Assembly: GCA_025656675.1 (NCBI GenBank) | Contig: JAHXHN010000001.1 | Span: 649,501 to 713,500, forward strand | DNA length: 64,000 nucleotides | Source: Candidatus Thiodiazotropha sp. (ex Codakia rugifera) | GTDB taxonomy: Bacteria > Pseudomonadota > Gammaproteobacteria > Chromatiales > Chromatiaceae | Reading direction: 5' to 3' | Part shown: positions 1 to 64,000 of the stretch, one piece after another | Numbering within the stretch: position 1 is the first letter of the stretch | Layout: each line of letters begins with the position of its first letter | Program-made: the position numbers and the translations under genes | Notes under the pieces: model-generated | The model's input: only the letters and a program-made list of their open reading frames with translations | The model's database searches: none | What the model was told of the DNA's origin: nothing

Positions 1-101
1 AGAATATCTTGCAGTGACTGCGCACGCTGACGTTCACCCAGCGTCTGGCAGGCAGACAACATGCTTAACATGAAGAGTAGGATCAACAACCTTTTCAGCA
101 C
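1..101 (-). CDS. Lipoprotein, N-terminal fragment (runs off the window)
   Basis: Reading right to left, a GTG start at 101-99 follows an AAGGAG ribosome binding site at 7-nt spacing. It opens 33 codons that run off the left edge. The visible peptide has a basic start (MLKR), a hydrophobic stretch and a lipobox LSAC with the cysteine at residue 18, the pattern of a type II signal peptide. The product is therefore probably an outer-membrane or periplasmic lipoprotein. After the cysteine come the polar residues QTLGERQRAQSLQDI. Too little remains to name a family. Confidence 0.6.
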   Translation of the reverse strand, partial: MLKRLLILLFMLSMLSACQTLGERQRAQSLQDI

Positions 102-226
102 AGAATATCTCCTTTTTAATTTTCAGCCGCTGTCCCTGATTGGCGGGAAAAAGCAACGCATGTCGTAACAAAGGGTGATCAGATAGTCCCGACCTACCAT
201 AAAGGGAGCTCATATTGCCGCAAACG

Positions 227-835
227 TTATACCACTTTGGTGGGTATTACGCCTCTTTGTTCAAGTGCATCAACCATCTCATTGATACACGCTTCAACGC
301 TCCTGTTTTGTGTTTCGATCGTAATTTCAGGCTTATTGGGTGGTTCGTATGGTGATGAGATACCTGTAAAGTTCGGAATTTCTCCAGCACGCGCCTTTTT
401 GTAGAGTCCCTTCACATCACGTGATTCACAAACATCGAGTGGGCAACTGACATAAACCTCAATAAAATCACCATGGGGAAACAGGCCCCGTGCTCGCTCC
501 CTATCTTCCCTAATCGGAGAGATAAAGGCTGTTAGGGAAATAACCCCCGCATCAACAAACAGCTTTGCCATTTCACCGATACGACGGATATTTTCGGTGC
601 GGTCTTCAACACCGAAACCAAGATCGCGGCATAAACCATGTCTGACATTGTCCCCGTCGAAAACATATGTACGACAACCTCTTTGATGAAGCTCCTCCTC
701 CAGGGCATGTGCCAATGTCGACTTACCGGAACCGGAAAGACCGGTGAACCAGAGCAGTTTTGCGCGATGCTTGTTCATTTTTTCACGTCGGGCACGGGTT
801 ACCGTAGCCTCGTGCCAGACAATATTTTTTTCCAT
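227..835 (-). CDS. cysC: Adenylylsulfate (APS) kinase
   Basis: Transfers phosphate from ATP to adenosine 5'-phosphosulfate to make PAPS, for sulfate assimilation or sulfation, in the cytoplasm. The 202-residue protein shows the P-loop GLSGSGKST at residues 32-40, the DGDNVRHGL substrate motif at 60-68, and FISPIREDRERAR at about 104-116, whose serine is the family's phosphorylatable residue. Length matches single-domain CysC. I start at ATG 835 (MEKNIVWHEA), as in relatives; an in-frame TTG three codons upstream is possible. No cysD, cysN or cysH lies nearby, so it is a stand-alone kinase here. Its product could serve PAPS-dependent sulfation as well as cysteine synthesis; the sequence does not decide which. 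Confidence 0.95.
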   Translation of the reverse strand: MEKNIVWHEATVTRARREKMNKHRAKLLWFTGLSGSGKSTLAHALEEELHQRGCRTYVFDGDNVRHGLCRDLGFGVEDRTENIRRIGEMAKLFVDAGVISLTAFISPIREDRERARGLFPHGDFIEVYVSCPLDVCESRDVKGLYKKARAGEIPNFTGISSPYEPPNKPEITIETQNRSVEACINEMVDALEQRGVIPTKVV

Positions 836-1039
836 TAGAATCAATCCACTAATTGTATGATTGTGTCAAATTCACGGCCGGTTTTGGTAGCGATACTTGC
901 ATCGCATTGCGTAGAAACCAGGTACAGAATATACCAACACCGAAGAAGGCGGTAGCTATCAAATCCATCGATTTATCCACACGCTTCGCAACAGAGACTG
1001 GTAGAATGGAAAGCTTTTGCAGCAAATAGAAGCGATGCC

Positions 1040-2236
1040 ATGTCTCAAACCGATCGGGAACCACAGCGGGAAGTCGTTCTTGGCAATAGTCATATTACTC
1101 TTTTAGGCACAGCACACGTATCACGCTCCAGTGCAGAAAAGGTAAAGGAACTCCTAGAAACCGATCGCTACGACGCTGTTGCCGTGGAGCTCTGTCCAAG
1201 CCGCTTCAATGCGCTGATCAATCCGGATGCTTTGGCTCAGATGGATCTTCTGAAAGTTGTCAGAGAGGGTAGAGTCATGATGGTCATGGCCAATCTCGCC
1301 CTTGGTGCCTACCAGCAACGTCTGGCTGATCAGTTCGGTATCGCTCCGGGTGCAGAGCAACGGGAAGCAATCCGTATCGCACAGGCGTCCCATCGCCCAC
1401 TCCTGTTGATCGATCGTGAAATCAGCACCACTTTAAAACGGGTTGCAGGTAATCTCTCCTGGTGGAAACGATTTGGACTCTTCGCTGGTCTGCTAGGCGG
1501 TATCCTTTCCAAGGAAGAGGTCTCTGAAGAAGAGATCGAGCATTTGAAAGAAGGGGATATCCTGGAGACCACATTTGCTGAATTTGCCGAAGATAGACAA
1601 GACCTCTACATCCCGTTGATCGATGAGCGAGATCGCTACATGGCGGCCAGGCTTCGCCAGGAGATCGAAACCAAGGGACATGAAAATCTGTTGGTCGTGG
1701 TGGGAGCAGGCCATATGAATGGCATTGCCGGTTACCTCCAGCAACAGCAGACCCCTCCGACTGAAGTCATTCAACACCTCGATACGGAACCCAAACCCAG
1801 TCGCTGGCCCAAAGCCATTCCCTGGCTGATTGTAGCGCTGATATTGTGCGGTTTTTTTCTCGGTTTTCAGCGAAGTCCTTCTCTGGGCTGGCAACTGGTA
1901 GCCGACTGGGTGTTCATCAATGGCGGGCTCTCCGCCCTTGGTGCCCTGATCGCAGTAGCCCATCCGCTCACCATACTCACTGCCTTCATCGCTGCCCCAC
2001 TGACCTCCCTGAACCCGGCGATAGGTGCAGGCATGGTAACCGCTGCAGCTGAACTGTTTCTACGTAAACCGACTGTGGCCGATTTCGCCCGTCTGCGCAG
2101 CGACACCACCACCATCAAAGGCTGGTGGAAAAACCGGGTTTCCCGAACCCTTTTGGTTTTTCTATTCAGTACAATCGGCTCTGCAGCGGGTACCTATATC
2201 GCAGGTTTCAGGATTTTCGAACGCTTAATCGACTGA
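1040..2236 (+). CDS. TraB/PrgY family membrane protein
   Basis: A 398-residue TraB-family protein, named after the enterococcal pheromone-shutdown protein. The family is found in all domains of life and its bacterial function is unsettled; relation to TIKI/GumN-type proteins suggests a possible metalloprotease fold. Visible are the conserved GTAHVS near residues 23-28, AVELCPSRF at about 49-57, and a second GxxH box (GAGHMNG) near 223-229. The C-terminal third is hydrophobic with about four membrane segments, starting with WLIVALILCGFFLGF. So a soluble N-terminal domain is anchored by a C-terminal membrane bundle. Its last 12 nt overlap cca tail to tail. Confidence 0.85.
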   Translation: MSQTDREPQREVVLGNSHITLLGTAHVSRSSAEKVKELLETDRYDAVAVELCPSRFNALINPDALAQMDLLKVVREGRVMMVMANLALGAYQQRLADQFGIAPGAEQREAIRIAQASHRPLLLIDREISTTLKRVAGNLSWWKRFGLFAGLLGGILSKEEVSEEEIEHLKEGDILETTFAEFAEDRQDLYIPLIDERDRYMAARLRQEIETKGHENLLVVVGAGHMNGIAGYLQQQQTPPTEVIQHLDTEPKPSRWPKAIPWLIVALILCGFFLGFQRSPSLGWQLVADWVFINGGLSALGALIAVAHPLTILTAFIAAPLTSLNPAIGAGMVTAAAELFLRKPTVADFARLRSDTTTIKGWWKNRVSRTLLVFLFSTIGSAAGTYIAGFRIFERLID

Positions 2237-3475
2237 TGACTCGCTGCCTTGATGGTTCTGTTTTATCAGCTTCATCTCGCTATCGATTCGAGCCACCCTT
2301 TGCCTGCGTATCGCATCGCCCAGCAGCTTGCCTATCAGCGTGGCATCCACAGTCTCTGATGTCACCTCAGCAGCGGCCTGATATAACTGAATGAGCACTT
2401 GTGCCTGCGGGTAGGGGCGTTGCGTAAAACCATCCCGACCCTGGAAGTCAGCCTGGCAGACCAATACAAAATCCGACAATCGTTGTGGCTGCCGAAAGGC
2501 ATCCAGACCCATCAGCAATTTAAGTATGGTTTTAGACTGAAGTTCGTAGAGTCGATGTAAATAGCCATGATAGGTAGCACATCGACAAGCGAGTTCACGG
2601 AAACGGGTAGGGGCTTTGAGGCGATCACAAAGCTGTTTCACTAAACGTGCACCACGCCCCTCATGGCCGTAGTGGCTCGGCAGTATCCGTTCTGGTGTGG
2701 TTCCCTTACCCAGGTCATGGGTTAGTGCAGCAAACCTGACTTCCCGCGATTCGCTCAAACGGCAAGCGACAGCCAATGCCATCAGTGTATGCACACCGCA
2801 ATCCACTTCCGGATGCCAGCGGGTTGGCTGAGGAACTCCCCAGAGCGCATCAATTTCCGGAAATACACGCTGTTGAGCACCCAGCTCACGCAGGGTCGCA
2901 AAAAAATATTCGGGTTTGCGTTCACCAAGGGCACCTACCAGCTCCTGCCATACCCGCTCAGGGACCAACCTATCCAGCTGTCCTGCCTGTACCATTTGCA
3001 TGAGCAACTGCCTGGTTTCAGGGGCAATAGTAAACTCGAGATCAACGTATCGCGCCATAAACCGAGCGATGCGCAGGATACGGATCGGGTCTTCACAGAA
3101 CGCATCTGAGACATGTCGCAACTGACGACTGCGCAGATCCTCGCAACCACCAAATGGATCGATCAATTGACCCTGATTATCCTCGGCGATGGCGTTAATG
3201 GTGAGATCACGTCTTGCAAGATCCTCTTCCAGAGTAACAGATGCATCATAGATAACCTCACCCGGCTGATGATCCGAAGGCCGTACACTGCGTGCCAAGG
3301 CATACTCTTCATGGGTATGGGGGTGGAGAAAAATGGGGAAATCCCTACCCACCTTTTGAAAGCCTTGGGCCAACATGGCTTCAGGAGTTCCCCCCACTAC
3401 CACAAAGTCCCGTTCTCTGACCTCTCTTCCCAGCAGTCTGTCTCTGACAGCACCCCCCACCAGATAGACTTGCAT
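2225..3475 (-). CDS. cca: Multifunctional CCA tRNA nucleotidyltransferase
   Basis: Adds or repairs the 3' CCA end of tRNAs using CTP and ATP. At 416 residues it matches the gammaproteobacterial multifunctional form (about 412 in E. coli). The N terminus carries GGAVRDRLLG (7-16) and RDFVVVGGTPE, the class II nucleotidyltransferase head, followed by RRDLTINAIA. An HD phosphohydrolase domain is shown by LTHDLGKGTTP near residue 255, consistent with the 2',3'-cyclic phosphodiesterase activity of this subtype. Its ATG overlaps the stop of the upstream DUF4124 gene by one base (TGATG), so the two are probably translationally coupled. The 3' end overlaps traB by 12 nt. Confidence 0.97.
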   Translation of the reverse strand: MQVYLVGGAVRDRLLGREVRERDFVVVGGTPEAMLAQGFQKVGRDFPIFLHPHTHEEYALARSVRPSDHQPGEVIYDASVTLEEDLARRDLTINAIAEDNQGQLIDPFGGCEDLRSRQLRHVSDAFCEDPIRILRIARFMARYVDLEFTIAPETRQLLMQMVQAGQLDRLVPERVWQELVGALGERKPEYFFATLRELGAQQRVFPEIDALWGVPQPTRWHPEVDCGVHTLMALAVACRLSESREVRFAALTHDLGKGTTPERILPSHYGHEGRGARLVKQLCDRLKAPTRFRELACRCATYHGYLHRLYELQSKTILKLLMGLDAFRQPQRLSDFVLVCQADFQGRDGFTQRPYPQAQVLIQLYQAAAEVTSETVDATLIGKLLGDAIRRQRVARIDSEMKLIKQNHQGSESSVD

Positions 3476-3945
3476 CAGTAACCGCGTAACGCCTTAAATC
3501 GCTTTCGTGCAGCTTCCACCACCGCTTCCGCCTCTTTTACCCGTTCATAATATTCTGGTCTGATGCGACTTTTACCACTGACAAAGGTTTGACGATCATC
3601 ATCACTGAACTCTTTGGCTTTACTCAACATCTCCTCCGCCTCATCCAACTCCTTACGTGCCTTTGCCATGCGCTCTTCCCTGGAAGCCTTCTTCTCCAAA
3701 CGTTTTTCCTGAGCCTCTTCCATCGCCTGGCGAATAGCCGCATTACGTTCCTCGGTTTCGAGAATCGATTCAGCAGAAGGACCAGGGTGCACCTCAATTT
3801 TCTCTGCTGAAGTGTCATCTCTCTGCGGGGTGTCTGTATATGTCACATTACCCTCTGCATCCACAGACCGGTAGACGTCTCCAGCCTGAATCCACATTGG
3901 TAATATCATACAGGCCGCCAGTAGGGCGCTTATTCGAATATCCAT
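3475..3945 (-). CDS. DUF4124-domain periplasmic protein
   Basis: A 156-residue exported protein of unknown function. The signal peptide (MDIRISALLAACMILPMWIQA) is followed directly by the DUF4124 signature DVYRSVDAEGNVTYTDTPQ, a short beta-rich domain common in gammaproteobacteria. The remainder is highly charged and predicted helical or coiled-coil (many E, K, R, A between residues about 60 and 150). I chose the second methionine (ATG at 3945) because a GAGGAG ribosome binding site lies just upstream and would sit inside the coding region if the earlier ATG at 3957 were used. It is cotranscribed with cca through a 1-nt overlap. A second DUF4124 protein occurs at 30057. Confidence 0.85.
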   Translation of the reverse strand: MDIRISALLAACMILPMWIQAGDVYRSVDAEGNVTYTDTPQRDDTSAEKIEVHPGPSAESILETEERNAAIRQAMEEAQEKRLEKKASREERMAKARKELDEAEEMLSKAKEFSDDDRQTFVSGKSRIRPEYYERVKEAEAVVEAARKRFKALRGY

Positions 3946-4239
3946 GCTTCTCCTCATTCACACTGCTTTCTAATCTCGTGGATTTACGGTTTGTATCATA
4001 GGGTGCTGCCAATACCGGCTACAAGATAAAATCCTAAATCCTTAATTCATAGCATTTGTCTGTTGATACTCATAACTCACTGCCAACCAAGAATGTGTGG
4101 CAATCAGGCGTTATTTTCTGTAAACCCAGGAAGGAAACGCCTGATTTTGATGCTATTGACGCTACAGATACCACGCCATCCTGATAAATTAAGTCAATCG
4201 TCAGTATACTTATTTGACAATGCCAGGGGTGACAGATTC

Positions 4240-4563
4240 ATGAACGACTTTACAGAAAAGCGTGATTATTATCGTATGGCTGTTGATGGAGAAGTCCGGT
4301 TTCGAATAGATGGGGAGAACCAGGTCTCTTCAGGCATAGTAAAAAATCTGAGTAGTGCCGGACTACTCATGTCTTTTGAAAAAGAGATGGCACCCGGTAC
4401 AAGATTGACCATCATGATTATTCCAGGTCAGGCCATCACACCCCCGCTATCAGCCAAAGCATCTGTGATACGCAGTGACCGCCTGAACAGTGATCAATTT
4501 AACATTGCCTGTACCATCGACCGCATCCTGGATGAGAGTGAAATAGAGATCGAGCTGCTCTGA
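4240..4563 (+). CDS. PilZ-domain protein (c-di-GMP receptor)
   Basis: A 107-residue single-domain PilZ protein, expected to bind cyclic di-GMP in the cytoplasm and relay the signal to a partner. The two binding motifs are present: RxxxR as RDYYR (residues 8-12) and (D/N)xSxxG as NLSSAG (36-41). I start at ATG 4240 (MNDFTEKRDY), behind an AGGGGTG ribosome binding site. The frame stays open upstream to 4063 but that stretch does not look like protein. It converges with the cytochrome gene, with one base between the stop codons. The target process cannot be told from the neighbours. Confidence 0.9.
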   Translation: MNDFTEKRDYYRMAVDGEVRFRIDGENQVSSGIVKNLSSAGLLMSFEKEMAPGTRLTIMIIPGQAITPPLSAKASVIRSDRLNSDQFNIACTIDRILDESEIEIELL

Positions 4564-4564
4564 A

Positions 4565-5032
4565 TCAGTTCTTATATTTCTTATGACAGGCCTTGCAGGC
4601 TTTGCCCGTTTTTTCCAGGGCCTTGCTTAAAGCCGTCTTGTCACCACTGGCAGCAACATCACTCAAGGCCTTGGTTACCCTACCTAAATTCTGGTATTTC
4701 TCTTCAAAATCATCGAATTCCATCCATATTTCAGGAAGGGCGTCACTCTCATCCGATTCAGAGTCTTCAGGAAAACCAGGGAGTAGATTCAGGGTGGCGG
4801 TTCCTGCCAAATCGCTTGCATGCAGGGCAAAGGCCTTTTGATCGAAGGGCACTTCGCCTTTCATCATCCGACCCATTGCCTTCATATTCCAACTGAAGAT
4901 ATTCATGACACCCTGCCGGTAATCGACAGCCCGTTCTATGTCATTCGCCAGCGCCACAGGAGCGGCCAGTAACAGGGCGACGAGCATAGTCACACCCAGC
5001 TTGTGAATAATGGCATTTTCATTACTTTTCAT
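4565..5032 (-). CDS. Periplasmic c-type cytochrome (cytochrome c'/c-556 family)
   Basis: A 155-residue exported haem protein. A signal peptide ends near ALA-ND (about residue 29). The mature part is helical, and a single CKACH haem motif sits near the C terminus followed by KKYKN. A C-terminal CxxCH on a four-helix protein is the hallmark of the cytochrome c' class (Cytochrom_C_2). Family members bind NO or shuttle electrons in the periplasm. I start at ATG 5032, behind GGGGAAATCG; an in-frame start 13 codons upstream is less likely because it pushes the signal peptide inward. Whether it is a five-coordinate NO-binding c' or a six-coordinate c-556 needs the axial ligand; methionines around residues 42-55 could serve. 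Confidence 0.88.
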   Translation of the reverse strand: MKSNENAIIHKLGVTMLVALLLAAPVALANDIERAVDYRQGVMNIFSWNMKAMGRMMKGEVPFDQKAFALHASDLAGTATLNLLPGFPEDSESDESDALPEIWMEFDDFEEKYQNLGRVTKALSDVAASGDKTALSKALEKTGKACKACHKKYKN

Positions 5033-5165
5033 CGATTTCCCCTTTGAAATCACCAGATTGATTATTGACAAATTCTATAGTTGCAGACTAAAGACCCATT
5101 CTTTTTTAGGTTACAATGGCTAGCCTGTCCCATCTTCCCCGGATGCCTCCAGGTCTGATAAAAAC

Positions 5166-8100
5166 ATGCAGCCTACGCCGCGAATTCGTGAAATCCCGTA
5201 TAACTACACGTCCTTTTCTGACCGGGAGATTGTTATCCGGTTCCTCGGGAAACCGATGTGGGCCTTGATTGAGGAGCTGCGTGGCAGTCGGCGTACCGGT
5301 CGTTCCGCTCGTATGTTATTCGAGATTTTAGGCGATATGTGGGTCATTAGCCGCAATCCCTACCTGCAGGATGACCTGCTCGACAATGAGTCACGCCGCG
5401 TAGCGCTGATAGAAGCGCTCAAACACCGTCTCGACCAGTTCGAAACCCGAGCCAACAATAATCAGCAGGCATTGCACCTACTGAATGCAGCACGTGAAGC
5501 GGTCGATCTCTTTGAACGCCGTTTCGATGACCTACTGACCCTGCGTCGTCGTACCAAGCGTAATTTGATTGGTCTGACCCGGCCGGACAATGTTGATTTC
5601 AGCGGTATTGCCCGTGTATCCCACGCCACTGACGCTACAGACTGGCGTGTAGAGATTCCCTTTGTTGTCATCACCCCAGACACAGAAATGGAAATAGCTG
5701 CAGTTGCCAGGGCCTGTATCGATACGGGACTGACCTTGATACCCCGTGGGGGAGGTACCGGCTATACCGGCAGCGCCGTTCCTCTCGATCCCCACAGTGC
5801 AGTGATCAATACCGAAAAACTCGATTTTCTGGGAGAGGTTGAACTACGCAAGTTACCCGGCGTGGATGAGAAGGTACCTACCTTACGGGTAGGGGCCGGG
5901 GTTGTAACCCGACGTGTCTCTGAAAAGGCGGAGATCAGCGATCTGGCCTTTGCTGTCGACCCCACCTCACAGGATGCTTCCACCATAGGTGGCAACATCG
6001 CTATGAATGCCGGCGGGAAGAAGGCTGTATTGTGGGGCACCACACTGGATAATCTTGCCAGCTGGCGCATGGTCACCCCCAATGGTGAGTGGCTGGAGGT
6101 CGAACGTATCAATCACAACCTGGGCAAGATTCACGACCAGGCTGAGGTAGCGTTTCAAATCACCCGCTACGAAAGCTGCGGTAAAAAGCAGATCGGCGAA
6201 GCGGAGATCCTGAAAATGCCCGGCAGCACCTTCCGTAAGGCAGGCCTCGGCAAGGATGTCACCGATAAGTTTCTTGCCGGGCTCCCCGGGGTACAAAAAG
6301 AGGGGTGTGACGGCCTGATCACTTCCGCCCGTTTCATTCTCCATCGCATGCCAAAGCAAGTACGCACCCTCTGCCTGGAATTTTTTGGCAGTGATATCGG
6401 CAAGGCGGTACCCGCCATTGTTGAACTCAAGGAGTATCTCGACAAACACGATGAGGTACTGCTGGTAGGTCTTGAGCACTTGGATGAACGCTATTTGAAA
6501 GCGGTCAAATACTCCACCAAGGCACCTCGCCACGATCGTCCGAAAATGGTACTACTCGCCGATATCGCGAGTGAAAATAGCGCACTGCTGGAGAGAGCCG
6601 CCACAGCCGTTGTCAGTATGACCGAGGCACGGGAAGGGGAGGCTTTCATTGCCAGCAGCCCAGAAGCGCGACGCAACTTCTGGCTCGACCGGGCGCGAAC
6701 CGCAGCCATTTCAGCCCATACCAATGCCTTCAAGATCAACGAGGATGTGGTCATCCCACTGGATAGACTGGCCGACTACAGCCGTGGTATCGAACGAATC
6801 AATATCGAAGAATCGATCAGTAACAAGATACTCATAGCCGATGAAGTATTGGCATATCTGGTTGGTGATCACTCACTTCGTAAACCGGATGATGACTTTG
6901 AGGCCAGTGATGAAAACCGTTCGATCCTACAAGCCAAACTCGATCTGGCACGAGAGGCTGTCAGTCAGACCCGTCAACGCTGGAGTGAACTGCTTGCCCA
7001 GCTGGAGTCACCGGCCGAGTCGTACAAAGCGTTGCTGAGTGAACCGGTTCGTAATGCAATCCAGCCAGGCGATCGCTTGCTTGACCTGCTCCTGAGACGT
7101 GATCTGGTTGTCTCTTACCGCCACGAAATTGCTTCCCGTCTGGATGAGATCTTTCCCGGCCAGGAGATGAGCCGACTGCGTCTGGCGATGCGTGAAATCC
7201 ATACCCGGTTGCGGGACTCACGACTGTTTGTCGCCCTTCATATGCATGCAGGAGATGGAAATGTACACACCAACATACCCGTCCATTCCGACAACTACGC
7301 CATGCTGCAGCAGGCAGATCGAATCGTCGATCGCATCATGACCCTAGCCAGCAGTCTTGATGGTGCCATCTCGGGTGAACATGGTATTGGACTCACCAAA
7401 CTGCAATATATGGAAGAGGAGAAACTGACTGCTTTCGCCCGATACAAGCAGCAAGTCGACCCTCAGGGCTGGTTTAATCGCGGCAAGCTGATCGCCGGGG
7501 CCGACCTCGAAATGGCCTATACGCCCTCTCTGCGTCTGTTGGAGCAGGAGGCGATCATACTTGAGGAGAGTGAACTCGGTACCCTCAACGATGAGATCAA
7601 ACACTGTCTGCGCTGCGGTAAATGTAAACCTGTCTGCATGACCCACATACCCCGTGCCAACCTGCTCTACTCGCCACGCAACAAGATCCTCGCTACCGGT
7701 CTGATTGTCGAAGCATTCCTGTATGAGGAACAGACCCGCCGCGGTATCTCCATCCAGCATTTTTCCGAGATGAACGATGTAGCCGACCACTGTACCGTCT
7801 GCCACAAATGTGAAAATCCATGCCCGGTGAATATCGACTTTGGCGATGTCACCACCCTGATGCGAAAAATTCTTGTCGACCGAGGCAAGAAAAGACGCAG
7901 CATCGGCACCACTGCCGCCATGACTTTTCTGAATATCACCAACCCGACAGCCATCCGTTGGATGCGCAGAGGTATGGCAGAGTGGGGGTTTAAAGGTCTC
8001 AATCTCGGCTGCGCTCTAGCTGCGAAAGCAGGTCTGATGAAGCCGAAGGATCAACCACCCAAAGCCACCACGGGTAATCCAAAACCCCAGACATTGATGG

Positions 8101-9017
8101 TGGAGATGCTACAGAAACCGATTCGTGTCGAGCCACCCAAGCAGACCCTGCGTGACGCCCTGAAACTGGACGATACCAACTCAGTACCTATCCTTCGTCA
8201 TCCCGGTAAGGTCACTGAAGAGAGTGATGCGGTTTTCTATTTTCCCGGGTGCGGTTCAGAGCGCCTCTACAGCGAGATAGGTATGGCCTCGCTCGCGATG
8301 CTCTGCGAACTGGGTGCAGAGACAGTATTGCCACCGGGTTATCTTTGTTGCGGCTATCCACAAACAGCGGCTGGACTGCATGCACGTGGACGCCAGATCA
8401 CAACCGAGAACAGGGTATTGTTCCACCGTATTGCCAACACCCTCAACTACATGGATATCAAGACGGTGCTGGTCTCATGCGGCACCTGTATGGATCAGTT
8501 ACAACAGTATAAATTCGAAAAGATCTTCCCCGGTTGTCGTCTGCTCGATATTCACGAGTATATGATGGAGAAAGGTGTCTCGTTAGATGGCACACAGACA
8601 ACTGAGTATCTCTATCATGATCCCTGCCATACACCGATCAAACAGTATGAACCACAACAGGTGGCCTCATCATTGACAGGTAAACCGGTCTTACTCAGTG
8701 ACCGTTGCTGTGGAGAAGCCGGCACACTGGGCACCAGCCGACCTGACATTGCGAATCAGTTGCGCTATCGTAAATCAGAAGAACTGAATAAGGGTATCGA
8801 CATTCTTATGAATCGTCATCAAGATACCCGTCCGGAAATAAAACTGCTTACCAGCTGCCCCGCTTGTCAGCAGGGGCTGAGTCGCTACACTGATGAGACA
8901 AAATTAAAACCTGAATATATTGTGCTTGAAGCCATTCACCATCTGCAAGGTGAAGAGTGGCAACAACGCTTTATCGATCAGGTGTTGCAGGATGGGATCG
9001 AGCTGGTACTGGTTTAG
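5166..9017 (+). CDS. Giant FAD-linked oxidase / Fe-S / CCG-domain oxidoreductase (DUF3683 type)
   Basis: A 1283-residue fusion enzyme. The first ~150 residues are a DUF3683-like N-terminal region. Next is a PCMH-type FAD-binding domain with [14 protein letters not shown] (about 195-208) and [12 protein letters not shown], then an FAD-linked oxidase C-terminal domain ([22 protein letters not shown]). Two [4Fe-4S] motifs follow ([11 protein letters not shown] near 814, [12 protein letters not shown] near 875). Last come two CCG domains (GCGSERLY...CCGYPQ near 1024-1064; DPCHTPIKQ...CCGEAGTLG near 1152-1188). This is the lactate/glycolate/2-hydroxyglutarate dehydrogenase (Dld/GlpC-like) architecture on one chain, so it should oxidise a 2-hydroxy acid and pass electrons to quinone. 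The substrate cannot be read from sequence. It stands alone, 130 bp before ppk2. Confidence 0.88.
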
Positions 9018-9146
9018 CCCTTTCACTCAATACTCTGACTGGTCAGGTAATCAATGACCGGATAGGGACACAGGAAACTTGAATTGCACATAGTTGGACT
9101 TTGTTAAAACAACACGAATATCTCATAACCCAAAAAGGGGGAACTC

Positions 9147-10016
9147 ATGGCGACCAATCGATTTAAACCTTCCAATTTAGACAAAGGTGTCCCCAAACAT
9201 ATTGTTGAAAAGGTCAATACTTCAAAACGTAAACACCTTATCGGCCCGCAATATCCCTATGAAAAAAAGCTTGGCCGTGAAGAATATGAGAATGAGAAGG
9301 CAGAACTGCAGGTCGAATTGCTGAAGTTACAGAAATGGGTAAGGGATACCGGCGAACGAATAATCATGATCTTTGAAGGCCGGGATGCCGGAGGAAAGGG
9401 AGGCACCATCAAGCGATTCATGGAACACATGAACCCAAGACAGGCACATGTTATCGCCTTGACCATTCCTAGTGTAAAGGAACAGGGTCAGTGGTATTTT
9501 CAACGCTATATCAGCACCCTTCCTACCAAAGGTGAGATCACACTTTACGATCGTTCCTGGTATAACCGTGGCGTTGTTGAGCCGGTTATGAAGTTCTGTA
9601 CACCAGAACAACATAAATTATTCCTGAAGCAGGCACCGATCTTTGAGCATATGCTTGTTGAAGACGGTATTCGCCTGTTTAAATTTTGGTTTTCTGTCAG
9701 TAGGGAAGAACAGTTCCGCCGCTTTAAATCCCGTGAAACCGACCGTCTTAAACAGTGGAAGCTGAGTCCTGTCGACCAGGATGGTTTAAAGCGCTGGGAC
9801 GATTTCACCGAAGCCAAGAACATCATGTTCGAAAAGACTGACGTGCCCTGGGCACCTTGGACTATCATCTACTCTGACGGCAAAAAACGTGCTCGTCTGA
9901 ATTGCATGCGCCATGTACTCAACAGCATTCCATATGAAGGCAAAAACAAGAAAATTGCTGTTCCGCCTGATCCCAAGATTGTGGGCAGTGTCGGAGAGAT
10001 GTACAAATACACTTAG
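9147..10016 (+). CDS. ppk2: Polyphosphate kinase 2
   Basis: Transfers phosphate between polyphosphate and a nucleoside di- or monophosphate. At 289 residues it is a single-domain PPK2. The Walker A-type loop GRDAGGKGG is at about 78-86, followed by the lid residues TIKRFMEHMNPR, and the Walker B-like segment LYDRSWYNRG at about 133-142. The ribosome binding site is AAGGGGGAA before ATG 9147. Class I (one-domain, NDP-specific) is the best guess from length and motifs, but direction and nucleotide preference cannot be decided here. Confidence 0.95.
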   Translation: MATNRFKPSNLDKGVPKHIVEKVNTSKRKHLIGPQYPYEKKLGREEYENEKAELQVELLKLQKWVRDTGERIIMIFEGRDAGGKGGTIKRFMEHMNPRQAHVIALTIPSVKEQGQWYFQRYISTLPTKGEITLYDRSWYNRGVVEPVMKFCTPEQHKLFLKQAPIFEHMLVEDGIRLFKFWFSVSREEQFRRFKSRETDRLKQWKLSPVDQDGLKRWDDFTEAKNIMFEKTDVPWAPWTIIYSDGKKRARLNCMRHVLNSIPYEGKNKKIAVPPDPKIVGSVGEMYKYT

Positions 10017-10024
10017 CAGATGAT

Positions 10025-10070
10025 GTCAGGGCCTGTTAACAGGTCCTAAGCCGACAGAAGCTCCTAGTGT
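10025..10070. repeat. Dispersed palindromic repeat, copy 1
   Basis: Contains the 12-bp perfect palindrome CCTGTTAACAGG at 10032-10043 within GTCAGGGCCTGTTAACAG, and ends with CTCCTAGTGT. The same left part and TCCTAGTGT tail occur at 18700-18729, and the palindrome core recurs at 27301-27322. All three lie just after a gene end (here ppk2, stop at 10016). Confidence 0.7.
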
Positions 10071-10075
10071 ACCTC

Positions 10076-10096
10076 GGCCCTGCTCTCAGCAGGGCC
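10076..10096. terminator. GC-rich hairpin between convergent genes
   Basis: GGCCCTGCT (10076-10084) and AGCAGGGCC (10088-10096) form a perfect 9-bp stem with a 3-nt loop. It sits between the stops of ppk2 (plus) and the polyferredoxin gene (minus). No strong T tract follows on either side, so termination is plausible but not proven. Confidence 0.55.
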
Positions 10097-10104
10097 GGCC
10101 AGAT

Positions 10105-11088
10105 TCAATGACAACACTTTTTCTTGCCCTGGCTTTCAAGTGAAAAACAGCCGCTTGGTACATCCGGTTTATAACCGAAATCACGGTCGGAAACATCAAG
10201 TGCACAATGGTCCTCAAGCATTTTAAGTAACGGCATATCCGCCGTCTCCCGCTGTACATCCTCACAAGCTTCAATACACTGCATACATTGAGTACAGGTA
10301 AACATCCGACGTTTAATACTGCGTGGCTTCAAACGCATGGGACAGGCGTGTTCACATGAATTGTCACAGCTGATACACGCCTTTGCCCGCTTGCGGTCAT
10401 AGGCCACCACCATTGCCTTTTTATTCCCCATCCAGACCAGACTCTGGAAAAGACCCAGTGCACAACCGAAACGACAGAACAGATGGCGTGCAAAGGTAAA
10501 TTCAATCGTTAACAGCATGGTTGCCACACTGATAAAGATGGTCTGATTTCTGGTCAGACTCCCCGTGAATAGATTCCCATAAATCTCTTTGGGTGGCAGG
10601 AGATAGGTCAACAGCGCCACTGCCCACAGAAAGGAGAAAAAGAGCACCGCAACCAGGGTGACCAACCACCATTTCCTGTCCGGTTCAATGTGGGTGCCAT
10701 CCAGTTGGTTTTCAGGCAACCGATCTTTGTCCCACATCGTCACCTTTCCGGATGCGCGTCGCATCAGGCCATTAATCATCTCTACTACAGAGAAATGTGG
10801 ACAGAGCCAGCCACAGTAGAGTCGTCCCCATTTCCAAGTGATATAGAGGCCACCGGCCAGTACCAATGCAAGGGGCAGAAAAAAGCGAAACAACATGTTC
10901 AGACCCATCTCCATCGCCCCGATGGTGCCTTGCTGAAAGGCCTCCATACCCAGGGTCCAGGGAAAGCCGAATAAAATGAAGTGATTCAAGTTTAGGTCGA
11001 AACGGAAGATATTCAGGGGGGGCGCAAGAATAAACAGCAGAAAAAAACCGCTTCGCCATGCCAGCCGCTTGTTTTGTACCTGGTTCAA
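10105..11088 (-). CDS. Membrane polyferredoxin, NapH/CcoG-like 4Fe-4S protein
   Basis: A 327-residue inner-membrane electron-transfer protein with several transmembrane segments (the first at about 13-30) and four cysteine clusters. Two are the membrane-embedded pair CGWLCPH and CRFGCALG typical of the NapH/NosR/CcoG superfamily. Two are ferredoxin motifs, CISCDNSCEHACP and CTQCMQCIEACE. Members pass electrons from the quinol pool to periplasmic reductases or serve in copper and oxidase assembly. No nap, nos or cco genes are adjacent, so the partner is unknown. It could be a CcoG paralogue or a stand-alone quinol-linked polyferredoxin. It converges with ppk2; 355 bp upstream separate it from the next gene. 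Confidence 0.8.
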   Translation of the reverse strand: MNQVQNKRLAWRSGFFLLFILAPPLNIFRFDLNLNHFILFGFPWTLGMEAFQQGTIGAMEMGLNMLFRFFLPLALVLAGGLYITWKWGRLYCGWLCPHFSVVEMINGLMRRASGKVTMWDKDRLPENQLDGTHIEPDRKWWLVTLVAVLFFSFLWAVALLTYLLPPKEIYGNLFTGSLTRNQTIFISVATMLLTIEFTFARHLFCRFGCALGLFQSLVWMGNKKAMVVAYDRKRAKACISCDNSCEHACPMRLKPRSIKRRMFTCTQCMQCIEACEDVQRETADMPLLKMLEDHCALDVSDRDFGYKPDVPSGCFSLESQGKKKCCH

Positions 11089-11443
11089 GTGGTCGCCTTT
11101 GGATAATAGTGCACGGTTAGACTAGCGCTTTATAGTCTTAAAAAAATCAGTATAGGAAAAAGCAACGTACTGACGATCACTGACTATCTGCCTACACTAA
11201 TTTACTGATTCGATGGATTGCCAGACTATCATTTCACAGACCGATATATCTGTAGGATATGACATATATCAAAAAATCCCTTTGGGATTTTGTGGATGTT
11301 GAGAATATAAGTGTGATGAAGAATAGCATTTGATGCCACACTGGGTACATAGAATAGACAGGGCTGCCACTTCTGCAAGCTAACACTAAAAGATATTCTA
11401 CCGACGAACTATCACACGACCACAACAAAAGAGGTTCAATAGA
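11089..11443. other. Intergenic, divergent upstream region
   Basis: 355 bp between the polyferredoxin start (minus) and the small membrane-protein gene (plus). It is AT-rich with stop codons in all frames. Both genes' promoters should be here, but I see no convincing -35/-10 pair, FNR box or -24/-12 element. Confidence 0.4.
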
Positions 11444-11683
11444 ATGGATATTCAGTTACTTACAAAATTTTTTATGTGGTGCACTGTACTAAATGGCGGC
11501 CTACTGTTTCTCTGGACAGCATTCACAATGTTCACACCGGATTTGGTCTACCGACTGCAAAACAATTGGTATCCCATTCCCAGAGAGAGTTTTAATATCA
11601 TCATATATTCGTTCCTTGGGTTGTTCAAAATCTTTTTTATTGTTTTCAATGTCGTTCCGTATGTTGCTCTACTTATCATCTAA
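11444..11683 (+). CDS. Small membrane protein, DUF6868-like
   Basis: A 79-residue protein with two hydrophobic segments (about residues 10-30 and 50-75) joined by a polar loop TPDLVYRLQNNWYPIPRESF. The pattern, two membrane helices around a WxPIPRExF-like loop, fits the DUF6868 family of unknown function; I assign this from memory of the family, not a search. The start ATG follows AAAGAGG at 11 nt. It stands alone. Confidence 0.65.
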   Translation: MDIQLLTKFFMWCTVLNGGLLFLWTAFTMFTPDLVYRLQNNWYPIPRESFNIIIYSFLGLFKIFFIVFNVVPYVALLII

Positions 11684-11944
11684 TAGCCTAACAAACACAT
11701 AACGATTCAAATTATTCATAACTGACAGTTTCAAATTATGCTGGGCTTTTAGTTGAAAACGCTACTACCCCTATAGCGAGCGCTTTTGTCGGTCTGAATA
11801 CTTCGGGTAAATATTAAAGTCGAAAACTCGCAATGTTTGTTCTATCCGTCAGGATTGCAACAATTCAGTTGATAGACTCCACAATCTATACAATCACATG
11901 AGATAATTCAGACTAGTAACCGGTAATAAGGATGTATACCGATG

Positions 11945-12120
11945 ATGGAACAACTTCCTGGCCAACAGAATGAACTTCTTAAATAATCCTGTCTGAAAAA
12001 CGCATACCTGAGGACTACCTACTACTACGACAGATCGATCAATGCCTCGACTTTGACCCCATAAACCAAGCGTGATTTTATTGATAACATCACCCCACAA
12101 TAAATATTGAGATGATAAAA
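11945..12120 (+). pseudogene. Decayed transposase N-terminal fragment (IS1182-like)
   Basis: From ATG 11945 one frame reads MEQLPGQQNELLK then stops. After a frameshift the next frame reads ILSEKRIPEDYLLLRQIDQ (about 11979-12035) followed by CLDFDPINQA, stops, and later HPTINIEMIK near 12120. This resembles the start of IS1182-type transposases, with an LPGQQ-like opening, a (V/I)PxDHLLRxID box, LDF, and then a RPxIDxExMIK box. Stops, a frameshift and loss of everything downstream mark it as a relic. No terminal inverted repeats were found. It lies in a 480-bp region without intact genes. Confidence 0.5.
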
Positions 12121-12162
12121 CATCGCTTCGCTGAGCTGCCCATACCATACTTACGGAAAAGT

Positions 12163-12555
12163 TTATGCTAAAGGCTTTTCGTTTGGCTCCCAGCCAGCTA
12201 AATACTTCTCAACTAAATGGAAATCTTCTCCTGAATGTTGGGTAAAGGTAATATATTGATTTTTAGCCTCAATATTGAAATTTGAATTTACAATATTCAT
12301 ATACTCGAGTGCTAATTCTCTCCGTTTTTCTAATCCACGACCCTCCCGTATATCTAAATTCATCAAACAGATATTATCTTCTGGATTGGCACGTCCAATC
12401 GTTAGGTTATATTTAGCGTATTCTCTTATTGATATTGCAATATGCTCAGTATCCGTATCCATGATTTTTGAATAGCAGTCTCGGATATCATTCACGAATT
12501 TATCTTTGGTTATATTCGCTAGCTTTTGATTGACTTCAAATTGCAGGTGAGGCAT
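12163..12555 (-). CDS. Tautomerase-superfamily protein
   Basis: A 130-residue protein starting MPHLQFEVNQ. Proline directly after the initiator methionine is the catalytic residue of the tautomerase (4-oxalocrotonate tautomerase/MIF/CHMI) superfamily. I start at ATG 12555, behind GGAG at 5-nt spacing, rather than at an upstream in-frame ATG, because only this start exposes the N-terminal proline. The length fits fused two-unit tautomerases (110-150 residues). RANPEDNICLMNLDIREGRG resembles the second beta-strand/loop region. Its natural substrate is unknown. Confidence 0.7.
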   Translation of the reverse strand: MPHLQFEVNQKLANITKDKFVNDIRDCYSKIMDTDTEHIAISIREYAKYNLTIGRANPEDNICLMNLDIREGRGLEKRRELALEYMNIVNSNFNIEAKNQYITFTQHSGEDFHLVEKYLAGWEPNEKPLA

Positions 12556-13203
12556 GAGGGCTCCTTTTTTCACTTAAGCTTTCTATCAAGAATAACGCTG
12601 TTCACAAAGAACGACCCAAATACTGTAACAAATATTCCAAGCGTTTCTACGGAATGGTGTTTAATCTTCAAAACTAGATGATTGTCTGGCCAACACACGC
12701 TCTGCCAGCGGGCCTCTCATCACCCCTTTGCACTCATTATCCAAAACCGCATTTAATATGTGCAACCCTATGAGCAGTAACTGTTGGGGCATGCCCCCAC
12801 CCTACCTAACAATTCGGGTTTTATGTGGGATTCCGCCCCATCAAATATGCGGGAAGCCCACGTAATCCCCATACCAACGCTTCAGATCATCTTTAGTCAA
12901 GTACCGTTTAACACCGGTGCAATAACTGAGTGTGGTAGGAAATCAGGTAGAGTTTGTCTATGCTTTATCAAGGCAGCACAACAATGTTAAAAGACTTCTT
13001 TGCATACATATCTGATGACTGCTGTTCAAGCTGAAAAGATAGGACAGTTTTGCCCTCTTTACGTTGGCATGTTAACTAAGATAGTTCAATAAACTCATAT
13101 ACTAAAAAGAATGAAAACATATGTTTGAAACAAAAATCTTATCTACACACTCTGCTAAGGTTTATTCACACCACGCCAATCAATACGGCAAGCGAGTGCT
13201 CAG
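12556..13203. other. Intergenic, no gene seen
   Basis: 648 bp upstream of ppc. Short open frames (for example 12784-12990) show no protein-like composition or ribosome binding site. The stretch 12783-12860 is richer in C/G runs, including GGGGCATGCCCC at 12784-12796, a small palindrome. The ppc promoter should lie in the AT-rich last 150 bp, but no clear hexamer pair stands out. Confidence 0.4.
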
Positions 13204-16023
13204 ATGAGCGACACCTTTACTAAAGCCTGTGTCAAACATGATAAAGCCTTACGCAGCCGGGTACGTCTATTTGGAGTTTTGCTTGGTGAAGTCCTACGCG
13301 AGCAGGTGGGTAAGGAGACATATACGGTTGTCGAACGCCTACGTAAAGGTTATCTGAAACTACATGATAAACATGATGCTGCACTCTATAACCGACTCAC
13401 ACGTTTAATCGAATCGTTACAACCCGAGATTCTCAGTGCCGTGGTTAGGGCTTTCAGCATCTATTTTGTATTAGTCAATATTGCTGAGGAGGCTTTTCTA
13501 CATCGACAGCGACGCCGTATTGCCGGTAAAGGCAGTGAGCTTTGGGAGGGATCATTCGATCATACTCTGCGCGGTTTTCGCTCCCGCGGCATCGAACCGC
13601 AACAACTGCAGAACATTCTTGATGACGCAGCCTATATCCCGGTCTTCACGGCTCACCCGACTGAATCCAAACGCCTGGTCATCATGAATCTGCTTCGACG
13701 TATCTTCGTTACCAGTGAACTACTGGATGCACCCAAAAGCCGTTTGGGACAACGTGATTTTGCGATTAAATCTCTCAAGACACAGATTCAGACACTGTGG
13801 AAGACCGAAGAGGTGAGAGCTGTCCGTCCCGAGGTTCGAAACGAAATACGTCTAGGTCTACACTACTTCCAAAGCAGCCTTTTCGAGGCTGTACCGCAGA
13901 TCTACCGCCGATTGCAGACCGGCATCGAACGTGTCTATGACGACTATGATGAGTACCACGGCATTCAACTACCCCCTTTTATCCGCTTCGGATCATGGAT
14001 AGGCGGTGATCGCGATGGTAACCCCTTCGTAACGCCTGACGTTACCCGCCTCGCTCTGAGGCTACAGCAGCAGACCATCTTGCGCGAGTACATACAACGT
14101 GTCGACAAGTTGATAGCGGAACTTACTTTTTCTGATCGCTTCTGCACACCAAACTGGTCTTTTTCCGAAAGCCTGAAGACTGATAATGAACTCTACAAAA
14201 CATTTTTTAAAAGCAATCCCAGAAGGTTTGAAGATGAACCCTATCGTCGCAAGTTGTTTATCATTCGAGAACGGCTTGAACTGACTCTTCAACATACTGA
14301 ATCCGAAGACAGGATCAATGGAGAGAGCCAGTCCGGAAGTTATACAAATGAAATCGCCTTTCAACGGGATTTGAAACTGATATCACATTCGCTTTTAAGC
14401 CATGGTGACGATAATGCGGCAGAAGGGGGGTTACAGGACCTGATCCATCTAGCTGAAACCTTCGGGTTTTATCTCTCCCGCCTTGACATCAGACAGGAAT
14501 CTACCCTACACACACTCGCAGTTGCAGAAATACTGCAGCAGACTAGAGACACCGCAGATTATCTTCAACTCACCACTCAACAAAGATTGGAATTACTTGA
14601 ACAGGTCATTACTGAAGGAACGACGAAACCATTGCTTATTGAAGTTCTTTCACAGGAAACTCGCGACATACTGGCAGTTTTTGATCTCATTGCAGACAGT
14701 AAACGGGAGATCAGTCCACGAGCCATCGGACAGTATGTAATTTCCATGACACATCAATCCAGTGACATTATGGAGGTCGCTTTTCTAGGCAGCCTGACTG
14801 GCCTTGTCGGACTACAAAATGGCGCTTGGTTCAGTCAGCTTGAGATATCACCGCTGTTTGAGACGATTGACGATCTAAAGCGAAGTGAATCTATCCTAAG
14901 CGATCTGTTTTCAAACCGCTGCTATAAACATCTGCTTGCAGCGAATAACAATCGTCAGGAGGTTATGCTTGGTTATTCTGATTCGGCAAAGGATGGCGGC
15001 ATCATGGCCTCGGCATGGAATCTCTACCAGACACAAAAAAGGATTATTGCACTTGCTGACAGGCAGGGTATTCGTTGCCGCCTGTTTCATGGCCGTGGCG
15101 GAACTGTCGGTCGTGGAGGCGGCCCCACACATCAATCCATTCTCGCCCAACCCAGTAATACCGTAAAGGGCGAAATCAAGTTCACTGAGCAGGGTGAGGT
15201 TCTATCCTATAAATACGGCAATCGCGAAACCGCCATCTTTGAATTGTCCATGGGTATTACCGGACTGTTTAAAGCGAGTCTTGGTGAGGTACAGGACATC
15301 AAGGATGAAAAGCAGCAATACATCAACACCATGAATGATATTGCGTCAATCAGTGAAGATCACTTCCGAAAGTTAACAGAAGGTACGGACGGGTTTCTCG
15401 ATTATTTTTATGAAGCCACACCTGTGACTGAGATCGGGATGATGAATATTGGTTCACGTCCTTCGCACCGGAGTAAAGGTAACAGATCAAAATCATCAGT
15501 ACGGGCGATAGCTTGGGTTTTTGGCTGGGGACAGGCCAGACAGAATCTACCCGGCTGGTACGGTATTGGAACTGCGCTTGAAAAGTGGCACCGTCAAAAG
15601 CCGGGGCGGGTGAAACAGCTACAGACCATGTATCGGAAATGGCCCTTCTTTCATACACTACTCAGCAATGCACAAATGGCACTGTTCAAATCGGACATGA
15701 CTATTGCCTGGGAGTATGCCCAACTCTGTTCGAGCCCTCAAACAAGAGACAGAATCTTTAATGAAATTAAAAATGAATATGAACATACACGCCAGCAAAT
15801 TCTGCTGATTGCACAGATTGATGACCTGTTGGATGAAACACCCGTACTTAAAAAGTCACTCAGCCGTCGTGACTCCTATCTTGACCCACTGAATCATATT
15901 CAATTGGGGCTTATCCGACACTTCCGCAATAAAAAACGCTCTGAAGAGGAACAGTCGATGTGGCTGAGGCCTCTACTACGTTCAATTAACGCCATCTCCG
16001 CAGGCCTGCGTAATACCGGGTAG
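13204..16023 (+). CDS. ppc: Phosphoenolpyruvate carboxylase
   Basis: Carboxylates phosphoenolpyruvate with bicarbonate to oxaloacetate, replenishing the TCA cycle and feeding aspartate-family synthesis. It has 939 residues against 883 in E. coli. Signatures in order: the catalytic-His motif FTAHPTESKR near residue 151, GSWIGGDRDGNPFVTPD near 263, the catalytic-Lys motif GYSDSAKDGG near 595, the glycine loop FHGRGGTVGRGGGP near 628-641, and the canonical C terminus GLRNTG. An aspartate-site region is present. It stands alone with long upstream DNA. In an autotroph it would supply C4 intermediates rather than fix net CO2; that role is inference. Confidence 0.98.
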   Translation: MSDTFTKACVKHDKALRSRVRLFGVLLGEVLREQVGKETYTVVERLRKGYLKLHDKHDAALYNRLTRLIESLQPEILSAVVRAFSIYFVLVNIAEEAFLHRQRRRIAGKGSELWEGSFDHTLRGFRSRGIEPQQLQNILDDAAYIPVFTAHPTESKRLVIMNLLRRIFVTSELLDAPKSRLGQRDFAIKSLKTQIQTLWKTEEVRAVRPEVRNEIRLGLHYFQSSLFEAVPQIYRRLQTGIERVYDDYDEYHGIQLPPFIRFGSWIGGDRDGNPFVTPDVTRLALRLQQQTILREYIQRVDKLIAELTFSDRFCTPNWSFSESLKTDNELYKTFFKSNPRRFEDEPYRRKLFIIRERLELTLQHTESEDRINGESQSGSYTNEIAFQRDLKLISHSLLSHGDDNAAEGGLQDLIHLAETFGFYLSRLDIRQESTLHTLAVAEILQQTRDTADYLQLTTQQRLELLEQVITEGTTKPLLIEVLSQETRDILAVFDLIADSKREISPRAIGQYVISMTHQSSDIMEVAFLGSLTGLVGLQNGAWFSQLEISPLFETIDDLKRSESILSDLFSNRCYKHLLAANNNRQEVMLGYSDSAKDGGIMASAWNLYQTQKRIIALADRQGIRCRLFHGRGGTVGRGGGPTHQSILAQPSNTVKGEIKFTEQGEVLSYKYGNRETAIFELSMGITGLFKASLGEVQDIKDEKQQYINTMNDIASISEDHFRKLTEGTDGFLDYFYEATPVTEIGMMNIGSRPSHRSKGNRSKSSVRAIAWVFGWGQARQNLPGWYGIGTALEKWHRQKPGRVKQLQTMYRKWPFFHTLLSNAQMALFKSDMTIAWEYAQLCSSPQTRDRIFNEIKNEYEHTRQQILLIAQIDDLLDETPVLKKSLSRRDSYLDPLNHIQLGLIRHFRNKKRSEEEQSMWLRPLLRSINAISAGLRNTG

Positions 16024-16064
16024 TGCTTCTCAACCAAGGAAAAAAACGACTATCACTCCTGGTC

Positions 16065-16090
16065 AAACACGGAATCGTGTTTCCGTTTTC
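16065..16090 (+). terminator. Candidate ppc terminator
   Basis: AAACACG (16065-16071), loop GAAT and CGTGTTT (16076-16082) form a 7-bp hairpin followed by CCGTTTTC, 40 bp after the ppc stop. The stem is short, so this is a moderate call. Confidence 0.5.
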
Positions 16091-16249
16091 ATATTTGTGA
16101 ACTAGCACATTGGTTGTATAAACCCATTGCTGTAGTTTTTTTGGAATATGCCGACTAATGGAAAAGCGGATCAGATATGGGTAGATCGAATCACCGAGTA
16201 TGCCCCTTTCTTGGTCACGATAGGCAGCGTTGGGATTTCAGGTAGTGAT

Positions 16250-17563
16250 ATGATCATAAATAAGAACAAAATATGCATTGGTATTCTGGCACTATTGGCT
16301 GTTGGGTTGAGCGCCTGTGGTGGTGGTTCAAGTAGCGCCGATTCGAGCACCAACAACACCGATCAAGGTGCATCCCAAGGAGATTCGCAACAGGATAGCT
16401 CGCCGCCAGCAGATGATAATCCTCCGCCAGGGGATAACCCTCCTGCAGATAATCCTCCACCGGATACCACTCCGCCTGTGGAAGAGAATATCAATCAGCA
16501 ACCCACAGCAAGGATATCAACCTCTCAACAGGTTACATCGGGAGAGACCGTCACCCTGGATGGTTCGGGCTCAACAGATCCGGATGGTGATACACTGAGT
16601 TTTCTCTGGAGCCAAACACTCGGCGAATCGATCAGCCTAGGTGGCGTATCCAATCCATCACTCAGCTTTATCGCGCCTACAGTTGATCAACCCACTACAT
16701 TCGCTTTCCAACTCGAAATCAGCGATGGCGCACTCTCAAACAGTGCAACAGTTGAGATCCTTGTATCGCCCATGGCTGATACCACCGCTCCCAGCGTCGT
16801 CTCCAGAACACCCCAATCCAACGAAACAGGCGTCGTTACCACTACCAATGTCACCCTTACTTTTGATGAGGCACTGCTTGAGTCCCTCATCAATAACCAA
16901 AGTCTGCAGATCAGCCTTAACTCAAACACCCTATCGGGTAGTGTCACCTACGACAGCGACAACCACCGCATTACGCTAACCCCCGATACAACACTCACTG
17001 CAGCAACCACCTATACCGTCACCCTTTCAGATACCTTGCAAGACCTGGCAGGTAATCCTGTTACGGGTGAGAGCTGGAGCTTCACAACCGGTTCTCAATA
17101 CAACTTGGGACAGACCAGCCAGGGCACCATTGACCTGTGCATGAATACAAGCAACAAGGTGATGTTAACCTTGGTCAACAACGCCAGGGCTGTTACTAGA
17201 GCATGTGGCACGACCAGCTATCCAGCAACTTCGTCTCTGGCCTGGCACTGTAATCTCGAACAGGCCGCGCAGGGCCACTCAACCTCAATGGCCGATAATA
17301 ATTTTTTCAGCCATACAGGCCTTGATGACTCAAGCCCGGGCGACCGAATTACTGCAGCAGGTTATAATTGGCGAACCTATGGGGAGAACATTGCGGCTGG
17401 CTATGCTGATGAAGAAACAGCCATGAACGCCTGGCTTAACAGCCCTGGTCATTGCGCTAATCTTATGAATCCCAATTTTACTGAAATGGGTGAAGCTGTA
17501 GCGGAAAACCCGGATTCACAATACCGTATCTACTGGACTCAAAACTTTGCCGATAGTTTTTAA
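16250..17563 (+). CDS. CAP-domain lipoprotein with PKD-like and Big_5 domains
   Basis: A 437-residue surface or periplasmic lipoprotein. A signal peptide with lipobox GLSAC is followed by a low-complexity Ser/Asp/Pro linker (repeats like DNPPPGDNPPADNPPP). Then comes a PKD/cadherin-like domain (VTLDGSGSTDPDGDTLSF), a Big_5-type Ig-like domain (TAPSVVSRTPQ...NPVTGESWSF), and a C-terminal CAP/SCP (PR-1-like) domain with HSTSMADNNFFSHTG, YGENIAAGY and SPGHCANLMNPNFTEMG. The CAP histidines and glutamate are present. CAP proteins act in adhesion, sterol or lipid binding, or as proteases; the bacterial role is open. I start at ATG 16250, where the lipoprotein signal begins, not at the upstream in-frame ATG. 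Confidence 0.85.
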   Translation: MIINKNKICIGILALLAVGLSACGGGSSSADSSTNNTDQGASQGDSQQDSSPPADDNPPPGDNPPADNPPPDTTPPVEENINQQPTARISTSQQVTSGETVTLDGSGSTDPDGDTLSFLWSQTLGESISLGGVSNPSLSFIAPTVDQPTTFAFQLEISDGALSNSATVEILVSPMADTTAPSVVSRTPQSNETGVVTTTNVTLTFDEALLESLINNQSLQISLNSNTLSGSVTYDSDNHRITLTPDTTLTAATTYTVTLSDTLQDLAGNPVTGESWSFTTGSQYNLGQTSQGTIDLCMNTSNKVMLTLVNNARAVTRACGTTSYPATSSLAWHCNLEQAAQGHSTSMADNNFFSHTGLDDSSPGDRITAAGYNWRTYGENIAAGYADEETAMNAWLNSPGHCANLMNPNFTEMGEAVAENPDSQYRIYWTQNFADSF

Positions 17564-17573
17564 CCGGGATAAT

Positions 17574-18251
17574 CTAGCTGGCCCTTTCTGACACCACAAG
17601 GGATTTCAGCTCATCCATTCGCTGTCGGGCGCTCTCTAACTGCACATCACTGTCGAGGTGCTGAACCATCACCTCACCCTGGTCAAGAAGCGCTTCCAGC
17701 TGAATAGGATCAAACAGGGTCACAGCAGCTTCAAATTCCTTCCGTTCAGCGCTGAGTAGCACAGGAAGCAACGCCTCTTTTGAAATCAATGATTCGGGAT
17801 CCAGCAGGTCAGCTACCAATGGATGCTCAAGCAGCTCAAAATGGGTCTTACGTGCTGTCGCCTCCTGCTCTAGCTCTTGCAAAGCAAGGCTATCGTTGCC
17901 CGCACCTTTCCACACGGCCTGCATAATGACTTCTACCAATTTTACGATGGCATGCTTATTCGGTGTCTGATCATCAGCCAGTCGACAGGCCTGCTCATAA
18001 GCCTTGTCCAAACGCTCTTTTAACTCAAGGATGACATCGCTCTGCTCGTGAGGCCCAAGCGCCACAGCTTCACCCACCAGCTTTCTCAGCTGACTTATAT
18101 AAGCCACCAATTCCTCATGATCAAGACGTTGGGCTTCCGTCAGTTGGTCCTGAGTAAGTGTGCGCTCACTTTCAGAAAATAGTGGATTGTTATGCTTACG
18201 CACCAGATGGCGTTCATGCCTTCCAGGCAGTTCACTAAACATCAGTCTCAT
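17574..18251 (-). CDS. Uncharacterised helical protein
   Basis: 225 residues; I do not recognise the family. The start is ATG 18251, behind GGGTG at 4 nt. After a basic, unstructured first 25 residues the protein is almost entirely predicted helix, rich in L, E, A and Q (for example HEELVAYISQLRKLVGEAV and KHAIVKLVEVIMQAVWKG). It has no signal peptide, membrane span or cysteine cluster, so it is probably cytoplasmic. Its stop lies 10 bp from that of the CAP lipoprotein (convergent). An FNR-type box 160 bp upstream of its start faces the divergent small gene as well. Confidence 0.6.
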   Translation of the reverse strand: MRLMFSELPGRHERHLVRKHNNPLFSESERTLTQDQLTEAQRLDHEELVAYISQLRKLVGEAVALGPHEQSDVILELKERLDKAYEQACRLADDQTPNKHAIVKLVEVIMQAVWKGAGNDSLALQELEQEATARKTHFELLEHPLVADLLDPESLISKEALLPVLLSAERKEFEAAVTLFDPIQLEALLDQGEVMVQHLDSDVQLESARQRMDELKSLVVSERAS

Positions 18252-18409
18252 GATTCACCCTGAATAGAGGGTTAAAAGGGTCATTTGTATCATGAAATGG
18301 CTGCTAAAGGGCAGGGGGGCGATATAAATGCTATTCAATTACGCTGTTTAGCCGAAACCACGAAAAACCTGAAATTGTCCTGATTTAAGACCACTTAATA
18401 CTCATTCTA

Positions 18410-18423
18410 TTGATTTAAATCAG
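18410..18423. promoter_or_regulatory. FNR/Anr-type box upstream of the 26-aa ORF
   Basis: TTGATTTAAATCAG matches the FNR consensus TTGATNNNNATCAA at nine of ten fixed positions. A class II arrangement would put the start of transcription near 18458, 100 bp before the small ORF's ATG, but the -10 (TACCCT at 18446-18451) is weak. It could also act on the divergent gene starting at 18251. Confidence 0.5.
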
Positions 18424-18557
18424 TGGCTCAGGTGATCTTTCCAATTACCCTGCTCTGCGCAATGTTATTGCTGCTCTGAAGGATTTTCCGTCCCACGATA
18501 CCGACAAGCCGGTGAGCAAAACTTTTATGGTCTAGGTCAATCTTGGAGGACAACACC

Positions 18558-18638
18558 ATGTTAGGTAGTGATAATGCACTAGTAGGCGCACTAGCCATCT
18601 TGATACTGGGTATCTTAGTCTCAGTCTTGATAGGCTAA
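18558..18638 (+). CDS. 26-residue single-span membrane peptide
   Basis: A short ORF: ATG at 18558, TAA at 18636. The ribosome binding site is strong, GGAGG about 8-9 nt before the ATG. The peptide starts MLGSDNALVGAL and continues as one uninterrupted hydrophobic helix of L, I, V, G and A up to the final glycine, with no charged residue after D5. That is the look of a small inner-membrane regulator or subunit, such as CydX/CcoQ-type peptides, although I recognise no named family. A GC-rich hairpin follows 8 bp after the stop, and an FNR-type box lies 135 bp upstream, so it forms a complete monocistronic unit. The next gene on the other side is an FNR-box hemerythrin. Confidence 0.65.
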   Translation: MLGSDNALVGALAILILGILVSVLIG

Positions 18639-18645
18639 AGGCAGT

Positions 18646-18674
18646 GGGGCGGTGAAAAGAGGAGTCTCCGCCCC
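18646..18674 (+). terminator. Hairpin terminator after the 26-aa ORF
   Basis: GGGGCGG (18646-18652) pairs perfectly with CCGCCCC (18668-18674) across a 15-nt loop, directly after the small ORF. No T run follows, so efficiency is uncertain. Confidence 0.55.
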
Positions 18675-18699
18675 TCGATAGAAAAGACCTCTCAAGGAA

Positions 18700-18729
18700 G
18701 TCAGGGCCTGTTAACAGAGATCCTAGTGT
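18700..18729. repeat. Dispersed palindromic repeat, copy 2
   Basis: GTCAGGGCCTGTTAACAG (18700-18717) is identical to the left part of copy 1. It is followed by AGA and then TCCTAGTGT (18721-18729), which in copy 1 lies farther right, as if about 17 bp including the right half of the palindrome had been lost. It ends 6 bp from the hemerythrin stop. Confidence 0.65.
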
Positions 18730-18735
18730 GGTGCC

Positions 18736-19170
18736 TCATATAGTTTGGCTGAGAAAACGGGCAGTCACCATATCCATACTGTTCACATGTGCCTTAAACC
18801 AATCCTGCCACTCCACAAATATATACGCTGCGAGCCTATCCAATTGGTTATCATCAAGCCATTGTTGCTGCATTGACTCAATTCTCAAGAGTGCCTGTTG
18901 ATGTTCACCCAGGTGTACAGGGTAGGGTGGGAAACCGTATTCCTTCATCATTTGGTTTTCGCCATCAAAATGCGCGCGGGTATGCTCCACCCACTCATTC
19001 AGCTTGGACGTTATCGCCTCTGAATCAGCATCGCCCTCAACCCCAGCAATGACAAGTTCTCCCAGCTGATTGATTAAGGCGACCTCTTCCCGGTGAACCT
19101 CATTCATGGTCTCGAGTGCCACTAATGGTATCTCAGTGATATCGATGACAGGTAGTTGATATTGGCTCAC
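18736..19170 (-). CDS. Bacteriohemerythrin
   Basis: A 144-residue single-domain hemerythrin that binds O2 at a non-haem di-iron centre in the cytoplasm. All seven ligands can be placed: H26 (MNEVHREE), H63 or H67 with E71 (HTRAHFDGENQMM), H86 and H90 (HLGEH), and H128 and D133 (HVNSMD). The start is GTG at 19170; the N terminus LPVIDITEIPLVALETMN looks family-like. A perfect FNR half-site pair lies 65-78 bp upstream, at the spacing of a class II activated promoter, suggesting induction when O2 is low. Family roles are O2 delivery or buffering and O2 sensing. Confidence 0.93.
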   Translation of the reverse strand: MSQYQLPVIDITEIPLVALETMNEVHREEVALINQLGELVIAGVEGDADSEAITSKLNEWVEHTRAHFDGENQMMKEYGFPPYPVHLGEHQQALLRIESMQQQWLDDNQLDRLAAYIFVEWQDWFKAHVNSMDMVTARFLSQTI

Positions 19171-19206
19171 GATGACTCTGGCAGGAATAGTTTCGGAAAG
19201 TGCAGC

Positions 19207-19248
19207 ATCCTATCCGATAGTTACATTACCGCCATTGATATTGATCAA
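19207..19248 (-). promoter_or_regulatory. FNR/Anr-dependent promoter of hemerythrin
   Basis: TTGATATTGATCAA at 19235-19248 has both FNR half-sites perfect (TTGAT-N4-ATCAA). On the minus strand a -10-like TAGGAT at 19212-19207 lies so that the box is centred near -41.5 of a start at about 19200, the class II geometry. The hemerythrin GTG is 30 nt further. Confidence 0.7.
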
Positions 19249-19391
19249 AATTGCGTCAAAGAGCCTTTGCTCCAGGCCTTTTTCTCCCAATCACTTTGGT
19301 GCAATGACCTGCTGCGGCTGGCCACACCGTACACTCATTTCACCTATTGATCGATGCAATCAGCCGCTCCTGGACGCCTACCGTTATCCCC

Positions 19392-20279
19392 TCAACAGCC
19401 GATATCTGTCTCTACATCAAACCCCGGGTTGATCGCTTCATATAGCGATGAGTAATCCTCGTCGCCATAACCCGCTTCCTGGCCGTTGACAAGTACACGA
19501 AGCGTGGCATTTGCAATCTCACCATTCATCCCAGAGGATTCAGCCACACGTTGAAACAGGGCAATATCTTTGATCAGATGTTTGAGAGGAAAATTCGGGT
19601 TACTGTAGTCATGCTCCAAAAATTTCTGCAGTTTTTTATCGAATGTGGGTGCATACAGTGCGCTCTGGCGCAGCAATTTCATAAATGGCTCCACCTCAAC
19701 GCCCTCGGCGCGTATCAAGCCCAGACTCTGCGAGAAACCTGCCGTGAGCGAAGCGATCAGCTGGTTCATCGCCAGTTTCATCGCCGCACCCTGTCCCACC
19801 AGACCGACATGGTCGACCTCCTTGCCAAGTCCGCGCAGCATCAGGAGACAATGATGGTAGGCCGTCTCTGAACCTGCAGCCATGATGATCAGCTCTCCGG
19901 ATCTGGCCTCCGGTATACTGCCCAGCACAGGTGCCTCGAGATAGTCGCCTCCCGCCTGTTCCACGCGACTGCTGATTGCGCGGCTTTCATCTGGCGCTAT
20001 GGTACCCATCTGCAGGATAATCTTTCCTTCGAGAAGCGGTATCACCGGCTCGCTAAACAGCACCTCATCGATAGCTGCCGCATCACTAAGGGTCAATAAC
20101 AGCACTTCACCTGCCTCTATTGCAGGTATGAGTGCTGAATCAACACTGATCCCTTCGCTCTTCGCGAGGCGCAGACGCTCCGGTGACCGATTCCAGGCAA
20201 TTACGTCGTGCCCACAGTGAATCAACCTGTGGGCGATAGGAAGACCCATTAATCCCAGTCCGAGCAGTGTTATATTCAT
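19392..20279 (-). CDS. NAD(P)-dependent beta-hydroxyacid dehydrogenase (3-hydroxyisobutyrate/tartronate-semialdehyde reductase family)
   Basis: A 295-residue cytosolic oxidoreductase. The N-terminal Rossmann fold shows GLGLMGLPIA (7-16) and N30RS, which favours NADP over NAD. The family's substrate signature is recognisable around EAPVLGSIPEARSGEL, and the catalytic lysine lies in GQGAAMKLAMNQ (about 168). Members interconvert 3-hydroxyisobutyrate, tartronate semialdehyde, glyoxylate or succinic semialdehyde with the corresponding hydroxyacid; which one cannot be told here. It lies 16 bp downstream of hemE on the same strand, so it is probably cotranscribed, without an obvious metabolic link. 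Confidence 0.88.
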   Translation of the reverse strand: MNITLLGLGLMGLPIAHRLIHCGHDVIAWNRSPERLRLAKSEGISVDSALIPAIEAGEVLLLTLSDAAAIDEVLFSEPVIPLLEGKIILQMGTIAPDESRAISSRVEQAGGDYLEAPVLGSIPEARSGELIIMAAGSETAYHHCLLMLRGLGKEVDHVGLVGQGAAMKLAMNQLIASLTAGFSQSLGLIRAEGVEVEPFMKLLRQSALYAPTFDKKLQKFLEHDYSNPNFPLKHLIKDIALFQRVAESSGMNGEIANATLRVLVNGQEAGYGDEDYSSLYEAINPGFDVETDIGC

Positions 20280-20295
20280 TGTCTTTCAGCCCATT

Positions 20296-21366
20296 TTAGT
20301 CGTCGACATGGTAGGCACGACTCAGTTCGTGCACAGCGTCGACAAATACACCCGCATGTTCAGGGTTGATCTCCGGGTGAATGCCATGTCCCAGATTGAA
20401 AACATGACCGTTCCCTTTACCATAGCTGGCCAATACCTGACCCACCTCTTCCCTAATCCGCTCAGGTGAAGCATACAAGGTACATGGATCAAGATTTCCC
20501 TGTAGCGCAACCCTGTCACCGACGCGACGCCTGGCATCCGAAAGGCTCAAGGTCCAGTCTATTCCCAGGGCATCGCATCCACTGTCTGCCATCTGTTCCA
20601 ACCAGAAACCGCCCCCCTTGGTGAATAAGATAACCGGTACTTTTCGTCCCTCAGCTTCCCGTTTAAGGCCTTGCAGAATCTGTTGCATATAGTCGAGAGA
20701 GAAGGCTTGGTAGTGCTGAGGGGTCAGGGCACCGCCCCATGTATCGAAGATCATCACCGCTTGTGCACCGGCGTTTATCTGGGCATTCAGGTACCCTGTA
20801 ACGGCATCCGCCACTTTACTCAACAACGCATGCATCCACTCCGGGCGGTCGAACATCATCCCCTTTACCTTGGAGAAATTTTTGGTGCCGCCACCCTCCA
20901 CCATGTAGGTAGCCAGTGTCCAGGGACTACCACTGAACCCGATCAGTGGAACCCGTCCTTCCAACTCCCTGCGGATGGTCCGGACTGCGTCCATTACATA
21001 ACCGAGATCATCCTCCATATCCGGTGTACCGAGGGCATCGATAGCGGCCTTATCACCTATCGGCCGCTCGAAATGGGGTCCCTCACCTTCTGTAAAATAG
21101 AGACCTAGACCCATCGCATCGGGTACGGTCAGGATATCCGAGAAGAGTATTGCGGCATCCAGTGGATAGCGTTCCAGTGGCTGAATGGTGACTTCACAGG
21201 CCAGGTCAGGATTTCGACACAGATCCATAAAGCTGCCCGCCTTGGTCCGGGTGGCCCGATACTCAGGTAGATATCGCCCGGCCTGGCGCATCATCCACAC
21301 CGGCGTCATATCCACAGGCTCGCGGCACAGGGCACGCAACAGTCGGTCGTTTTTCATTGTAGTCAC
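20296..21366 (-). CDS. hemE: Uroporphyrinogen decarboxylase
   Basis: Decarboxylates the four acetate side chains of uroporphyrinogen III to give coproporphyrinogen III in haem synthesis. 356 residues, usual length. The hallmark [13 protein letters not shown] is near residues 25-37, with [14 protein letters not shown] and [18 protein letters not shown] further on. The start is GTG at 21366, giving [13 protein letters not shown], which lines up with the E. coli N terminus MTELKNDRYLRAL; the ATG three codons later is the alternative. It is followed by the dehydrogenase gene 16 bp downstream. Confidence 0.98.
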
Positions 21367-21571
21367 AGAGGAATATCCTTCGATACGATTTTGTTATAAA
21401 GAACAACAGATTGTACACACAAAACGGGGTTTCTTCCTTTTTCAGGATTGGCACGCTACGACACAGCCTGACAGTACTGACATTTAACCTAACGGGGTCA
21501 ATCCTGCCATTTGGTTGTCAACAATGTGTGGGATACTATCCCCTACCATCCTAGCCTGTATTGAGAATCGT

Positions 21572-22531
21572 ATGACACCGGTTAAACAGATTATTCTTGC
21601 CAAGAAAGATGCACTGGCCAGTGCCATCGGTGAACCACTATCACAACTTGCTGCCAATTGTGTTGCAGTTTGGGATGATGTCGATGCACTGGACAAGATA
21701 CTACTCGCCCATATCGACCAGATCACCAACTGTGAGTTCCTCTATGCCTGGGATATAGATGGTAAAGAGATCTCCTCGTTGATTATGCCTGGCCAGGTGG
21801 AAACAAGCTGGCGGGACAGGGATCTCTCCAGACGCCCCTATCTGAAGAACAACCTCCCCTTTAAGGGGATCATGCTCTCGTCGGTCTATCACAGCCAATT
21901 TTCAGACCGGGAGTGTGTCACTGCACTTCAAGCTGTCAGAAAAGGTGAAACACTGTTGGGTTTTATTGCTGCAGACTTTTCACTCGACAAGCTGGTTGCC
22001 GATGAAAACCTCATCGATGAGCAACAACAATGGCAGCAATTCAAAGGTGACCCCGCCGTACGCGGCACACTCTTCATGCAGCAGAGGATTCAGAGCCGAC
22101 TCGATGAGAATATCGACTCTGTCCACGAAACCATCTACGACCTGATGACACAGCACGGCATTTTTCACTGTAAAGTTCACTACTCCAGTGGCCGATGCTC
22201 CTTTTGGGTGCTCAGAGACCCCTATACCTACCAAATCCACGGGGTAGAAGAGATCGTCGACCCGGATATCGTGTTGGCATATCCACTCTATCGCTACCCG
22301 GAACGGGCTAAAATCACACCGGCACAACTACGTGAAGTATTCCTGGAGTTTAAGGCATTGCGTTTCGCCGACGAAACCATCTATCTGCGTAGCGCTTCGA
22401 TCAACATCATGAATGGTATGTTGGGCCTGACGTTCTCATGCGACGGTTCGCACTATATGCCCGTGAATGAGTTTATTGAGAAGAACCTGGGTTTCTGGAT
22501 CGGCGAGCTGGCAGCAGACCGACAGCAGTAA
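21572..22531 (+). CDS. PDC-sensor-like protein without an output domain
   Basis: A 319-residue protein. The N-terminal half resembles a PDC/Cache sensor fold (FLYAWDIDGKEIS, WRDRDLSRRPYLKNNLPFKG, SVYHSQFSDRECVTALQAV, LLGFIAADFSLDKL). The C-terminal half is not recognised. There is no signal peptide, membrane span, kinase, GGDEF or methyl-acceptor region, so it seems to be a cytoplasmic sensor or ligand-binding protein. I start at ATG 21572 (MTPVKQIILAKK); in-frame TTG 21515 and ATG 21524 lie upstream but give an unlikely leader. It is divergent from hemE. Confidence 0.7.
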   Translation: MTPVKQIILAKKDALASAIGEPLSQLAANCVAVWDDVDALDKILLAHIDQITNCEFLYAWDIDGKEISSLIMPGQVETSWRDRDLSRRPYLKNNLPFKGIMLSSVYHSQFSDRECVTALQAVRKGETLLGFIAADFSLDKLVADENLIDEQQQWQQFKGDPAVRGTLFMQQRIQSRLDENIDSVHETIYDLMTQHGIFHCKVHYSSGRCSFWVLRDPYTYQIHGVEEIVDPDIVLAYPLYRYPERAKITPAQLREVFLEFKALRFADETIYLRSASINIMNGMLGLTFSCDGSHYMPVNEFIEKNLGFWIGELAADRQQ

Positions 22532-22598
22532 CATTGAAAGGGTATACATGCCCAGCCCGATCAAACTGATATGGGCGAGATTATTGGATAACTGTTCG

Positions 22599-23357
22599 TT
22601 AGGGTAACTGGTAGTTGTTCTGGGTAAGCAGATCAACGCCACACTCCAGCTCTTCTATCCAGTTGATAAACTCATTAACCACTTTTTTGCCCACAAATGC
22701 ACGGCCATGTTGAGGTACGATCATTTCGATATCAAGTTGCCGGACCATGTTTGCCCAGAATCTGCAAACCTTATTAGAGTTCATGTAGCGGCGGTGAAAT
22801 CCCTCCATATAGGGCATCACTTCCGACAGCTTCTTCACCGGGACATTGAGATCGCCAGGCGGCAGATTAGCGCCGAGGTCTCCTGAGAAGAGGATACGAC
22901 TCAGCGAATCATAGAACTGAAAATTACCTTCGGCATGTAGAAAATGGGCAGGTAGCGCCATCAAGCGGATGTTTCCCAGCTCAAGGTTTGTGCCCTCGTC
23001 GGGTATAGCGACAACCCGGTCAAGTAATCGGCCCGGCCGGGTGAAATGGGGAATGAAGCGCTCCCACAGAGCAGGAACCACCACTCTGCAATCGGTACCA
23101 ACCAACCATTTGTTGACTGAGGCAACAATGTCAGGATCCTGATGTGAGGCTACAACATAATCCAATTTCTTCACATTCATGTAATCACTGATGGCCATGA
23201 ACAGACGTGAATAGGTTAATTCACCACCTGGATCGATCAATGCAGCATGCTGGTGGTCATAGATGAGGAATTGATTGGCTTGCACAGCCTCACCCGAAAC
23301 CAGGTCTCTGAATGCCACACAGATGTGACTACCGTTATTGAATAACTCGACTGACAT
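22599..23357 (-). CDS. MBL-fold di-iron protein, ODP/flavodiiron-like
   Basis: A 252-residue metallo-beta-lactamase-fold protein. The metal-binding residues follow the flavodiiron/ODP pattern: SHQDPD (H72, D74, D76, with D where flavodiiron proteins usually have E), PAHFLHAEGN (H138 or H141), FSGDLG (D160) and PQHG (H217). It lacks the flavodoxin domain of true flavodiiron proteins, as do the stand-alone ODP oxygen-binding di-iron sensors of chemotaxis systems. No chemotaxis gene is adjacent. O2 or NO binding or reduction is likely; the exact role is open. Confidence 0.8.
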   Translation of the reverse strand: MSVELFNNGSHICVAFRDLVSGEAVQANQFLIYDHQHAALIDPGGELTYSRLFMAISDYMNVKKLDYVVASHQDPDIVASVNKWLVGTDCRVVVPALWERFIPHFTRPGRLLDRVVAIPDEGTNLELGNIRLMALPAHFLHAEGNFQFYDSLSRILFSGDLGANLPPGDLNVPVKKLSEVMPYMEGFHRRYMNSNKVCRFWANMVRQLDIEMIVPQHGRAFVGKKVVNEFINWIEELECGVDLLTQNNYQLP

Positions 23358-23541
23358 AGTATTTGCAGTATCTAGTGAATGTAACTGTTAGTTAAAGATC
23401 GAAAAGCGATTGGACCCGCGATCCAGCATGGGACATTATCGATCGATATTCAGGAAAGCTTAACCAATGCATAATATATTACAATAGAAATCAACAAGCT
23501 AATGTTGTTTTTTACAATCTCAGCGAAGTAATAATTTCATT

Positions 23542-24192
23542 ATGATGCATCACAATTGGCCTATCACTCCCACAGATGCAGTAGCCATCCAAAAAAAGAT
23601 GCGCGCTCAAGTGATCTGTCATGATCAGCTCCCACAGCTTCATCGTGTCGCCGGAGTGGATGTGGGATTTGAACAAAATGGGAAAGTCTCACGTGCTGCT
23701 GTTGCCGTTCTGAGTTACCCTGACCTGCAGCTCATCGAACATTCTGTTGCTTGTCTTCCCACCTCTTTTCCCTATCTACCGGGCTTGCTCTCATTTCGAG
23801 AATTACCGGCAATCATTCAAGCCCTCGAGCAAATACAGCAACCTGCGGACATCCTTCTGTGTGATGGACAAGGGTGGGCCCATCCAAGACGGTTCGGTCT
23901 TGCCTGTCATTTAGGTGTCCTGACAGACACGCCCTCGATTGGTGTGGCCAAGTCCCGTCTGGTCGGTAGACATGCCGAGCCTGCGATGGAAAAAGGGAGT
24001 TGGGTGCCACTGATCGACAAAGAAGAAACCATAGGCGCAGTGTTACGTACCCGTAGTGGTGTGAAACCACTCTACATCTCAATTGGACATAGGGTTTCTC
24101 TACAGACCGCCATCGACTTGGTGATTGCCTGCACAACCCGTTATAAATTACCTGAAACTACCCGAGCAGCTCACCGTTTAGCTTCTGGATAA
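23542..24192 (+). CDS. nfi: Endonuclease V
   Basis: Cleaves DNA (or RNA) one nucleotide 3' of deoxyinosine, starting repair of deaminated adenine. 216 residues, normal length. Motifs: VAGVDVGFE (catalytic D40), YLPGLLSFRELPAI (DNA-binding wedge and catalytic E), and DILLCDGQGWAHPRRFGLACHLG with the second aspartate and histidine, followed by TPSIGVAKSRL. The family motif is usually DGxG, as seen here. The ATG follows an AT-rich leader without a strong ribosome binding site. Confidence 0.95.
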   Translation: MMHHNWPITPTDAVAIQKKMRAQVICHDQLPQLHRVAGVDVGFEQNGKVSRAAVAVLSYPDLQLIEHSVACLPTSFPYLPGLLSFRELPAIIQALEQIQQPADILLCDGQGWAHPRRFGLACHLGVLTDTPSIGVAKSRLVGRHAEPAMEKGSWVPLIDKEETIGAVLRTRSGVKPLYISIGHRVSLQTAIDLVIACTTRYKLPETTRAAHRLASG

Positions 24193-24279
24193 CCTTTTTT
24201 AAACGCGCTCACCCTGCAGCTCCCGGCCTAGGTGCAAGCGATGTTATCCTAGGCAGCGTTACGCTGTTAAAGCTGTACT

Positions 24280-24732
24280 TCATACATTTAATTCATCAAC
24301 TGTAAGTGCCATGAATTGTTGCCATATCGTGTTTGGCTCCCAGGCTGGAAGCATGACTTTTTTTGCTTCATCATGGGTTGAGCCCTGGACTAATCTTCGA
24401 TATTGGTAGAGAAAAGCAGAAACGCGATAGTTGACAACGCAATGCACCCATATCTTCCGGTCTTTAAATAAGTCCATTGCTTTGAAAAACAGTTTTAGAT
24501 GTTCAACGCTTGGTTTATCAAAGGGTACTGGAATATGCAGATAGATCATATTATGCGCTGTCACGATGTTTCCCTCATCAGGGACTGCATGATCGGAATT
24601 TGGCATAGCCAGATTGATAACAACTTGGTATTTAGCCGCTGCTATCAACTTGAATTGATGCGCTTCCGGTTGTCCAGAAGAGGCTATTCGGTCAGATATT
24701 AGAATATAATTTGTAATAATTTTGTGGTCCAT
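24280..24732 (-). CDS. PTP-like phosphatase-fold protein with shifted active site
   Basis: A 150-residue protein with the dual-specificity phosphatase outline: SDRIASSGQP near residue 13-22, VINLAMP at 38-44, and the P-loop region VHCVVNYRVSAF at 96-107. The usual signature is HCxxGxxR (CX5R). Here the cysteine is C98 and the nearest arginine is R103, giving CX4R with N in place of the glycine. A group of bacterial PTP-family proteins shares HCxxNxRVSxF, so this is a subfamily trait rather than a random mutation. Whether it has phosphatase activity is uncertain. It stands alone, divergent from the PEP-CTERM gene. Confidence 0.7.
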   Translation of the reverse strand: MDHKIITNYILISDRIASSGQPEAHQFKLIAAAKYQVVINLAMPNSDHAVPDEGNIVTAHNMIYLHIPVPFDKPSVEHLKLFFKAMDLFKDRKIWVHCVVNYRVSAFLYQYRRLVQGSTHDEAKKVMLPAWEPNTIWQQFMALTVDELNV

Positions 24733-24936
24733 TTTTATAGTTTTTTAACAAGTTTGCCAACTACACTCTAGCCAGAACAGTTTCGAACCCCCGGCGTGTA
24801 TCACGCCAGCTTCTGAGAAATTATCGCTCTGTCTCTTATACATGGCTAAGGCTTGGGGGGTAATCAGGTATGGCCATTTAAAAACTGAATATGGAGAGGG
24901 CTGATTGTCGATATATTTTACACTTTTAATTCCTAG

Positions 24937-24974
24937 CGTTTCACAGTTAAGAGTAACAATCTGTTTTTGAAACG
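24937..24974. promoter_or_regulatory. Inverted repeat upstream of the PEP-CTERM promoter
   Basis: CGTTTCA (24937-24943) and TGAAACG (24968-24974) are perfect 7-bp inverted half-sites separated by 24 nt, 12 bp before the sigma-54-like element. It is a candidate binding site for the sigma-54 activator. Confidence 0.4.
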
Positions 24975-24985
24975 ATATTTTTTAT

Positions 24986-25001
24986 AGGCATGATTATTGC
25001 C
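24986..25001 (+). promoter_or_regulatory. Sigma-54 promoter of the PEP-CTERM gene
   Basis: AGGCATGATTATTGCC matches the RpoN consensus TGGCAYGNNNNTTGCW at all positions except the two ends: GG at 24987-24988 and GC at 24999-25000 are 10 nt apart. The predicted transcription start is near 25012, 37 nt before the ATG. PEP-CTERM genes are known to be RpoN-dependent in several bacteria, which fits. Confidence 0.7.
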
Positions 25002-25048
25002 AGCCTCTGCTACTTGGAAAGTATTGTCTACATACAAGGAGTTATTCA

Positions 25049-26503
25049 ATGATGCGGCCAGTATTTCGTGCCATCTTCAAAGCTAAATTGCCTATAGCAC
25101 TATCTGCTCTGTTTATTTCTTCTGCCGAAGCAGTGCTTCTGTTCGATGATGGAAATGTCCATACACTGCGTGGCGCAGTGTTTGACAATGTACTGCTTGA
25201 GAATGGTTCTGATCTCATAATCGAGAATGGATTGGTGCTACCTTTATCTGACGATCCCGCTGTGACGGCAAACAGTAATTCGGTCATGCTACGCCAGAAT
25301 GCAGCGGCTATTGGCGGTATCCGTTCAGACTATGGAGAGGTTTCTTTGATGGGTAATACCCTGGTCATAGGAACCGGAGAAGAATCATCAACAACCACCC
25401 CTTTTGGTCGTGCTGGCGTAGGGGGGGCTAACCAGGTCACTGTTGATGGAAGAGCCCTGATTGCCGGTGCCTCGCATACTACCCACGGCGGTATGGGCAT
25501 CGCCAATTATTCCAGTGGTGGCCAGCAGGTTACTCTGAACAGTGGATATGTTTTCGGTGGTTCAAGTGCTGAGCTGGGTGGTTCAGGTATTGGCTTGATA
25601 GGTTTTGGCGAATCACTGGATCTCAGCGTGAATGGAGGCAGCGTAATAGGTGGTAATGGCGGTGTGCAGGGAGGCAATGGCATTGGCAGAGAAGCACAGA
25701 TATCAGAAGATATGAGTGGTCAGATCTCTGGGGGTTATATTGCTGGGGGTTATGGCGGCGAAATAGGTGGGCATGCGCTCTCCAGTTCACTTTCGAGCAA
25801 CCATCTCAATGTTTCAGGGGGTATGTTTCTGGGGGGTAATGGGGGACAGATTGGAGGCAACGCTTTAAACCTGACCTTCTATTCCGACGATAGTGTCGAT
25901 GTAGCCATTTCCGGTGGTGTTTTCGATGCCGGATTTGGTGATCTTGATGACGGCTGGTTGATTGACCTGTCGGGATTTGCTTCTCCTCTGAATCCTAATC
26001 ATCACGTGGAGATTGCGGGAGGCCTGTTTGGTTCCAACAACAGTGGCAGGGGAATAAATATCGCCAATGGGGGTGTGGTGGATGTCTATGGAAGCGATCT
26101 ATCCTTCACAGACGGTCTGCTCAGTGGATACTTAAGTGACGGTCACTGGATAGAGACCTTGGTATCACTCGGTACAGACAGTTCGGCCGGTACACTGAAC
26201 CTGTATAATTCTAGCGGTTATGCAGCTCGAACCGGGCTGATAGACAGTGAAACCACACCATTGATGCCATTCGTTGAGGGTCGTTATGTGGCTGGGCCTG
26301 ACCCTGTTGTGGAGCGACTGGCGGAAGCGAGTGGTTTCTTCGGGATCGGCAACCTGGTTGCGAGTCGTTATGAGGATCACGTTGGCCGTTACGAGCCATC
26401 CAGTGTCCCTGAACCCTCTACACTGTTACTCTTTTCGATAGGTATATTGGGTCTTGGCATGTTCCAAATGAAAGCCCCTCGAAAGGGGTCAAAATCCACT
26501 TAA
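25049..26503 (+). CDS. PEP-CTERM surface protein with glycine-rich repeats
   Basis: A 484-residue exported protein. The signal peptide ends near SSAEA. The C terminus has the PEP-CTERM sorting tag: VPEPSTLLLF, a hydrophobic helix, then a basic tail KAPRKGSKST. An exosortase should cleave the tag and place the protein in the outer layer or exopolysaccharide matrix; no exosortase gene is in this window. The middle holds about five imperfect ~30-residue repeats with GGNGGxxGGNG and SGG turns (about residues 135-300), suggesting a beta-helix. The ribosome binding site AAGGAG is 7 nt from ATG 25049. Upstream are a sigma-54 promoter and an inverted repeat. A role in biofilm or floc formation is inferred from the family. 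Confidence 0.9.
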   Translation: MMRPVFRAIFKAKLPIALSALFISSAEAVLLFDDGNVHTLRGAVFDNVLLENGSDLIIENGLVLPLSDDPAVTANSNSVMLRQNAAAIGGIRSDYGEVSLMGNTLVIGTGEESSTTTPFGRAGVGGANQVTVDGRALIAGASHTTHGGMGIANYSSGGQQVTLNSGYVFGGSSAELGGSGIGLIGFGESLDLSVNGGSVIGGNGGVQGGNGIGREAQISEDMSGQISGGYIAGGYGGEIGGHALSSSLSSNHLNVSGGMFLGGNGGQIGGNALNLTFYSDDSVDVAISGGVFDAGFGDLDDGWLIDLSGFASPLNPNHHVEIAGGLFGSNNSGRGINIANGGVVDVYGSDLSFTDGLLSGYLSDGHWIETLVSLGTDSSAGTLNLYNSSGYAARTGLIDSETTPLMPFVEGRYVAGPDPVVERLAEASGFFGIGNLVASRYEDHVGRYEPSSVPEPSTLLLFSIGILGLGMFQMKAPRKGSKST

Positions 26504-26511
26504 TAGATGAG

Positions 26512-26539
26512 GAAGTGGGCGATTAAAACCGCCCACTTC
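26512..26539 (+). terminator. Hairpin after the PEP-CTERM gene
   Basis: GAAGTGGGCG (26512-26521) pairs perfectly with CGCCCACTTC (26530-26539) across an 8-nt A/T-rich loop, 9 bp after the stop. The following T tract is weak. Confidence 0.65.
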
Positions 26540-26743
26540 GATACGTTAAACCCCAGTATCCGGCGCCCATCCCTATCATCCATATCCCCTCAACACATCC
26601 TTATATACTCACGCCTTGATCCCCAACTATCGGCTCTCGTCGAGTGCCGTTCTAAACCACTCGTTTCGGAGAAAAGCTAAATGAAGAAAATGAGTCTTGG
26701 TACTGTTTGTCAGAAGACGAGGACCTAACAGGGTAATTTCCAA

Positions 26744-27145
26744 CTATTCGGATTTTCGTAAATGCTCAATATAGTGTGGACGGTCGTCCATGATTAATTT
26801 TACACTTTCTGCCGATGCCTGCAGCCGCAGTTCACTCCCTTTGATTTTGAGATCGCAGTGTGCACGTCCCTGACTCTCGAGTGGGACCGGGATCATGTCC
26901 CGATAGGTGTAGATATTTTCTCCAACATCACCACCATCACAGATACAGGGACATGCCGGTAGATCAGATTCAATCTCGGCGCCATCAAACTCTAAGGCAC
27001 CCGCCTGCCACCAACGGGTTTTCTCTTCCGAGCCGCTCATGGTCTTGATGATGATAGCGCGTGAGAAACGTACTGTTAGCTTGTTATTTTCAAAACTGAC
27101 CGATTCAATGTCACTGCCGGGCAGTTCTATTGTGCTTGAATCCAT
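26744..27145 (-). CDS. Uncharacterised protein with a Cys-Pro-Cys motif
   Basis: A 133-residue protein that I do not recognise. It is beta-rich and acidic with no signal peptide. Regularly spaced hydrophobic strands (ESVSFENNKLTVRFSRAIII, HCDLKIKGSELRLQASAES) suggest a small beta-sandwich or barrel. The only cysteines besides one near the C-terminal third are clustered as LPACPCICDGGD (about residues 62-73), a CxCxC arrangement that might bind metal. I start at ATG 27145, behind AGGTAGGTAG; an in-frame GTG two codons earlier is possible. It lies alone, 170 bp downstream of ntrC's end on the same strand. Confidence 0.6.
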   Translation of the reverse strand: MDSSTIELPGSDIESVSFENNKLTVRFSRAIIIKTMSGSEEKTRWWQAGALEFDGAEIESDLPACPCICDGGDVGENIYTYRDMIPVPLESQGRAHCDLKIKGSELRLQASAESVKLIMDDRPHYIEHLRKSE

Positions 27146-27300
27146 GGGCACTACCTACCTGTTAATACAATCGTATACAAAAACACAACTTGATCGTCCC
27201 AAGTCGAGGCTGGTGTGCATCATAGCGTTATGGTTACAACAGGCAAATAGATAGTTACCCGGACATTTCTGGGGAAGAGCCAAAACAACTTTTCTTCCAA

Positions 27301-27322
27301 GGACCTGTTAACAGGTTCTAAG
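27301..27322. repeat. Dispersed palindromic repeat, copy 3
   Basis: ACCTGTTAACAGGTTCTAAG (27303-27322) shares the 12-bp palindrome CCTGTTAACAGG and the following TYCTAAG with copy 1. It overlaps the ntrC stop codon (27318-27320) and could form a hairpin at the end of that transcript. Confidence 0.65.
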
Positions 27323-28724
27323 ACTCATCCATCCCAAGGTCTTTGATCTTTCGGGTCAGGGTATTGCGCCCCCATCCCAATAACCGAGCTGCATCCTGAC
27401 GTCTACCGGCAGTATGCTCCAAGGCTGTTTCAATCATTGCCATCTCAAAGTCCGGTCCCGCTTCGTTGAGTAATCCCTCACACCCCTCTTGCAACTTTTT
27501 TTTCGCCCAGACTCTCAACAGTTGACGCCAATCATCCTGAAAGCTGGGTAGTGAATCACCCTCTCTTAATTCAGTGGGCAGATCGTCGATATGAATCTCC
27601 TGCCCTGATGCCATGACCGTCAGCCAACGTGCTGTGTTTTCCAGTTGTCGTACATTGCCCGGCCATTCCATCTGACTCAGATAGGCCTCAGTCTCCGGCA
27701 GAAGCAATTTACTCTCTACCGCAAGCTCCTCTGCGGTACTGCTCAGAAAGTGTTTCATCAGCACAGGAATATCTTCACGCCTTTGTCGCAATGCAGGAAT
27801 ATGGATACGGATGACATTCAGCCGGTGAAACAGATCTTCCCGAAAGGAACCCGATTTGACCAATCCCTCCAGATGCTGATGGGTGGCGGCGATGATACGC
27901 ACATCCACCTTGACCGGCTCATGTCCACCTACTCGATAGAACTCACCATCGGCCAACACCCGTAGCAAGCGTGTCTGCAGTTCAGCAGGCATATCGCCGA
28001 TCTCATCCAGAAACAGGGTACCGCTATCAGCCTGCTCAAAGCGTCCCACTCGCCGGGTTTGTGCCCCTGTGAAGGCACCGCGCTCATGCCCGAACAACTC
28101 TGACTCCATCAGGTCCCTTGGGATAGCTGCCATGTTCAACGCAATGAAGGGCCCTGCAGCCCGACTGCTGTGCCGATGTAAAGCCTGGGCCACCAGCTCC
28201 TTGCCTGTACCCGACTCTCCGTTGATCAAAACGGTAATGTTGGATCGGGCCAATCGACCTATAGCACGAAACACCTCTTGCATGGCCGGTGCCTCGCCGA
28301 TGATCTCCTTCTCTTTTTCTTTGGCGTTGATAGTTGGCTTTTCATCCACTGTTACCTGCTGGCGACAGGCGCGGCGAATCTGCTGAACGGCATCATCCAC
28401 ATCGAATGGTTTGGGAAGATACTCAAATGCACCGCCGTGATAGGCTGACACCGCACTTTCCAAGTCGGAATGTGCTGTCATGATAATAACCGGCAGACCC
28501 GGAAAACGTGCATGTAGCAGTTCAAGTAGTTCCAGGCCATCCATTCCCGGCATCCGAATATCGGAGACCACAACATCCGGTTGTTCTTTATCCAAATAAC
28601 TGAGGACATGATCGGCACTTTCGAAACTGGTAACATCCATGTCCGCTTTTTCCAGGGTCTTCTCCAGCACCCAGCGAATCGACCGATCGTCGTCAATAAC
28701 CCAGACCCGGCATGTTCTATCCAT
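27318..28724 (-). CDS. ntrC: Nitrogen regulation response regulator NtrC
   Basis: A 468-residue sigma-54 activator. Receiver domain with phospho-acceptor D55 (VVSDIRMPG) and an acidic pocket D11/D12/D13. AAA+ domain with Walker A GESGTGKE (169-176) and the sigma-54-contacting loop GAFTGA (216-221). C-terminal Fis-type helix-turn-helix (GRRQDAARLLGWGRNTLTRKIKDLG). Phosphorylated by NtrB under nitrogen limitation, it should activate glnA and other nitrogen genes. It overlaps ntrB by 8 nt. Near-consensus NtrC sites lie upstream of ntrB (30027) and glnA (32376). Confidence 0.97.
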   Translation of the reverse strand: MDRTCRVWVIDDDRSIRWVLEKTLEKADMDVTSFESADHVLSYLDKEQPDVVVSDIRMPGMDGLELLELLHARFPGLPVIIMTAHSDLESAVSAYHGGAFEYLPKPFDVDDAVQQIRRACRQQVTVDEKPTINAKEKEKEIIGEAPAMQEVFRAIGRLARSNITVLINGESGTGKELVAQALHRHSSRAAGPFIALNMAAIPRDLMESELFGHERGAFTGAQTRRVGRFEQADSGTLFLDEIGDMPAELQTRLLRVLADGEFYRVGGHEPVKVDVRIIAATHQHLEGLVKSGSFREDLFHRLNVIRIHIPALRQRREDIPVLMKHFLSSTAEELAVESKLLLPETEAYLSQMEWPGNVRQLENTARWLTVMASGQEIHIDDLPTELREGDSLPSFQDDWRQLLRVWAKKKLQEGCEGLLNEAGPDFEMAMIETALEHTAGRRQDAARLLGWGRNTLTRKIKDLGMDES

Positions 28725-29793
28725 CTGCCTGCTCCAATGGAAGTAATACTCTGAATACCGTATGTCCCGGTTTGCTCGTAAATTCGATCAACCCCTGATG
28801 CCTGTTGATCAAGGTCTGGGATATGGATAGTCCCAGTCCCATACCATCACTTCCTGATACCAGGGGGAAAAAGACCCGCTCCTGTATATCAAGCGGTATC
28901 CCCGGTCCGTTATCTGAGATTTCAATTGAGACTACCAGTCGATGACGCAGATTACCGATAGTGAACTGGCGTAGTATTCGACTGGTTATACCCATCACCC
29001 CTTTTGTTCCTGCCGCTTTGGCGCCATTTCTGAGAATATTCAGAAATGCCTGGATCAATTGATTCAAGTCTCCTGTCAGTAGCGGAATACTTGGGTCGTA
29101 ATCTTTTAGAATCTCCAGATTGGGGCCGATTTCTGCTTTTACCAGACTGCATACGCGCTCCAGGACCTGATGAATATTCACCGGCTTCATTTCCGGAATA
29201 CGATTCGGTCCCAGCATGCTATCCACAAGATTCTGTAGTCGATCCGCTTCCTCAATGATGATCTGGGTATATTCTGTAAGCGAAACGTCGGGAAGCTCTC
29301 TTTCCAACAACTGCGCTGCGCCCCTTAATCCCCCCAATGGGTTCTTAATCTCGTGTGCGAGGCCTCTTACCAATGCACGACTGGCTTGGTTGCGAGAGAG
29401 AATCTGTTCTTCCTTCGTTATCCTAAGCTGTCTGTCAACCTGCTGTATCTCTACCAGAAATTCCTTGATGGCCTGATCTGTTCTTAGAGGAATCACTGTG
29501 CAATCCACGGTAATCTCATGGCCCTCCTGCAGATCAAGCTGATGTTCTCTTTCGGTGAATGGCTGACCCGTCTCCAGAGCGCGCGACAGGTTTTCCTGTA
29601 CGACTCCGCCAGAACAATGGATCATCTCAGCCGCCGGGATACCGATCACTTTACGGGCACTGACTTCGAACAACATCTCTGCCGAAGAGTTGATATATAA
29701 CAACTTGAAATCTCTATCAAACAACAGGATAGCTGTGCTCAGATTATCAAGTACCCGTTTCTCCATTCCCGTTTCTGCGGTATCAAAATTCAT
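28717..29793 (-). CDS. ntrB: Nitrogen regulation sensor kinase NtrB
   Basis: A 358-residue cytoplasmic histidine kinase without membrane spans, as expected for NtrB, which is controlled by PII. It has an N-terminal PAS domain (about 15-120), the HisKA box RGLAHEIKNPLGGLRGA with H147, and an HATPase domain with NILRNGAKAA, DNGPGIP and GMGLGLSIS. It phosphorylates NtrC when glutamine is scarce. It overlaps ntrC by 8 nt, forming a two-gene operon. The 260-bp upstream gap has an inverted repeat and an NtrC site, so autoregulation is likely. Confidence 0.96.
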   Translation of the reverse strand: MNFDTAETGMEKRVLDNLSTAILLFDRDFKLLYINSSAEMLFEVSARKVIGIPAAEMIHCSGGVVQENLSRALETGQPFTEREHQLDLQEGHEITVDCTVIPLRTDQAIKEFLVEIQQVDRQLRITKEEQILSRNQASRALVRGLAHEIKNPLGGLRGAAQLLERELPDVSLTEYTQIIIEEADRLQNLVDSMLGPNRIPEMKPVNIHQVLERVCSLVKAEIGPNLEILKDYDPSIPLLTGDLNQLIQAFLNILRNGAKAAGTKGVMGITSRILRQFTIGNLRHRLVVSIEISDNGPGIPLDIQERVFFPLVSGSDGMGLGLSISQTLINRHQGLIEFTSKPGHTVFRVLLPLEQADG

Positions 29794-29832
29794 AAGCTGA
29801 TAATGAGCAAATAGTGGGCCAACAAACGATCA

Positions 29833-29863
29833 ACTCAGTATTTTTTTCAATCTGATACTGAGT
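29833..29863. repeat. Inverted repeat with T tracts upstream of ntrB
   Basis: ACTCAGTAT (29833-29841) and ATACTGAGT (29855-29863) are perfect 9-bp inverted copies, each followed by a run of seven T. On the plus strand it resembles an AT-rich terminator. On the minus strand it lies in the ntrB leader, 40 bp before the ATG, and could be an operator or leader hairpin. Confidence 0.5.
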
Positions 29864-30026
29864 ATTTTTTTGTGAAATTGGCTAAATGCCTGCTGCTGTT
29901 AGCAATGCACCTCCGCAGGCATGAATAACCGGGCTGAACAGCCCAAATAGATGGCTTGAAATCGCAGGTTCATAAATACGGACTGGAGACAAAGCATGCG
30001 ATAGGTCAGCAAGCGGTTACCCTTTA

Positions 30027-30043
30027 TGCACCATTATAGTGCA
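30027..30043. promoter_or_regulatory. NtrC-binding site upstream of ntrBC
   Basis: TGCACCATTATAGTGCA is a 17-bp near-perfect palindrome matching the NtrC consensus TGCACYNNNNNRGTGCA. It sits between ntrB (start 29793) and the upstream DUF4124 gene (stop 30057), suggesting that NtrC controls its own operon, probably as a repressor of a sigma-70 promoter as in enteric bacteria. Confidence 0.75.
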
Positions 30044-30056
30044 TACAAGTGCAGTC

Positions 30057-30560
30057 CTAGTTAATCGCTGCCTGGCGGAGATGAAAGATAACGCTGTTGG
30101 AGTCTTTTAACGATTCACCCTGATCATTGACGATCTTTGCCTGGAGGGTGTGAGTGCCACGATTCAACTCCTGCAGGATCAATTGGGTCTGGGTGATATC
30201 CGAATCGAGCTTTGTGCCATCTACAAACAGGTGAATGACATGGCCGGTAGCCAGAGCAGGGGAGATAGAGAGTCCAACAGGAACTGAGCCGTCTGCATTA
30301 CGGATAGTTTCATCACCGACCGGCTGTACAATTTCAAACCTGGCATAATCACCAGCCAATGCAGCAGCCTCTTCCTCGCTCTGCTCATCCAATGAGAGTG
30401 ATGAAGGCTTCTGCTTGTCGCTAACGGTAATCCGCTCGGCATCAGGATGGTAGCGCTCGGAGTAGACGATCTCTCCATCCTCAGATGTATATTTGTAGAC
30501 ATCCCTGGCAAACAGCGGCAATGCCAACAACAGGATAATTAGAAGTATTCCGATACGCAT
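30057..30560 (-). CDS. DUF4124-domain protein
   Basis: A 167-residue exported protein. The signal peptide (MRIGILLIILLLALPLFA) is followed by the DUF4124 signature RDVYKYTSEDGEIVYSERYHPDAERI. The second half (about residues 75-160) reads like an Ig-like domain (VGLSISPALATGHVIHLFVDG, GTHTLQAKIVNDQGE). Found between glnA and ntrB in relatives of this group, but with no known nitrogen role. It is separated from glnA by a strong terminator, so it has its own promoter in the gap of about 50 bp or depends on read-through. Confidence 0.85.
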   Translation of the reverse strand: MRIGILLIILLLALPLFARDVYKYTSEDGEIVYSERYHPDAERITVSDKQKPSSLSLDEQSEEEAAALAGDYARFEIVQPVGDETIRNADGSVPVGLSISPALATGHVIHLFVDGTKLDSDITQTQLILQELNRGTHTLQAKIVNDQGESLKDSNSVIFHLRQAAIN

Positions 30561-30611
30561 GGGCTAAAGCATAGACCAGGCAGGGCACTATAAACAAGCG
30601 ACAGAGTTCGC

Positions 30612-30643
30612 AAAAAAAAGCGCCTCCGTAAAGGGAGGCGCTT
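30612..30643 (-). terminator. Rho-independent terminator of glnA
   Basis: On the minus strand AAGCGCCTCC (30643-30634) pairs perfectly with GGAGGCGCTT (30627-30618) around a 6-nt loop, followed by a T run (30619-30612). It lies 30 bp after the glnA stop. Confidence 0.92.
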
Positions 30644-30673
30644 AATCGACACATCAATTAACAAATTACTTGA

Positions 30674-32080
30674 TCAGAGGCTGTAGTACATATCGAATTC
30701 CACTGGATGGGTGGTCATGCGCATTGTGGTAACCTCTTCCATCTTCAGATCGATATAACCATCGATCAGGTCATCGGTGAAGACCCCGCCTGCTGTCAGA
30801 AAATCCCGGTCCCCATCAAGTGCATCCAGAGCCATATCGAGGCTATGGCAGACTGTTGGGATACTGAGCGCCTCTTCAGCTGGGAGATCATAGAGATCCT
30901 TATCCATGGCATCGCCGGGGTGGATCTTGTTCTGGATACCGTCCAGGCCGGCCATCATCAAAGCGGCGAAAGCAAGATAGGGATTGGCAGTCGGATCAGG
31001 GAAACGCACCTCGATTCGACGGCCCTTCGGACTCGCTACCCAGGGTATACGGATGGAAGCGGAGCGGTTGCGGGCAGAGTAGGCCAGCATGACCGGGGCT
31101 TCAAATCCTGGAACCAGGCGCTTGTATGAGTTGGTGGATGCGTTGGTGAATGCGTTCAAGGCACGGGCGTGCTTGATAATTCCACCGATGTAATAGAGAG
31201 CGGTTTCAGAAAGCCCACCGTACTGATCGCCGGCAAAGATATTCTCTCCAGCCTTACCCAGGGATTGATGCACATGCATACCAGAGCCATTGTCGCCAAC
31301 GATCGGTTTAGGCATGAAGGTAGCGGTCTTGCCATAGGCATGTGCAACATTCCAAGTGCAGTATTTCTGTATCTGGACCCAGTCGGCACGTTCCACCAGC
31401 GTACTGAATCGGGTACCGATTTCGCACTGGCCGGCCGTTGCCACCTCATGATGGTGAACCTCGACTGGTACACCCATCTCTTCCATCGCTAGACACATCG
31501 CACCACGCAAATCGTGCAGTGAGTCAACCGGAGGTACCGGAAAATAACCTCCCTTAACGCCCGGGCGATGACCGATGTTGCCATCTTCGTAGACGCGTTC
31601 GGAGTTCCATTCGGCCTCTTCAGAGTCGATCTTGACCATCGAGCCACTCATATCGACGCTCCAGCGCACATCGTCTAGGACGAAGAATTCCGGTTCCGGG
31701 CCAAAATAGGCTGTATCGGCAATACCTGTGGATGCGAGATAGGCCTCGGCACGTTTGGCCACAGAACGAGGATCACGCTCATAACCCTGCATGGTGGCTG
31801 GCTCGAGAATATCGCAACGGATATTCAGGGTATTCTCATCCGCGAAAGGGTCGATCACAGAAGTGGAGTCCTCCGGCATCAGGATCATGTCGGATTCATT
31901 GATGCCCTTCCAGCCTGCGATGGATGACCCATCAAACATCTTACCGTCAGTGAACATCTCTTCATTGATTTCACTGATAGGCAGGGTAACGTGCTGCTCT
32001 TTACCGCGGGTATCGGTAAAACGCAGATCGACAAACTTCACGTCGTTGTCTTTGATCATCTTCAGGGCTTTAGAGGCCAT
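30674..32080 (-). CDS. glnA: Glutamine synthetase type I
   Basis: Makes glutamine from glutamate, ammonia and ATP. 468 residues, the same as the enteric dodecameric GSI-beta enzyme. Signatures: [16 protein letters not shown] near 51-66, [12 protein letters not shown] near 126, and the adenylylation loop [12 protein letters not shown] near 394, whose tyrosine is modified by GlnE. The promoter region has a sigma-54 -24/-12 element at 32185-32199 and an NtrC site at 32376-32392, the classical arrangement. A strong terminator follows the gene. It lies upstream of a DUF4124 gene and ntrBC on the same strand. Confidence 0.98.
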
Positions 32081-32184
32081 CTTCTTCTCCAGAATTTTGG
32101 GTTATTCAATGCTGAGTAATATCAGCCACTCATAAGCTTTTGCAGCCGGGCAACTATACCAGACGCTATGGATAACGCAGAAAA

Positions 32185-32199
32185 GCATGATTCATGCCA
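32185..32199 (-). promoter_or_regulatory. Sigma-54 promoter of glnA
   Basis: The minus strand reads TGGCATGAATCATGC, matching TGGCAYGNNNNTTGC except one base; GG (-24) and GC (-12) are 10 nt apart. The predicted start near 32173 gives a 93-nt leader before the glnA ATG. Confidence 0.8.
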
Positions 32200-32375
32200 T
32201 GCGATATACTTTCAATAAAGAGGTCTCTGCACGATTGAATAAATCCGGCTTAAATCAAATGAAAAGTGCCGTATATTAACGAGTTAATTTCGTCAGGCAG
32301 GTCTCACACCGGCATTTTTTCGAATAGGTAATAATACGATCCGATAGATACCCTTGACACATCAAATCAGACAGA

Positions 32376-32392
32376 TGCACCATAATGGTGCG
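32376..32392. promoter_or_regulatory. NtrC-binding site (enhancer) of glnA
   Basis: TGCACCATAATGGTGCG matches the NtrC consensus palindrome except the last base. It lies about 180 bp upstream of the glnA -24 element, an enhancer distance, in the gap after the CDF gene. Confidence 0.82.
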
Positions 32393-32422
32393 CATAATCC
32401 AAGGCAATGCACCAAAAGAGGG

Positions 32423-33559
32423 CTAGCCAAACCATATCTGTACCTTTCTAAATACATCCGATCCCTCAATGGCTGTCTGAAACTGATTGCGCAGGCCATC
32501 CGCCTTCTCATTGGAAATAAAGCAATGGATTGGTAGATGAAGATCAACATCGATACGACCAGAGAGATAGTGCAATACCACTCGCTTTCGTTCTCCATAA
32601 CAGGTTATCTCCGCCCACAATGAATCAAGCAGGGCTTCGGCCTCTGATCGCAAGGGTAGATGGGCACAGGAGGGACCCTCTTCATCGTCCTCAGGATCGA
32701 TGTGGACCGTCACATCCTCAAGGACATCCACCCCGTCAATCAGACCATACTGAACCACTTCGGCGATACGATGCCCCTCAGAGACACTCAGCCAGGGGTC
32801 TACCTGGACATGCACATCAGCCAGTGCGTGGCCACCCAGCTTGCGTGTCCTCAACATATGGACACTTTTCACCCCGGAGATCTTGCCGATAAACTCATGT
32901 ATTTCTGAAAGGGACTCCTCTTCAAGTCCGGCATCCGCCAACTCCTGTGACGCAGTCCAACCCAGGTCCCAGCCTATCTTTGCCACCATCAGACCCACCA
33001 ATACAGCTGCGATTGCATCGAGGTAGGGAAGACCCAACATGGTTCCCCCGATGCCGATCAACACCACCACCGAGGAGACAGAATCACTGCGATGGTGCCA
33101 GGCATTGGCCCTCAACAGGTTTGAATTAATTAGGTTAGCGTAGTGTCTGGTGTAAAAAAACAGACCTTCATTGGCGAGAATGGAGAAGGCGGCTACATAG
33201 AGCGTGAACGTCTCAGGTTGCAACAGCTCCTCAGGGGCAAACAAGCGTTCAGCTGCATCCCAGACAATACCGATACCAACTGCAATTAGAAATCCTCCCA
33301 GGACCAGTGTGCCGACAGTTTCAAATCGGGCATGTCCATAAGGATGGTCTTCATCCGGCGCCTCCTTGGCGTGGCGTGCCGTAAATACAACCAACACATC
33401 AGTCAATAGATCGGAAAGCGAGTGCGCGCCATCGGCGATCAATGACTGAGATTGGCCTAGCCAGCCAAACACTATCTTGAGAACAGCCAAAACCGTGTTT
33501 GTAAGCCCACCGACAATGGCTACTTTACGGCTGACATCATAGCGTTTCTCATTGATCAT
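32423..33559 (-). CDS. Cation diffusion facilitator (CDF) metal transporter
   Basis: A 378-residue inner-membrane divalent-cation/proton antiporter (Zn, Fe, Mn or Co). It has six membrane segments. The first metal-site pair is in SLIADGAHSLSDLLTD (D in TM2), and the second is in AWHHRSDSVSSVVVLIG (HxxxD in TM5). The cytoplasmic loop DEDHPYGHARFE is typical of the FieF/MamM branch. The C-terminal domain continues for about 170 residues, longer than in FieF (300 total), so an extra soluble extension is present. Its ATG overlaps the tusA stop (ATGA), so it is third in the PP-loop-tusA-CDF operon. The metal specificity is not determinable here. Confidence 0.92.
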   Translation of the reverse strand: MINEKRYDVSRKVAIVGGLTNTVLAVLKIVFGWLGQSQSLIADGAHSLSDLLTDVLVVFTARHAKEAPDEDHPYGHARFETVGTLVLGGFLIAVGIGIVWDAAERLFAPEELLQPETFTLYVAAFSILANEGLFFYTRHYANLINSNLLRANAWHHRSDSVSSVVVLIGIGGTMLGLPYLDAIAAVLVGLMVAKIGWDLGWTASQELADAGLEEESLSEIHEFIGKISGVKSVHMLRTRKLGGHALADVHVQVDPWLSVSEGHRIAEVVQYGLIDGVDVLEDVTVHIDPEDDEEGPSCAHLPLRSEAEALLDSLWAEITCYGERKRVVLHYLSGRIDVDLHLPIHCFISNEKADGLRNQFQTAIEGSDVFRKVQIWFG

Positions 33560-33804
33560 GATCCGCTATCCTGAACGACTTCAACCACGATAATATACTC
33601 CCCATCATTGGTTCGGGTCTCCACCACCCGATGGCCGTTAATACGTGACCAGGCAGGAATATCATTGAGTGCCCCCGGATCGGTGCAAATCGCCTCAACC
33701 AGACTGCCATGTGGCAACAGCTCAATTGCATTTTGAACCCGGATCACTGGCATCGGACAGAGCAGACGCCGACAGTCGATTATCTGCCGACTCAAATCAA
33801 CCAC
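33556..33804 (-). CDS. tusA: TusA-family sulfurtransferase
   Basis: An 82-residue sulfur carrier. The active-site motif CPMPV has the persulfide-forming C16, followed by the expected helix and strands (VIRVQNAIELLPHGSLVEAICTD). TusA proteins accept sulfane sulfur and hand it to tRNA thiolation or, in sulfur oxidisers, to sulfur-oxidation enzymes. Here it overlaps the upstream PP-loop enzyme gene by 13 nt and the downstream CDF gene by 4 nt, so the three are translated as a unit. That context favours sulfur delivery to the PP-loop enzyme; this is inference. Confidence 0.9.
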   Translation of the reverse strand: MVDLSRQIIDCRRLLCPMPVIRVQNAIELLPHGSLVEAICTDPGALNDIPAWSRINGHRVVETRTNDGEYIIVVEVVQDSGS

Positions 33805-34835
33805 GCCTTCGGAATCTCGTGTGCCTGCATCGGATGTACCTTCAATGTCCGCGTTATACCTGCCAGATCGGTATATGACAATTCAACTTCATCCGCATGA
33901 CGGCCTTGACTGTAACGCGCCACCAAACGCGCAATCAGCTCGACATCCTGGTCACCGATCTCCCCATCAACCAGGGCAAACGGCCCACCATGGCTTAGCG
34001 TCTTCAAATGCGGGTAGAGTTTACGATACCCCTGCATGAAATTGGCTTCACCCTCCTCTCGGGCGATGATGACCTTGAAGTGGCTCGCCGGTCGCAGGTG
34101 ACGACCCACCTTGAGCAGCATGATGTCATCCATCTCATAATCCCGATTACCGCGGGCTCGCCAGAGATCTTTCAATTTGATGGCATATGACTCGTCAGTC
34201 AGAAAACAGCAACCACCGGCAGGTTGTGCATAATCCTCAATACCGAGACTTGCAGCCAGTGCCATTTGCGGCTTTCGGCTACGGCCTGAGAAGCCATACA
34301 ACTGTTCTCGATCTACCCAGCCCGCTCTTTCCGGTAGGGTCTCAGGCAGATTTTTGGCGCAAAGGGGACGTAACAGCAGCTCTTCCGCACCCGATTCGCC
34401 GGATACTATGGGCATTGTTTCCTTACGTTGAGACATCGGCCGTTGACCAATGACTTCGCCGGTCACGATAAAGTCGAATCCCTTGGCCTGAATCCACTCA
34501 TAAGCCTTGCGCACCATAAAGACCTTGCAGTCCAGACAGGGATTCAGATTGGCACCATAACCATGCTTTGGGTTGATCAGAACCTGTTTGTACTCTTCAA
34601 CAGTATCGACAATATGCAGCTTGATGCCCAGTTGCTCAGCAACCCAGAGTGCATTGTTACGCTTATCCTTCTTTTGATCCCGCTTGCGAATGGCATGGGT
34701 ATGGCCTTCGACACAGAAGCCGGTGAAGAAATTGATCCCCTCAACATGAATGCCTTGTTCCTGCATGACCCGCGCGGCCAACAGCGAGTCCAACCCTCCT
34801 GAGATCAACACGACTGCTTTTCGTTGCTCGCTCAT
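33792..34835 (-). CDS. PP-loop (MnmA/ThiI-like) thiolation enzyme with C-terminal NFACT-R-like domain
   Basis: A 347-residue predicted tRNA or nucleotide sulfurtransferase. The N-terminal ATP-pyrophosphatase loop is SGGLDSLLAARV (12-23). Conserved cysteines occur in NPCLDCKVFM and PAGGCCFL, fitting adenylation followed by thiolation through a persulfide. The last ~110 residues (MLLKVGRHLRPASHFKVIIAREEGE...) resemble an NFACT-R-like RNA-binding module known to be fused to such PP-loop enzymes. It is often annotated loosely as a tRNA thiouridylate methyltransferase; it is shorter than and distinct from MnmA. I start at ATG 34835 behind AAGG. It heads the operon with tusA and the CDF gene. Confidence 0.78.
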   Translation of the reverse strand: MSEQRKAVVLISGGLDSLLAARVMQEQGIHVEGINFFTGFCVEGHTHAIRKRDQKKDKRNNALWVAEQLGIKLHIVDTVEEYKQVLINPKHGYGANLNPCLDCKVFMVRKAYEWIQAKGFDFIVTGEVIGQRPMSQRKETMPIVSGESGAEELLLRPLCAKNLPETLPERAGWVDREQLYGFSGRSRKPQMALAASLGIEDYAQPAGGCCFLTDESYAIKLKDLWRARGNRDYEMDDIMLLKVGRHLRPASHFKVIIAREEGEANFMQGYRKLYPHLKTLSHGGPFALVDGEIGDQDVELIARLVARYSQGRHADEVELSYTDLAGITRTLKVHPMQAHEIPKAWLI

Positions 34836-35128
34836 AGTTGAACCTTGAATCCTCAGTTGGCCGCATTGCATAGTACAAAACACTGACTTTTTTCCTGCAA
34901 GGAGCATTCACCTCGAGGTAAGTGTCGCTTCACCGAAAATGGCATGCTTCATTGTGTTCAACTGAAGATTCCAGGTTGAATGCATTTGACGGAAAAGCGG
35001 AATTATACCCTGAATTTTAAACATCTTGCCTCACAAGTATGTAATACAATGATTAACAAAGCGGCACAAAGGAATGCAGGATTTATGGATATAATGGTGT
35101 CAGATTTACACAAAACCAGGGGATAACC

Positions 35129-35578
35129 ATGGAAGTAATTCGTCATTTAACCCTCTCTCTTTTCCTACTTTTCGCTAGCTCGGCGGTCTCTGCCAGTGGT
35201 CTACTGGAAACGCTTACAAGCCAGTTAGGGGTCACATCAGAACAAGCAGCGGGTGGTGCCGGGTCTTTATTCAACTTGGCAAAAGAGAGCCTGGCTCCCA
35301 GTGATTTCTCACAAATTGCTGCCGTTGTACCCGGCATTGACAGCATGATGTCTGCGGCACCGATAGCCGATAAGGCATCCGGCGGCGTTGGCGCAGTGGC
35401 TTCAATGCTGGGAGGGGAGGGCTCATTAGGAAATCTTGCCGGTTTGGCCTCTTCATTCAGTGAACTGGGCTTGTCTTCTGACATGATCGGAAAATTCACT
35501 CCGGTTGTGCTCGAGTACCTGCAAAGTGCGGGAGGCGATACTGTCATGGAACTGATGAAGGGTGCACTCGCCATATAG
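35129..35578 (+). CDS. DUF2780 family exported protein
   Basis: A 149-residue protein with a signal peptide ending at SSAVSA. The mature part is glycine- and alanine-rich with the DUF2780 pattern: LLETLTSQLGVTSEQAAGGAGSL near the start, IAAVVPGID, GGVGAVASMLGG, and the ending FTPVVLEYLQSAGGDTVMELM. The function of the family (VcgC/VcgE) is unknown. A ribosome binding site AGGGG is 8 nt before ATG 35129. Monocistronic; glyQ follows after 220 bp. Confidence 0.85.
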   Translation: MEVIRHLTLSLFLLFASSAVSASGLLETLTSQLGVTSEQAAGGAGSLFNLAKESLAPSDFSQIAAVVPGIDSMMSAAPIADKASGGVGAVASMLGGEGSLGNLAGLASSFSELGLSSDMIGKFTPVVLEYLQSAGGDTVMELMKGALAI

Positions 35579-35796
35579 CGATTCAGACCGGCAAACACCC
35601 CTCTTTGTCCATGCCTTCACCAATGGAGGCATGGGCAACAGAGACAATCCCTCTTGATAAATACTGCTTTGATTCATCTTTCTAAGGACTCGCGCTGAAG
35701 ACCTCTGCATAGGATTTACCCGTCAGTGGGTTAGCCATAGACAGGCTGCATCGTTATACTTACGCGGTTTTCCTCCACATCAACCGGGGTTTCGAT

Positions 35797-36735
35797 GTGA
35801 ACCGAGCTTCAGAACCAAAAAACAGTGATATCAGAACCTTCCAGGATTTGATCTTTGCCCTACAAAGCTACTGGGCGGATCAGGGTTGTATCATTCTCCA
35901 ACCCTATGACATGGAGATGGGTGCCGGCACCTTCCACACCGCAACCTTTTTGCGCTCTATAGGTCCCGAGCCCTGGAATGCCGCTTATGTACAACCCTCC
36001 CGTCGTCCAACAGATGGACGTTACGGGGAGAATCCTAACCGGTTACAACACTACTATCAGTATCAGGTAGTGATGAAGCCATCACCCAAGAATATTCAAC
36101 AGCTCTATCTGGGATCGCTGGAGATGCTGGGACTCGATCTAAATATCCACGATATCCGCTTTGTTGAAGACAACTGGGAATCACCCACGTTGGGTGCCTG
36201 GGGGTTGGGTTGGGAAGTTTGGTTGAATGGCATGGAGGTCACTCAGTTCACCTATTTTCAACAGGTCGGTGGACTCGACTGCCGACCGGTAACCGGTGAA
36301 ATCACTTATGGCCTCGAACGGATTGCGATGTATCTCCAGGGTGTGGAGAGTCTATTCGATCTGGTCTGGACCGAAGGCCCTCAGGGGATAGTAACCTATG
36401 GTGATGTGTTTCATCAGAATGAAGTTGAGCAATCAGCATACAATTTCGAGCACGCTGATGTGAAATACCTTTTTGGCCAGTTTGAGCAGTGTGAAAAGGA
36501 GTCTAAAAAACTCATTGAACTGGGTCTTCCTTTACCTGCCTATGAACAGGTTCTGCAGGCGTCCCATACATTCAACCTGCTGGATGCACGGCATGCTATC
36601 TCTGTGACTGAGCGCCAGCGCTATATATTGAAAGTGCGTGGTCTTGCGCGAGCAGTTGCCCAGGCCTATTACGATGCCCGTGAACGCCTTGATTTTCCCA
36701 TGTTAAAATCCACCCGGGAGGTCGCAAATGGCTGA
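35797..36735 (+). CDS. glyQ: Glycine--tRNA ligase alpha subunit
   Basis: 312-residue catalytic subunit of the bacterial alpha2beta2 glycyl-tRNA synthetase. The class II motifs are in [58 protein letters not shown] and the motif 3 [14 protein letters not shown]. The start is GTG at 35797, behind GGGG at 7 nt, giving [17 protein letters not shown]. coli begins just before RTFQ. The 3' end overlaps glyS by 8 nt, and at least the next four genes continue as an operon. Confidence 0.97.
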
Positions 36736-38818
36736 TCACGCTCACCTGTTATTCGAACTTGGTACAGAAGAGCTGCCACCCAAGGCTTTGAAACGTCTCT
36801 CAAACTCCCTGACTGAAACCTTCGTTGCCGGCCTGGCCCAGGCAAATCTAAATCATGGGCAAGTTGAAAGCTTTGCCACTCCCCGTCGCCTCGCATTGTT
36901 GGTCCGTGACTGTGCAACTCGCCAACCTGATCGTGAAAGTGAGCGACGCGGCCCTGCCATTCAGGCCGCCTTTGATGAAGCTGGCAATCCAACCAAGGCT
37001 GCCGAAGGATTCGCCCGTTCCTGTAAAACAACCGTGGACCAACTTCAAAGGCAGAAGACCGACAAGGGAGAATGGCTCTCCTACCGTACCCAAGAGACCG
37101 GCCTGCCTGCAGCCGATCTGCTTCCCGACATCGCTACTCAGGCATTGAACAAGTTACCGATTCCCAAGCGTATGCGCTGGGGGGATTCTGATGCCCAGTT
37201 CGTGCGTCCGGTTCACTGGTTGGTGTTCATTCATGGGGAACAGGTGGTGCCGTGTCAGCTGCTTGATGCTTCAGCCGACCGGTTAACCTATGGACACCGA
37301 TTCCATCACCCGACGGCGATCACTCTCTACAATCCTGAAGACTACGCCTCGGTGCTCGAGGACATGGGCCAGGTAATTGCCAGTTTCGACGCACGCCGTA
37401 CAAAGATCGCAACTTCTGTTGAAAGCAGTGCAACCGCACTGGGTGCAAAGGCAGATCTCGATCCGGAATTACTGGATGAAGTCACCGCACTTAACGAATG
37501 GCCGGTACCGATCTCTGCCAGCTTCGAGGAGCGTTTTTTAGAGGTACCCCATGAAGCCCTGGTCGCTACGATGAAGGGACATCAAAAATATTTCCCTCTC
37601 TTTTCAGCGGATGGCCGATTATTAAATCACTTCATCACCATTGCCAATATCGACAGTCCTAAACCTGAACTCATACAGGAAGGCAATGAACGGGTCATCC
37701 GACCCAGGCTTGCTGATGCGATGTTTTTCTGGCAGCAGGATGGAAAACACAGTCTGGAGGATCGTCTCGAATCCCTCAAGCAAGTGGTCTTCCAGAATAA
37801 ACTGGGATCGATGTATGACAAATCAGAACGGGTGGCTAATCTTGCTCAACTGATCGCCATCGAGATTGATGGGGATCCTGATCTGGCCCATCGTGCAGGC
37901 CAATTAAGCCGATGCGATCTGATGACCGATATGGTAGGAGAATTTCCTGTGATGCAGGGCATCATGGGGCGTTATCAAGCCCAGCGTGATGGGGAAAACA
38001 GTGAACTCGCCCAAGCCCTGGATGAGTTTTATATGCCGCGTTTTTCCGGTGACCAACTGCCACAAACCCGAACCGGTATTGCTATCTCACTGGCTGAGAA
38101 GCTCGATACACTGGTAGGCATATTCGGTATTGGCCAAAAACCGACTGGAGATAAAGATCCCTTCGCATTGAGACGTGCGGCTCTTGGTGCATTGCGGATC
38201 ATACGTGAGCACTCACTAACACTCTATCTTCGAGGAATGCTAGAGGCTGTCGCAGAAACTATGTCAGATAAGCTGACTGAAGAGGGGGTTGCAGATGAGG
38301 TCTACAACTTCATGTTGGATCGCCTCAAAGGTATCTATACGGACCTTGGCGTCAGCAATGATCTGTTTCAAGCTGTAGCAGAGGTAAGCCCTGAAAATAT
38401 GGCTGATTTTGATCGCCGTATCTGGGCAATAGGCGAATTCCTAAAGTTACCGGAGGCAGAGAGCCTTTCCGCAGCTAACAAACGCATTCACAATATCTTG
38501 AAAAAGAGCAATGAACCGCTAGCCATGCGCCCAGACCCGACGCTCTTTCAGGATGATGCTGAACGTAGCCTTGCCGACAAACTTGATGAACTGACACCGC
38601 TTGCTCAGCCTCTCTTTGATCGAGGTGATTATTCACAGGGTCTGCAAATCCTGGCTGCACTGAAGGAACCCGTCGATCTGTTTTTCGATCAGGTGATGGT
38701 CATGACCGATGAAGCTTCCCTAAGGAACAACCGATTGGCGCTGCTCTCTCAGATGGAGAACCTTTTTCTCAGTGTGGCTGATATCTCTCGTCTACAGCTC
38801 CCGGATAATACCCCATGA
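36728..38818 (+). CDS. glyS: Glycine--tRNA ligase beta subunit
   Basis: 696-residue tRNA-binding subunit of glycyl-tRNA synthetase (E. coli 689). The N terminus [15 protein letters not shown] is the family hallmark; [13 protein letters not shown] and the HD-like region [20 protein letters not shown] follow. The C-terminal part includes the anticodon-binding DALR-like domain. It overlaps glyQ by 8 nt and the MazG-like gene by 4 nt (ATGA). Confidence 0.97.
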
Positions 38819-39150
38819 GCCATGACTCTTATCGGGAGATGCTGGCAGCTGTTCAAGCCTTTCATGACAAGCACCGCTTTCGTGAGACAGGTGGCGAGGA
38901 GATGGCCTACAGGATTGCCCTGATGACGGAAGAGCTGGGCGAAATCTCCAGTTGTGTCACTAAAGGTAAGAGCAAGCAAGATCTGGCTGAAGAGGTAGCC
39001 GATCTTTTAATCCTTTTGATGGGTACAGCAATCGCACAGAATTTCGACCTAAATCAGGCATTCTGGGACAAAATAGAAAAACTGGGGATGCGGGAATCTC
39101 GTATGATCAATGGGCGTATACGCGTCTCTGAGTTCCGTGACGTTGATTAA
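38815..39150 (+). CDS. MazG-like nucleotide pyrophosphohydrolase
   Basis: A 111-residue all-helical enzyme predicted to hydrolyse non-canonical (d)NTPs to monophosphates. The Mg-binding motif EXXE(n)EXXD is clear: E40xxE43 (TEELGE) and E60xxD63 (EEVADLL). A single MazG unit, as in dCTPase/iMazG-type house-cleaning enzymes. The ATG overlaps the glyS stop by 4 nt, so it is in the glyQS operon. Its substrate is unknown. Confidence 0.85.
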   Translation: MSHDSYREMLAAVQAFHDKHRFRETGGEEMAYRIALMTEELGEISSCVTKGKSKQDLAEEVADLLILLMGTAIAQNFDLNQAFWDKIEKLGMRESRMINGRIRVSEFRDVD

Positions 39151-39170
39151 GAAGTAAGCATTTACTTACT

Positions 39171-39725
39171 ATGAAGCTCCTAATTCTAGATAGGGATGGT
39201 GTCATTAATCAGGATTCAGATGCCTATATAAAGAGCCCTGAAGAATGGCAGCCCATCCCAGGTAGTCTACAGGCCATTGCCAGACTCAGCAGAGCGGGTT
39301 TTCTGGTATTCGTGGCCACCAATCAATCCGGTTTGGCTCGTGGTCTCTTTGATATTGAGACATTGAATGCAATTCACCGTAAAATGTCGGATGCTGTTCA
39401 AGCGGTAGGGGGTCACATCAATGCTGTCCTTTTCTGCCCCCATGGACCGAATGACAACTGTAATTGCCGTAAACCCATGCCAGGCCTCTATCATGAAATA
39501 GCACATCGAAGTCAACTCACCTTACAGGATGTACCCATTGTTGGAGACTCTTTAAGAGATATAGAAGCCGCCATCAGTGTCAAAGCACATCCCATCCTGG
39601 TTCGTAGCGGCAAGGGAGAAATAACACTTCCCACACTGAAGAAAATCTATCCCAACGTTCCTGTTTTTAAAGATCTTATCAGCGTTTCTGAAGCGTTGAT
39701 CAACAAAACCAGCAGTCAGTCATGA
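39171..39725 (+). CDS. gmhB: D-glycero-beta-D-manno-heptose 1,7-bisphosphate 7-phosphatase
   Basis: A 184-residue HAD phosphatase acting in ADP-heptose synthesis for the lipopolysaccharide core. The nucleophile motif LILDRDGVINQ has D7 and D9; VATNQSGLARG is motif II; VGDSLRDIEAA is the motif IV acid pair. The zinc-binding cysteines are in CPHGPNDNCNCRKPMPG, the usual GmhB structural site. It overlaps plsC by 4 nt. The glyS-gmhB-plsC order is common in gammaproteobacteria. Confidence 0.95.
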   Translation: MKLLILDRDGVINQDSDAYIKSPEEWQPIPGSLQAIARLSRAGFLVFVATNQSGLARGLFDIETLNAIHRKMSDAVQAVGGHINAVLFCPHGPNDNCNCRKPMPGLYHEIAHRSQLTLQDVPIVGDSLRDIEAAISVKAHPILVRSGKGEITLPTLKKIYPNVPVFKDLISVSEALINKTSSQS

Positions 39726-40444
39726 TATTAATCCGCTCCATCATCTATTTTGTTTTTCTGGTTGTCAGCACCATCCTCATTGCCACACTGGGTACCCTGA
39801 TTGGGTGGGCGCTTACCCATCATCGTATCCACATCCTTGACCATGCCTGGAGTCGGGTGAACCTGTGGGCATTGGATGTGATTTGTGGCTTAAAATACAG
39901 GCTGGAAGGTGCAGAAAATATTCCAGAGGAAGGGTGTATTGTCTTTGCAAAACACCAGTCGGCCTGGGAGACCATTGCACTGGTCAGTCTTCTTCCAGGT
40001 CCCAAATCCTGGGTAATAAAACGAGAATTACTCTATGTTCCCTTCATGGGATGGGTGATGGTCTACTTCAAACCGATCGCTATTAACCGAAAATCGGGGC
40101 GTAGGGCAGTTGATCAAATCATTGAACAGGGTACACAGCGATTAAAATCTGGACGAAACGTGTTTGTATTTCCCGAAGGAACCCGAGTTGCACCTGGTAC
40201 CAAAAAACGCTACGGCATTGGTGGTGCCTTGTTAGCTGAGAAGTCAGGTTATCCGGTGTTGCCAGTCGCCCATAACGCTGGTGTTTTCTGGCGCCGTAGA
40301 GATATCAGAAAATATCCAGGTACGATCGATGTACGGATAGGACCGGTCATCGATACCCGGGGCCTTACTGCTTCAGAAATCAATCAAGCGGCTGAAACCT
40401 GGATAGAAACAACTGTGGAAAACCTGCCACAAACCCGTGACTGA
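39722..40444 (+). CDS. Lysophospholipid acyltransferase (PlsC family)
   Basis: A 240-residue membrane-bound 1-acylglycerol-3-phosphate acyltransferase family protein. Two N-terminal hydrophobic stretches (about 5-30) anchor it. The catalytic motif is H78QSAWE83, HX4E where the family norm is HX4D, a substitution shared by the gmhB-linked subfamily. FPEGTR at 150-155 is the glycerol-phosphate-binding motif. Likely role: phospholipid or lyso-lipid acylation at the inner membrane. It is the last gene of the glyQ operon. Confidence 0.9.
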   Translation: MILIRSIIYFVFLVVSTILIATLGTLIGWALTHHRIHILDHAWSRVNLWALDVICGLKYRLEGAENIPEEGCIVFAKHQSAWETIALVSLLPGPKSWVIKRELLYVPFMGWVMVYFKPIAINRKSGRRAVDQIIEQGTQRLKSGRNVFVFPEGTRVAPGTKKRYGIGGALLAEKSGYPVLPVAHNAGVFWRRRDIRKYPGTIDVRIGPVIDTRGLTASEINQAAETWIETTVENLPQTRD

Positions 40445-40481
40445 AAAAGGCGATATTCAAAACCTCGGAGATAATATCGCC
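40444..40481 (-). terminator. Rho-independent terminator for gyrB
   Basis: GGCGATATT (40449-40457) pairs with AATATCGCC (40473-40481) across a 15-nt loop. On the minus strand the stem is followed by TTTTT (40448-40444). It lies 120 bp beyond the gyrB stop and overlaps the plsC stop. Confidence 0.75.
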
Positions 40482-40602
40482 ACGCCATGCATCAGGCTGA
40501 AAAGCAAGGAAACTATTGTCAGCATCTTCCTTTCTGCCTGCTTTCTATTAATAGTAAGTACTAACTTTATTTGATTGATTTCTACCTGTTACCATCGAAA
40601 TA

Positions 40603-43095
<2,493 letters not shown>

Positions 43096-43124
43096 TTAAT
43101 TGCAATCATTAAATTGAATAAGAT

Positions 43125-44198
43125 CTAGAGAGTAGTAACTGATCCATGTTCCACGTGGAACAATTTACCATGGCTACGCTCAATGATTTTATGCTCTTCA
43201 TTGTAATCCAATGCAGTTATGAAACTTTGCATGTGACTTGATGAAATAGTCGTTAGTAGAGATAAGTAACTTTCTTTATCTAATTCTGAATGTAGATCGT
43301 CAATTAAGAGAATAGGAGTCTCTTCAGTTTTAGTTTTTTGCAGATTAGCTTGGCTTAGGATCATGAGTATTGCCACTGTTTTCATCTGCCCACGAGACGA
43401 ACGGTTCTTTATCAGGTCACTACCTTCCATGAAACGTAAATCAGATCTATGAGGACCACAACTCGTGAATCCACGTTCAATATCTAACTTTTTATTGGCA
43501 TCTATAGCTTCGAACAACGTTAGACCATCCTTCCACCCTGGCCGTACCTCCATTCTTATTGACTTTGTTATTGCCGTGTTTTGCACAATTCTAGTCAGTT
43601 CAGCGTTCCAATCATTAACATAATCAACCATCTTCCGGTTTATTTCTGTTCCCAGTGTTGCTAATTGTTTATCCCACACACTGATCTGTTTACTTGATTT
43701 TCTTAAAGCGTAATTTCTTTGTTGAAGTACTTTTTTGTATCGATTAGCCAAATTACCAAAATCATGTTCCACGTGGAACAAACCCCAATTTAAAAGTCTT
43801 CTTCTGTGTTTGGGTTCATCCTCAATGATTCGCTGAATATTTGAAGTGATTACGGTGATGGGTAGTGATTTAGCAAGATCAGATAGTCGAGTGATGTTAC
43901 AGCCATCCTTTCGAACCTGTGTTGTTCTGCTTTTTTTTTGAAGCCCGATTCTATGTGTAATTCCAATGGAATTTTTTATCTTTAAATAGATATTAAGTAG
44001 CTCTTCTTCTTTTCTGATCAGATTGACGTTTTGACTTTGTCTAAATGAACGTGCCCTGGCTAGCAGATAGATTGACTCTAGAAGCGTCGTTTTTCCTGCG
44101 CCATTTTTACCAGTAATGAGATTTACACTACTGGATGGTTCTAGCTCAGCTTTAATAACGTTTCTAAGATTTTCTATCGATAGGAATTCTATTTGCAA
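43125..44198 (-). CDS. recF: DNA replication/repair protein RecF
   Basis: 357-residue SMC-like ATPase that loads RecA at single-strand gaps. Walker A is GKNGAGKTTLLES (30-42), signature SSRGQMKTVAILMILSQ near 270, Walker B ILLIDDLHSELD near 305. The start is TTG at 44198, giving MQIEFLSIENLRNV, which lines up with the E. coli N terminus. Two copies of the pentapeptide FHVEH (141-145 and 347-351) are encoded by the two parS palindromes inside the gene. The first copy sits in a conserved spot of RecF; the second is near the C terminus. Confidence 0.97.
   Translation of the reverse strand: MQIEFLSIENLRNVIKAELEPSSSVNLITGKNGAGKTTLLESIYLLARARSFRQSQNVNLIRKEEELLNIYLKIKNSIGITHRIGLQKKSRTTQVRKDGCNITRLSDLAKSLPITVITSNIQRIIEDEPKHRRRLLNWGLFHVEHDFGNLANRYKKVLQQRNYALRKSSKQISVWDKQLATLGTEINRKMVDYVNDWNAELTRIVQNTAITKSIRMEVRPGWKDGLTLFEAIDANKKLDIERGFTSCGPHRSDLRFMEGSDLIKNRSSRGQMKTVAILMILSQANLQKTKTEETPILLIDDLHSELDKESYLSLLTTISSSHMQSFITALDYNEEHKIIERSHGKLFHVEHGSVTTL
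43147..43162. promoter_or_regulatory. parS: parS site 1 (ParB binding), within recF
   Basis: TGTTCCACGTGGAACA, a perfect 16-bp palindrome identical in form to the parS of gammaproteobacteria such as Pseudomonas. It lies in the 3' end of recF and encodes FHVEH (residues 347-351). Confidence 0.92.
43765..43780. promoter_or_regulatory. parS: parS site 2 (ParB binding), within recF
   Basis: A second TGTTCCACGTGGAACA, 618 bp from the first, in the same frame of recF and also encoding FHVEH (141-145). Both should be bound by the ParB encoded at 59133. Confidence 0.92.
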
Positions 44199-44210
44199 TG
44201 TTGTTTAAAG

Positions 44211-44226
44211 CAAACTCACGAGTTTG
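44211..44226. repeat. Short palindrome between dnaN and recF
   Basis: CAAACTCACGAGTTTG: 7-bp half-sites with a 2-nt centre, in the 37-bp gap after the dnaN stop. It may be a hairpin within the dnaN-recF message. Confidence 0.4.
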
Positions 44227-44235
44227 ACTTTATCC

Positions 44236-45336
44236 CTATATCCTCATTGGCATAACAACATATTTACTATCCTTGTTATCTTTTCCATAGATGAGTGCAC
44301 TGCTGTTAGTGTCTTTAAGTTCTATAATGATCGTTTCTTCATTTATGGCAGTAATGGCATCAAGCAGATAGCCTACATTGAAGCCAATTTTAAGTTCATC
44401 ACCTTGATAGTTTACCTCAAGTTCTTCTTCTGACTCCTCCTGCTCCGGATTGTGTGCTTGGAGTTGTAGCTGGTTATGCTTTAGATGAAAGCGAATTCCG
44501 CGATATTTTTCATTAGAGAGTATAGATGCCCGTGTCAGTGATTGACGTAATGTTGTTTTCTCTGCCTCGACCTCCTTATCAGATCCGGATGGCATAACAC
44601 GCTGATATTCAGGGAACCTTCCATCTATCAGTTTTGAGGTGAACACAGCATTTTCGAGAAGTACTCTAATATAACTGTTACTCATCTCAATTTTTATTTC
44701 CTTGTCGTTATTACCAAGTAAACGGCCTAATTCAAGAACTGCCTTTCTAGGTAATATTAACTGATGGTTGATATCCTCTGGTGCGACTTTTAATGACTGA
44801 CTCATTGCTAATCGATGACCATCTGTAGCAACTGTTCTGATATCTCCCTGATTAATCTCTAATAGCATGCCGTTTAAGTAATACCTGACATCCTGTTGTG
44901 CCATGGCAAACTGTGTCTTTTCAATCAACCTGTGCAGAATATTTTCTTTGACAGCTAAAACACTGTTGCTGAGTGTAGGCTCGATGACGGGGTAATCCCG
45001 CGCTGGAAGTAGACTGAGTGAAAAGCGGCTTCTCCCCGATTGTATTTTTACTTTATCTTCACTGATATCAAGTGTTATCGGAGCTTCATCCGGTAACGCT
45101 TTACATATATCCAGCAATTTTCTTGCAGGTAATGTGAAGTCGGCCTCTCCATCACATTCTGCCGTTGTCTGAGTCTTTAGTTCAACTTCCAGATCTGTGG
45201 CTGTGAGTTGAATTTGACCATTACTGGCATTGACAAGAATATTTGCGAGTATGGGTAGTGTCTGACGTCTTTCAACAACACCAGCAATTTTCTGCAAGGG
45301 TTCAAGCAAATTTTCCCTATTAGTGTTTATCTTCAT
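44236..45336 (-). CDS. dnaN: DNA polymerase III beta sliding clamp
   Basis: A 366-residue clamp, the same length as in E. coli, a ring that tethers DNA polymerase III. I start at ATG 45336 (MKINTNRENLLEPLQK), aligning with MKFTVEREHLLKPLQQ; an in-frame GTG three codons upstream is unlikely. Recognisable landmarks: RRQTLPILANILV, ATDGHRLAMSQ, and the C-terminal VVMPMRI, near the peptide-binding cleft. It lies 226 bp after dnaA, a gap rich in A+T with DnaA boxes, and is followed by recF. Confidence 0.98.
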   Translation of the reverse strand: MKINTNRENLLEPLQKIAGVVERRQTLPILANILVNASNGQIQLTATDLEVELKTQTTAECDGEADFTLPARKLLDICKALPDEAPITLDISEDKVKIQSGRSRFSLSLLPARDYPVIEPTLSNSVLAVKENILHRLIEKTQFAMAQQDVRYYLNGMLLEINQGDIRTVATDGHRLAMSQSLKVAPEDINHQLILPRKAVLELGRLLGNNDKEIKIEMSNSYIRVLLENAVFTSKLIDGRFPEYQRVMPSGSDKEVEAEKTTLRQSLTRASILSNEKYRGIRFHLKHNQLQLQAHNPEQEESEEELEVNYQGDELKIGFNVGYLLDAITAINEETIIIELKDTNSSALIYGKDNKDSKYVVMPMRI

Positions 45337-45562
45337 GTTATCCACTCAGTATCTAATTATTTCTTTTTAAGAATGTAAGACTGTTATTATTATTAAGCCT
45401 GTACATATCTATGATGAATAAGTGTATCTATTTGTTTTTAAAGCCGTTTATTCATTTTTTTCTACTGATTTCATCTATCCTAATCCTGCCAACTAACTGT
45501 TGATTAATTGTGGATAGCTTAGCATTTCAATACTACCTGATTTTCTCAACAATTTATCCACA
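45337..45562. other. oriC: Candidate replication origin (oriC), dnaA-dnaN gap
   Basis: 226 bp, clearly more A+T-rich than its surroundings. It contains DnaA-type boxes TTATCCACT (45338-45346), TGTGGATAG (45509-45517) and the perfect TTATCCACA (45554-45562), which directly abuts the dnaA stop codon. A long AT-rich stretch (about 45350-45480) includes a TTATTATTATTA run at 45384-45395, suitable for unwinding. The dnaA-rpmH gap (46898-47162) has a further box and the transcription divergence, so the origin may be in either gap or both. Confidence 0.6.
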
Positions 45563-46897
45563 TTAACTGCTAAGGGTTCTTAACAGATTAGAATAGTCCT
45601 CTGATATCCGTGGGTCGCTTTCCCGCAATTCCTTTACCTTTCTGTTTGCATGAATGACGGTAGTATGGTCTCTGCCTCCAAATGCATTACCTATCTCGGG
45701 TAGGCTGTGATTGGTTAGCTCCTTGGCGAGTGTCATTGCTATCTGTCTAGGACGCGCTATAGAACGGCTTCGTTTAGAGGAGGTAAGATCGGATGTACGT
45801 ATCTGAAAATATTCCGCAACGGTCTTTTGAATATTCTCTATGGTGATCTGTTTGTCATGAGCCGCTAACATGTCCCGCAAGGCATTTTTTGCGAAGTCGA
45901 GGTTTATATCGCGTCCCGTAAATGTGGAGTTGGCAATGACACGTCTGAGTGCACCTTCAAGCTCACGAATATTGGATCTGATGCGCTTGCCCATGAAGAA
46001 GGCGACTTCGTTAGGCAATTCAGCGTTTAACTGGAGTGCCTTGCTTTGCAAAATGGCTACCCGAGTCTCGAGATCGGGTGGTTCGATGGCAACTGTCAAA
46101 CCCCAGCCAAAGCGGGATTTAAGTCGTTCCTCCAATCCGCTGACCTCCTTAGGAAAGCGGTCGCTGGAGAGAATGATCTGCTGCTGCGATTCAAACAAGG
46201 CATTGAAGGTATGGAAAAACTCTTCTTGTGAGCGTTCCTTGCCTGCAAAGAACTGAATATCGTCAATAAGTAAGGCATTGACAGAGCGATAACGCTTTTT
46301 AAACTGATCTATGGTGTTATGCTGCAGCGCTTTGACCATTTCTGCCACAAATCGCTCGGAGTGTAGATAAACCACCCTGGCATGGGGGTTCATCTTGACC
46401 ATCATATTCCCTACTGCGTGCATGAGATGGGTTTTACCGAGACCTACACCGCCATATATGAAGAGTGGATTGTAGGCTTTTCCAGGATTTCCACCGATTT
46501 GCATGGAGGCTGCACGTGCAATCTGGTTCGATTTTCCTTCGACAAAGGTATCGAAGACAAAATTGGGATTGAGATTGCTTTTGATTGCAGCTGTCCGATC
46601 AGTAGAGGGGGTTACCATAACCGGTTGGGGGGGTTCAGCCAGTTTTTGAACGGGACGTTTTTTGCTGCCGATCTCAACCATCAACACAGGCGGATTGCCA
46701 TCGCATAGTGCATTGAGTTGTTGCTGAATAGTCTCCAGGTAGTGGTTCCTAACCCAGTCTAAGACGAATCGGTTAGGCGCAAGGAGTTTCAGAGATTGGG
46801 GATCTTCGATGATCTGTAGTGGACGGATCCAGGTATTGAACTGCTGCGGAGAGAGTACCTGCTCCAAGTGTTCTGTGCATCGTTGCCAAAGGTCCAA
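45563..46897 (-). CDS. dnaA: Chromosomal replication initiator protein DnaA
   Basis: A 444-residue AAA+ initiator that binds TTATCCACA boxes and opens the origin. Domain I starts [25 protein letters not shown]; a short Pro-rich linker precedes [16 protein letters not shown]. Walker A is [16 protein letters not shown], Walker [13 protein letters not shown], and the C-terminal DnaA signature [15 protein letters not shown] contacts DNA. The start [10 protein letters not shown] is normal. The gene is divergent from rpmH (265 bp apart). Confidence 0.98.
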
Positions 46898-47018
46898 GTT
46901 CTCTCTCCAGCAGCGTTGGAAAAGTTGCAGTACCGACGCCTACAGCCAACCAACCGGCTATTACACGCTCGTTGCTCATCGTTTTTAGAACTGCCAAGTC
47001 TACCCCTCGTCGGAAGAG

Positions 47019-47027
47019 TTATCTACA
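47019..47027. promoter_or_regulatory. DnaA-box-like site in the dnaA-rpmH gap
   Basis: TTATCTACA, one mismatch to the consensus TTATCCACA, 120 bp upstream of the dnaA start and followed by an AT-rich run. Confidence 0.45.
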
Positions 47028-47070
47028 GTTTAAAAATATTTACTGGTCTCATTTTAAACATCATTGTCTA

Positions 47071-47100
47071 TTGACAGGAGCGGGTGTTTAGGACTAGGCT
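47071..47100 (+). promoter_or_regulatory. Sigma-70 promoter of rpmH
   Basis: A perfect -35 TTGACA (47071-47076) is followed after 18 bp by TAGGCT (47095-47100, four of six -10 bases) and a G+C-rich discriminator ACGCGTC, a pattern of growth-rate-controlled promoters. The rpmH ATG is 63 bp further. Confidence 0.65.
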
Positions 47101-47162
47101 ACGCGTCTTTTTTCGTCCATAAATTATTTGAATTTTCTGACGGATCTACCGGTAGACAGATT

Positions 47163-47297
47163 ATGAAAAGAACCTTTCAACCCAGTACTCTAAAAAGGGC
47201 TCGCACCCACGGATTTCGTGCGCGCATGGCAACTCGTAACGGCCGCAAGGTGCTGAAGGCACGCCGCGCCAAGGGTCGTGCCCGAATAGCGCTCTGA
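47163..47297 (+). CDS. rpmH: 50S ribosomal protein L34
   Basis: 44 residues, highly basic, starting [20 protein letters not shown] and containing [10 protein letters not shown] and [10 protein letters not shown]; length and sequence match the family. It heads the rpmH-rnpA-yidD-yidC-mnmE series; rnpA begins 11 bp after its stop. Confidence 0.98.
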
Positions 47298-47308
47298 TAT
47301 TACGCTCC

Positions 47309-47671
47309 TTGCCAACAACAGAAGAGGGATTTCCCCGTAGCCGCAGACTCCTCAAGCCCGACGAGTATCGTCGGGTTTTTAGCGATGGGAGACGTTCTTC
47401 GGATAGATACTTTCTGGTGCTGGCCAAACCTAATAATATAGGTTTTGCACGCTTGGGTTTGGCGGTTTCAAAAAAGAACTGTCGTCGTGCAGTAGATAGG
47501 AATCGTATTAAACGTCTGATTCGAGAGAGTTTCAGACTGAACCAGGCTCTTCTCACCGGTTTAGATCTGGTGGTTGTGTCTAGACAAGGCGTAGTCAATG
47601 CTGAGAATAGACAATGCTTGAGCTCCCTTGGACAGCACTGGCGAAAGATGGTGGATTTATGCGCCGCATAA
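47309..47671 (+). CDS. rnpA: Ribonuclease P protein component
   Basis: A 120-residue basic subunit of RNase P that helps the RNA mature the 5' ends of tRNAs. The signature RAVDRNRIKRLIRESFR (the RNR motif) is near 70-86, preceded by GLAVSKKNCRRAV. The best start is TTG at 47309 (MPTTEEGFPRSRRLLKPDEY); non-ATG starts are common for rnpA. It overlaps yidD by 13 nt. Confidence 0.95.
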   Translation: MPTTEEGFPRSRRLLKPDEYRRVFSDGRRSSDRYFLVLAKPNNIGFARLGLAVSKKNCRRAVDRNRIKRLIRESFRLNQALLTGLDLVVVSRQGVVNAENRQCLSSLGQHWRKMVDLCAA

Positions 47672-47895
47672 TGATCTTTTTGATCAAGCTCTACCAAATG
47701 TTATTGAGTCCATTTGTTGGCCAGCATTGCCGCTTCTATCCGAGTTGTTCCGCCTATTCGTTAGAAGCTGTGGAAAAGCATGGGGCAATGCGAGGCATGT
47801 GGCTGTCAATCAAACGTATCTCCCGTTGCCACCCCTGGCATGAAGGTGGGATAGACCCGGTACCTGAACCCAAAAAAAAGCAGTTTCATGGATAA
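47659..47895 (+). CDS. yidD: Membrane protein insertion efficiency factor YidD
   Basis: A 78-residue membrane-associated protein that assists YidC. The family motif HCRFYPSCSAYSLEAVEKHG with conserved cysteines is at about 21-40, then CHPWHEGGIDPVP. I start at ATG 47659 (MRRIMIFLIKLYQMLLSP). It overlaps rnpA by 13 nt and yidC by 8 nt. Confidence 0.95.
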   Translation: MRRIMIFLIKLYQMLLSPFVGQHCRFYPSCSAYSLEAVEKHGAMRGMWLSIKRISRCHPWHEGGIDPVPEPKKKQFHG

Positions 47896-49552
47896 TCTAC
47901 GACTGATCCTCTTTTTCGCTCTGGCCTTTGTTGGCCTGATGTTATACCAGGCCTGGCAACAGGATTATGGCACTCAAACCCAGAATCAACCGCCACAGTC
48001 TGACACCTCAGGAGGCTCAGTGCCTGCCGGAGATTCGACAGCGATTCCGGTGGCTGATGTAAAAGCCGATTTACCCGCTGCCGCCACGCCAACTGGTCCG
48101 GAATCAACGGGTAAAGAACCAGTCGCAGCGGTGATTAAAGTTGAGACGGACCTGTTGAAGCTGGAGATATCAACACAGGGTGGTACTGTGCAAAAGGCCT
48201 TACTGCTCGACTACCTCGATTCTCTGGAGCGACCTGATTTAAAAGTTGAACTGCTTTCTCCGCGGGAACCCAATGTTTTCATTGCACAATCAGGTCTGAT
48301 TGGCACGGAGAAAGGGAGGGCGCCCAGCCATGAAGCCATCTACCGTGCTGAAAAAGGTGAGTATCAGTTAGCCGATGGTGTAGATGAGTTGGTCATACCA
48401 CTCGTTTGGTCGAGTGGTGATGGTGTAGAGATCACCAAACAGTTTGTGCTGCATCGTGGCAGTTACCTTACCGAGGTGCGTTATCTGATCAACAACCAGT
48501 CCAGCGAGGGATGGGCTGCCAGGGACTATGGTCAGCTACAGCGCATGGAGCCCGTGAGCGATTCAAACGGCTTTACGACCTATACCTATACCGGTGGTGT
48601 CTACTATAACCCGAAAGAAAAGTACGAAAAGATCGATTTCGATGAGATGGCGAAGAAGACGCTGAACGTAGAGTCTGACCAGGGTTGGCTGGCAATGATC
48701 CAACACTATTTTCTAAGTGCCTGGGTACCTCCGAAAGAGCAGGTGGAGCACTACTATACCAACTCACTATCTGGCGGAAAGTATCTGATTGGTAGTTATT
48801 CTCCTTCTGTGACTGTCGCTGCAGGAGAGAGCAAGACCCTCATTCGTCAGCTCTATATCGGTCCAAAATTACAGGATCAGTTGGAAGCGATAGCAGAAGG
48901 TCTTGAACTAACTGTCGATTATGGTTGGTTGACCGTCATAGCTAAGCCTATCTTCTGGTTACTGAAGACCATCAATGACTGGGTCGGTAACTGGGGATGG
49001 TCAATTATCATTCTCACCCTATTGATCAAGGCGGCTTTCTTTAAACTTTCGGAGACCAGCTACAAATCGATGGCCAATATGCGTAAATTCACGCCTCGGA
49101 TACAGGCGATCAAGGATCGCTATGGGGATGACAAGCAACGCGTGCAAGCGGCCATGATGGAGCTTTACAAAAAAGAGAAGATCAATCCGCTCGGTGGTTG
49201 CCTGCCAATCATGGTGCAGATACCCGTCTTCATTGCACTCTACTGGGTTCTTCTGGAGAGTGTCGAATTACGTCATGCACCCTGGATGCTATGGATCCAC
49301 AGCCTCTCTGAAAAAGATCCCTATTTCATCCTGCCCTTGATTATGGGTGTCTCCATGTTTGTGCAGCAGAAGCTCAATCCTGCACCACCCGATCCAATGC
49401 AGGCCAAGATCATGATGACACTACCCTTTGTTTTTACGATCTTTTTTGCCTTCTTCCCTGCGGGTTTGGTGCTCTATTGGGTGGTCAACAACCTTGTTTC
49501 AATAGCCCAGCAAGCCTACATCACACGTAAGATTGAACAATCAACAAACTGA
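47888..49552 (+). CDS. yidC: Membrane protein insertase YidC
   Basis: A 554-residue inner-membrane insertase. The N-terminal anchor (RLILFFALAFVGLMLYQAW) is followed by a Pro/Ser-rich linker, the large periplasmic beta-sandwich domain (about 80-340), then five C-terminal membrane helices. Landmarks: GWSIIILTLLIKAAFFKLSE, KINPLGGCLPIMVQIPVF and the end LYWVVNNLVSIAQQAYITRK. It belongs to the gammaproteobacterial type with the periplasmic domain. mnmE follows 26 bp downstream. Confidence 0.98.
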   Translation: MDNLRLILFFALAFVGLMLYQAWQQDYGTQTQNQPPQSDTSGGSVPAGDSTAIPVADVKADLPAAATPTGPESTGKEPVAAVIKVETDLLKLEISTQGGTVQKALLLDYLDSLERPDLKVELLSPREPNVFIAQSGLIGTEKGRAPSHEAIYRAEKGEYQLADGVDELVIPLVWSSGDGVEITKQFVLHRGSYLTEVRYLINNQSSEGWAARDYGQLQRMEPVSDSNGFTTYTYTGGVYYNPKEKYEKIDFDEMAKKTLNVESDQGWLAMIQHYFLSAWVPPKEQVEHYYTNSLSGGKYLIGSYSPSVTVAAGESKTLIRQLYIGPKLQDQLEAIAEGLELTVDYGWLTVIAKPIFWLLKTINDWVGNWGWSIIILTLLIKAAFFKLSETSYKSMANMRKFTPRIQAIKDRYGDDKQRVQAAMMELYKKEKINPLGGCLPIMVQIPVFIALYWVLLESVELRHAPWMLWIHSLSEKDPYFILPLIMGVSMFVQQKLNPAPPDPMQAKIMMTLPFVFTIFFAFFPAGLVLYWVVNNLVSIAQQAYITRKIEQSTN

Positions 49553-49578
49553 GGTAGGACACTCCAATACCATTGACG

Positions 49579-50925
49579 ATGCAGCCGCGTGACACAATAG
49601 CAGCTGTCGCTACCCCACCTGGACGCGGTGGGGTGAGCATCGTACGCATCAGCGGACCCGACTGCGTGGCAATTGCGCAAGCATTTATAGGCTCCCCTCC
49701 TCCACCCAGACAAGCCTGTCTGAAGTCTTTTTGCGATCAAAATGGAGAGGTCATTGATAGTGGCCTTGTACTCTATTTTCCTGCACCTCACTCTTTCACA
49801 GGCGAGGATGTGTTGGAGTTGCAAGGCCATGGTGGTCCTATCGTGATGGACCTGCTTTTGCAACAAGCTCTACAGCTGGGTGCCCGCCTGGCCAGGCCTG
49901 GTGAGTTCAGTGAAAGAGCCTTTCTCAATGACAAACTGGATCTGGTTCAGGCCGAAGCAATTGCGGACTTGATCGATGCGGATAGTCATGCTGCAGCACG
50001 ACTTGCCTGCAGGACTTTGCAAGGGGCCTTTTCAAAGCGTATTCGACAATTGGTCGAGAAGTTGATCGAACTGCGATTATTTGTCGAGTCAGCGATCGAC
50101 TTTCCTGAGGAGGAAATCGATTTCCTCAATGATGGTAACGTAAGTGAACGCTTACATACCATTCTGACAGAAACACATAATATCGTGCAGAGTGCACAGA
50201 CCGGGAGACTGCTCAGGGATGGCTTAACATTGGTTATCGCAGGTCGTCCCAATGCGGGTAAATCGAGCCTGTTAAATGCACTCGCTGGGGTGGAAACAGC
50301 TATTGTTACGGAGATACCCGGTACGACCAGGGACCTGCTGCGTGAAAAGATCTCTGTTGATGGTCTGCCATTGCATATCATCGATACAGCTGGTTTGCGT
50401 GACAGCCAGGATCCGGTGGAAGAAGAAGGTATCCGCAGGGCAAAACGACAAATTGAACAGGCTGATCGGGTACTCTGGGTCTTCGATGACCAGACCGATC
50501 CTCAACATTTGGCACTCGATAAAAACCGGTTGCCGAATGGCGTTCCTGTTACCCTAGTGAGAAATAAAATCGATCTTGGGAACAGACCCGCCGTTATCAG
50601 TGAAGATGAATCTGGCGTCGAAATCGCCCTCTCTGCCACAACAGGTGCAGGTATCGAATTGTTGAGGGAACACCTTAAGGACTGTGTCGGCTATCAGAAT
50701 CTGGGTGAAGGGGAGTTTATCGCTCGACGCAGACACCTTGATGCCTTAGAAAGAACCATACAGCATCTGAATCAGGGATCGTCCAGTCTGTGCAGGGACC
50801 AAGCCGGTGAATTACTCGCGGAAGATCTGCGTCTGGCCCAGCAGACGCTGTCGGAGATAACGGGTGAATTTTCAGCAGATGATCTTCTGGGTCGGATATT
50901 CAGTAGCTTCTGTATAGGAAAATAG
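49579..50925 (+). CDS. mnmE: tRNA-modifying GTPase MnmE
   Basis: A 448-residue GTPase that with MnmG installs the 5-carboxymethylaminomethyl group on wobble uridine. It has an N-terminal formyl-tetrahydrofolate-binding domain ([19 protein letters not shown]), a G domain with [14 protein letters not shown], the DTAGLRD loop and NKID, and the C-terminal CIGK with the reactive cysteine. I start at ATG 49579 ([10 protein letters not shown]); a TTG two codons earlier is possible. Its partner MnmG is encoded at 55305. Confidence 0.97.
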
Positions 50926-51040
50926 ATCATCTGAATAGTTATAAATCAAGAAGCTTATTTGATCGAGCACATTGCAGTCGTAGCAAAGTCGCGGCTAACT
51001 ATGTTGGAATAGATTAAAACTTTGAGGAGGAGAAGAAACC

Positions 51041-51277
51041 ATGTTGGGCGAACCCCATGATCTGTTGCACGAATTTCCCGAATATGCTGAAAAAATTGCT
51101 GAATTGCGTAAAAGCAGTGAGGTATTTCACAACCTGATGGATGAGTATGACTGGTTGGATGCACATGTTCGAAATCTTGAAGAGTTGAGCACCCCGGTAT
51201 CTGATTTCCATATAGAAGAGATGAAGAAGCGCCGTCTACTGTTGAAAGACAGGCTGTATGCCATTTTGCACGGTTAA
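51041..51277 (+). CDS. DUF465 (YdcH-like) family protein
   Basis: A 78-residue helical, coiled-coil-like protein. Charged helices such as PEYAEKIAELRKSSEVFHNLMDEYD and EEMKKRRLLLKDRLYAIL match the DUF465/YdcH family, whose function is unknown. The ribosome binding site is strong: GAGGAGGAG before ATG 51041. It stands alone between mnmE and the convergent transglutaminase gene. Confidence 0.88.
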   Translation: MLGEPHDLLHEFPEYAEKIAELRKSSEVFHNLMDEYDWLDAHVRNLEELSTPVSDFHIEEMKKRRLLLKDRLYAILHG

Positions 51278-51300
51278 TTCTGAAAGCAGTTGATTGAGGA

Positions 51301-53280
51301 TCAGCGACGTCGAGGTCGAAACTTGCGTACCTGCCTTGCAAAAAGCGGGTATGCCATGTCGGTACTACGAGCGGCGTAGCGTAGCTGAATATAGTGATCG
51401 CTAATCCGCATGATCTGTTCTGCCAGATCAGGGCGTCGCCGTGATGCTCGTCTTGCAAAGTCCAATGGCCCCTCATAGGGTCGGCGGCTAATACCCAGGC
51501 GCGACAGCCTACGACAGAAGCGATCATATGTTCTTTTTACCCGGGTTTGCTGCTGCTTCCCCTGCCAGGTGATGTGCAGGCCAACAAATAACAAACTGAC
51601 TGCAATCATGCCAATTGTTATCAGGCCCCATTGGGTTGTGGTAAAGATGTTGAAACCAAAGCTGCGCATCAGGTTGAACTGATGCTCCCTGCTATATCCA
51701 ATGATCCATCGTTCCCATTGGACGTTGGCACTATCGAAGGCATAGGCAAATTGCTGAACAATAGAACCGACAAACCCACTGCTGTCGATGTTAAACAGTG
51801 CGGGTGATCCCTCCTCTCCAAAATTTAATCGAATAGGATAATTCACCCGCTCGGGTGCAACAGCTGCGGTAGGGTCGACCCTTACCCAACCGCGATCTTC
51901 CAGCCAGACTTCAGACCAAGCATGAGCGTCATACTGTCGGACTATGAAATAGTCACCGAGGGTATTGTACTCTCCACCCTGATAGCCCAATACAAGTCGT
52001 GCTGGAATAGCGGCAATACGCATTAGCTGGGTAAAACTGGTGGCATAATGTTCACAAAATCCCTCTCGTCCTTCAAACAGAAACTCGTCGATGGCGTTAT
52101 TGATATAGCGTGGAGGTGTAAGCGTATAGACGAATGGTTGGGTATTGAAATAGCGTAAGGCTTCATTGACTATCTGCTGATCATTCAACGACCTTGCCTG
52201 CCATTGTGAGACAAGATCCCGTTGACGTTGTGTCACGTTATCATTCAGCTGTAATGCCCGCCTGCGCAAAATAGGGGGTAACTGTGGTGTACGATAGTGA
52301 GTTGCAGATCGTCCGTTATAGAGCAGTGGTTGGGTAACCGGCTGTTTTTTTATCAACTGAAAATCTCTGCTTAATCGGCTGTTTGCGGGTGCGGCGATGG
52401 GGAGATCAAGACTGTATAGCCAGTGTTTGTTATGTGGCTCAAGAAAGACTTGGTAAACTATGGGATCACTGATTTGAGTGAGCTCTACCGAATCATATCC
52501 CACCGGCTGGCTTCTATCTGTATACCAGCTATAGCCATCTGTATCCCAAAGTACCAAACCCCGCCAATAGCGTTGTTCCGTTGGAGGTGGTGGCTGTTTG
52601 AACTGGACGCGGAAAGCAACCTCAGATGACTCGATCAGTTGACTGATAGCACCAGGTGTCACTCGATCACTAAAACCGGTTATTGCCGAAGAGCCGGTTG
52701 TGAAATTCCATAGGGGTTGCGTGATACGGGGAAAGATGACAAATAGAATAAGCGCGATAGGCAGTGCCTGGATCCCTATGATCAGTGTTTTTAGGATGGG
52801 TTCATGTATATGTGATGAAGGTTTTACACGGTTTATCTCCAGTAAAAGTGCAGTAAGACAGATAACGACCATCAATAGATAGAGGGCCATCGCAATTGAC
52901 TGACTGAAAAGAAATTGAGTAGTGACAACGAAATAGGAGATAAAGACCGAAACGTAGATGTCACGGCGTTTCTTTACCTCAATCACTTTCAGTAACAGCA
53001 TATTTACCAATAGAGCAACGCCGGCATCCCGGCCTATCAGCGTTTGGTAGTGTGAGTAGACCAGGAAAATGGCACCAAACGTGGCTAACAGGAGTAACCA
53101 ACGACCGGGTTGCAGGTTGGGTAGATATAAGCTGCTCAATCGCCATCCGAACAGAGCAATCAGATAGAGGTTGATAGGCAGCGATAGATTCATGCCGTGA
53201 GGCAGAATTGCCAACCCCGTAAAGAGGCTGAGCAGAAGCATCAATCGAAACGTCAGGGTCTGTTCAAGGGAGTGTTGCAT
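51301..53280 (-). CDS. TgpA-type transmembrane transglutaminase-like protein (DUF3488)
   Basis: A 659-residue inner-membrane protein. Six or so helices fill the first ~190 residues (DUF3488/TgpA N). A periplasmic transglutaminase-core domain follows with the catalytic triad region FCEHYATSFTQLMRIAAIPARL (Cys), YDAHAWSEVWLE (His) and WVRVDPTAA (Asp), then a further membrane helix and a cytoplasmic tail. TgpA is essential in Pseudomonas; its substrate is uncertain. I start at ATG 53280, preceded by GAGGTAGGTG. It overlaps the DUF58 gene by 17 nt and forms an operon MoxR-DUF58-TgpA. Confidence 0.9.
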   Translation of the reverse strand: MQHSLEQTLTFRLMLLLSLFTGLAILPHGMNLSLPINLYLIALFGWRLSSLYLPNLQPGRWLLLLATFGAIFLVYSHYQTLIGRDAGVALLVNMLLLKVIEVKKRRDIYVSVFISYFVVTTQFLFSQSIAMALYLLMVVICLTALLLEINRVKPSSHIHEPILKTLIIGIQALPIALILFVIFPRITQPLWNFTTGSSAITGFSDRVTPGAISQLIESSEVAFRVQFKQPPPPTEQRYWRGLVLWDTDGYSWYTDRSQPVGYDSVELTQISDPIVYQVFLEPHNKHWLYSLDLPIAAPANSRLSRDFQLIKKQPVTQPLLYNGRSATHYRTPQLPPILRRRALQLNDNVTQRQRDLVSQWQARSLNDQQIVNEALRYFNTQPFVYTLTPPRYINNAIDEFLFEGREGFCEHYATSFTQLMRIAAIPARLVLGYQGGEYNTLGDYFIVRQYDAHAWSEVWLEDRGWVRVDPTAAVAPERVNYPIRLNFGEEGSPALFNIDSSGFVGSIVQQFAYAFDSANVQWERWIIGYSREHQFNLMRSFGFNIFTTTQWGLITIGMIAVSLLFVGLHITWQGKQQQTRVKRTYDRFCRRLSRLGISRRPYEGPLDFARRASRRRPDLAEQIMRISDHYIQLRYAARSTDMAYPLFARQVRKFRPRRR

Positions 53281-54235
53281 CACCTACCTCGAATTTGGCA
53301 AGTAGGGAGAGGCAGTTTTGCCTATGTATCAGCCCGGTGCCATCTGAGATCATCTGCCCGGGTAATCGCAGGCTATAGGATTGCTCTCTCTCCTCTGCTT
53401 GCAGGATGAATCGACACAGCTGGCTGAGGCGTTGCTCTGGAGCCTGTTCTGTGAGCAGATCCCAATCTAGCTTCACCTGCTCTGTCCTGTCACCACCAAA
53501 TTGCTTGCTTAACAAACCACGTTCTCTCGCGTGAGCCTTCCAGTCGATATGTCGTGGTGAATCGCCGGGACGGAAGTTACGCAGGCCGATAAAATCGTCG
53601 GCTCCTACCCCGCGATCACCGGCATCACTGGGGCTGTAGACAGGCAATGAAGGGGGTTCTCCCCTGCTGGCAGGTTTCGGGTAGACCAGGCAACTGAGAT
53701 CGAGACGTGCATAGGTCCACGCATAAAACAGGCCCAGCGGATAGGTGGTATTTAATATAATTTCGGGTAGTGCCAGCTCACCACGTCGTTTTGTCTTGAT
53801 GGGAAGGTGAAGAAGTGCCTCTTCGTTGGCTGGGATATCCACTGATTCACCAACCTGTTTCTTGCATTTTAAACTGATGCCGAAGTGATCTAATGTTGAA
53901 GCATTCGATACCCGTAAATTAAAGTCGGCAGTCTGACCGGCAAATACGGATGCAGCTCCTTCTGGTGAGATGGTCAGGCCCAACAGGTTGCGCCAGGTAT
54001 GGAGAATAGCGTTGAGCCAGATACCGCCGAGCAGAAAGGTCATCAGATAACCCAGATTGCTGCCGTAATTTATCGAACCTACCAGCATGAGTATCAGCAT
54101 GACAGCGAGTAATAGACCCTGGCGGGTAGGGAGTATGTAGATACTGCGTGGCATCACCCGGACACCACCCTTTGCATCCGATTTAGCGTATCGACGAAAG
54201 TTACCCAGCCATCGCCTGAGTGTCAGGGAAGCCAT
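53264..54235 (-). CDS. DUF58 domain protein
   Basis: A 323-residue protein with two hydrophobic segments near the N terminus (about 35-80) and the DUF58 core: GLRNFRPGDSPRHIDWKAHARERGLLSKQF near 200-230. The family pairs with MoxR ATPases and has a vWA-like relationship. I start at ATG 54235, one base after the MoxR stop (TAAGATG), so the genes are translationally coupled. Its role in membrane or cell-envelope maintenance is inferred from the operon. Confidence 0.88.
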   Translation of the reverse strand: MASLTLRRWLGNFRRYAKSDAKGGVRVMPRSIYILPTRQGLLLAVMLILMLVGSINYGSNLGYLMTFLLGGIWLNAILHTWRNLLGLTISPEGAASVFAGQTADFNLRVSNASTLDHFGISLKCKKQVGESVDIPANEEALLHLPIKTKRRGELALPEIILNTTYPLGLFYAWTYARLDLSCLVYPKPASRGEPPSLPVYSPSDAGDRGVGADDFIGLRNFRPGDSPRHIDWKAHARERGLLSKQFGGDRTEQVKLDWDLLTEQAPEQRLSQLCRFILQAEEREQSYSLRLPGQMISDGTGLIHRQNCLSLLAKFEVGDATLP

Positions 54236-54236
54236 C

Positions 54237-55154
54237 TTAGGGAATAGGGACAGCACTGAGCAGGTTCTTCACCATGCCATCTCCCTGGCTTTCACTACTA
54301 TCTCCTGCAGCCTGCAATCGATGACCGACTGTTGCAGGCAGCACTGCCTGCAGATCTTCAGGTAGTACCAGTTTGCGACCCTCAAGGAACGCCCATGCCC
54401 TGGCTCCCTGCAGGATGGCAAGACCGGCACGGGGAGAGAGGCCGTGTCGGTAGTCGGGTGAATGGCGACTGAACGAAAGGATATCCTGGCAATAGTCGAT
54501 CAACGCATCAGCGACATGAACTTGTGACACCTGATGCTGATAGTCGACCAGATTCAGCTTATTCATGGCGACAGGCATACGTTGCAGCATCTGGCGTCGA
54601 TCATCTCCTGCGAGAAGCTCACGTTCGGCGTTCCGCTCTGGGTAACCGATGTGGACACGCATAAGAAAACGATCCAGTTGTGACTCCGGTAGAGGAAAGG
54701 TACCGACCTGATGACTGGGATTCTGAGTGGCAATGACGAAAAACGGCTCCGGCAATCCATGGGTCTGGCCATCGGTAGTGACTTGTCGTTCTTCCATGGC
54801 TTCCAATAAAGCACTCTGAGCTTTAGGGGTGGCACGGTTGATCTCATCTGCCAGTATCAGCTGTGCGAATACCGGTCCCGGATGAAATTGAAAACGGTGT
54901 TCATTACGTTCATAAATGGAGACGCCGATGATATCCGAGGGTAACAGGTCACTGGTAAACTGGATGCGCTGGTAGTGAAGTCCCAACAGGTGTGCCAGGG
55001 TATGCGCTAGGGTTGTCTTGCCAACACCGGGGAGATCCTCGATCAGCAGATGCCCACGAGCCAGCAGGCAGGCAAGGGATAGCTTAACAACTTCCTGTTT
55101 GCCCAGTAGGATATTACTGGCGGCTTCGATGACCTTTTGCAGTTCAGCACTCAT
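54237..55154 (-). CDS. MoxR-family AAA+ ATPase
   Basis: A 305-residue chaperone-like ATPase. Walker A GVGKTTLAHTLAHLLG near 43-58, Walker B ILADEINRATPKAQSALLEAMEER near 110-133, sensor 1 FFVIATQNPSHQVGTFPLPESQLDRF. The C-terminal lid contains SPRAGLAILQGARAWAF. It probably acts with the DUF58 and TgpA products downstream (operon). The start is divergent from mnmG (150 bp). Confidence 0.93.
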   Translation of the reverse strand: MSAELQKVIEAASNILLGKQEVVKLSLACLLARGHLLIEDLPGVGKTTLAHTLAHLLGLHYQRIQFTSDLLPSDIIGVSIYERNEHRFQFHPGPVFAQLILADEINRATPKAQSALLEAMEERQVTTDGQTHGLPEPFFVIATQNPSHQVGTFPLPESQLDRFLMRVHIGYPERNAERELLAGDDRRQMLQRMPVAMNKLNLVDYQHQVSQVHVADALIDYCQDILSFSRHSPDYRHGLSPRAGLAILQGARAWAFLEGRKLVLPEDLQAVLPATVGHRLQAAGDSSESQGDGMVKNLLSAVPIP

Positions 55155-55304
55155 ACTAATATTTCCGTAGCCCTATTCATATCGGCTAAGATAACCGATT
55201 CAATATTTTTTTTGTTCCTGTCTAGCCGAAACCTTCAATGAGGGTAGAGGCAAAACAGAATGCACCACACGAGTCCCAAGGCATGATGATGCCCTTATAA
55301 GCGT

Positions 55305-57179
55305 ATGTTTTATACCGAGAGTTTTGATGTGATTGTAGTCGGCGGCGGCCATGCCGGGACCGAAGCGGCCCTGGCATCTGCTCGCATGGGCGCTCGCACG
55401 CTACTGCTCAGCCATAATATCGAGACCTTGGGCCAGATGAGTTGTAATCCGGCAATCGGTGGTATCGGCAAGGGGCATCTGGTCAAAGAGGTGGATGCGT
55501 TGGGTGGGATGATGGCTCATGCTGCCGATCTTGGCGGGATTCAATTTCGTATCCTCAATTCTCGAAAAGGGGCAGCGGTAAGGGCAACCCGCGCCCAGGC
55601 TGACCGTATTCGCTACAAGGCAGCGATTCGCCATGCCCTGGAAAACCAACCCAATCTGCAGCTTTTTCAACAGGCTGCTGATGATCTGCTGGTGGAGCAG
55701 AATCGGGTTACCGGGGTTGTTACCCAGATGGGGTTGAAGTTTCGTGCTGCTGCTGTGGTCCTGACAGTCGGTACCTTTCTCGGTGGGCGTATCCATATCG
55801 GGCTTTCCAGCTTTGCTGGGGGACGTGCCGGCGATCCCCCCTCGAATGCACTTTCACAGCGCCTGCGTGAATTGCCCTTTCGTGTGGAACGGTTGAAGAC
55901 CGGGACACCGCCACGTATCGATGGACGTACTATCGACTACGCGCAACTGCAAGCCCAACCTGGTGACACCCCTACACCTGTATTCTCCTTTCTCGGCTCG
56001 AGGGAGCAACACCCCAGACAGGTCAGTTGCCACATTACTCATACCAACCAGCAGACCCACGATATCATCCACACAGGGCTCTCCCGCTCACCCATGTACA
56101 CTGGTGTTATCGAGGGTGTTGGACCACGCTATTGCCCATCGATCGAAGATAAGATCGTACGGTTTGCGGACAAGGAATCTCATCAGATCTTTATCGAACC
56201 CGAAGGATTGGATACCCACGAAATCTATCCGAATGGTATCTCGACCAGTCTGCCGTTTGATATTCAGCATCAACTGGTCTGCTCGATGAAGGGGTTTGAG
56301 AATGCCCATATAACCCGACCGGGTTACGCTATCGAGTATGACTTTTTCGATCCTCGCGAATTGAAGGCCTCTCTGGAAACCAAACATATAGAGGGTCTCT
56401 TCTTCGCCGGGCAGATCAATGGCACTACCGGTTATGAAGAGGCTGCCGCGCAGGGATTGCTGGGTGGTCTGAATGCGGTGCTTCACAGTCGGGAGCAAGC
56501 AGCCTGGACACCAAGGCGGGATGAAGCCTATCTTGGCGTCATGGTGGACGACCTGATCACCCGGGGTACCCTGGAACCCTACCGGATGTTCACCAGCCGT
56601 GCCGAATACCGGCTGTTGCTACGGGAGGACAATGCCGATCTGCGACTCACCCAGGTGGGAAGAAATCTGGGTTTGGTCGATGACAGGCGCTGGCAGGCAT
56701 TCTGTTTAAAGCGGGAAGCAATCGAACGTGAGCAGCAACGCTTGAAGGGTATCTGGCTGCAGCCGAAGGATGTCGACCCGGTTCAGGCAGAGGCGATATT
56801 AGGTGGGGTGCTATCGAAAGACGCCTCAGCAATCAATCTACTGGCAAGGCCGAATGTTGCCTACCAACAGTTGATGAGTCTGCCAAAACTGGGTCCGGGT
56901 GAGAAACACCCTCAAGTGATTGAGCAACTGGAAGTTCAGGCAAAATATGCCGGTTACATCGATCGGCAGCAGGGTGAAATCGAAAAACAGCGAGCCAACG
57001 AAGCGGTGGTCCTGCCAGAGGATCTGGACTATGAAGTTGTGCGGGGTCTCTCCTCCGAGGTGAGAGAGAAGTTTCAATACCACCGTCCTCAAACATTGGG
57101 ACAGGCCGGGCGTATACCTGGTGTTACTCCGGCAGCCATCTCGTTACTGTTGATTCACTTGAAAAAACGCTCTGCCTGA
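55305..57179 (+). CDS. mnmG: tRNA uridine-5-carboxymethylaminomethyl modification enzyme MnmG (GidA)
   Basis: A 624-residue FAD-dependent partner of MnmE. The FAD-binding [17 protein letters not shown] (13-29) and [21 protein letters not shown] are classical. The tail [20 protein letters not shown] is the C-terminal helical domain that contacts MnmE. The stop shares one base with the rsmG ATG (TGATG), so the pair is coupled as in most bacteria. Confidence 0.98.
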
Positions 57180-57835
57180 TGGGAGCATCACCGTTTAGTG
57201 TGTCTGCTTGCCGACAACGCCTGCAACAGGGCGCAATGATCATGGATGTGACATTGAGTGAGCAGCAACAGCAGGATTTGATGCAGTTTCTACTGTTGTT
57301 GGTTAAATGGAACAAGGCCTTCAATCTCACAGCTGTACGAGATCCGCTGGAGATGGTGGGTCGGCACCTGTTGGATAGCCTGGCGTTGCTTCCTCATCTG
57401 ACGGCCACAAGCTGTCTCGATATGGGTACAGGAGCGGGTCTGCCGGGTATCCCCCTGGCGATCATGCGGCCACAGACACAATTCGTTCTGCTTGACGGTA
57501 ATAGCAAAAAAATACGTTTCGTTCGTCAAGCGGTAATGGAACTGGGACTGAAAAATGTGCAGCCGGTTCATGCCAGGGTAGAGCGCTATCAACCGGGTTC
57601 CCCGTTTCAGATCTTGCTCTCAAGAGCCTTCTCTGGGCTGCCGAAGATGCTCGAGCTAACGCGTGAACTACGCGGTCCAGAGACAGAATTGTTGGCTATG
57701 AAGGGCAGCGTTCCCCACGAGGAGATAGCCCAGATTGAGGCGGATTATCAGTGTGTCATCATCCCTCTGCAGGTCCCCTTCGATGAGGGTGAGCGCTGTC
57801 TGGTGCGGATTAGACAATCTGTGTCAGCAAGGTGA
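57179..57835 (+). CDS. rsmG: 16S rRNA (guanine-527-N7)-methyltransferase RsmG (GidB)
   Basis: A 218-residue SAM-dependent methyltransferase for G527 of 16S rRNA. Motif I is LDMGTGAGLPGIPLAI near 80-95, followed by LLDGNSKKIRFVRQAV; WNKAFNLTAVRDP is typical of the N-terminal part. The start ATG at 57179 overlaps the mnmG stop. A later ATG (57238) is also possible. Confidence 0.97.
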   Translation: MGASPFSVSACRQRLQQGAMIMDVTLSEQQQQDLMQFLLLLVKWNKAFNLTAVRDPLEMVGRHLLDSLALLPHLTATSCLDMGTGAGLPGIPLAIMRPQTQFVLLDGNSKKIRFVRQAVMELGLKNVQPVHARVERYQPGSPFQILLSRAFSGLPKMLELTRELRGPETELLAMKGSVPHEEIAQIEADYQCVIIPLQVPFDEGERCLVRIRQSVSAR

Positions 57836-58328
57836 ATCAAGGTTTGTAACTTGCGCGTGCCCATCCCTCGGTAGTGACTGGTGAGCGGATCGTCATGGGT
57901 TTACGTGTCGGCAAGGCCGCGTCTCTGTTTGTTCTCAATAAATCACAGATGAGACTAATACTTACAGCGTCTAATAGTGGGGCAGGGTCCCCCTCTTTTT
58001 GATGAACAAGACAAAGATTATGCGGGCTTGGTGGTTAAATTGCAGATAGTTTTACCAGATGATAGGTGTAAAAATCCGGGCACTGGCCAATAAAATTTAT
58101 TCTGGACAGTAGCGGATGAAGATCAGGTGCCTGGAAATTCAATAAGTTACTGGATCACAACCTTCGCCGGGCTGACGTGGAACCTGAAAGCTATGTGTTT
58201 TCGGACCGACACTGGCCGGTCTGTCTGTTCTACAGATTCAGTTTGAACTGAGAGAAAGGTTACCACCTTGAGTGATACTGCCGTTATGATAGGCAGTCCC
58301 TGTCACTGCGGAACGAATAAAGAGCGCC
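57836..58328. other. Intergenic upstream of parAB
   Basis: 493 bp between rsmG and parA. No protein-like frame, RNA gene or perfect DnaA or parS box was found. The parA promoter should be here but is not evident. An open frame from 58268 overlapping the parA start is not protein-like. Confidence 0.4.
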
Positions 58329-59120
58329 ATGGGTTACATCATCTCAATTGCCAACCAGAAGGGTGGTGTCGGCAAAACCACAACCACCGTAAACCTGGCG
58401 GCGTCCCTTGCTGCCATGAAGAAAAGGGTGTTGCTGGTGGATATGGATCCACAGGGCAATGCCAGCATGGGAAGCGGCATCGATAAGCACAGCCTGGAAA
58501 TCTCCAGTTGTGATGTGGTGCTAGGTGACGCCACACTTCGTGATGCCATACAGCGTGCACCAGAGGCCAATTTTGACGTATTGCCCGCCAATGCAGACCT
58601 AACAGCGGCTGAAGTCGGTCTGATGAACAGCTCGATGCGGGAGAAGCGTCTCGACCTGGCACTGGCACCAGCGAAAGCGGACTATGACTATATCCTGGTC
58701 GACTGTCCACCTTCACTGAACATGTTGACCCTTAACGCCCTGGTCGCAGCGGATGGGATACTGATTCCGATCCAGACCGAATACTATGCCCTGGAAGGTT
58801 TGTCGGCGTTGATGAATACGGTTGAGCAGATCCGCTCCCATCTCAACCAGGATCTGCAGATCGAAGGTTTTCTCCGCACCATGCATGATCCACGCAACAA
58901 TCTTGCGATCGATGTATCCGGGCAGCTTCTCTCACACTTCAAGGATGCGGTGTTTAACACGATCATTCCCCGCAATGTCCGAGTCGCCGAGGCGCCAAGC
59001 CATGGTATACCGGTGTTGCTGTATGATAAAAACTCACGTGGGGCAACCGCCTATCTGGCCCTGGCCAGTGAGTTGCTGCGCAGACATCGCCTACGCGATG
59101 TTGAAACCCAACCGGCCTAA
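58329..59120 (+). CDS. parA: Chromosome partition ATPase ParA (Soj)
   Basis: A 263-residue deviant-Walker ATPase that positions ParB-bound origins. Walker A QKGGVGKTTTTVNLAASLA (10-28) has the signature lysine K11; LLVDMDPQGNAS is Walker A'; VDCPPSLNMLTLNAL is Walker B. The small size means it lacks the N-terminal helix-turn-helix of plasmid type Ia ParA, so it is the chromosomal type. parB follows 12 bp downstream. Confidence 0.97.
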   Translation: MGYIISIANQKGGVGKTTTTVNLAASLAAMKKRVLLVDMDPQGNASMGSGIDKHSLEISSCDVVLGDATLRDAIQRAPEANFDVLPANADLTAAEVGLMNSSMREKRLDLALAPAKADYDYILVDCPPSLNMLTLNALVAADGILIPIQTEYYALEGLSALMNTVEQIRSHLNQDLQIEGFLRTMHDPRNNLAIDVSGQLLSHFKDAVFNTIIPRNVRVAEAPSHGIPVLLYDKNSRGATAYLALASELLRRHRLRDVETQPA

Positions 59121-59132
59121 CGGAACAGAAAT

Positions 59133-60020
59133 ATGGTGGCAAAGAAAAGAGGATTGGGTCGTGGGCTCGACGCCCTACTGGGTGGTATGCAGTCCGAGAC
59201 CGAAGAAAAATCGACGGTCTCATCCAAATCGAATCGCGAAAGCCTCAATCGGTTGCCGGTCGATCTGATTCAGCGTGGACGCTATCAGCCGAGACGGGAG
59301 TTCGATGCCGACAGCCTGCGGGAGCTGGCCGACTCCATCGCTGCCCAGGGCGTCATCCAACCTGTGGTGGTGCGACCGGTGGAGAATGATCGCTATGAAC
59401 TGATTGCCGGTGAGCGCCGCTGGCGAGCTGCGCAGCAGGCCGGGTTGGACGAAATCCCGGTGGTGATCAAAGATGTCACCGAAGAAGCCGCCATGGCGAT
59501 GGGGCTGATCGAAAACATCCAACGTGAAGACCTCAATCCACTGGAAGAGGCGAATGCCCTGAGCCGATTGCTGCTGGAATTCGGCCTGACCCACCAGGAG
59601 GTGGCCAAGGCTGTGGGTAAATCACGCACCACCGTAACTAATCTGCTACGTCTTCTGGAACTCAACGAAGAGGTTAAAAACCTGGTTGAGAGCGGTCGTA
59701 TTGAGATGGGCCACGCCCGCTCCCTGCTGGGTCTGAAAGGAGAGAGCCAGACTCAGGCGGCGAAGCAGGTGGTTGCTCAAGGTCTTTCGGTACGTGAGAC
59801 AGAACGATTGGTTCGCAGACTACAGAACAAAGCAGACAATCCCAAGCCCCCACCCGTTACTCAGGCCATGGACCCGGACACCCGCCGTCTGGTCACTGAT
59901 CTATCAGAGAGGTTAGGGGCGAAGGTCGATCTCCAACAGGGAGCGAAGGGTAAGGGAAAACTGGTGATAGGCTACAACAGTCTGGATGAATTGGAAGGCA
60001 TACTCGATCATATTAAATAG
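59133..60020 (+). CDS. parB: Chromosome partition protein ParB (Spo0J)
   Basis: A 295-residue CTPase that loads at parS and spreads. The N-terminal [15 protein letters not shown] is the ParA-stimulating box. The CTP-binding ParB/Srx domain has [10 protein letters not shown] and [15 protein letters not shown]. The HTH that reads parS is around [24 protein letters not shown], and the C-terminal dimer domain follows. Two perfect parS sites lie 15 kb away in recF. Confidence 0.97.
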
Positions 60021-60180
60021 GTACCTGCCTGTATTGCTCACATAGAAGTAGCCTGTTTAAGATCACACTTGAGAGTGCAACATGCTGTCGTTCCACTTTA
60101 ATGATTTATACGCACTTCGGTCTCTTAGTTTGAGATAAATCAATATAGGAATGCCCTTGCCACGTGTTTGCAGCGTGCTT

Positions 60181-60987
60181 CTATTTCAGCGAATAGTAGT
60201 TGAAATTATCCTTACCTACTTGATGATAACCGGTACGACGCTCGATTTTACCTGCCAGCAAATTACCGTCGATGGTATTAAGTCGAGGTTTGAATGGATT
60301 GTTTGAATCGACCTTTTCGATCAGGAAGTGGTGTTGCCTGGTAGCGACAGCACCCATATCCGCAAGTTTGATACCCTGCACGAATTGTGGGCTCCATGTA
60401 TTCAGAGCAATGGGTCCTTTGGGAGCACCGATAGTAAGATCCCAGCTGATCGATTGCAAACCGGCTTTCCTGTAACAATAGACACAGAAAATGCCACACC
60501 AGCTTTTTTTCTGACCGGAGACATAAGGTTGCGGGCTCCATGTGTTGGAGTGTGGCTCCTTAAAGTCAGCATCACTCAGTGAGACATTGGCTGCTTCTTT
60601 GAAGATGGTCTGAACCAGATCAATCCCTTTTGGTCTACCACCAATCAGTTGTGAAAAATCCACCATGCCCACTAGTTTGTTTGCCTCTCGCAGAGCGTTC
60701 TTACGAATAATCTCCAATCTGTCATGTTGTACAACCGGAGGTACACCCAGTATGTTCTTCAATAGAGCAATCAGTTTTGCCCAGGTTTTGGGTCCGATTA
60801 TACCATCGGCGATTAGTTGACTGTTGCGTTGGAACTGTTTGGCCCTGGTAGCCGATTTTGTTCCATATATCCCATCCGTAACCAATTCCGGTTTGGTGGA
60901 TACGGCTTTGTTCAACATCTGCTGAATGTGAACAACATCATTACCTCTACTACCGTAGCGGATGACTCTTTTAAGTGTTGTGTTCAC
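60181..60987 (-). CDS. Peptidoglycan-binding protein with C-terminal Cys/His amidase-like domain
   Basis: A 268-residue protein without a signal peptide. Residues about 8-75 are a PG_binding_1 domain (YGSRGNDVVHIQQMLNKAV, DGIYGTKSATRAKQFQ, LIADGIIGPKTWAKL). After a helical linker the C-terminal part shows SWCGIFCVYCYRKAG (candidate nucleophile Cys), MGAVATRQHHFLIEKVD (candidate His) and LNTIDGNL, a CHAP/NlpC-like layout. It may hydrolyse peptidoglycan peptides. Lack of a signal peptide suggests export by another route, lysis or phage-derived origin, but no partner genes are nearby. Confidence 0.75.
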   Translation of the reverse strand: MNTTLKRVIRYGSRGNDVVHIQQMLNKAVSTKPELVTDGIYGTKSATRAKQFQRNSQLIADGIIGPKTWAKLIALLKNILGVPPVVQHDRLEIIRKNALREANKLVGMVDFSQLIGGRPKGIDLVQTIFKEAANVSLSDADFKEPHSNTWSPQPYVSGQKKSWCGIFCVYCYRKAGLQSISWDLTIGAPKGPIALNTWSPQFVQGIKLADMGAVATRQHHFLIEKVDSNNPFKPRLNTIDGNLLAGKIERRTGYHQVGKDNFNYYSLK

Positions 60988-61470
60988 AGATTATTCCCCA
61001 ATTACGATCCCAAGAATATTAGTTCTGATTAGATTTCTACGCTTATCTATCTTCGATTTTAGCAGGGCACTCAAAATATCAAAGTGTACCCATGTAGATG
61101 TATCGTTGCTGCGACTGATACAAATATATACCGATAAAACATAAGATCAGTATATAAAAAACAACGAATATTAATGGTAGGTATCATCTGCCGCGATTAA
61201 GGATCTTGTAGGCTATTTTGGTTATGTTTTTCGTGAACAACATAGGATGCATGAGTATATTCTCTGTGATGTTCAAGAGGTAGGTGGGCTAATAACAATC
61301 TTAAAAAAATAAACTTGTACTATGATGAAAGTGGCCGAAATAAAATGTACCTTACTATCTAAGCGGCTATTATTTTTTCATCACACGAAACATTTTCGCT
61401 GAGGTTTTTGTCAGACTTTTGCCGAAAGGTAACAATCACAATTCTATTTTGAGATCTTGGAGGCGTAATT
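60988..61470. other. Intergenic upstream of the bufferin operon
   Basis: 483 bp, very A+T-rich, with short open frames only. The bufA promoter should be in the last 100 bp, but I could not identify an ECF-type or sigma-70 pair with confidence. Confidence 0.4.
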
Positions 61471-61728
61471 ATGAATAAAAAAGCAACAACAGCTATTGTC
61501 GCTGGTGCAATTACAACTGCATTGGCAATGTCCCCCATTGGCGTGGCATCCGCAGGGGATTCTGAAAAGTGTTTTGGCGTAGCCAAAGCGGGAAAAAATG
61601 ACTGTAAAGCCGGTCCTGGAACCAGCTGTGCAGGTACCTCCACTGTTGATGCCCAGGGCAATGCCTGGATGCTGGTCCTGAAAGGTACCTGTGAAAAAAT
61701 CGTCGGTGGCAGCCTAGCGGAAAAATAA
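61471..61728 (+). CDS. bufA: Bufferin precursor BufA1 (DUF2282)
   Basis: An 85-residue exported RiPP precursor. The signal peptide ends near GVASA. The core has four cysteines in the DUF2282 pattern: [19 protein letters not shown], then [16 protein letters not shown], then [11 protein letters not shown]. In characterised bufferins, an MNIO enzyme converts cysteines to thiooxazole-type groups and the peptide binds copper in the periplasm. The ribosome binding site GGAGG is 7 nt before ATG. The gene for the MNIO enzyme begins 16 bp downstream. Which cysteines are modified here is unknown. Confidence 0.88.
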
Positions 61729-61744
61729 GCACAGTTCGTTACCG

Positions 61745-62632
61745 ATGCAGGAAGCATTAACAACACACAGTTCAGTCTCTGCTCCGGTTCCACCACGAGC
61801 CGGGGCAGGCCTGAAGTCTCAACATTACCAAACCATTATTGATCAACAGCCCGATATTGGCTGGTTTGAAGTGCATCCTGAAAACTATATGGGTAAAGGT
61901 GGCCCTCCATTGCGTTACCTTGAACGTATTCGTCGTGACTACCCACTTTCACTACACAGTGTAGGCACTTCGCTCGGTAGTTATCTCCCCTTGGATCAAA
62001 ATCATCTTAAAAATCTCAAGCAGTTGGTAGACCGCTTCGAGCCTGGACTGGTTTCTGAACACCTTTCCTGGAGCCATGGCTATGAATGGTACACCCACGA
62101 CCTTATGCCGTTGGTCTACACCGAAGAGACACTGCAATTGATTGTGGACCATATCAATCAGGTACAGGAAACCCTACAAAGGCAGATCCTGATTGAAAAT
62201 CCATCCAGTTACCTGCAATTTAAAAAAAGCGAAATTCCAGAGCAGATTTTTTATGTCGAAGCTGCCAAGCGCAGCGGTGCCGGTTTACTACTGGACATCA
62301 ATAATGTGTTTGTATCCTGCAGAAACCATGGATGGAGCATAGAGGAGTACCTGGACGCGGTCCCTGCCGAGTTGGTAGGGGAAATTCATCTTGCGGGCCA
62401 TTCGATACAGGATCTCGAAGGACAATCCCTTCGCATTGATGACCATGGCTCAACCGTTTGCCCGGAGGTCTGGGAACTTTATCGAAATTATGTCGAGGCC
62501 TATGGCGCTGCCCCCACCCTGATCGAATGGGACAGTAATATTCCGCAATTTACCGAACTTTATCGGGAAGTGCGATTTGCCGAAGCGTATCTACAAAGCG
62601 CGCATGAATGTATCCGTGATGTCATTAGCTGA
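61745..62632 (+). CDS. bufB: MNIO-family RiPP maturase BufB (DUF692)
   Basis: A 295-residue TIM-barrel multinuclear non-haem iron oxidase. Metal-ligand candidates follow the family: FEVHPENYMG, LHSVGTSLG, VSEHLSW, LIENPSSY, LLLDINNVFVS, EIHLAGHS, DDHGSTV and IEWDSNIP. It should modify cysteines of the adjacent BufA precursor with O2. The next gene's ATG (62619) lies inside its 3' end, a 14-nt overlap. MbnB, the methanobactin enzyme, is a distant relative. Confidence 0.9.
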   Translation: MQEALTTHSSVSAPVPPRAGAGLKSQHYQTIIDQQPDIGWFEVHPENYMGKGGPPLRYLERIRRDYPLSLHSVGTSLGSYLPLDQNHLKNLKQLVDRFEPGLVSEHLSWSHGYEWYTHDLMPLVYTEETLQLIVDHINQVQETLQRQILIENPSSYLQFKKSEIPEQIFYVEAAKRSGAGLLLDINNVFVSCRNHGWSIEEYLDAVPAELVGEIHLAGHSIQDLEGQSLRIDDHGSTVCPEVWELYRNYVEAYGAAPTLIEWDSNIPQFTELYREVRFAEAYLQSAHECIRDVIS

Positions 62633-63389
62633 TCTGCAACGAAGCTTTTGTGATGCGCTTCGGTCACCGAACGCTCCGCCCGACACATTGCTGGATGAAT
62701 TGCTTGACGATGGCCTTGCGTTGCAGCGGTTTAATGTCTACCGAAATAATTTTATTGTGCTTAATGGCGATGCACTTTCAGAAATGTACCCGGTTATCAA
62801 ACGTCTGGTCGGGGATTCTGCATTCCGTTTGTTGGCATCTGCCTATGTTCGCAAATATCCACCGATGGAAAGGGCTTTACTTGTCTATGGAAAGGATTTC
62901 CCCGAATTTTTGGCATCGATCCCTGAATTGTCAACACTGCACTATTTGAAAGATGTTGCACGATTGGAATATGCATGGACAGTCGCTTATCACGCTGAAG
63001 ATGTAGAGAGACTGGAAGAACACCAGATTACAGCACTGCCTGCTGAGCATTTTGAGCTGCTTCATCTGCGACCACATCCCTCGATGTATTTATTGCATTC
63101 TGAATATCCGGTATACCGTATTTGGGAGGTCAACCAAAGCGAGGATTCTGAGGAGGTAATCTCCTTGGATGATGGTCCAACACACCTTGTCATCATTCGT
63201 CCGGGCGCCAGGGTGGAAACAAGAGTGGTAAGCATTGGAGCCTTTACACTGCTTCAAAAGCTTGGATCTGGAGAGACGATTGGTGATGCCTATATTGCGG
63301 CAACACGAATAGATCCGGTATTCAACTTGGAACGCTTCTTCGCACAGCATCTGTTCGACGGTACTTTTTGTTCACTTACAGAAAATTAA
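62619..63389 (+). CDS. bufC: BufC-type partner protein (DUF2063, putative DNA-binding domain)
   Basis: A 256-residue protein of the DUF2063 family, which partners MNIO enzymes and holds the precursor. The N terminus LADLQRSFCDALRSPNAP and RFNVYRNNFIVLNGDALSEMYPVIKRLVGD are typical; the second half is beta-rich (HLVIIRPGARVETRVVSIG). I start at ATG 62619; an in-frame ATG at 62604 is possible. It overlaps bufB by 14 nt and doxX follows 44 bp downstream. Confidence 0.85.
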   Translation: MSLADLQRSFCDALRSPNAPPDTLLDELLDDGLALQRFNVYRNNFIVLNGDALSEMYPVIKRLVGDSAFRLLASAYVRKYPPMERALLVYGKDFPEFLASIPELSTLHYLKDVARLEYAWTVAYHAEDVERLEEHQITALPAEHFELLHLRPHPSMYLLHSEYPVYRIWEVNQSEDSEEVISLDDGPTHLVIIRPGARVETRVVSIGAFTLLQKLGSGETIGDAYIAATRIDPVFNLERFFAQHLFDGTFCSLTEN

Positions 63390-63433
63390 AAAAAGCCAAT
63401 CAATTTATTGGAAAGACAAAAGGACCCTTTTAT

Positions 63434-63883
63434 ATGAGCACGCTCATCGATGGCCTAGAAAATATCTCAATTATTCTTAGTAAATCCGTACCCGAATGGT
63501 TGATAGCACTGCTTGCAAGGGGGACGATAGCCTATACTTTTTGGTCATCAGGACGAACCAAAGTGTCTGGCTTCCTGGACATATCCGAATCCACCTACTT
63601 TCTATTCGAACACGAATACAGCGTTCCGGTGATTCCACCGAATATCGCAGCCCACATGGCAACCTATGCTGAACATATTTTCCCCATTCTTCTTGTTCTC
63701 GGACTCTTCACAAGGTTTTCTGCCCTATCATTGCTGATGATGACTGCGGTGATTCAGTTTTTTGTGTATCCGGATGCATGGAACGTACACATGTGGTGGG
63801 CTGTCGCTCTGCTCTATCTCATTCGATATGGTGGTGGTCTGCTATCCCTTGATCGCTTGTTGTGGAACAGGCCCGGTCAGTAG
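63434..63883 (+). CDS. DoxX-family membrane protein
   Basis: A 149-residue protein with four hydrophobic helices (about residues 25-45, 65-85, 88-112 and 118-140). It has the DoxX pattern LIALLARGTIAYTFWSSG, HIFPILLVLGLFTRFSALSL and DAWNVHMWWAVALLYLI. DoxX members often accompany bufABC operons; their role is probably redox or membrane related. I start at ATG 63434; an upstream in-frame open stretch overlaps bufC but lacks a ribosome binding site. It ends the visible operon. Confidence 0.85.
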   Translation: MSTLIDGLENISIILSKSVPEWLIALLARGTIAYTFWSSGRTKVSGFLDISESTYFLFEHEYSVPVIPPNIAAHMATYAEHIFPILLVLGLFTRFSALSLLMMTAVIQFFVYPDAWNVHMWWAVALLYLIRYGGGLLSLDRLLWNRPGQ

Positions 63884-63908
63884 CATGCCTGGTTAACGAG
63901 GTTTGCAT

Positions 63909-64000
63909 GTGCTTATAAATTCTAAGAGTAGGCTTGTCATCATCCTTGTTTGGATAACGCGAGAAACCGAACTCACTGTGACTCAAGAATCAAACTTCCA
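63909..64000 (+). CDS. Possible start of a downstream gene (partial)
   Basis: A GTG at 63909 preceded by GAGG at 7 nt opens 30 codons that reach the window edge, reading MLINSKSRLVIILVWITRE then polar residues. A hydrophobic patch follows basic residues, compatible with a membrane protein or signal peptide. It is too short to judge and could be chance. Confidence 0.25.
   Translation, partial: MLINSKSRLVIILVWITRETELTVTQESNF

Follow-up and report, generated by a model that had tools for sequence, protein, structure and literature searches.

The locus analysed here lies in a stretch of 64,000 nt from Candidatus Thiodiazotropha sp. (ex Codakia rugifera), referred to below as the window, and corresponds to a plus-strand gene (18558..18638; ATG at 18558, TAA at 18636-18638) supported by conservation and by profile searches, whose predicted product, MLGSDNALVGALAILILGILVSVLIG, is a single-helix membrane peptide. 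With only 26 residues and an ORF of 81 bases, this gene is easily overlooked. Its product contains one acidic residue, and residues 7-26 carry no charge and have a GRAVY of 2.84, in agreement with an earlier note on this DNA that described a single hydrophobic helix almost devoid of charge; a single hydrophobic helix of about 30 aa is likewise what characterizes CydH/YnhF. The strong GGAGG ribosome-binding site that had been proposed is found at 18545..18549 (+), 8 nt before the ATG, and is also present in 16 of 17 aligned leaders, the exception being GAAGG in genome G001. Alignment of 23 micropeptide sequences revealed three invariant residues (A7, G10 and G18), together with an A or S at position 11, a small residue at position 22 in 96% of the sequences (S, A or T) and a G or S at position 26. 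Clustering of the small residues on one face of the helix is a trend that is not significant (permutation p 0.13; variability p 0.10).

Upstream of the gene, an FNR-type box, TTGATTTAAATCAG, was detected at 18410..18423 (+) with its end 134 nt from the ATG, and a predicted -10 hexamer, TACCCT (18446..18451, +), is separated from the box by exactly 22 nt. Class II FNR promoters have their site centred near -41.5, hence the 22 nt from box to -10 element; centring the box at -41.5 places the hexamer at -12 to -7, and transcription is predicted to start near 18458. The consensus TTGAYN4RTCA[GC] occurs upstream of the micropeptide in 19 of 20 loci, 18 of which have TANNNT exactly 22 nt past the box (TGCTCT in the remaining one, G006). 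Taken alone, the FNR-type box is weak evidence, because exact TTGATN4ATCAG has 38 sites genome-wide and a looser version is found in the 64-kb window at close to the expected number (3 seen, 2.85 expected). The combination of box, 22 nt and TANNNT is more than chance: it occurs at two sites in the window, one for the micropeptide and the other for a neighbouring hemerythrin gene, and at none in 20 first-order Markov windows. An FNR homologue is encoded in the same genome (281 bits versus a curated cut-off of 228), so that box, spacing to the -10 element and regulator homologue are all features that the locus appears to share with FNR/ANR class II promoters. Since five weaker FNR-family matches occur besides this homologue, box and spacing point to the FNR family and not to a particular member. 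The box announced by the earlier note is thus present and conserved, and the oxygen regulation proposed along with it draws support from this promoter, which resembles that of the hemerythrin gene, and from an FNR homologue above cut-off; FNR-type control of the micropeptide gene is considered highly probable.

The predicted 5' leader of 100 nt (18458..18557, +) has a conserved start, CGCAATGTTATTG, and a conserved stretch before the ribosome site; its predicted length ranges from 73 to 104 nt in 19 loci. The sequence CGCARTGTTATTG, located at the predicted transcript start (18458-18470 in the window), is strongly conserved; it could belong to the promoter or serve for pairing with RNA. At the other end, folding indicates a G+C-rich hairpin after the stop (18646..18674, +; -16.9 kcal/mol in the 50 nt from the stop), a probable terminator or mRNA-end stem between convergent genes. 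The stem-loop claimed previously does therefore exist, and a G+C-rich hairpin of -17 to -32 kcal/mol was found 3' of the stop in every one of the 20 primary copies; it is this recurrence that suggests its role as a terminator, the window hairpin having no T-run and being absent from the output of a terminator scan. The hairpin may also serve the convergent hemerythrin gene, since in G021 and G015 a run of six T lies past it on the opposite strand.

This convergent neighbour (18736..19170, -) encodes a hemerythrin-domain (HHE) protein of 144 aa (PF01814, E 3.2e-11). With regard to the bacteriohemerythrin families, to which the micropeptide is unrelated, it scores above the cut-off of TIGR02481 but below that of NF033749 (60.7 versus 84 bits). 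As the earlier note had stated, it has an FNR-type box of its own, TTGATCAATATCAA (19235..19248, -), which the scan for box, 22 nt and TANNNT retrieved in the same class II arrangement, with a predicted -10 hexamer TAGGAT (19207..19212, -) 22 nt after the box. Hemerythrin orthologues at the locus display this arrangement in 17 of 17 cases, 15 by regular expression and two (G016 and G006; loci L043 and L052) by eye with T as the last base, a loosening adopted after the first scan; the three relocated hemerythrin genes have it as well (3/3), likewise with T as last base.

In all 19 relatives fetched, the micropeptide gene is located between the gene of a 225-aa protein (Y225) and a 3-hydroxyisobutyrate-dehydrogenase-like gene followed by hemE, and the hemerythrin gene lies between the same two flanking genes in the window and in 16 of the 19 relatives. 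Y225 (17574-18251, -) is conserved in the genus, is 47-54% identical in two other genera and has no match in Pfam or NCBIfam. In G004, G013 and G018, the place of the hemerythrin gene is taken by a desaturase-like gene and a gene for a 104-aa membrane protein (both named by eye), with the desaturase-like gene sitting between two copies of the peptide gene (L047 7589-8785, L048 7802-8992, L049 7470-8669). Desaturase-like enzymes use O2; no FNR-type box was found in the 300 nt before this gene in the three genomes. A 631-aa sensor-kinase-like gene, also named by eye, lies between the hemerythrin and dehydrogenase genes in G002 (L041 7754-9649) and G016 (L043 4107-6002), and a gap of similar size separates the two genes in L040, L042, L044 and L046.

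The search of 93 genomes, comprising the window's own genome and relatives, detected the micropeptide in 20 of the 22 genomes of Candidatus Thiodiazotropha, which are symbionts of lucinid clams, and gave three extra weak matches beyond the genus, all in long frames; a profile search through the order (210 genomes) agrees with the genus count. The 30 genus matches are full length or one residue short and none has an internal stop. Ten of the 22 genomes harbour a second, diverged copy, which in seven of them is divergent beside the hemerythrin gene. According to promoter scans, none of the second copies has its own class II FNR-type promoter, and in seven out of ten a hemerythrin-adjacent box lies 206-289 nt upstream.

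The earlier note had proposed to look for loss of the frame or nonsense changes in relatives that keep the neighbouring genes, and the distribution just described, together with a neighbourhood maintained in 19 of 19 relatives, mostly answers in favour of the gene. A few copies depart from it. In G010, the gene is split near codon 3 by an insertion that is about 270 bp long and bounded by inverted repeats, in G011 the ATG is replaced by CTG and the box is absent, and in G014 and G017 neither the 93-genome search nor the 210-genome profile search found a micropeptide match. The dehydrogenase and Y225 genes of G017 are about 450 bp apart, and neither peptide nor hemerythrin was seen between them. 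In G014, an assembly of 400 contigs that is 93% complete, the contig breaks off at a distance of 377 nt from Y225, and no peptide was seen up to that point; because the micropeptide-to-Y225 distance is 285-546 nt in the 13 loci measured, absence in this genome relies above all on the searches of whole genomes. The inverted-repeat ends of the G010 insertion correspond to a GGGCCTGTTAACA-like motif that has five matches in the window with one mismatch at most, versus 0.07 expected (see 18704-18716, 10029-10046, 27301-27313 and 51616-51628), and that represents a MITE-like repeat family.

Over all pairs of 16 distinct intact primary copies, a set that contains neither the G011 copy with its CTG start nor the interrupted one of G010, pN/pS was 0.283, a figure to be read as an average and not as a test since the pairs share ancestry. 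Variable codon positions amount to 13, 6 and 20 of 25 for first, second and third positions, respectively. Judging from these patterns, the frame is selected as a protein across the genus, which together with its occurrence in 20 of 22 genomes upholds the claim of a real micropeptide, and the ORF is very probably a genuine coding gene. A different situation may prevail in the subclade formed by the window's genome, G001 and G011, where each pair differs by four to six nonsynonymous and no synonymous changes, and where four neighbouring genes have ratios of 0.06-0.19. Six changes out of six being nonsynonymous has a probability of 0.16 under neutrality versus 0.008 at the genus-wide ratio, and constraint therefore looks relaxed in this subclade, the numbers being small. 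One can thus envisage a gene that is functional in the genus and fading in the species of the window and in the two relatives closest to it, one of which has lost ATG and box while the other has the altered ribosome site mentioned above. The window's copy has every element intact, however, and the small numbers also weigh against this scenario, which is a real possibility but rather on the unlikely side. In a broader sense, the gene looks dispensable, because all changes in the subclade are nonsynonymous, G011 has lost start codon and promoter, and the G010 copy is split.

Beyond the genus, the profile search of the 210 order genomes returned two full-length matches, MFDGEGAIMGAAVLLILGVVVSALIG in G117 (E 3.9e-4) and MLDGKFALLGAAILILLGVVAAVVLSG in G050 (E 0.22), which are likely relatives and have the conserved small residues in common with the genus peptides; for G050, the weaker of the two, the relationship is based on an E value of 0.22 plus layout. 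Both lie among other genes than the genus copies do, and neither has an FNR-type box within the 400 nt upstream. A partial match in G110 was rejected because it did not resemble the gene studied here; the non-genus matches read in this search were those of G117, G050 and G110, and short-frame partial matches in G027, G030, G055, G157 and G230 were left out. A degenerate start pattern was found in 18 of the 210 genomes, namely G117, G050 and 16 that belong to the genus, with a single match for the reversed control; having been designed once the G117 and G050 peptides were known, it indicates specificity and is not an independent find. Outside the genus, 369 genomes of the class (E up to 1) and 398 of the phylum (E up to 0.05) gave partial matches only, most of them in longer frames, and these were not counted. 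The micropeptide has no match in Pfam, NCBIfam or PHROGs (E up to 1), and its profile has none in PDB (E up to 10). No literature on it was found, which is weak evidence of absence given that the results were partly off-topic and without the genus name.

Overall, the explanation that we regard as the probable one, though with clear reservations, is that of a one-gene micropeptide transcript turned on at low oxygen by FNR or an FNR-like regulator and encoding a single-helix accessory peptide of a membrane complex. FNR would bind at -41.5 and activate a transcript of about 220 nt, and the peptide would insert into the inner membrane as one helix with a polar N-terminus of six residues. Residues A7, G10, A/S11, G18, S/A/T22 and G/S26 might then allow close packing onto a helix within some larger complex of the membrane and thereby tune that complex for low oxygen, while the hemerythrin, produced from the same type of promoter, would bind O2. 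The accessory role in the membrane is suggested by size and sequence. A precedent is E. coli CydH/YnhF, to which the micropeptide may be comparable by analogy. Similar short one-helix accessory peptides of oxygen reductases are known, such as CcoM for the cbb3 oxidase, and CydX (37 aa). The micropeptide differs from both in that it has no match in Pfam, NCBIfam or PDB and is not encoded beside oxidase genes; we regard it as a new family among the tiny membrane peptides of the low-oxygen response. For a genus of clam symbionts, an overlooked ORF of 81 bases thereby becomes a gene whose regulation can be tested, and promoter geometry combined with conservation can recover real micropeptides that are dropped by length filters.

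The identity of the partner is of interest since it would reveal the mode of respiration of these symbionts under conditions in which sulfide has to be balanced against oxygen. One candidate is the hemerythrin itself, which the peptide would dock at the membrane or couple to a terminal oxidase, the two forming one functional unit. The hemerythrin gene adjoins the peptide gene in 17 of 20 loci with a promoter of like type, and the second copies divergent beside it in seven of ten genomes fit the same picture. Nine genomes of the genus were tested for this association: a close match to the hemerythrin (E at most 8.6e-45) was found in seven, all with the peptide, and G014 and G017, which lack the peptide, have distant HHE matches only (E 3.2e-11 or weaker). 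Furthermore, PMC13137333 places a hemerythrin HHE protein, one of several hemerythrins of this symbiont, in the top-100 transcribed genes of Ca. T. endolucinida that are common to three hosts. Against such a partnership, G004, G013 and G018 have retained both peptide copies while their closest hemerythrin is 47-49% identical and located on another contig, G117 and G050 have the peptide but distant HHE matches only (E 3e-6 and 7.5e-6), and shared ancestry could account for the co-occurrence. We consider the partnership unlikely. The matching of the two promoters suggests a joint response to scarce oxygen, made up of a protein that binds O2 and a micropeptide in the membrane. A stronger version, in which soluble hemerythrin and membrane micropeptide, under matched class II FNR promoters, make up a two-part low-oxygen module that hands O2 to the membrane respiratory chain, is put forward as a speculative and improbable extension; if true, it would serve clam symbionts living at the oxygen-sulfide border.

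The size and hydrophobicity of the peptide, its second copies in 10 of 22 genomes and a leader of 73-104 nt would also suit the toxin of a type I toxin-antitoxin pair. One consensus scan revealed no antisense promoter over the gene, the lone minus-strand promoter match (18888-18861) being inside the hemerythrin gene and at chance level, while the conservation of promoter and ribosome site looks like that of an expressed gene and the neighbourhood is fixed. A mobile or viral origin was rejected: 41 pattern stretches occurred in viral contigs with none confirmed, and plasmids gave no match at E up to 1, these searches being insensitive for 26 residues. We regard a toxin as very unlikely. We attach the same low probability to a small regulatory RNA as the conserved element, with an incidental or secondary ORF, which would agree with the short predicted transcript, the strong conservation of its first nucleotides and its hairpin end. 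Third codon positions are free to vary while residues are kept, no conserved leader fold was predicted, the single-strand fold of the window's micropeptide transcript is ordinary (z-score -0.36) and Rfam gave no match. An element acting as RNA only was rejected on account of the leader fold and the Rfam result; a dual-function RNA, both regulatory and coding, is possible.

Least probable of all, and very improbable as a general role, is a single-helix subunit of cytochrome bd oxidase equivalent to CydH/YnhF or CydX. In E. coli, CydH/CydY (YnhF) is a 29-aa subunit of cytochrome bd-I (PDB 6rko_H), and PMC6853902 presents it as a single-helix subunit of an O2-reducing enzyme; this subunit is produced when oxygen is low, and its gene is not part of the cyd operon. 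The micropeptide is of like size, is predicted to form a single helix, has a low-oxygen type promoter and is located away from an oxidase operon; its likeness to CydH in sequence is local and weak (13 hydrophobic columns; hhalign P 0.0005, probability 32%). In contrast to E. coli, most genomes of the genus have no full bd oxidase: at E up to 1e-10, full-length CydA was found in one of the 22 (G012), CydA of G021 is in two pieces on two contigs, six genomes including that of the window have a partial CydA-like match only (about 250 positions in a 637-648-aa frame), and 14 have no CydA, including the peptide-bearing single-contig assemblies G003 and G015. The role of bd subunit was therefore rejected for the genus at large and is possible in the CydA-bearing G012, G021, G117 and G050.

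For an accessory peptide of a membrane complex, cbb3 oxidase may be considered as one candidate partner. A ccoN match was found in 24 of 24 genomes tested (23 over cut-off) whether the peptide is present or missing, and no partner gene clearly co-varies with the peptide. In the window's genome (contig C2 of G000), a second FNR-family match (551104-551796) precedes the match for ccoN of cbb3 oxidase (552224-553594) by about 0.4 kb, with a TTGATN4ATCAG site nearby at 549666.
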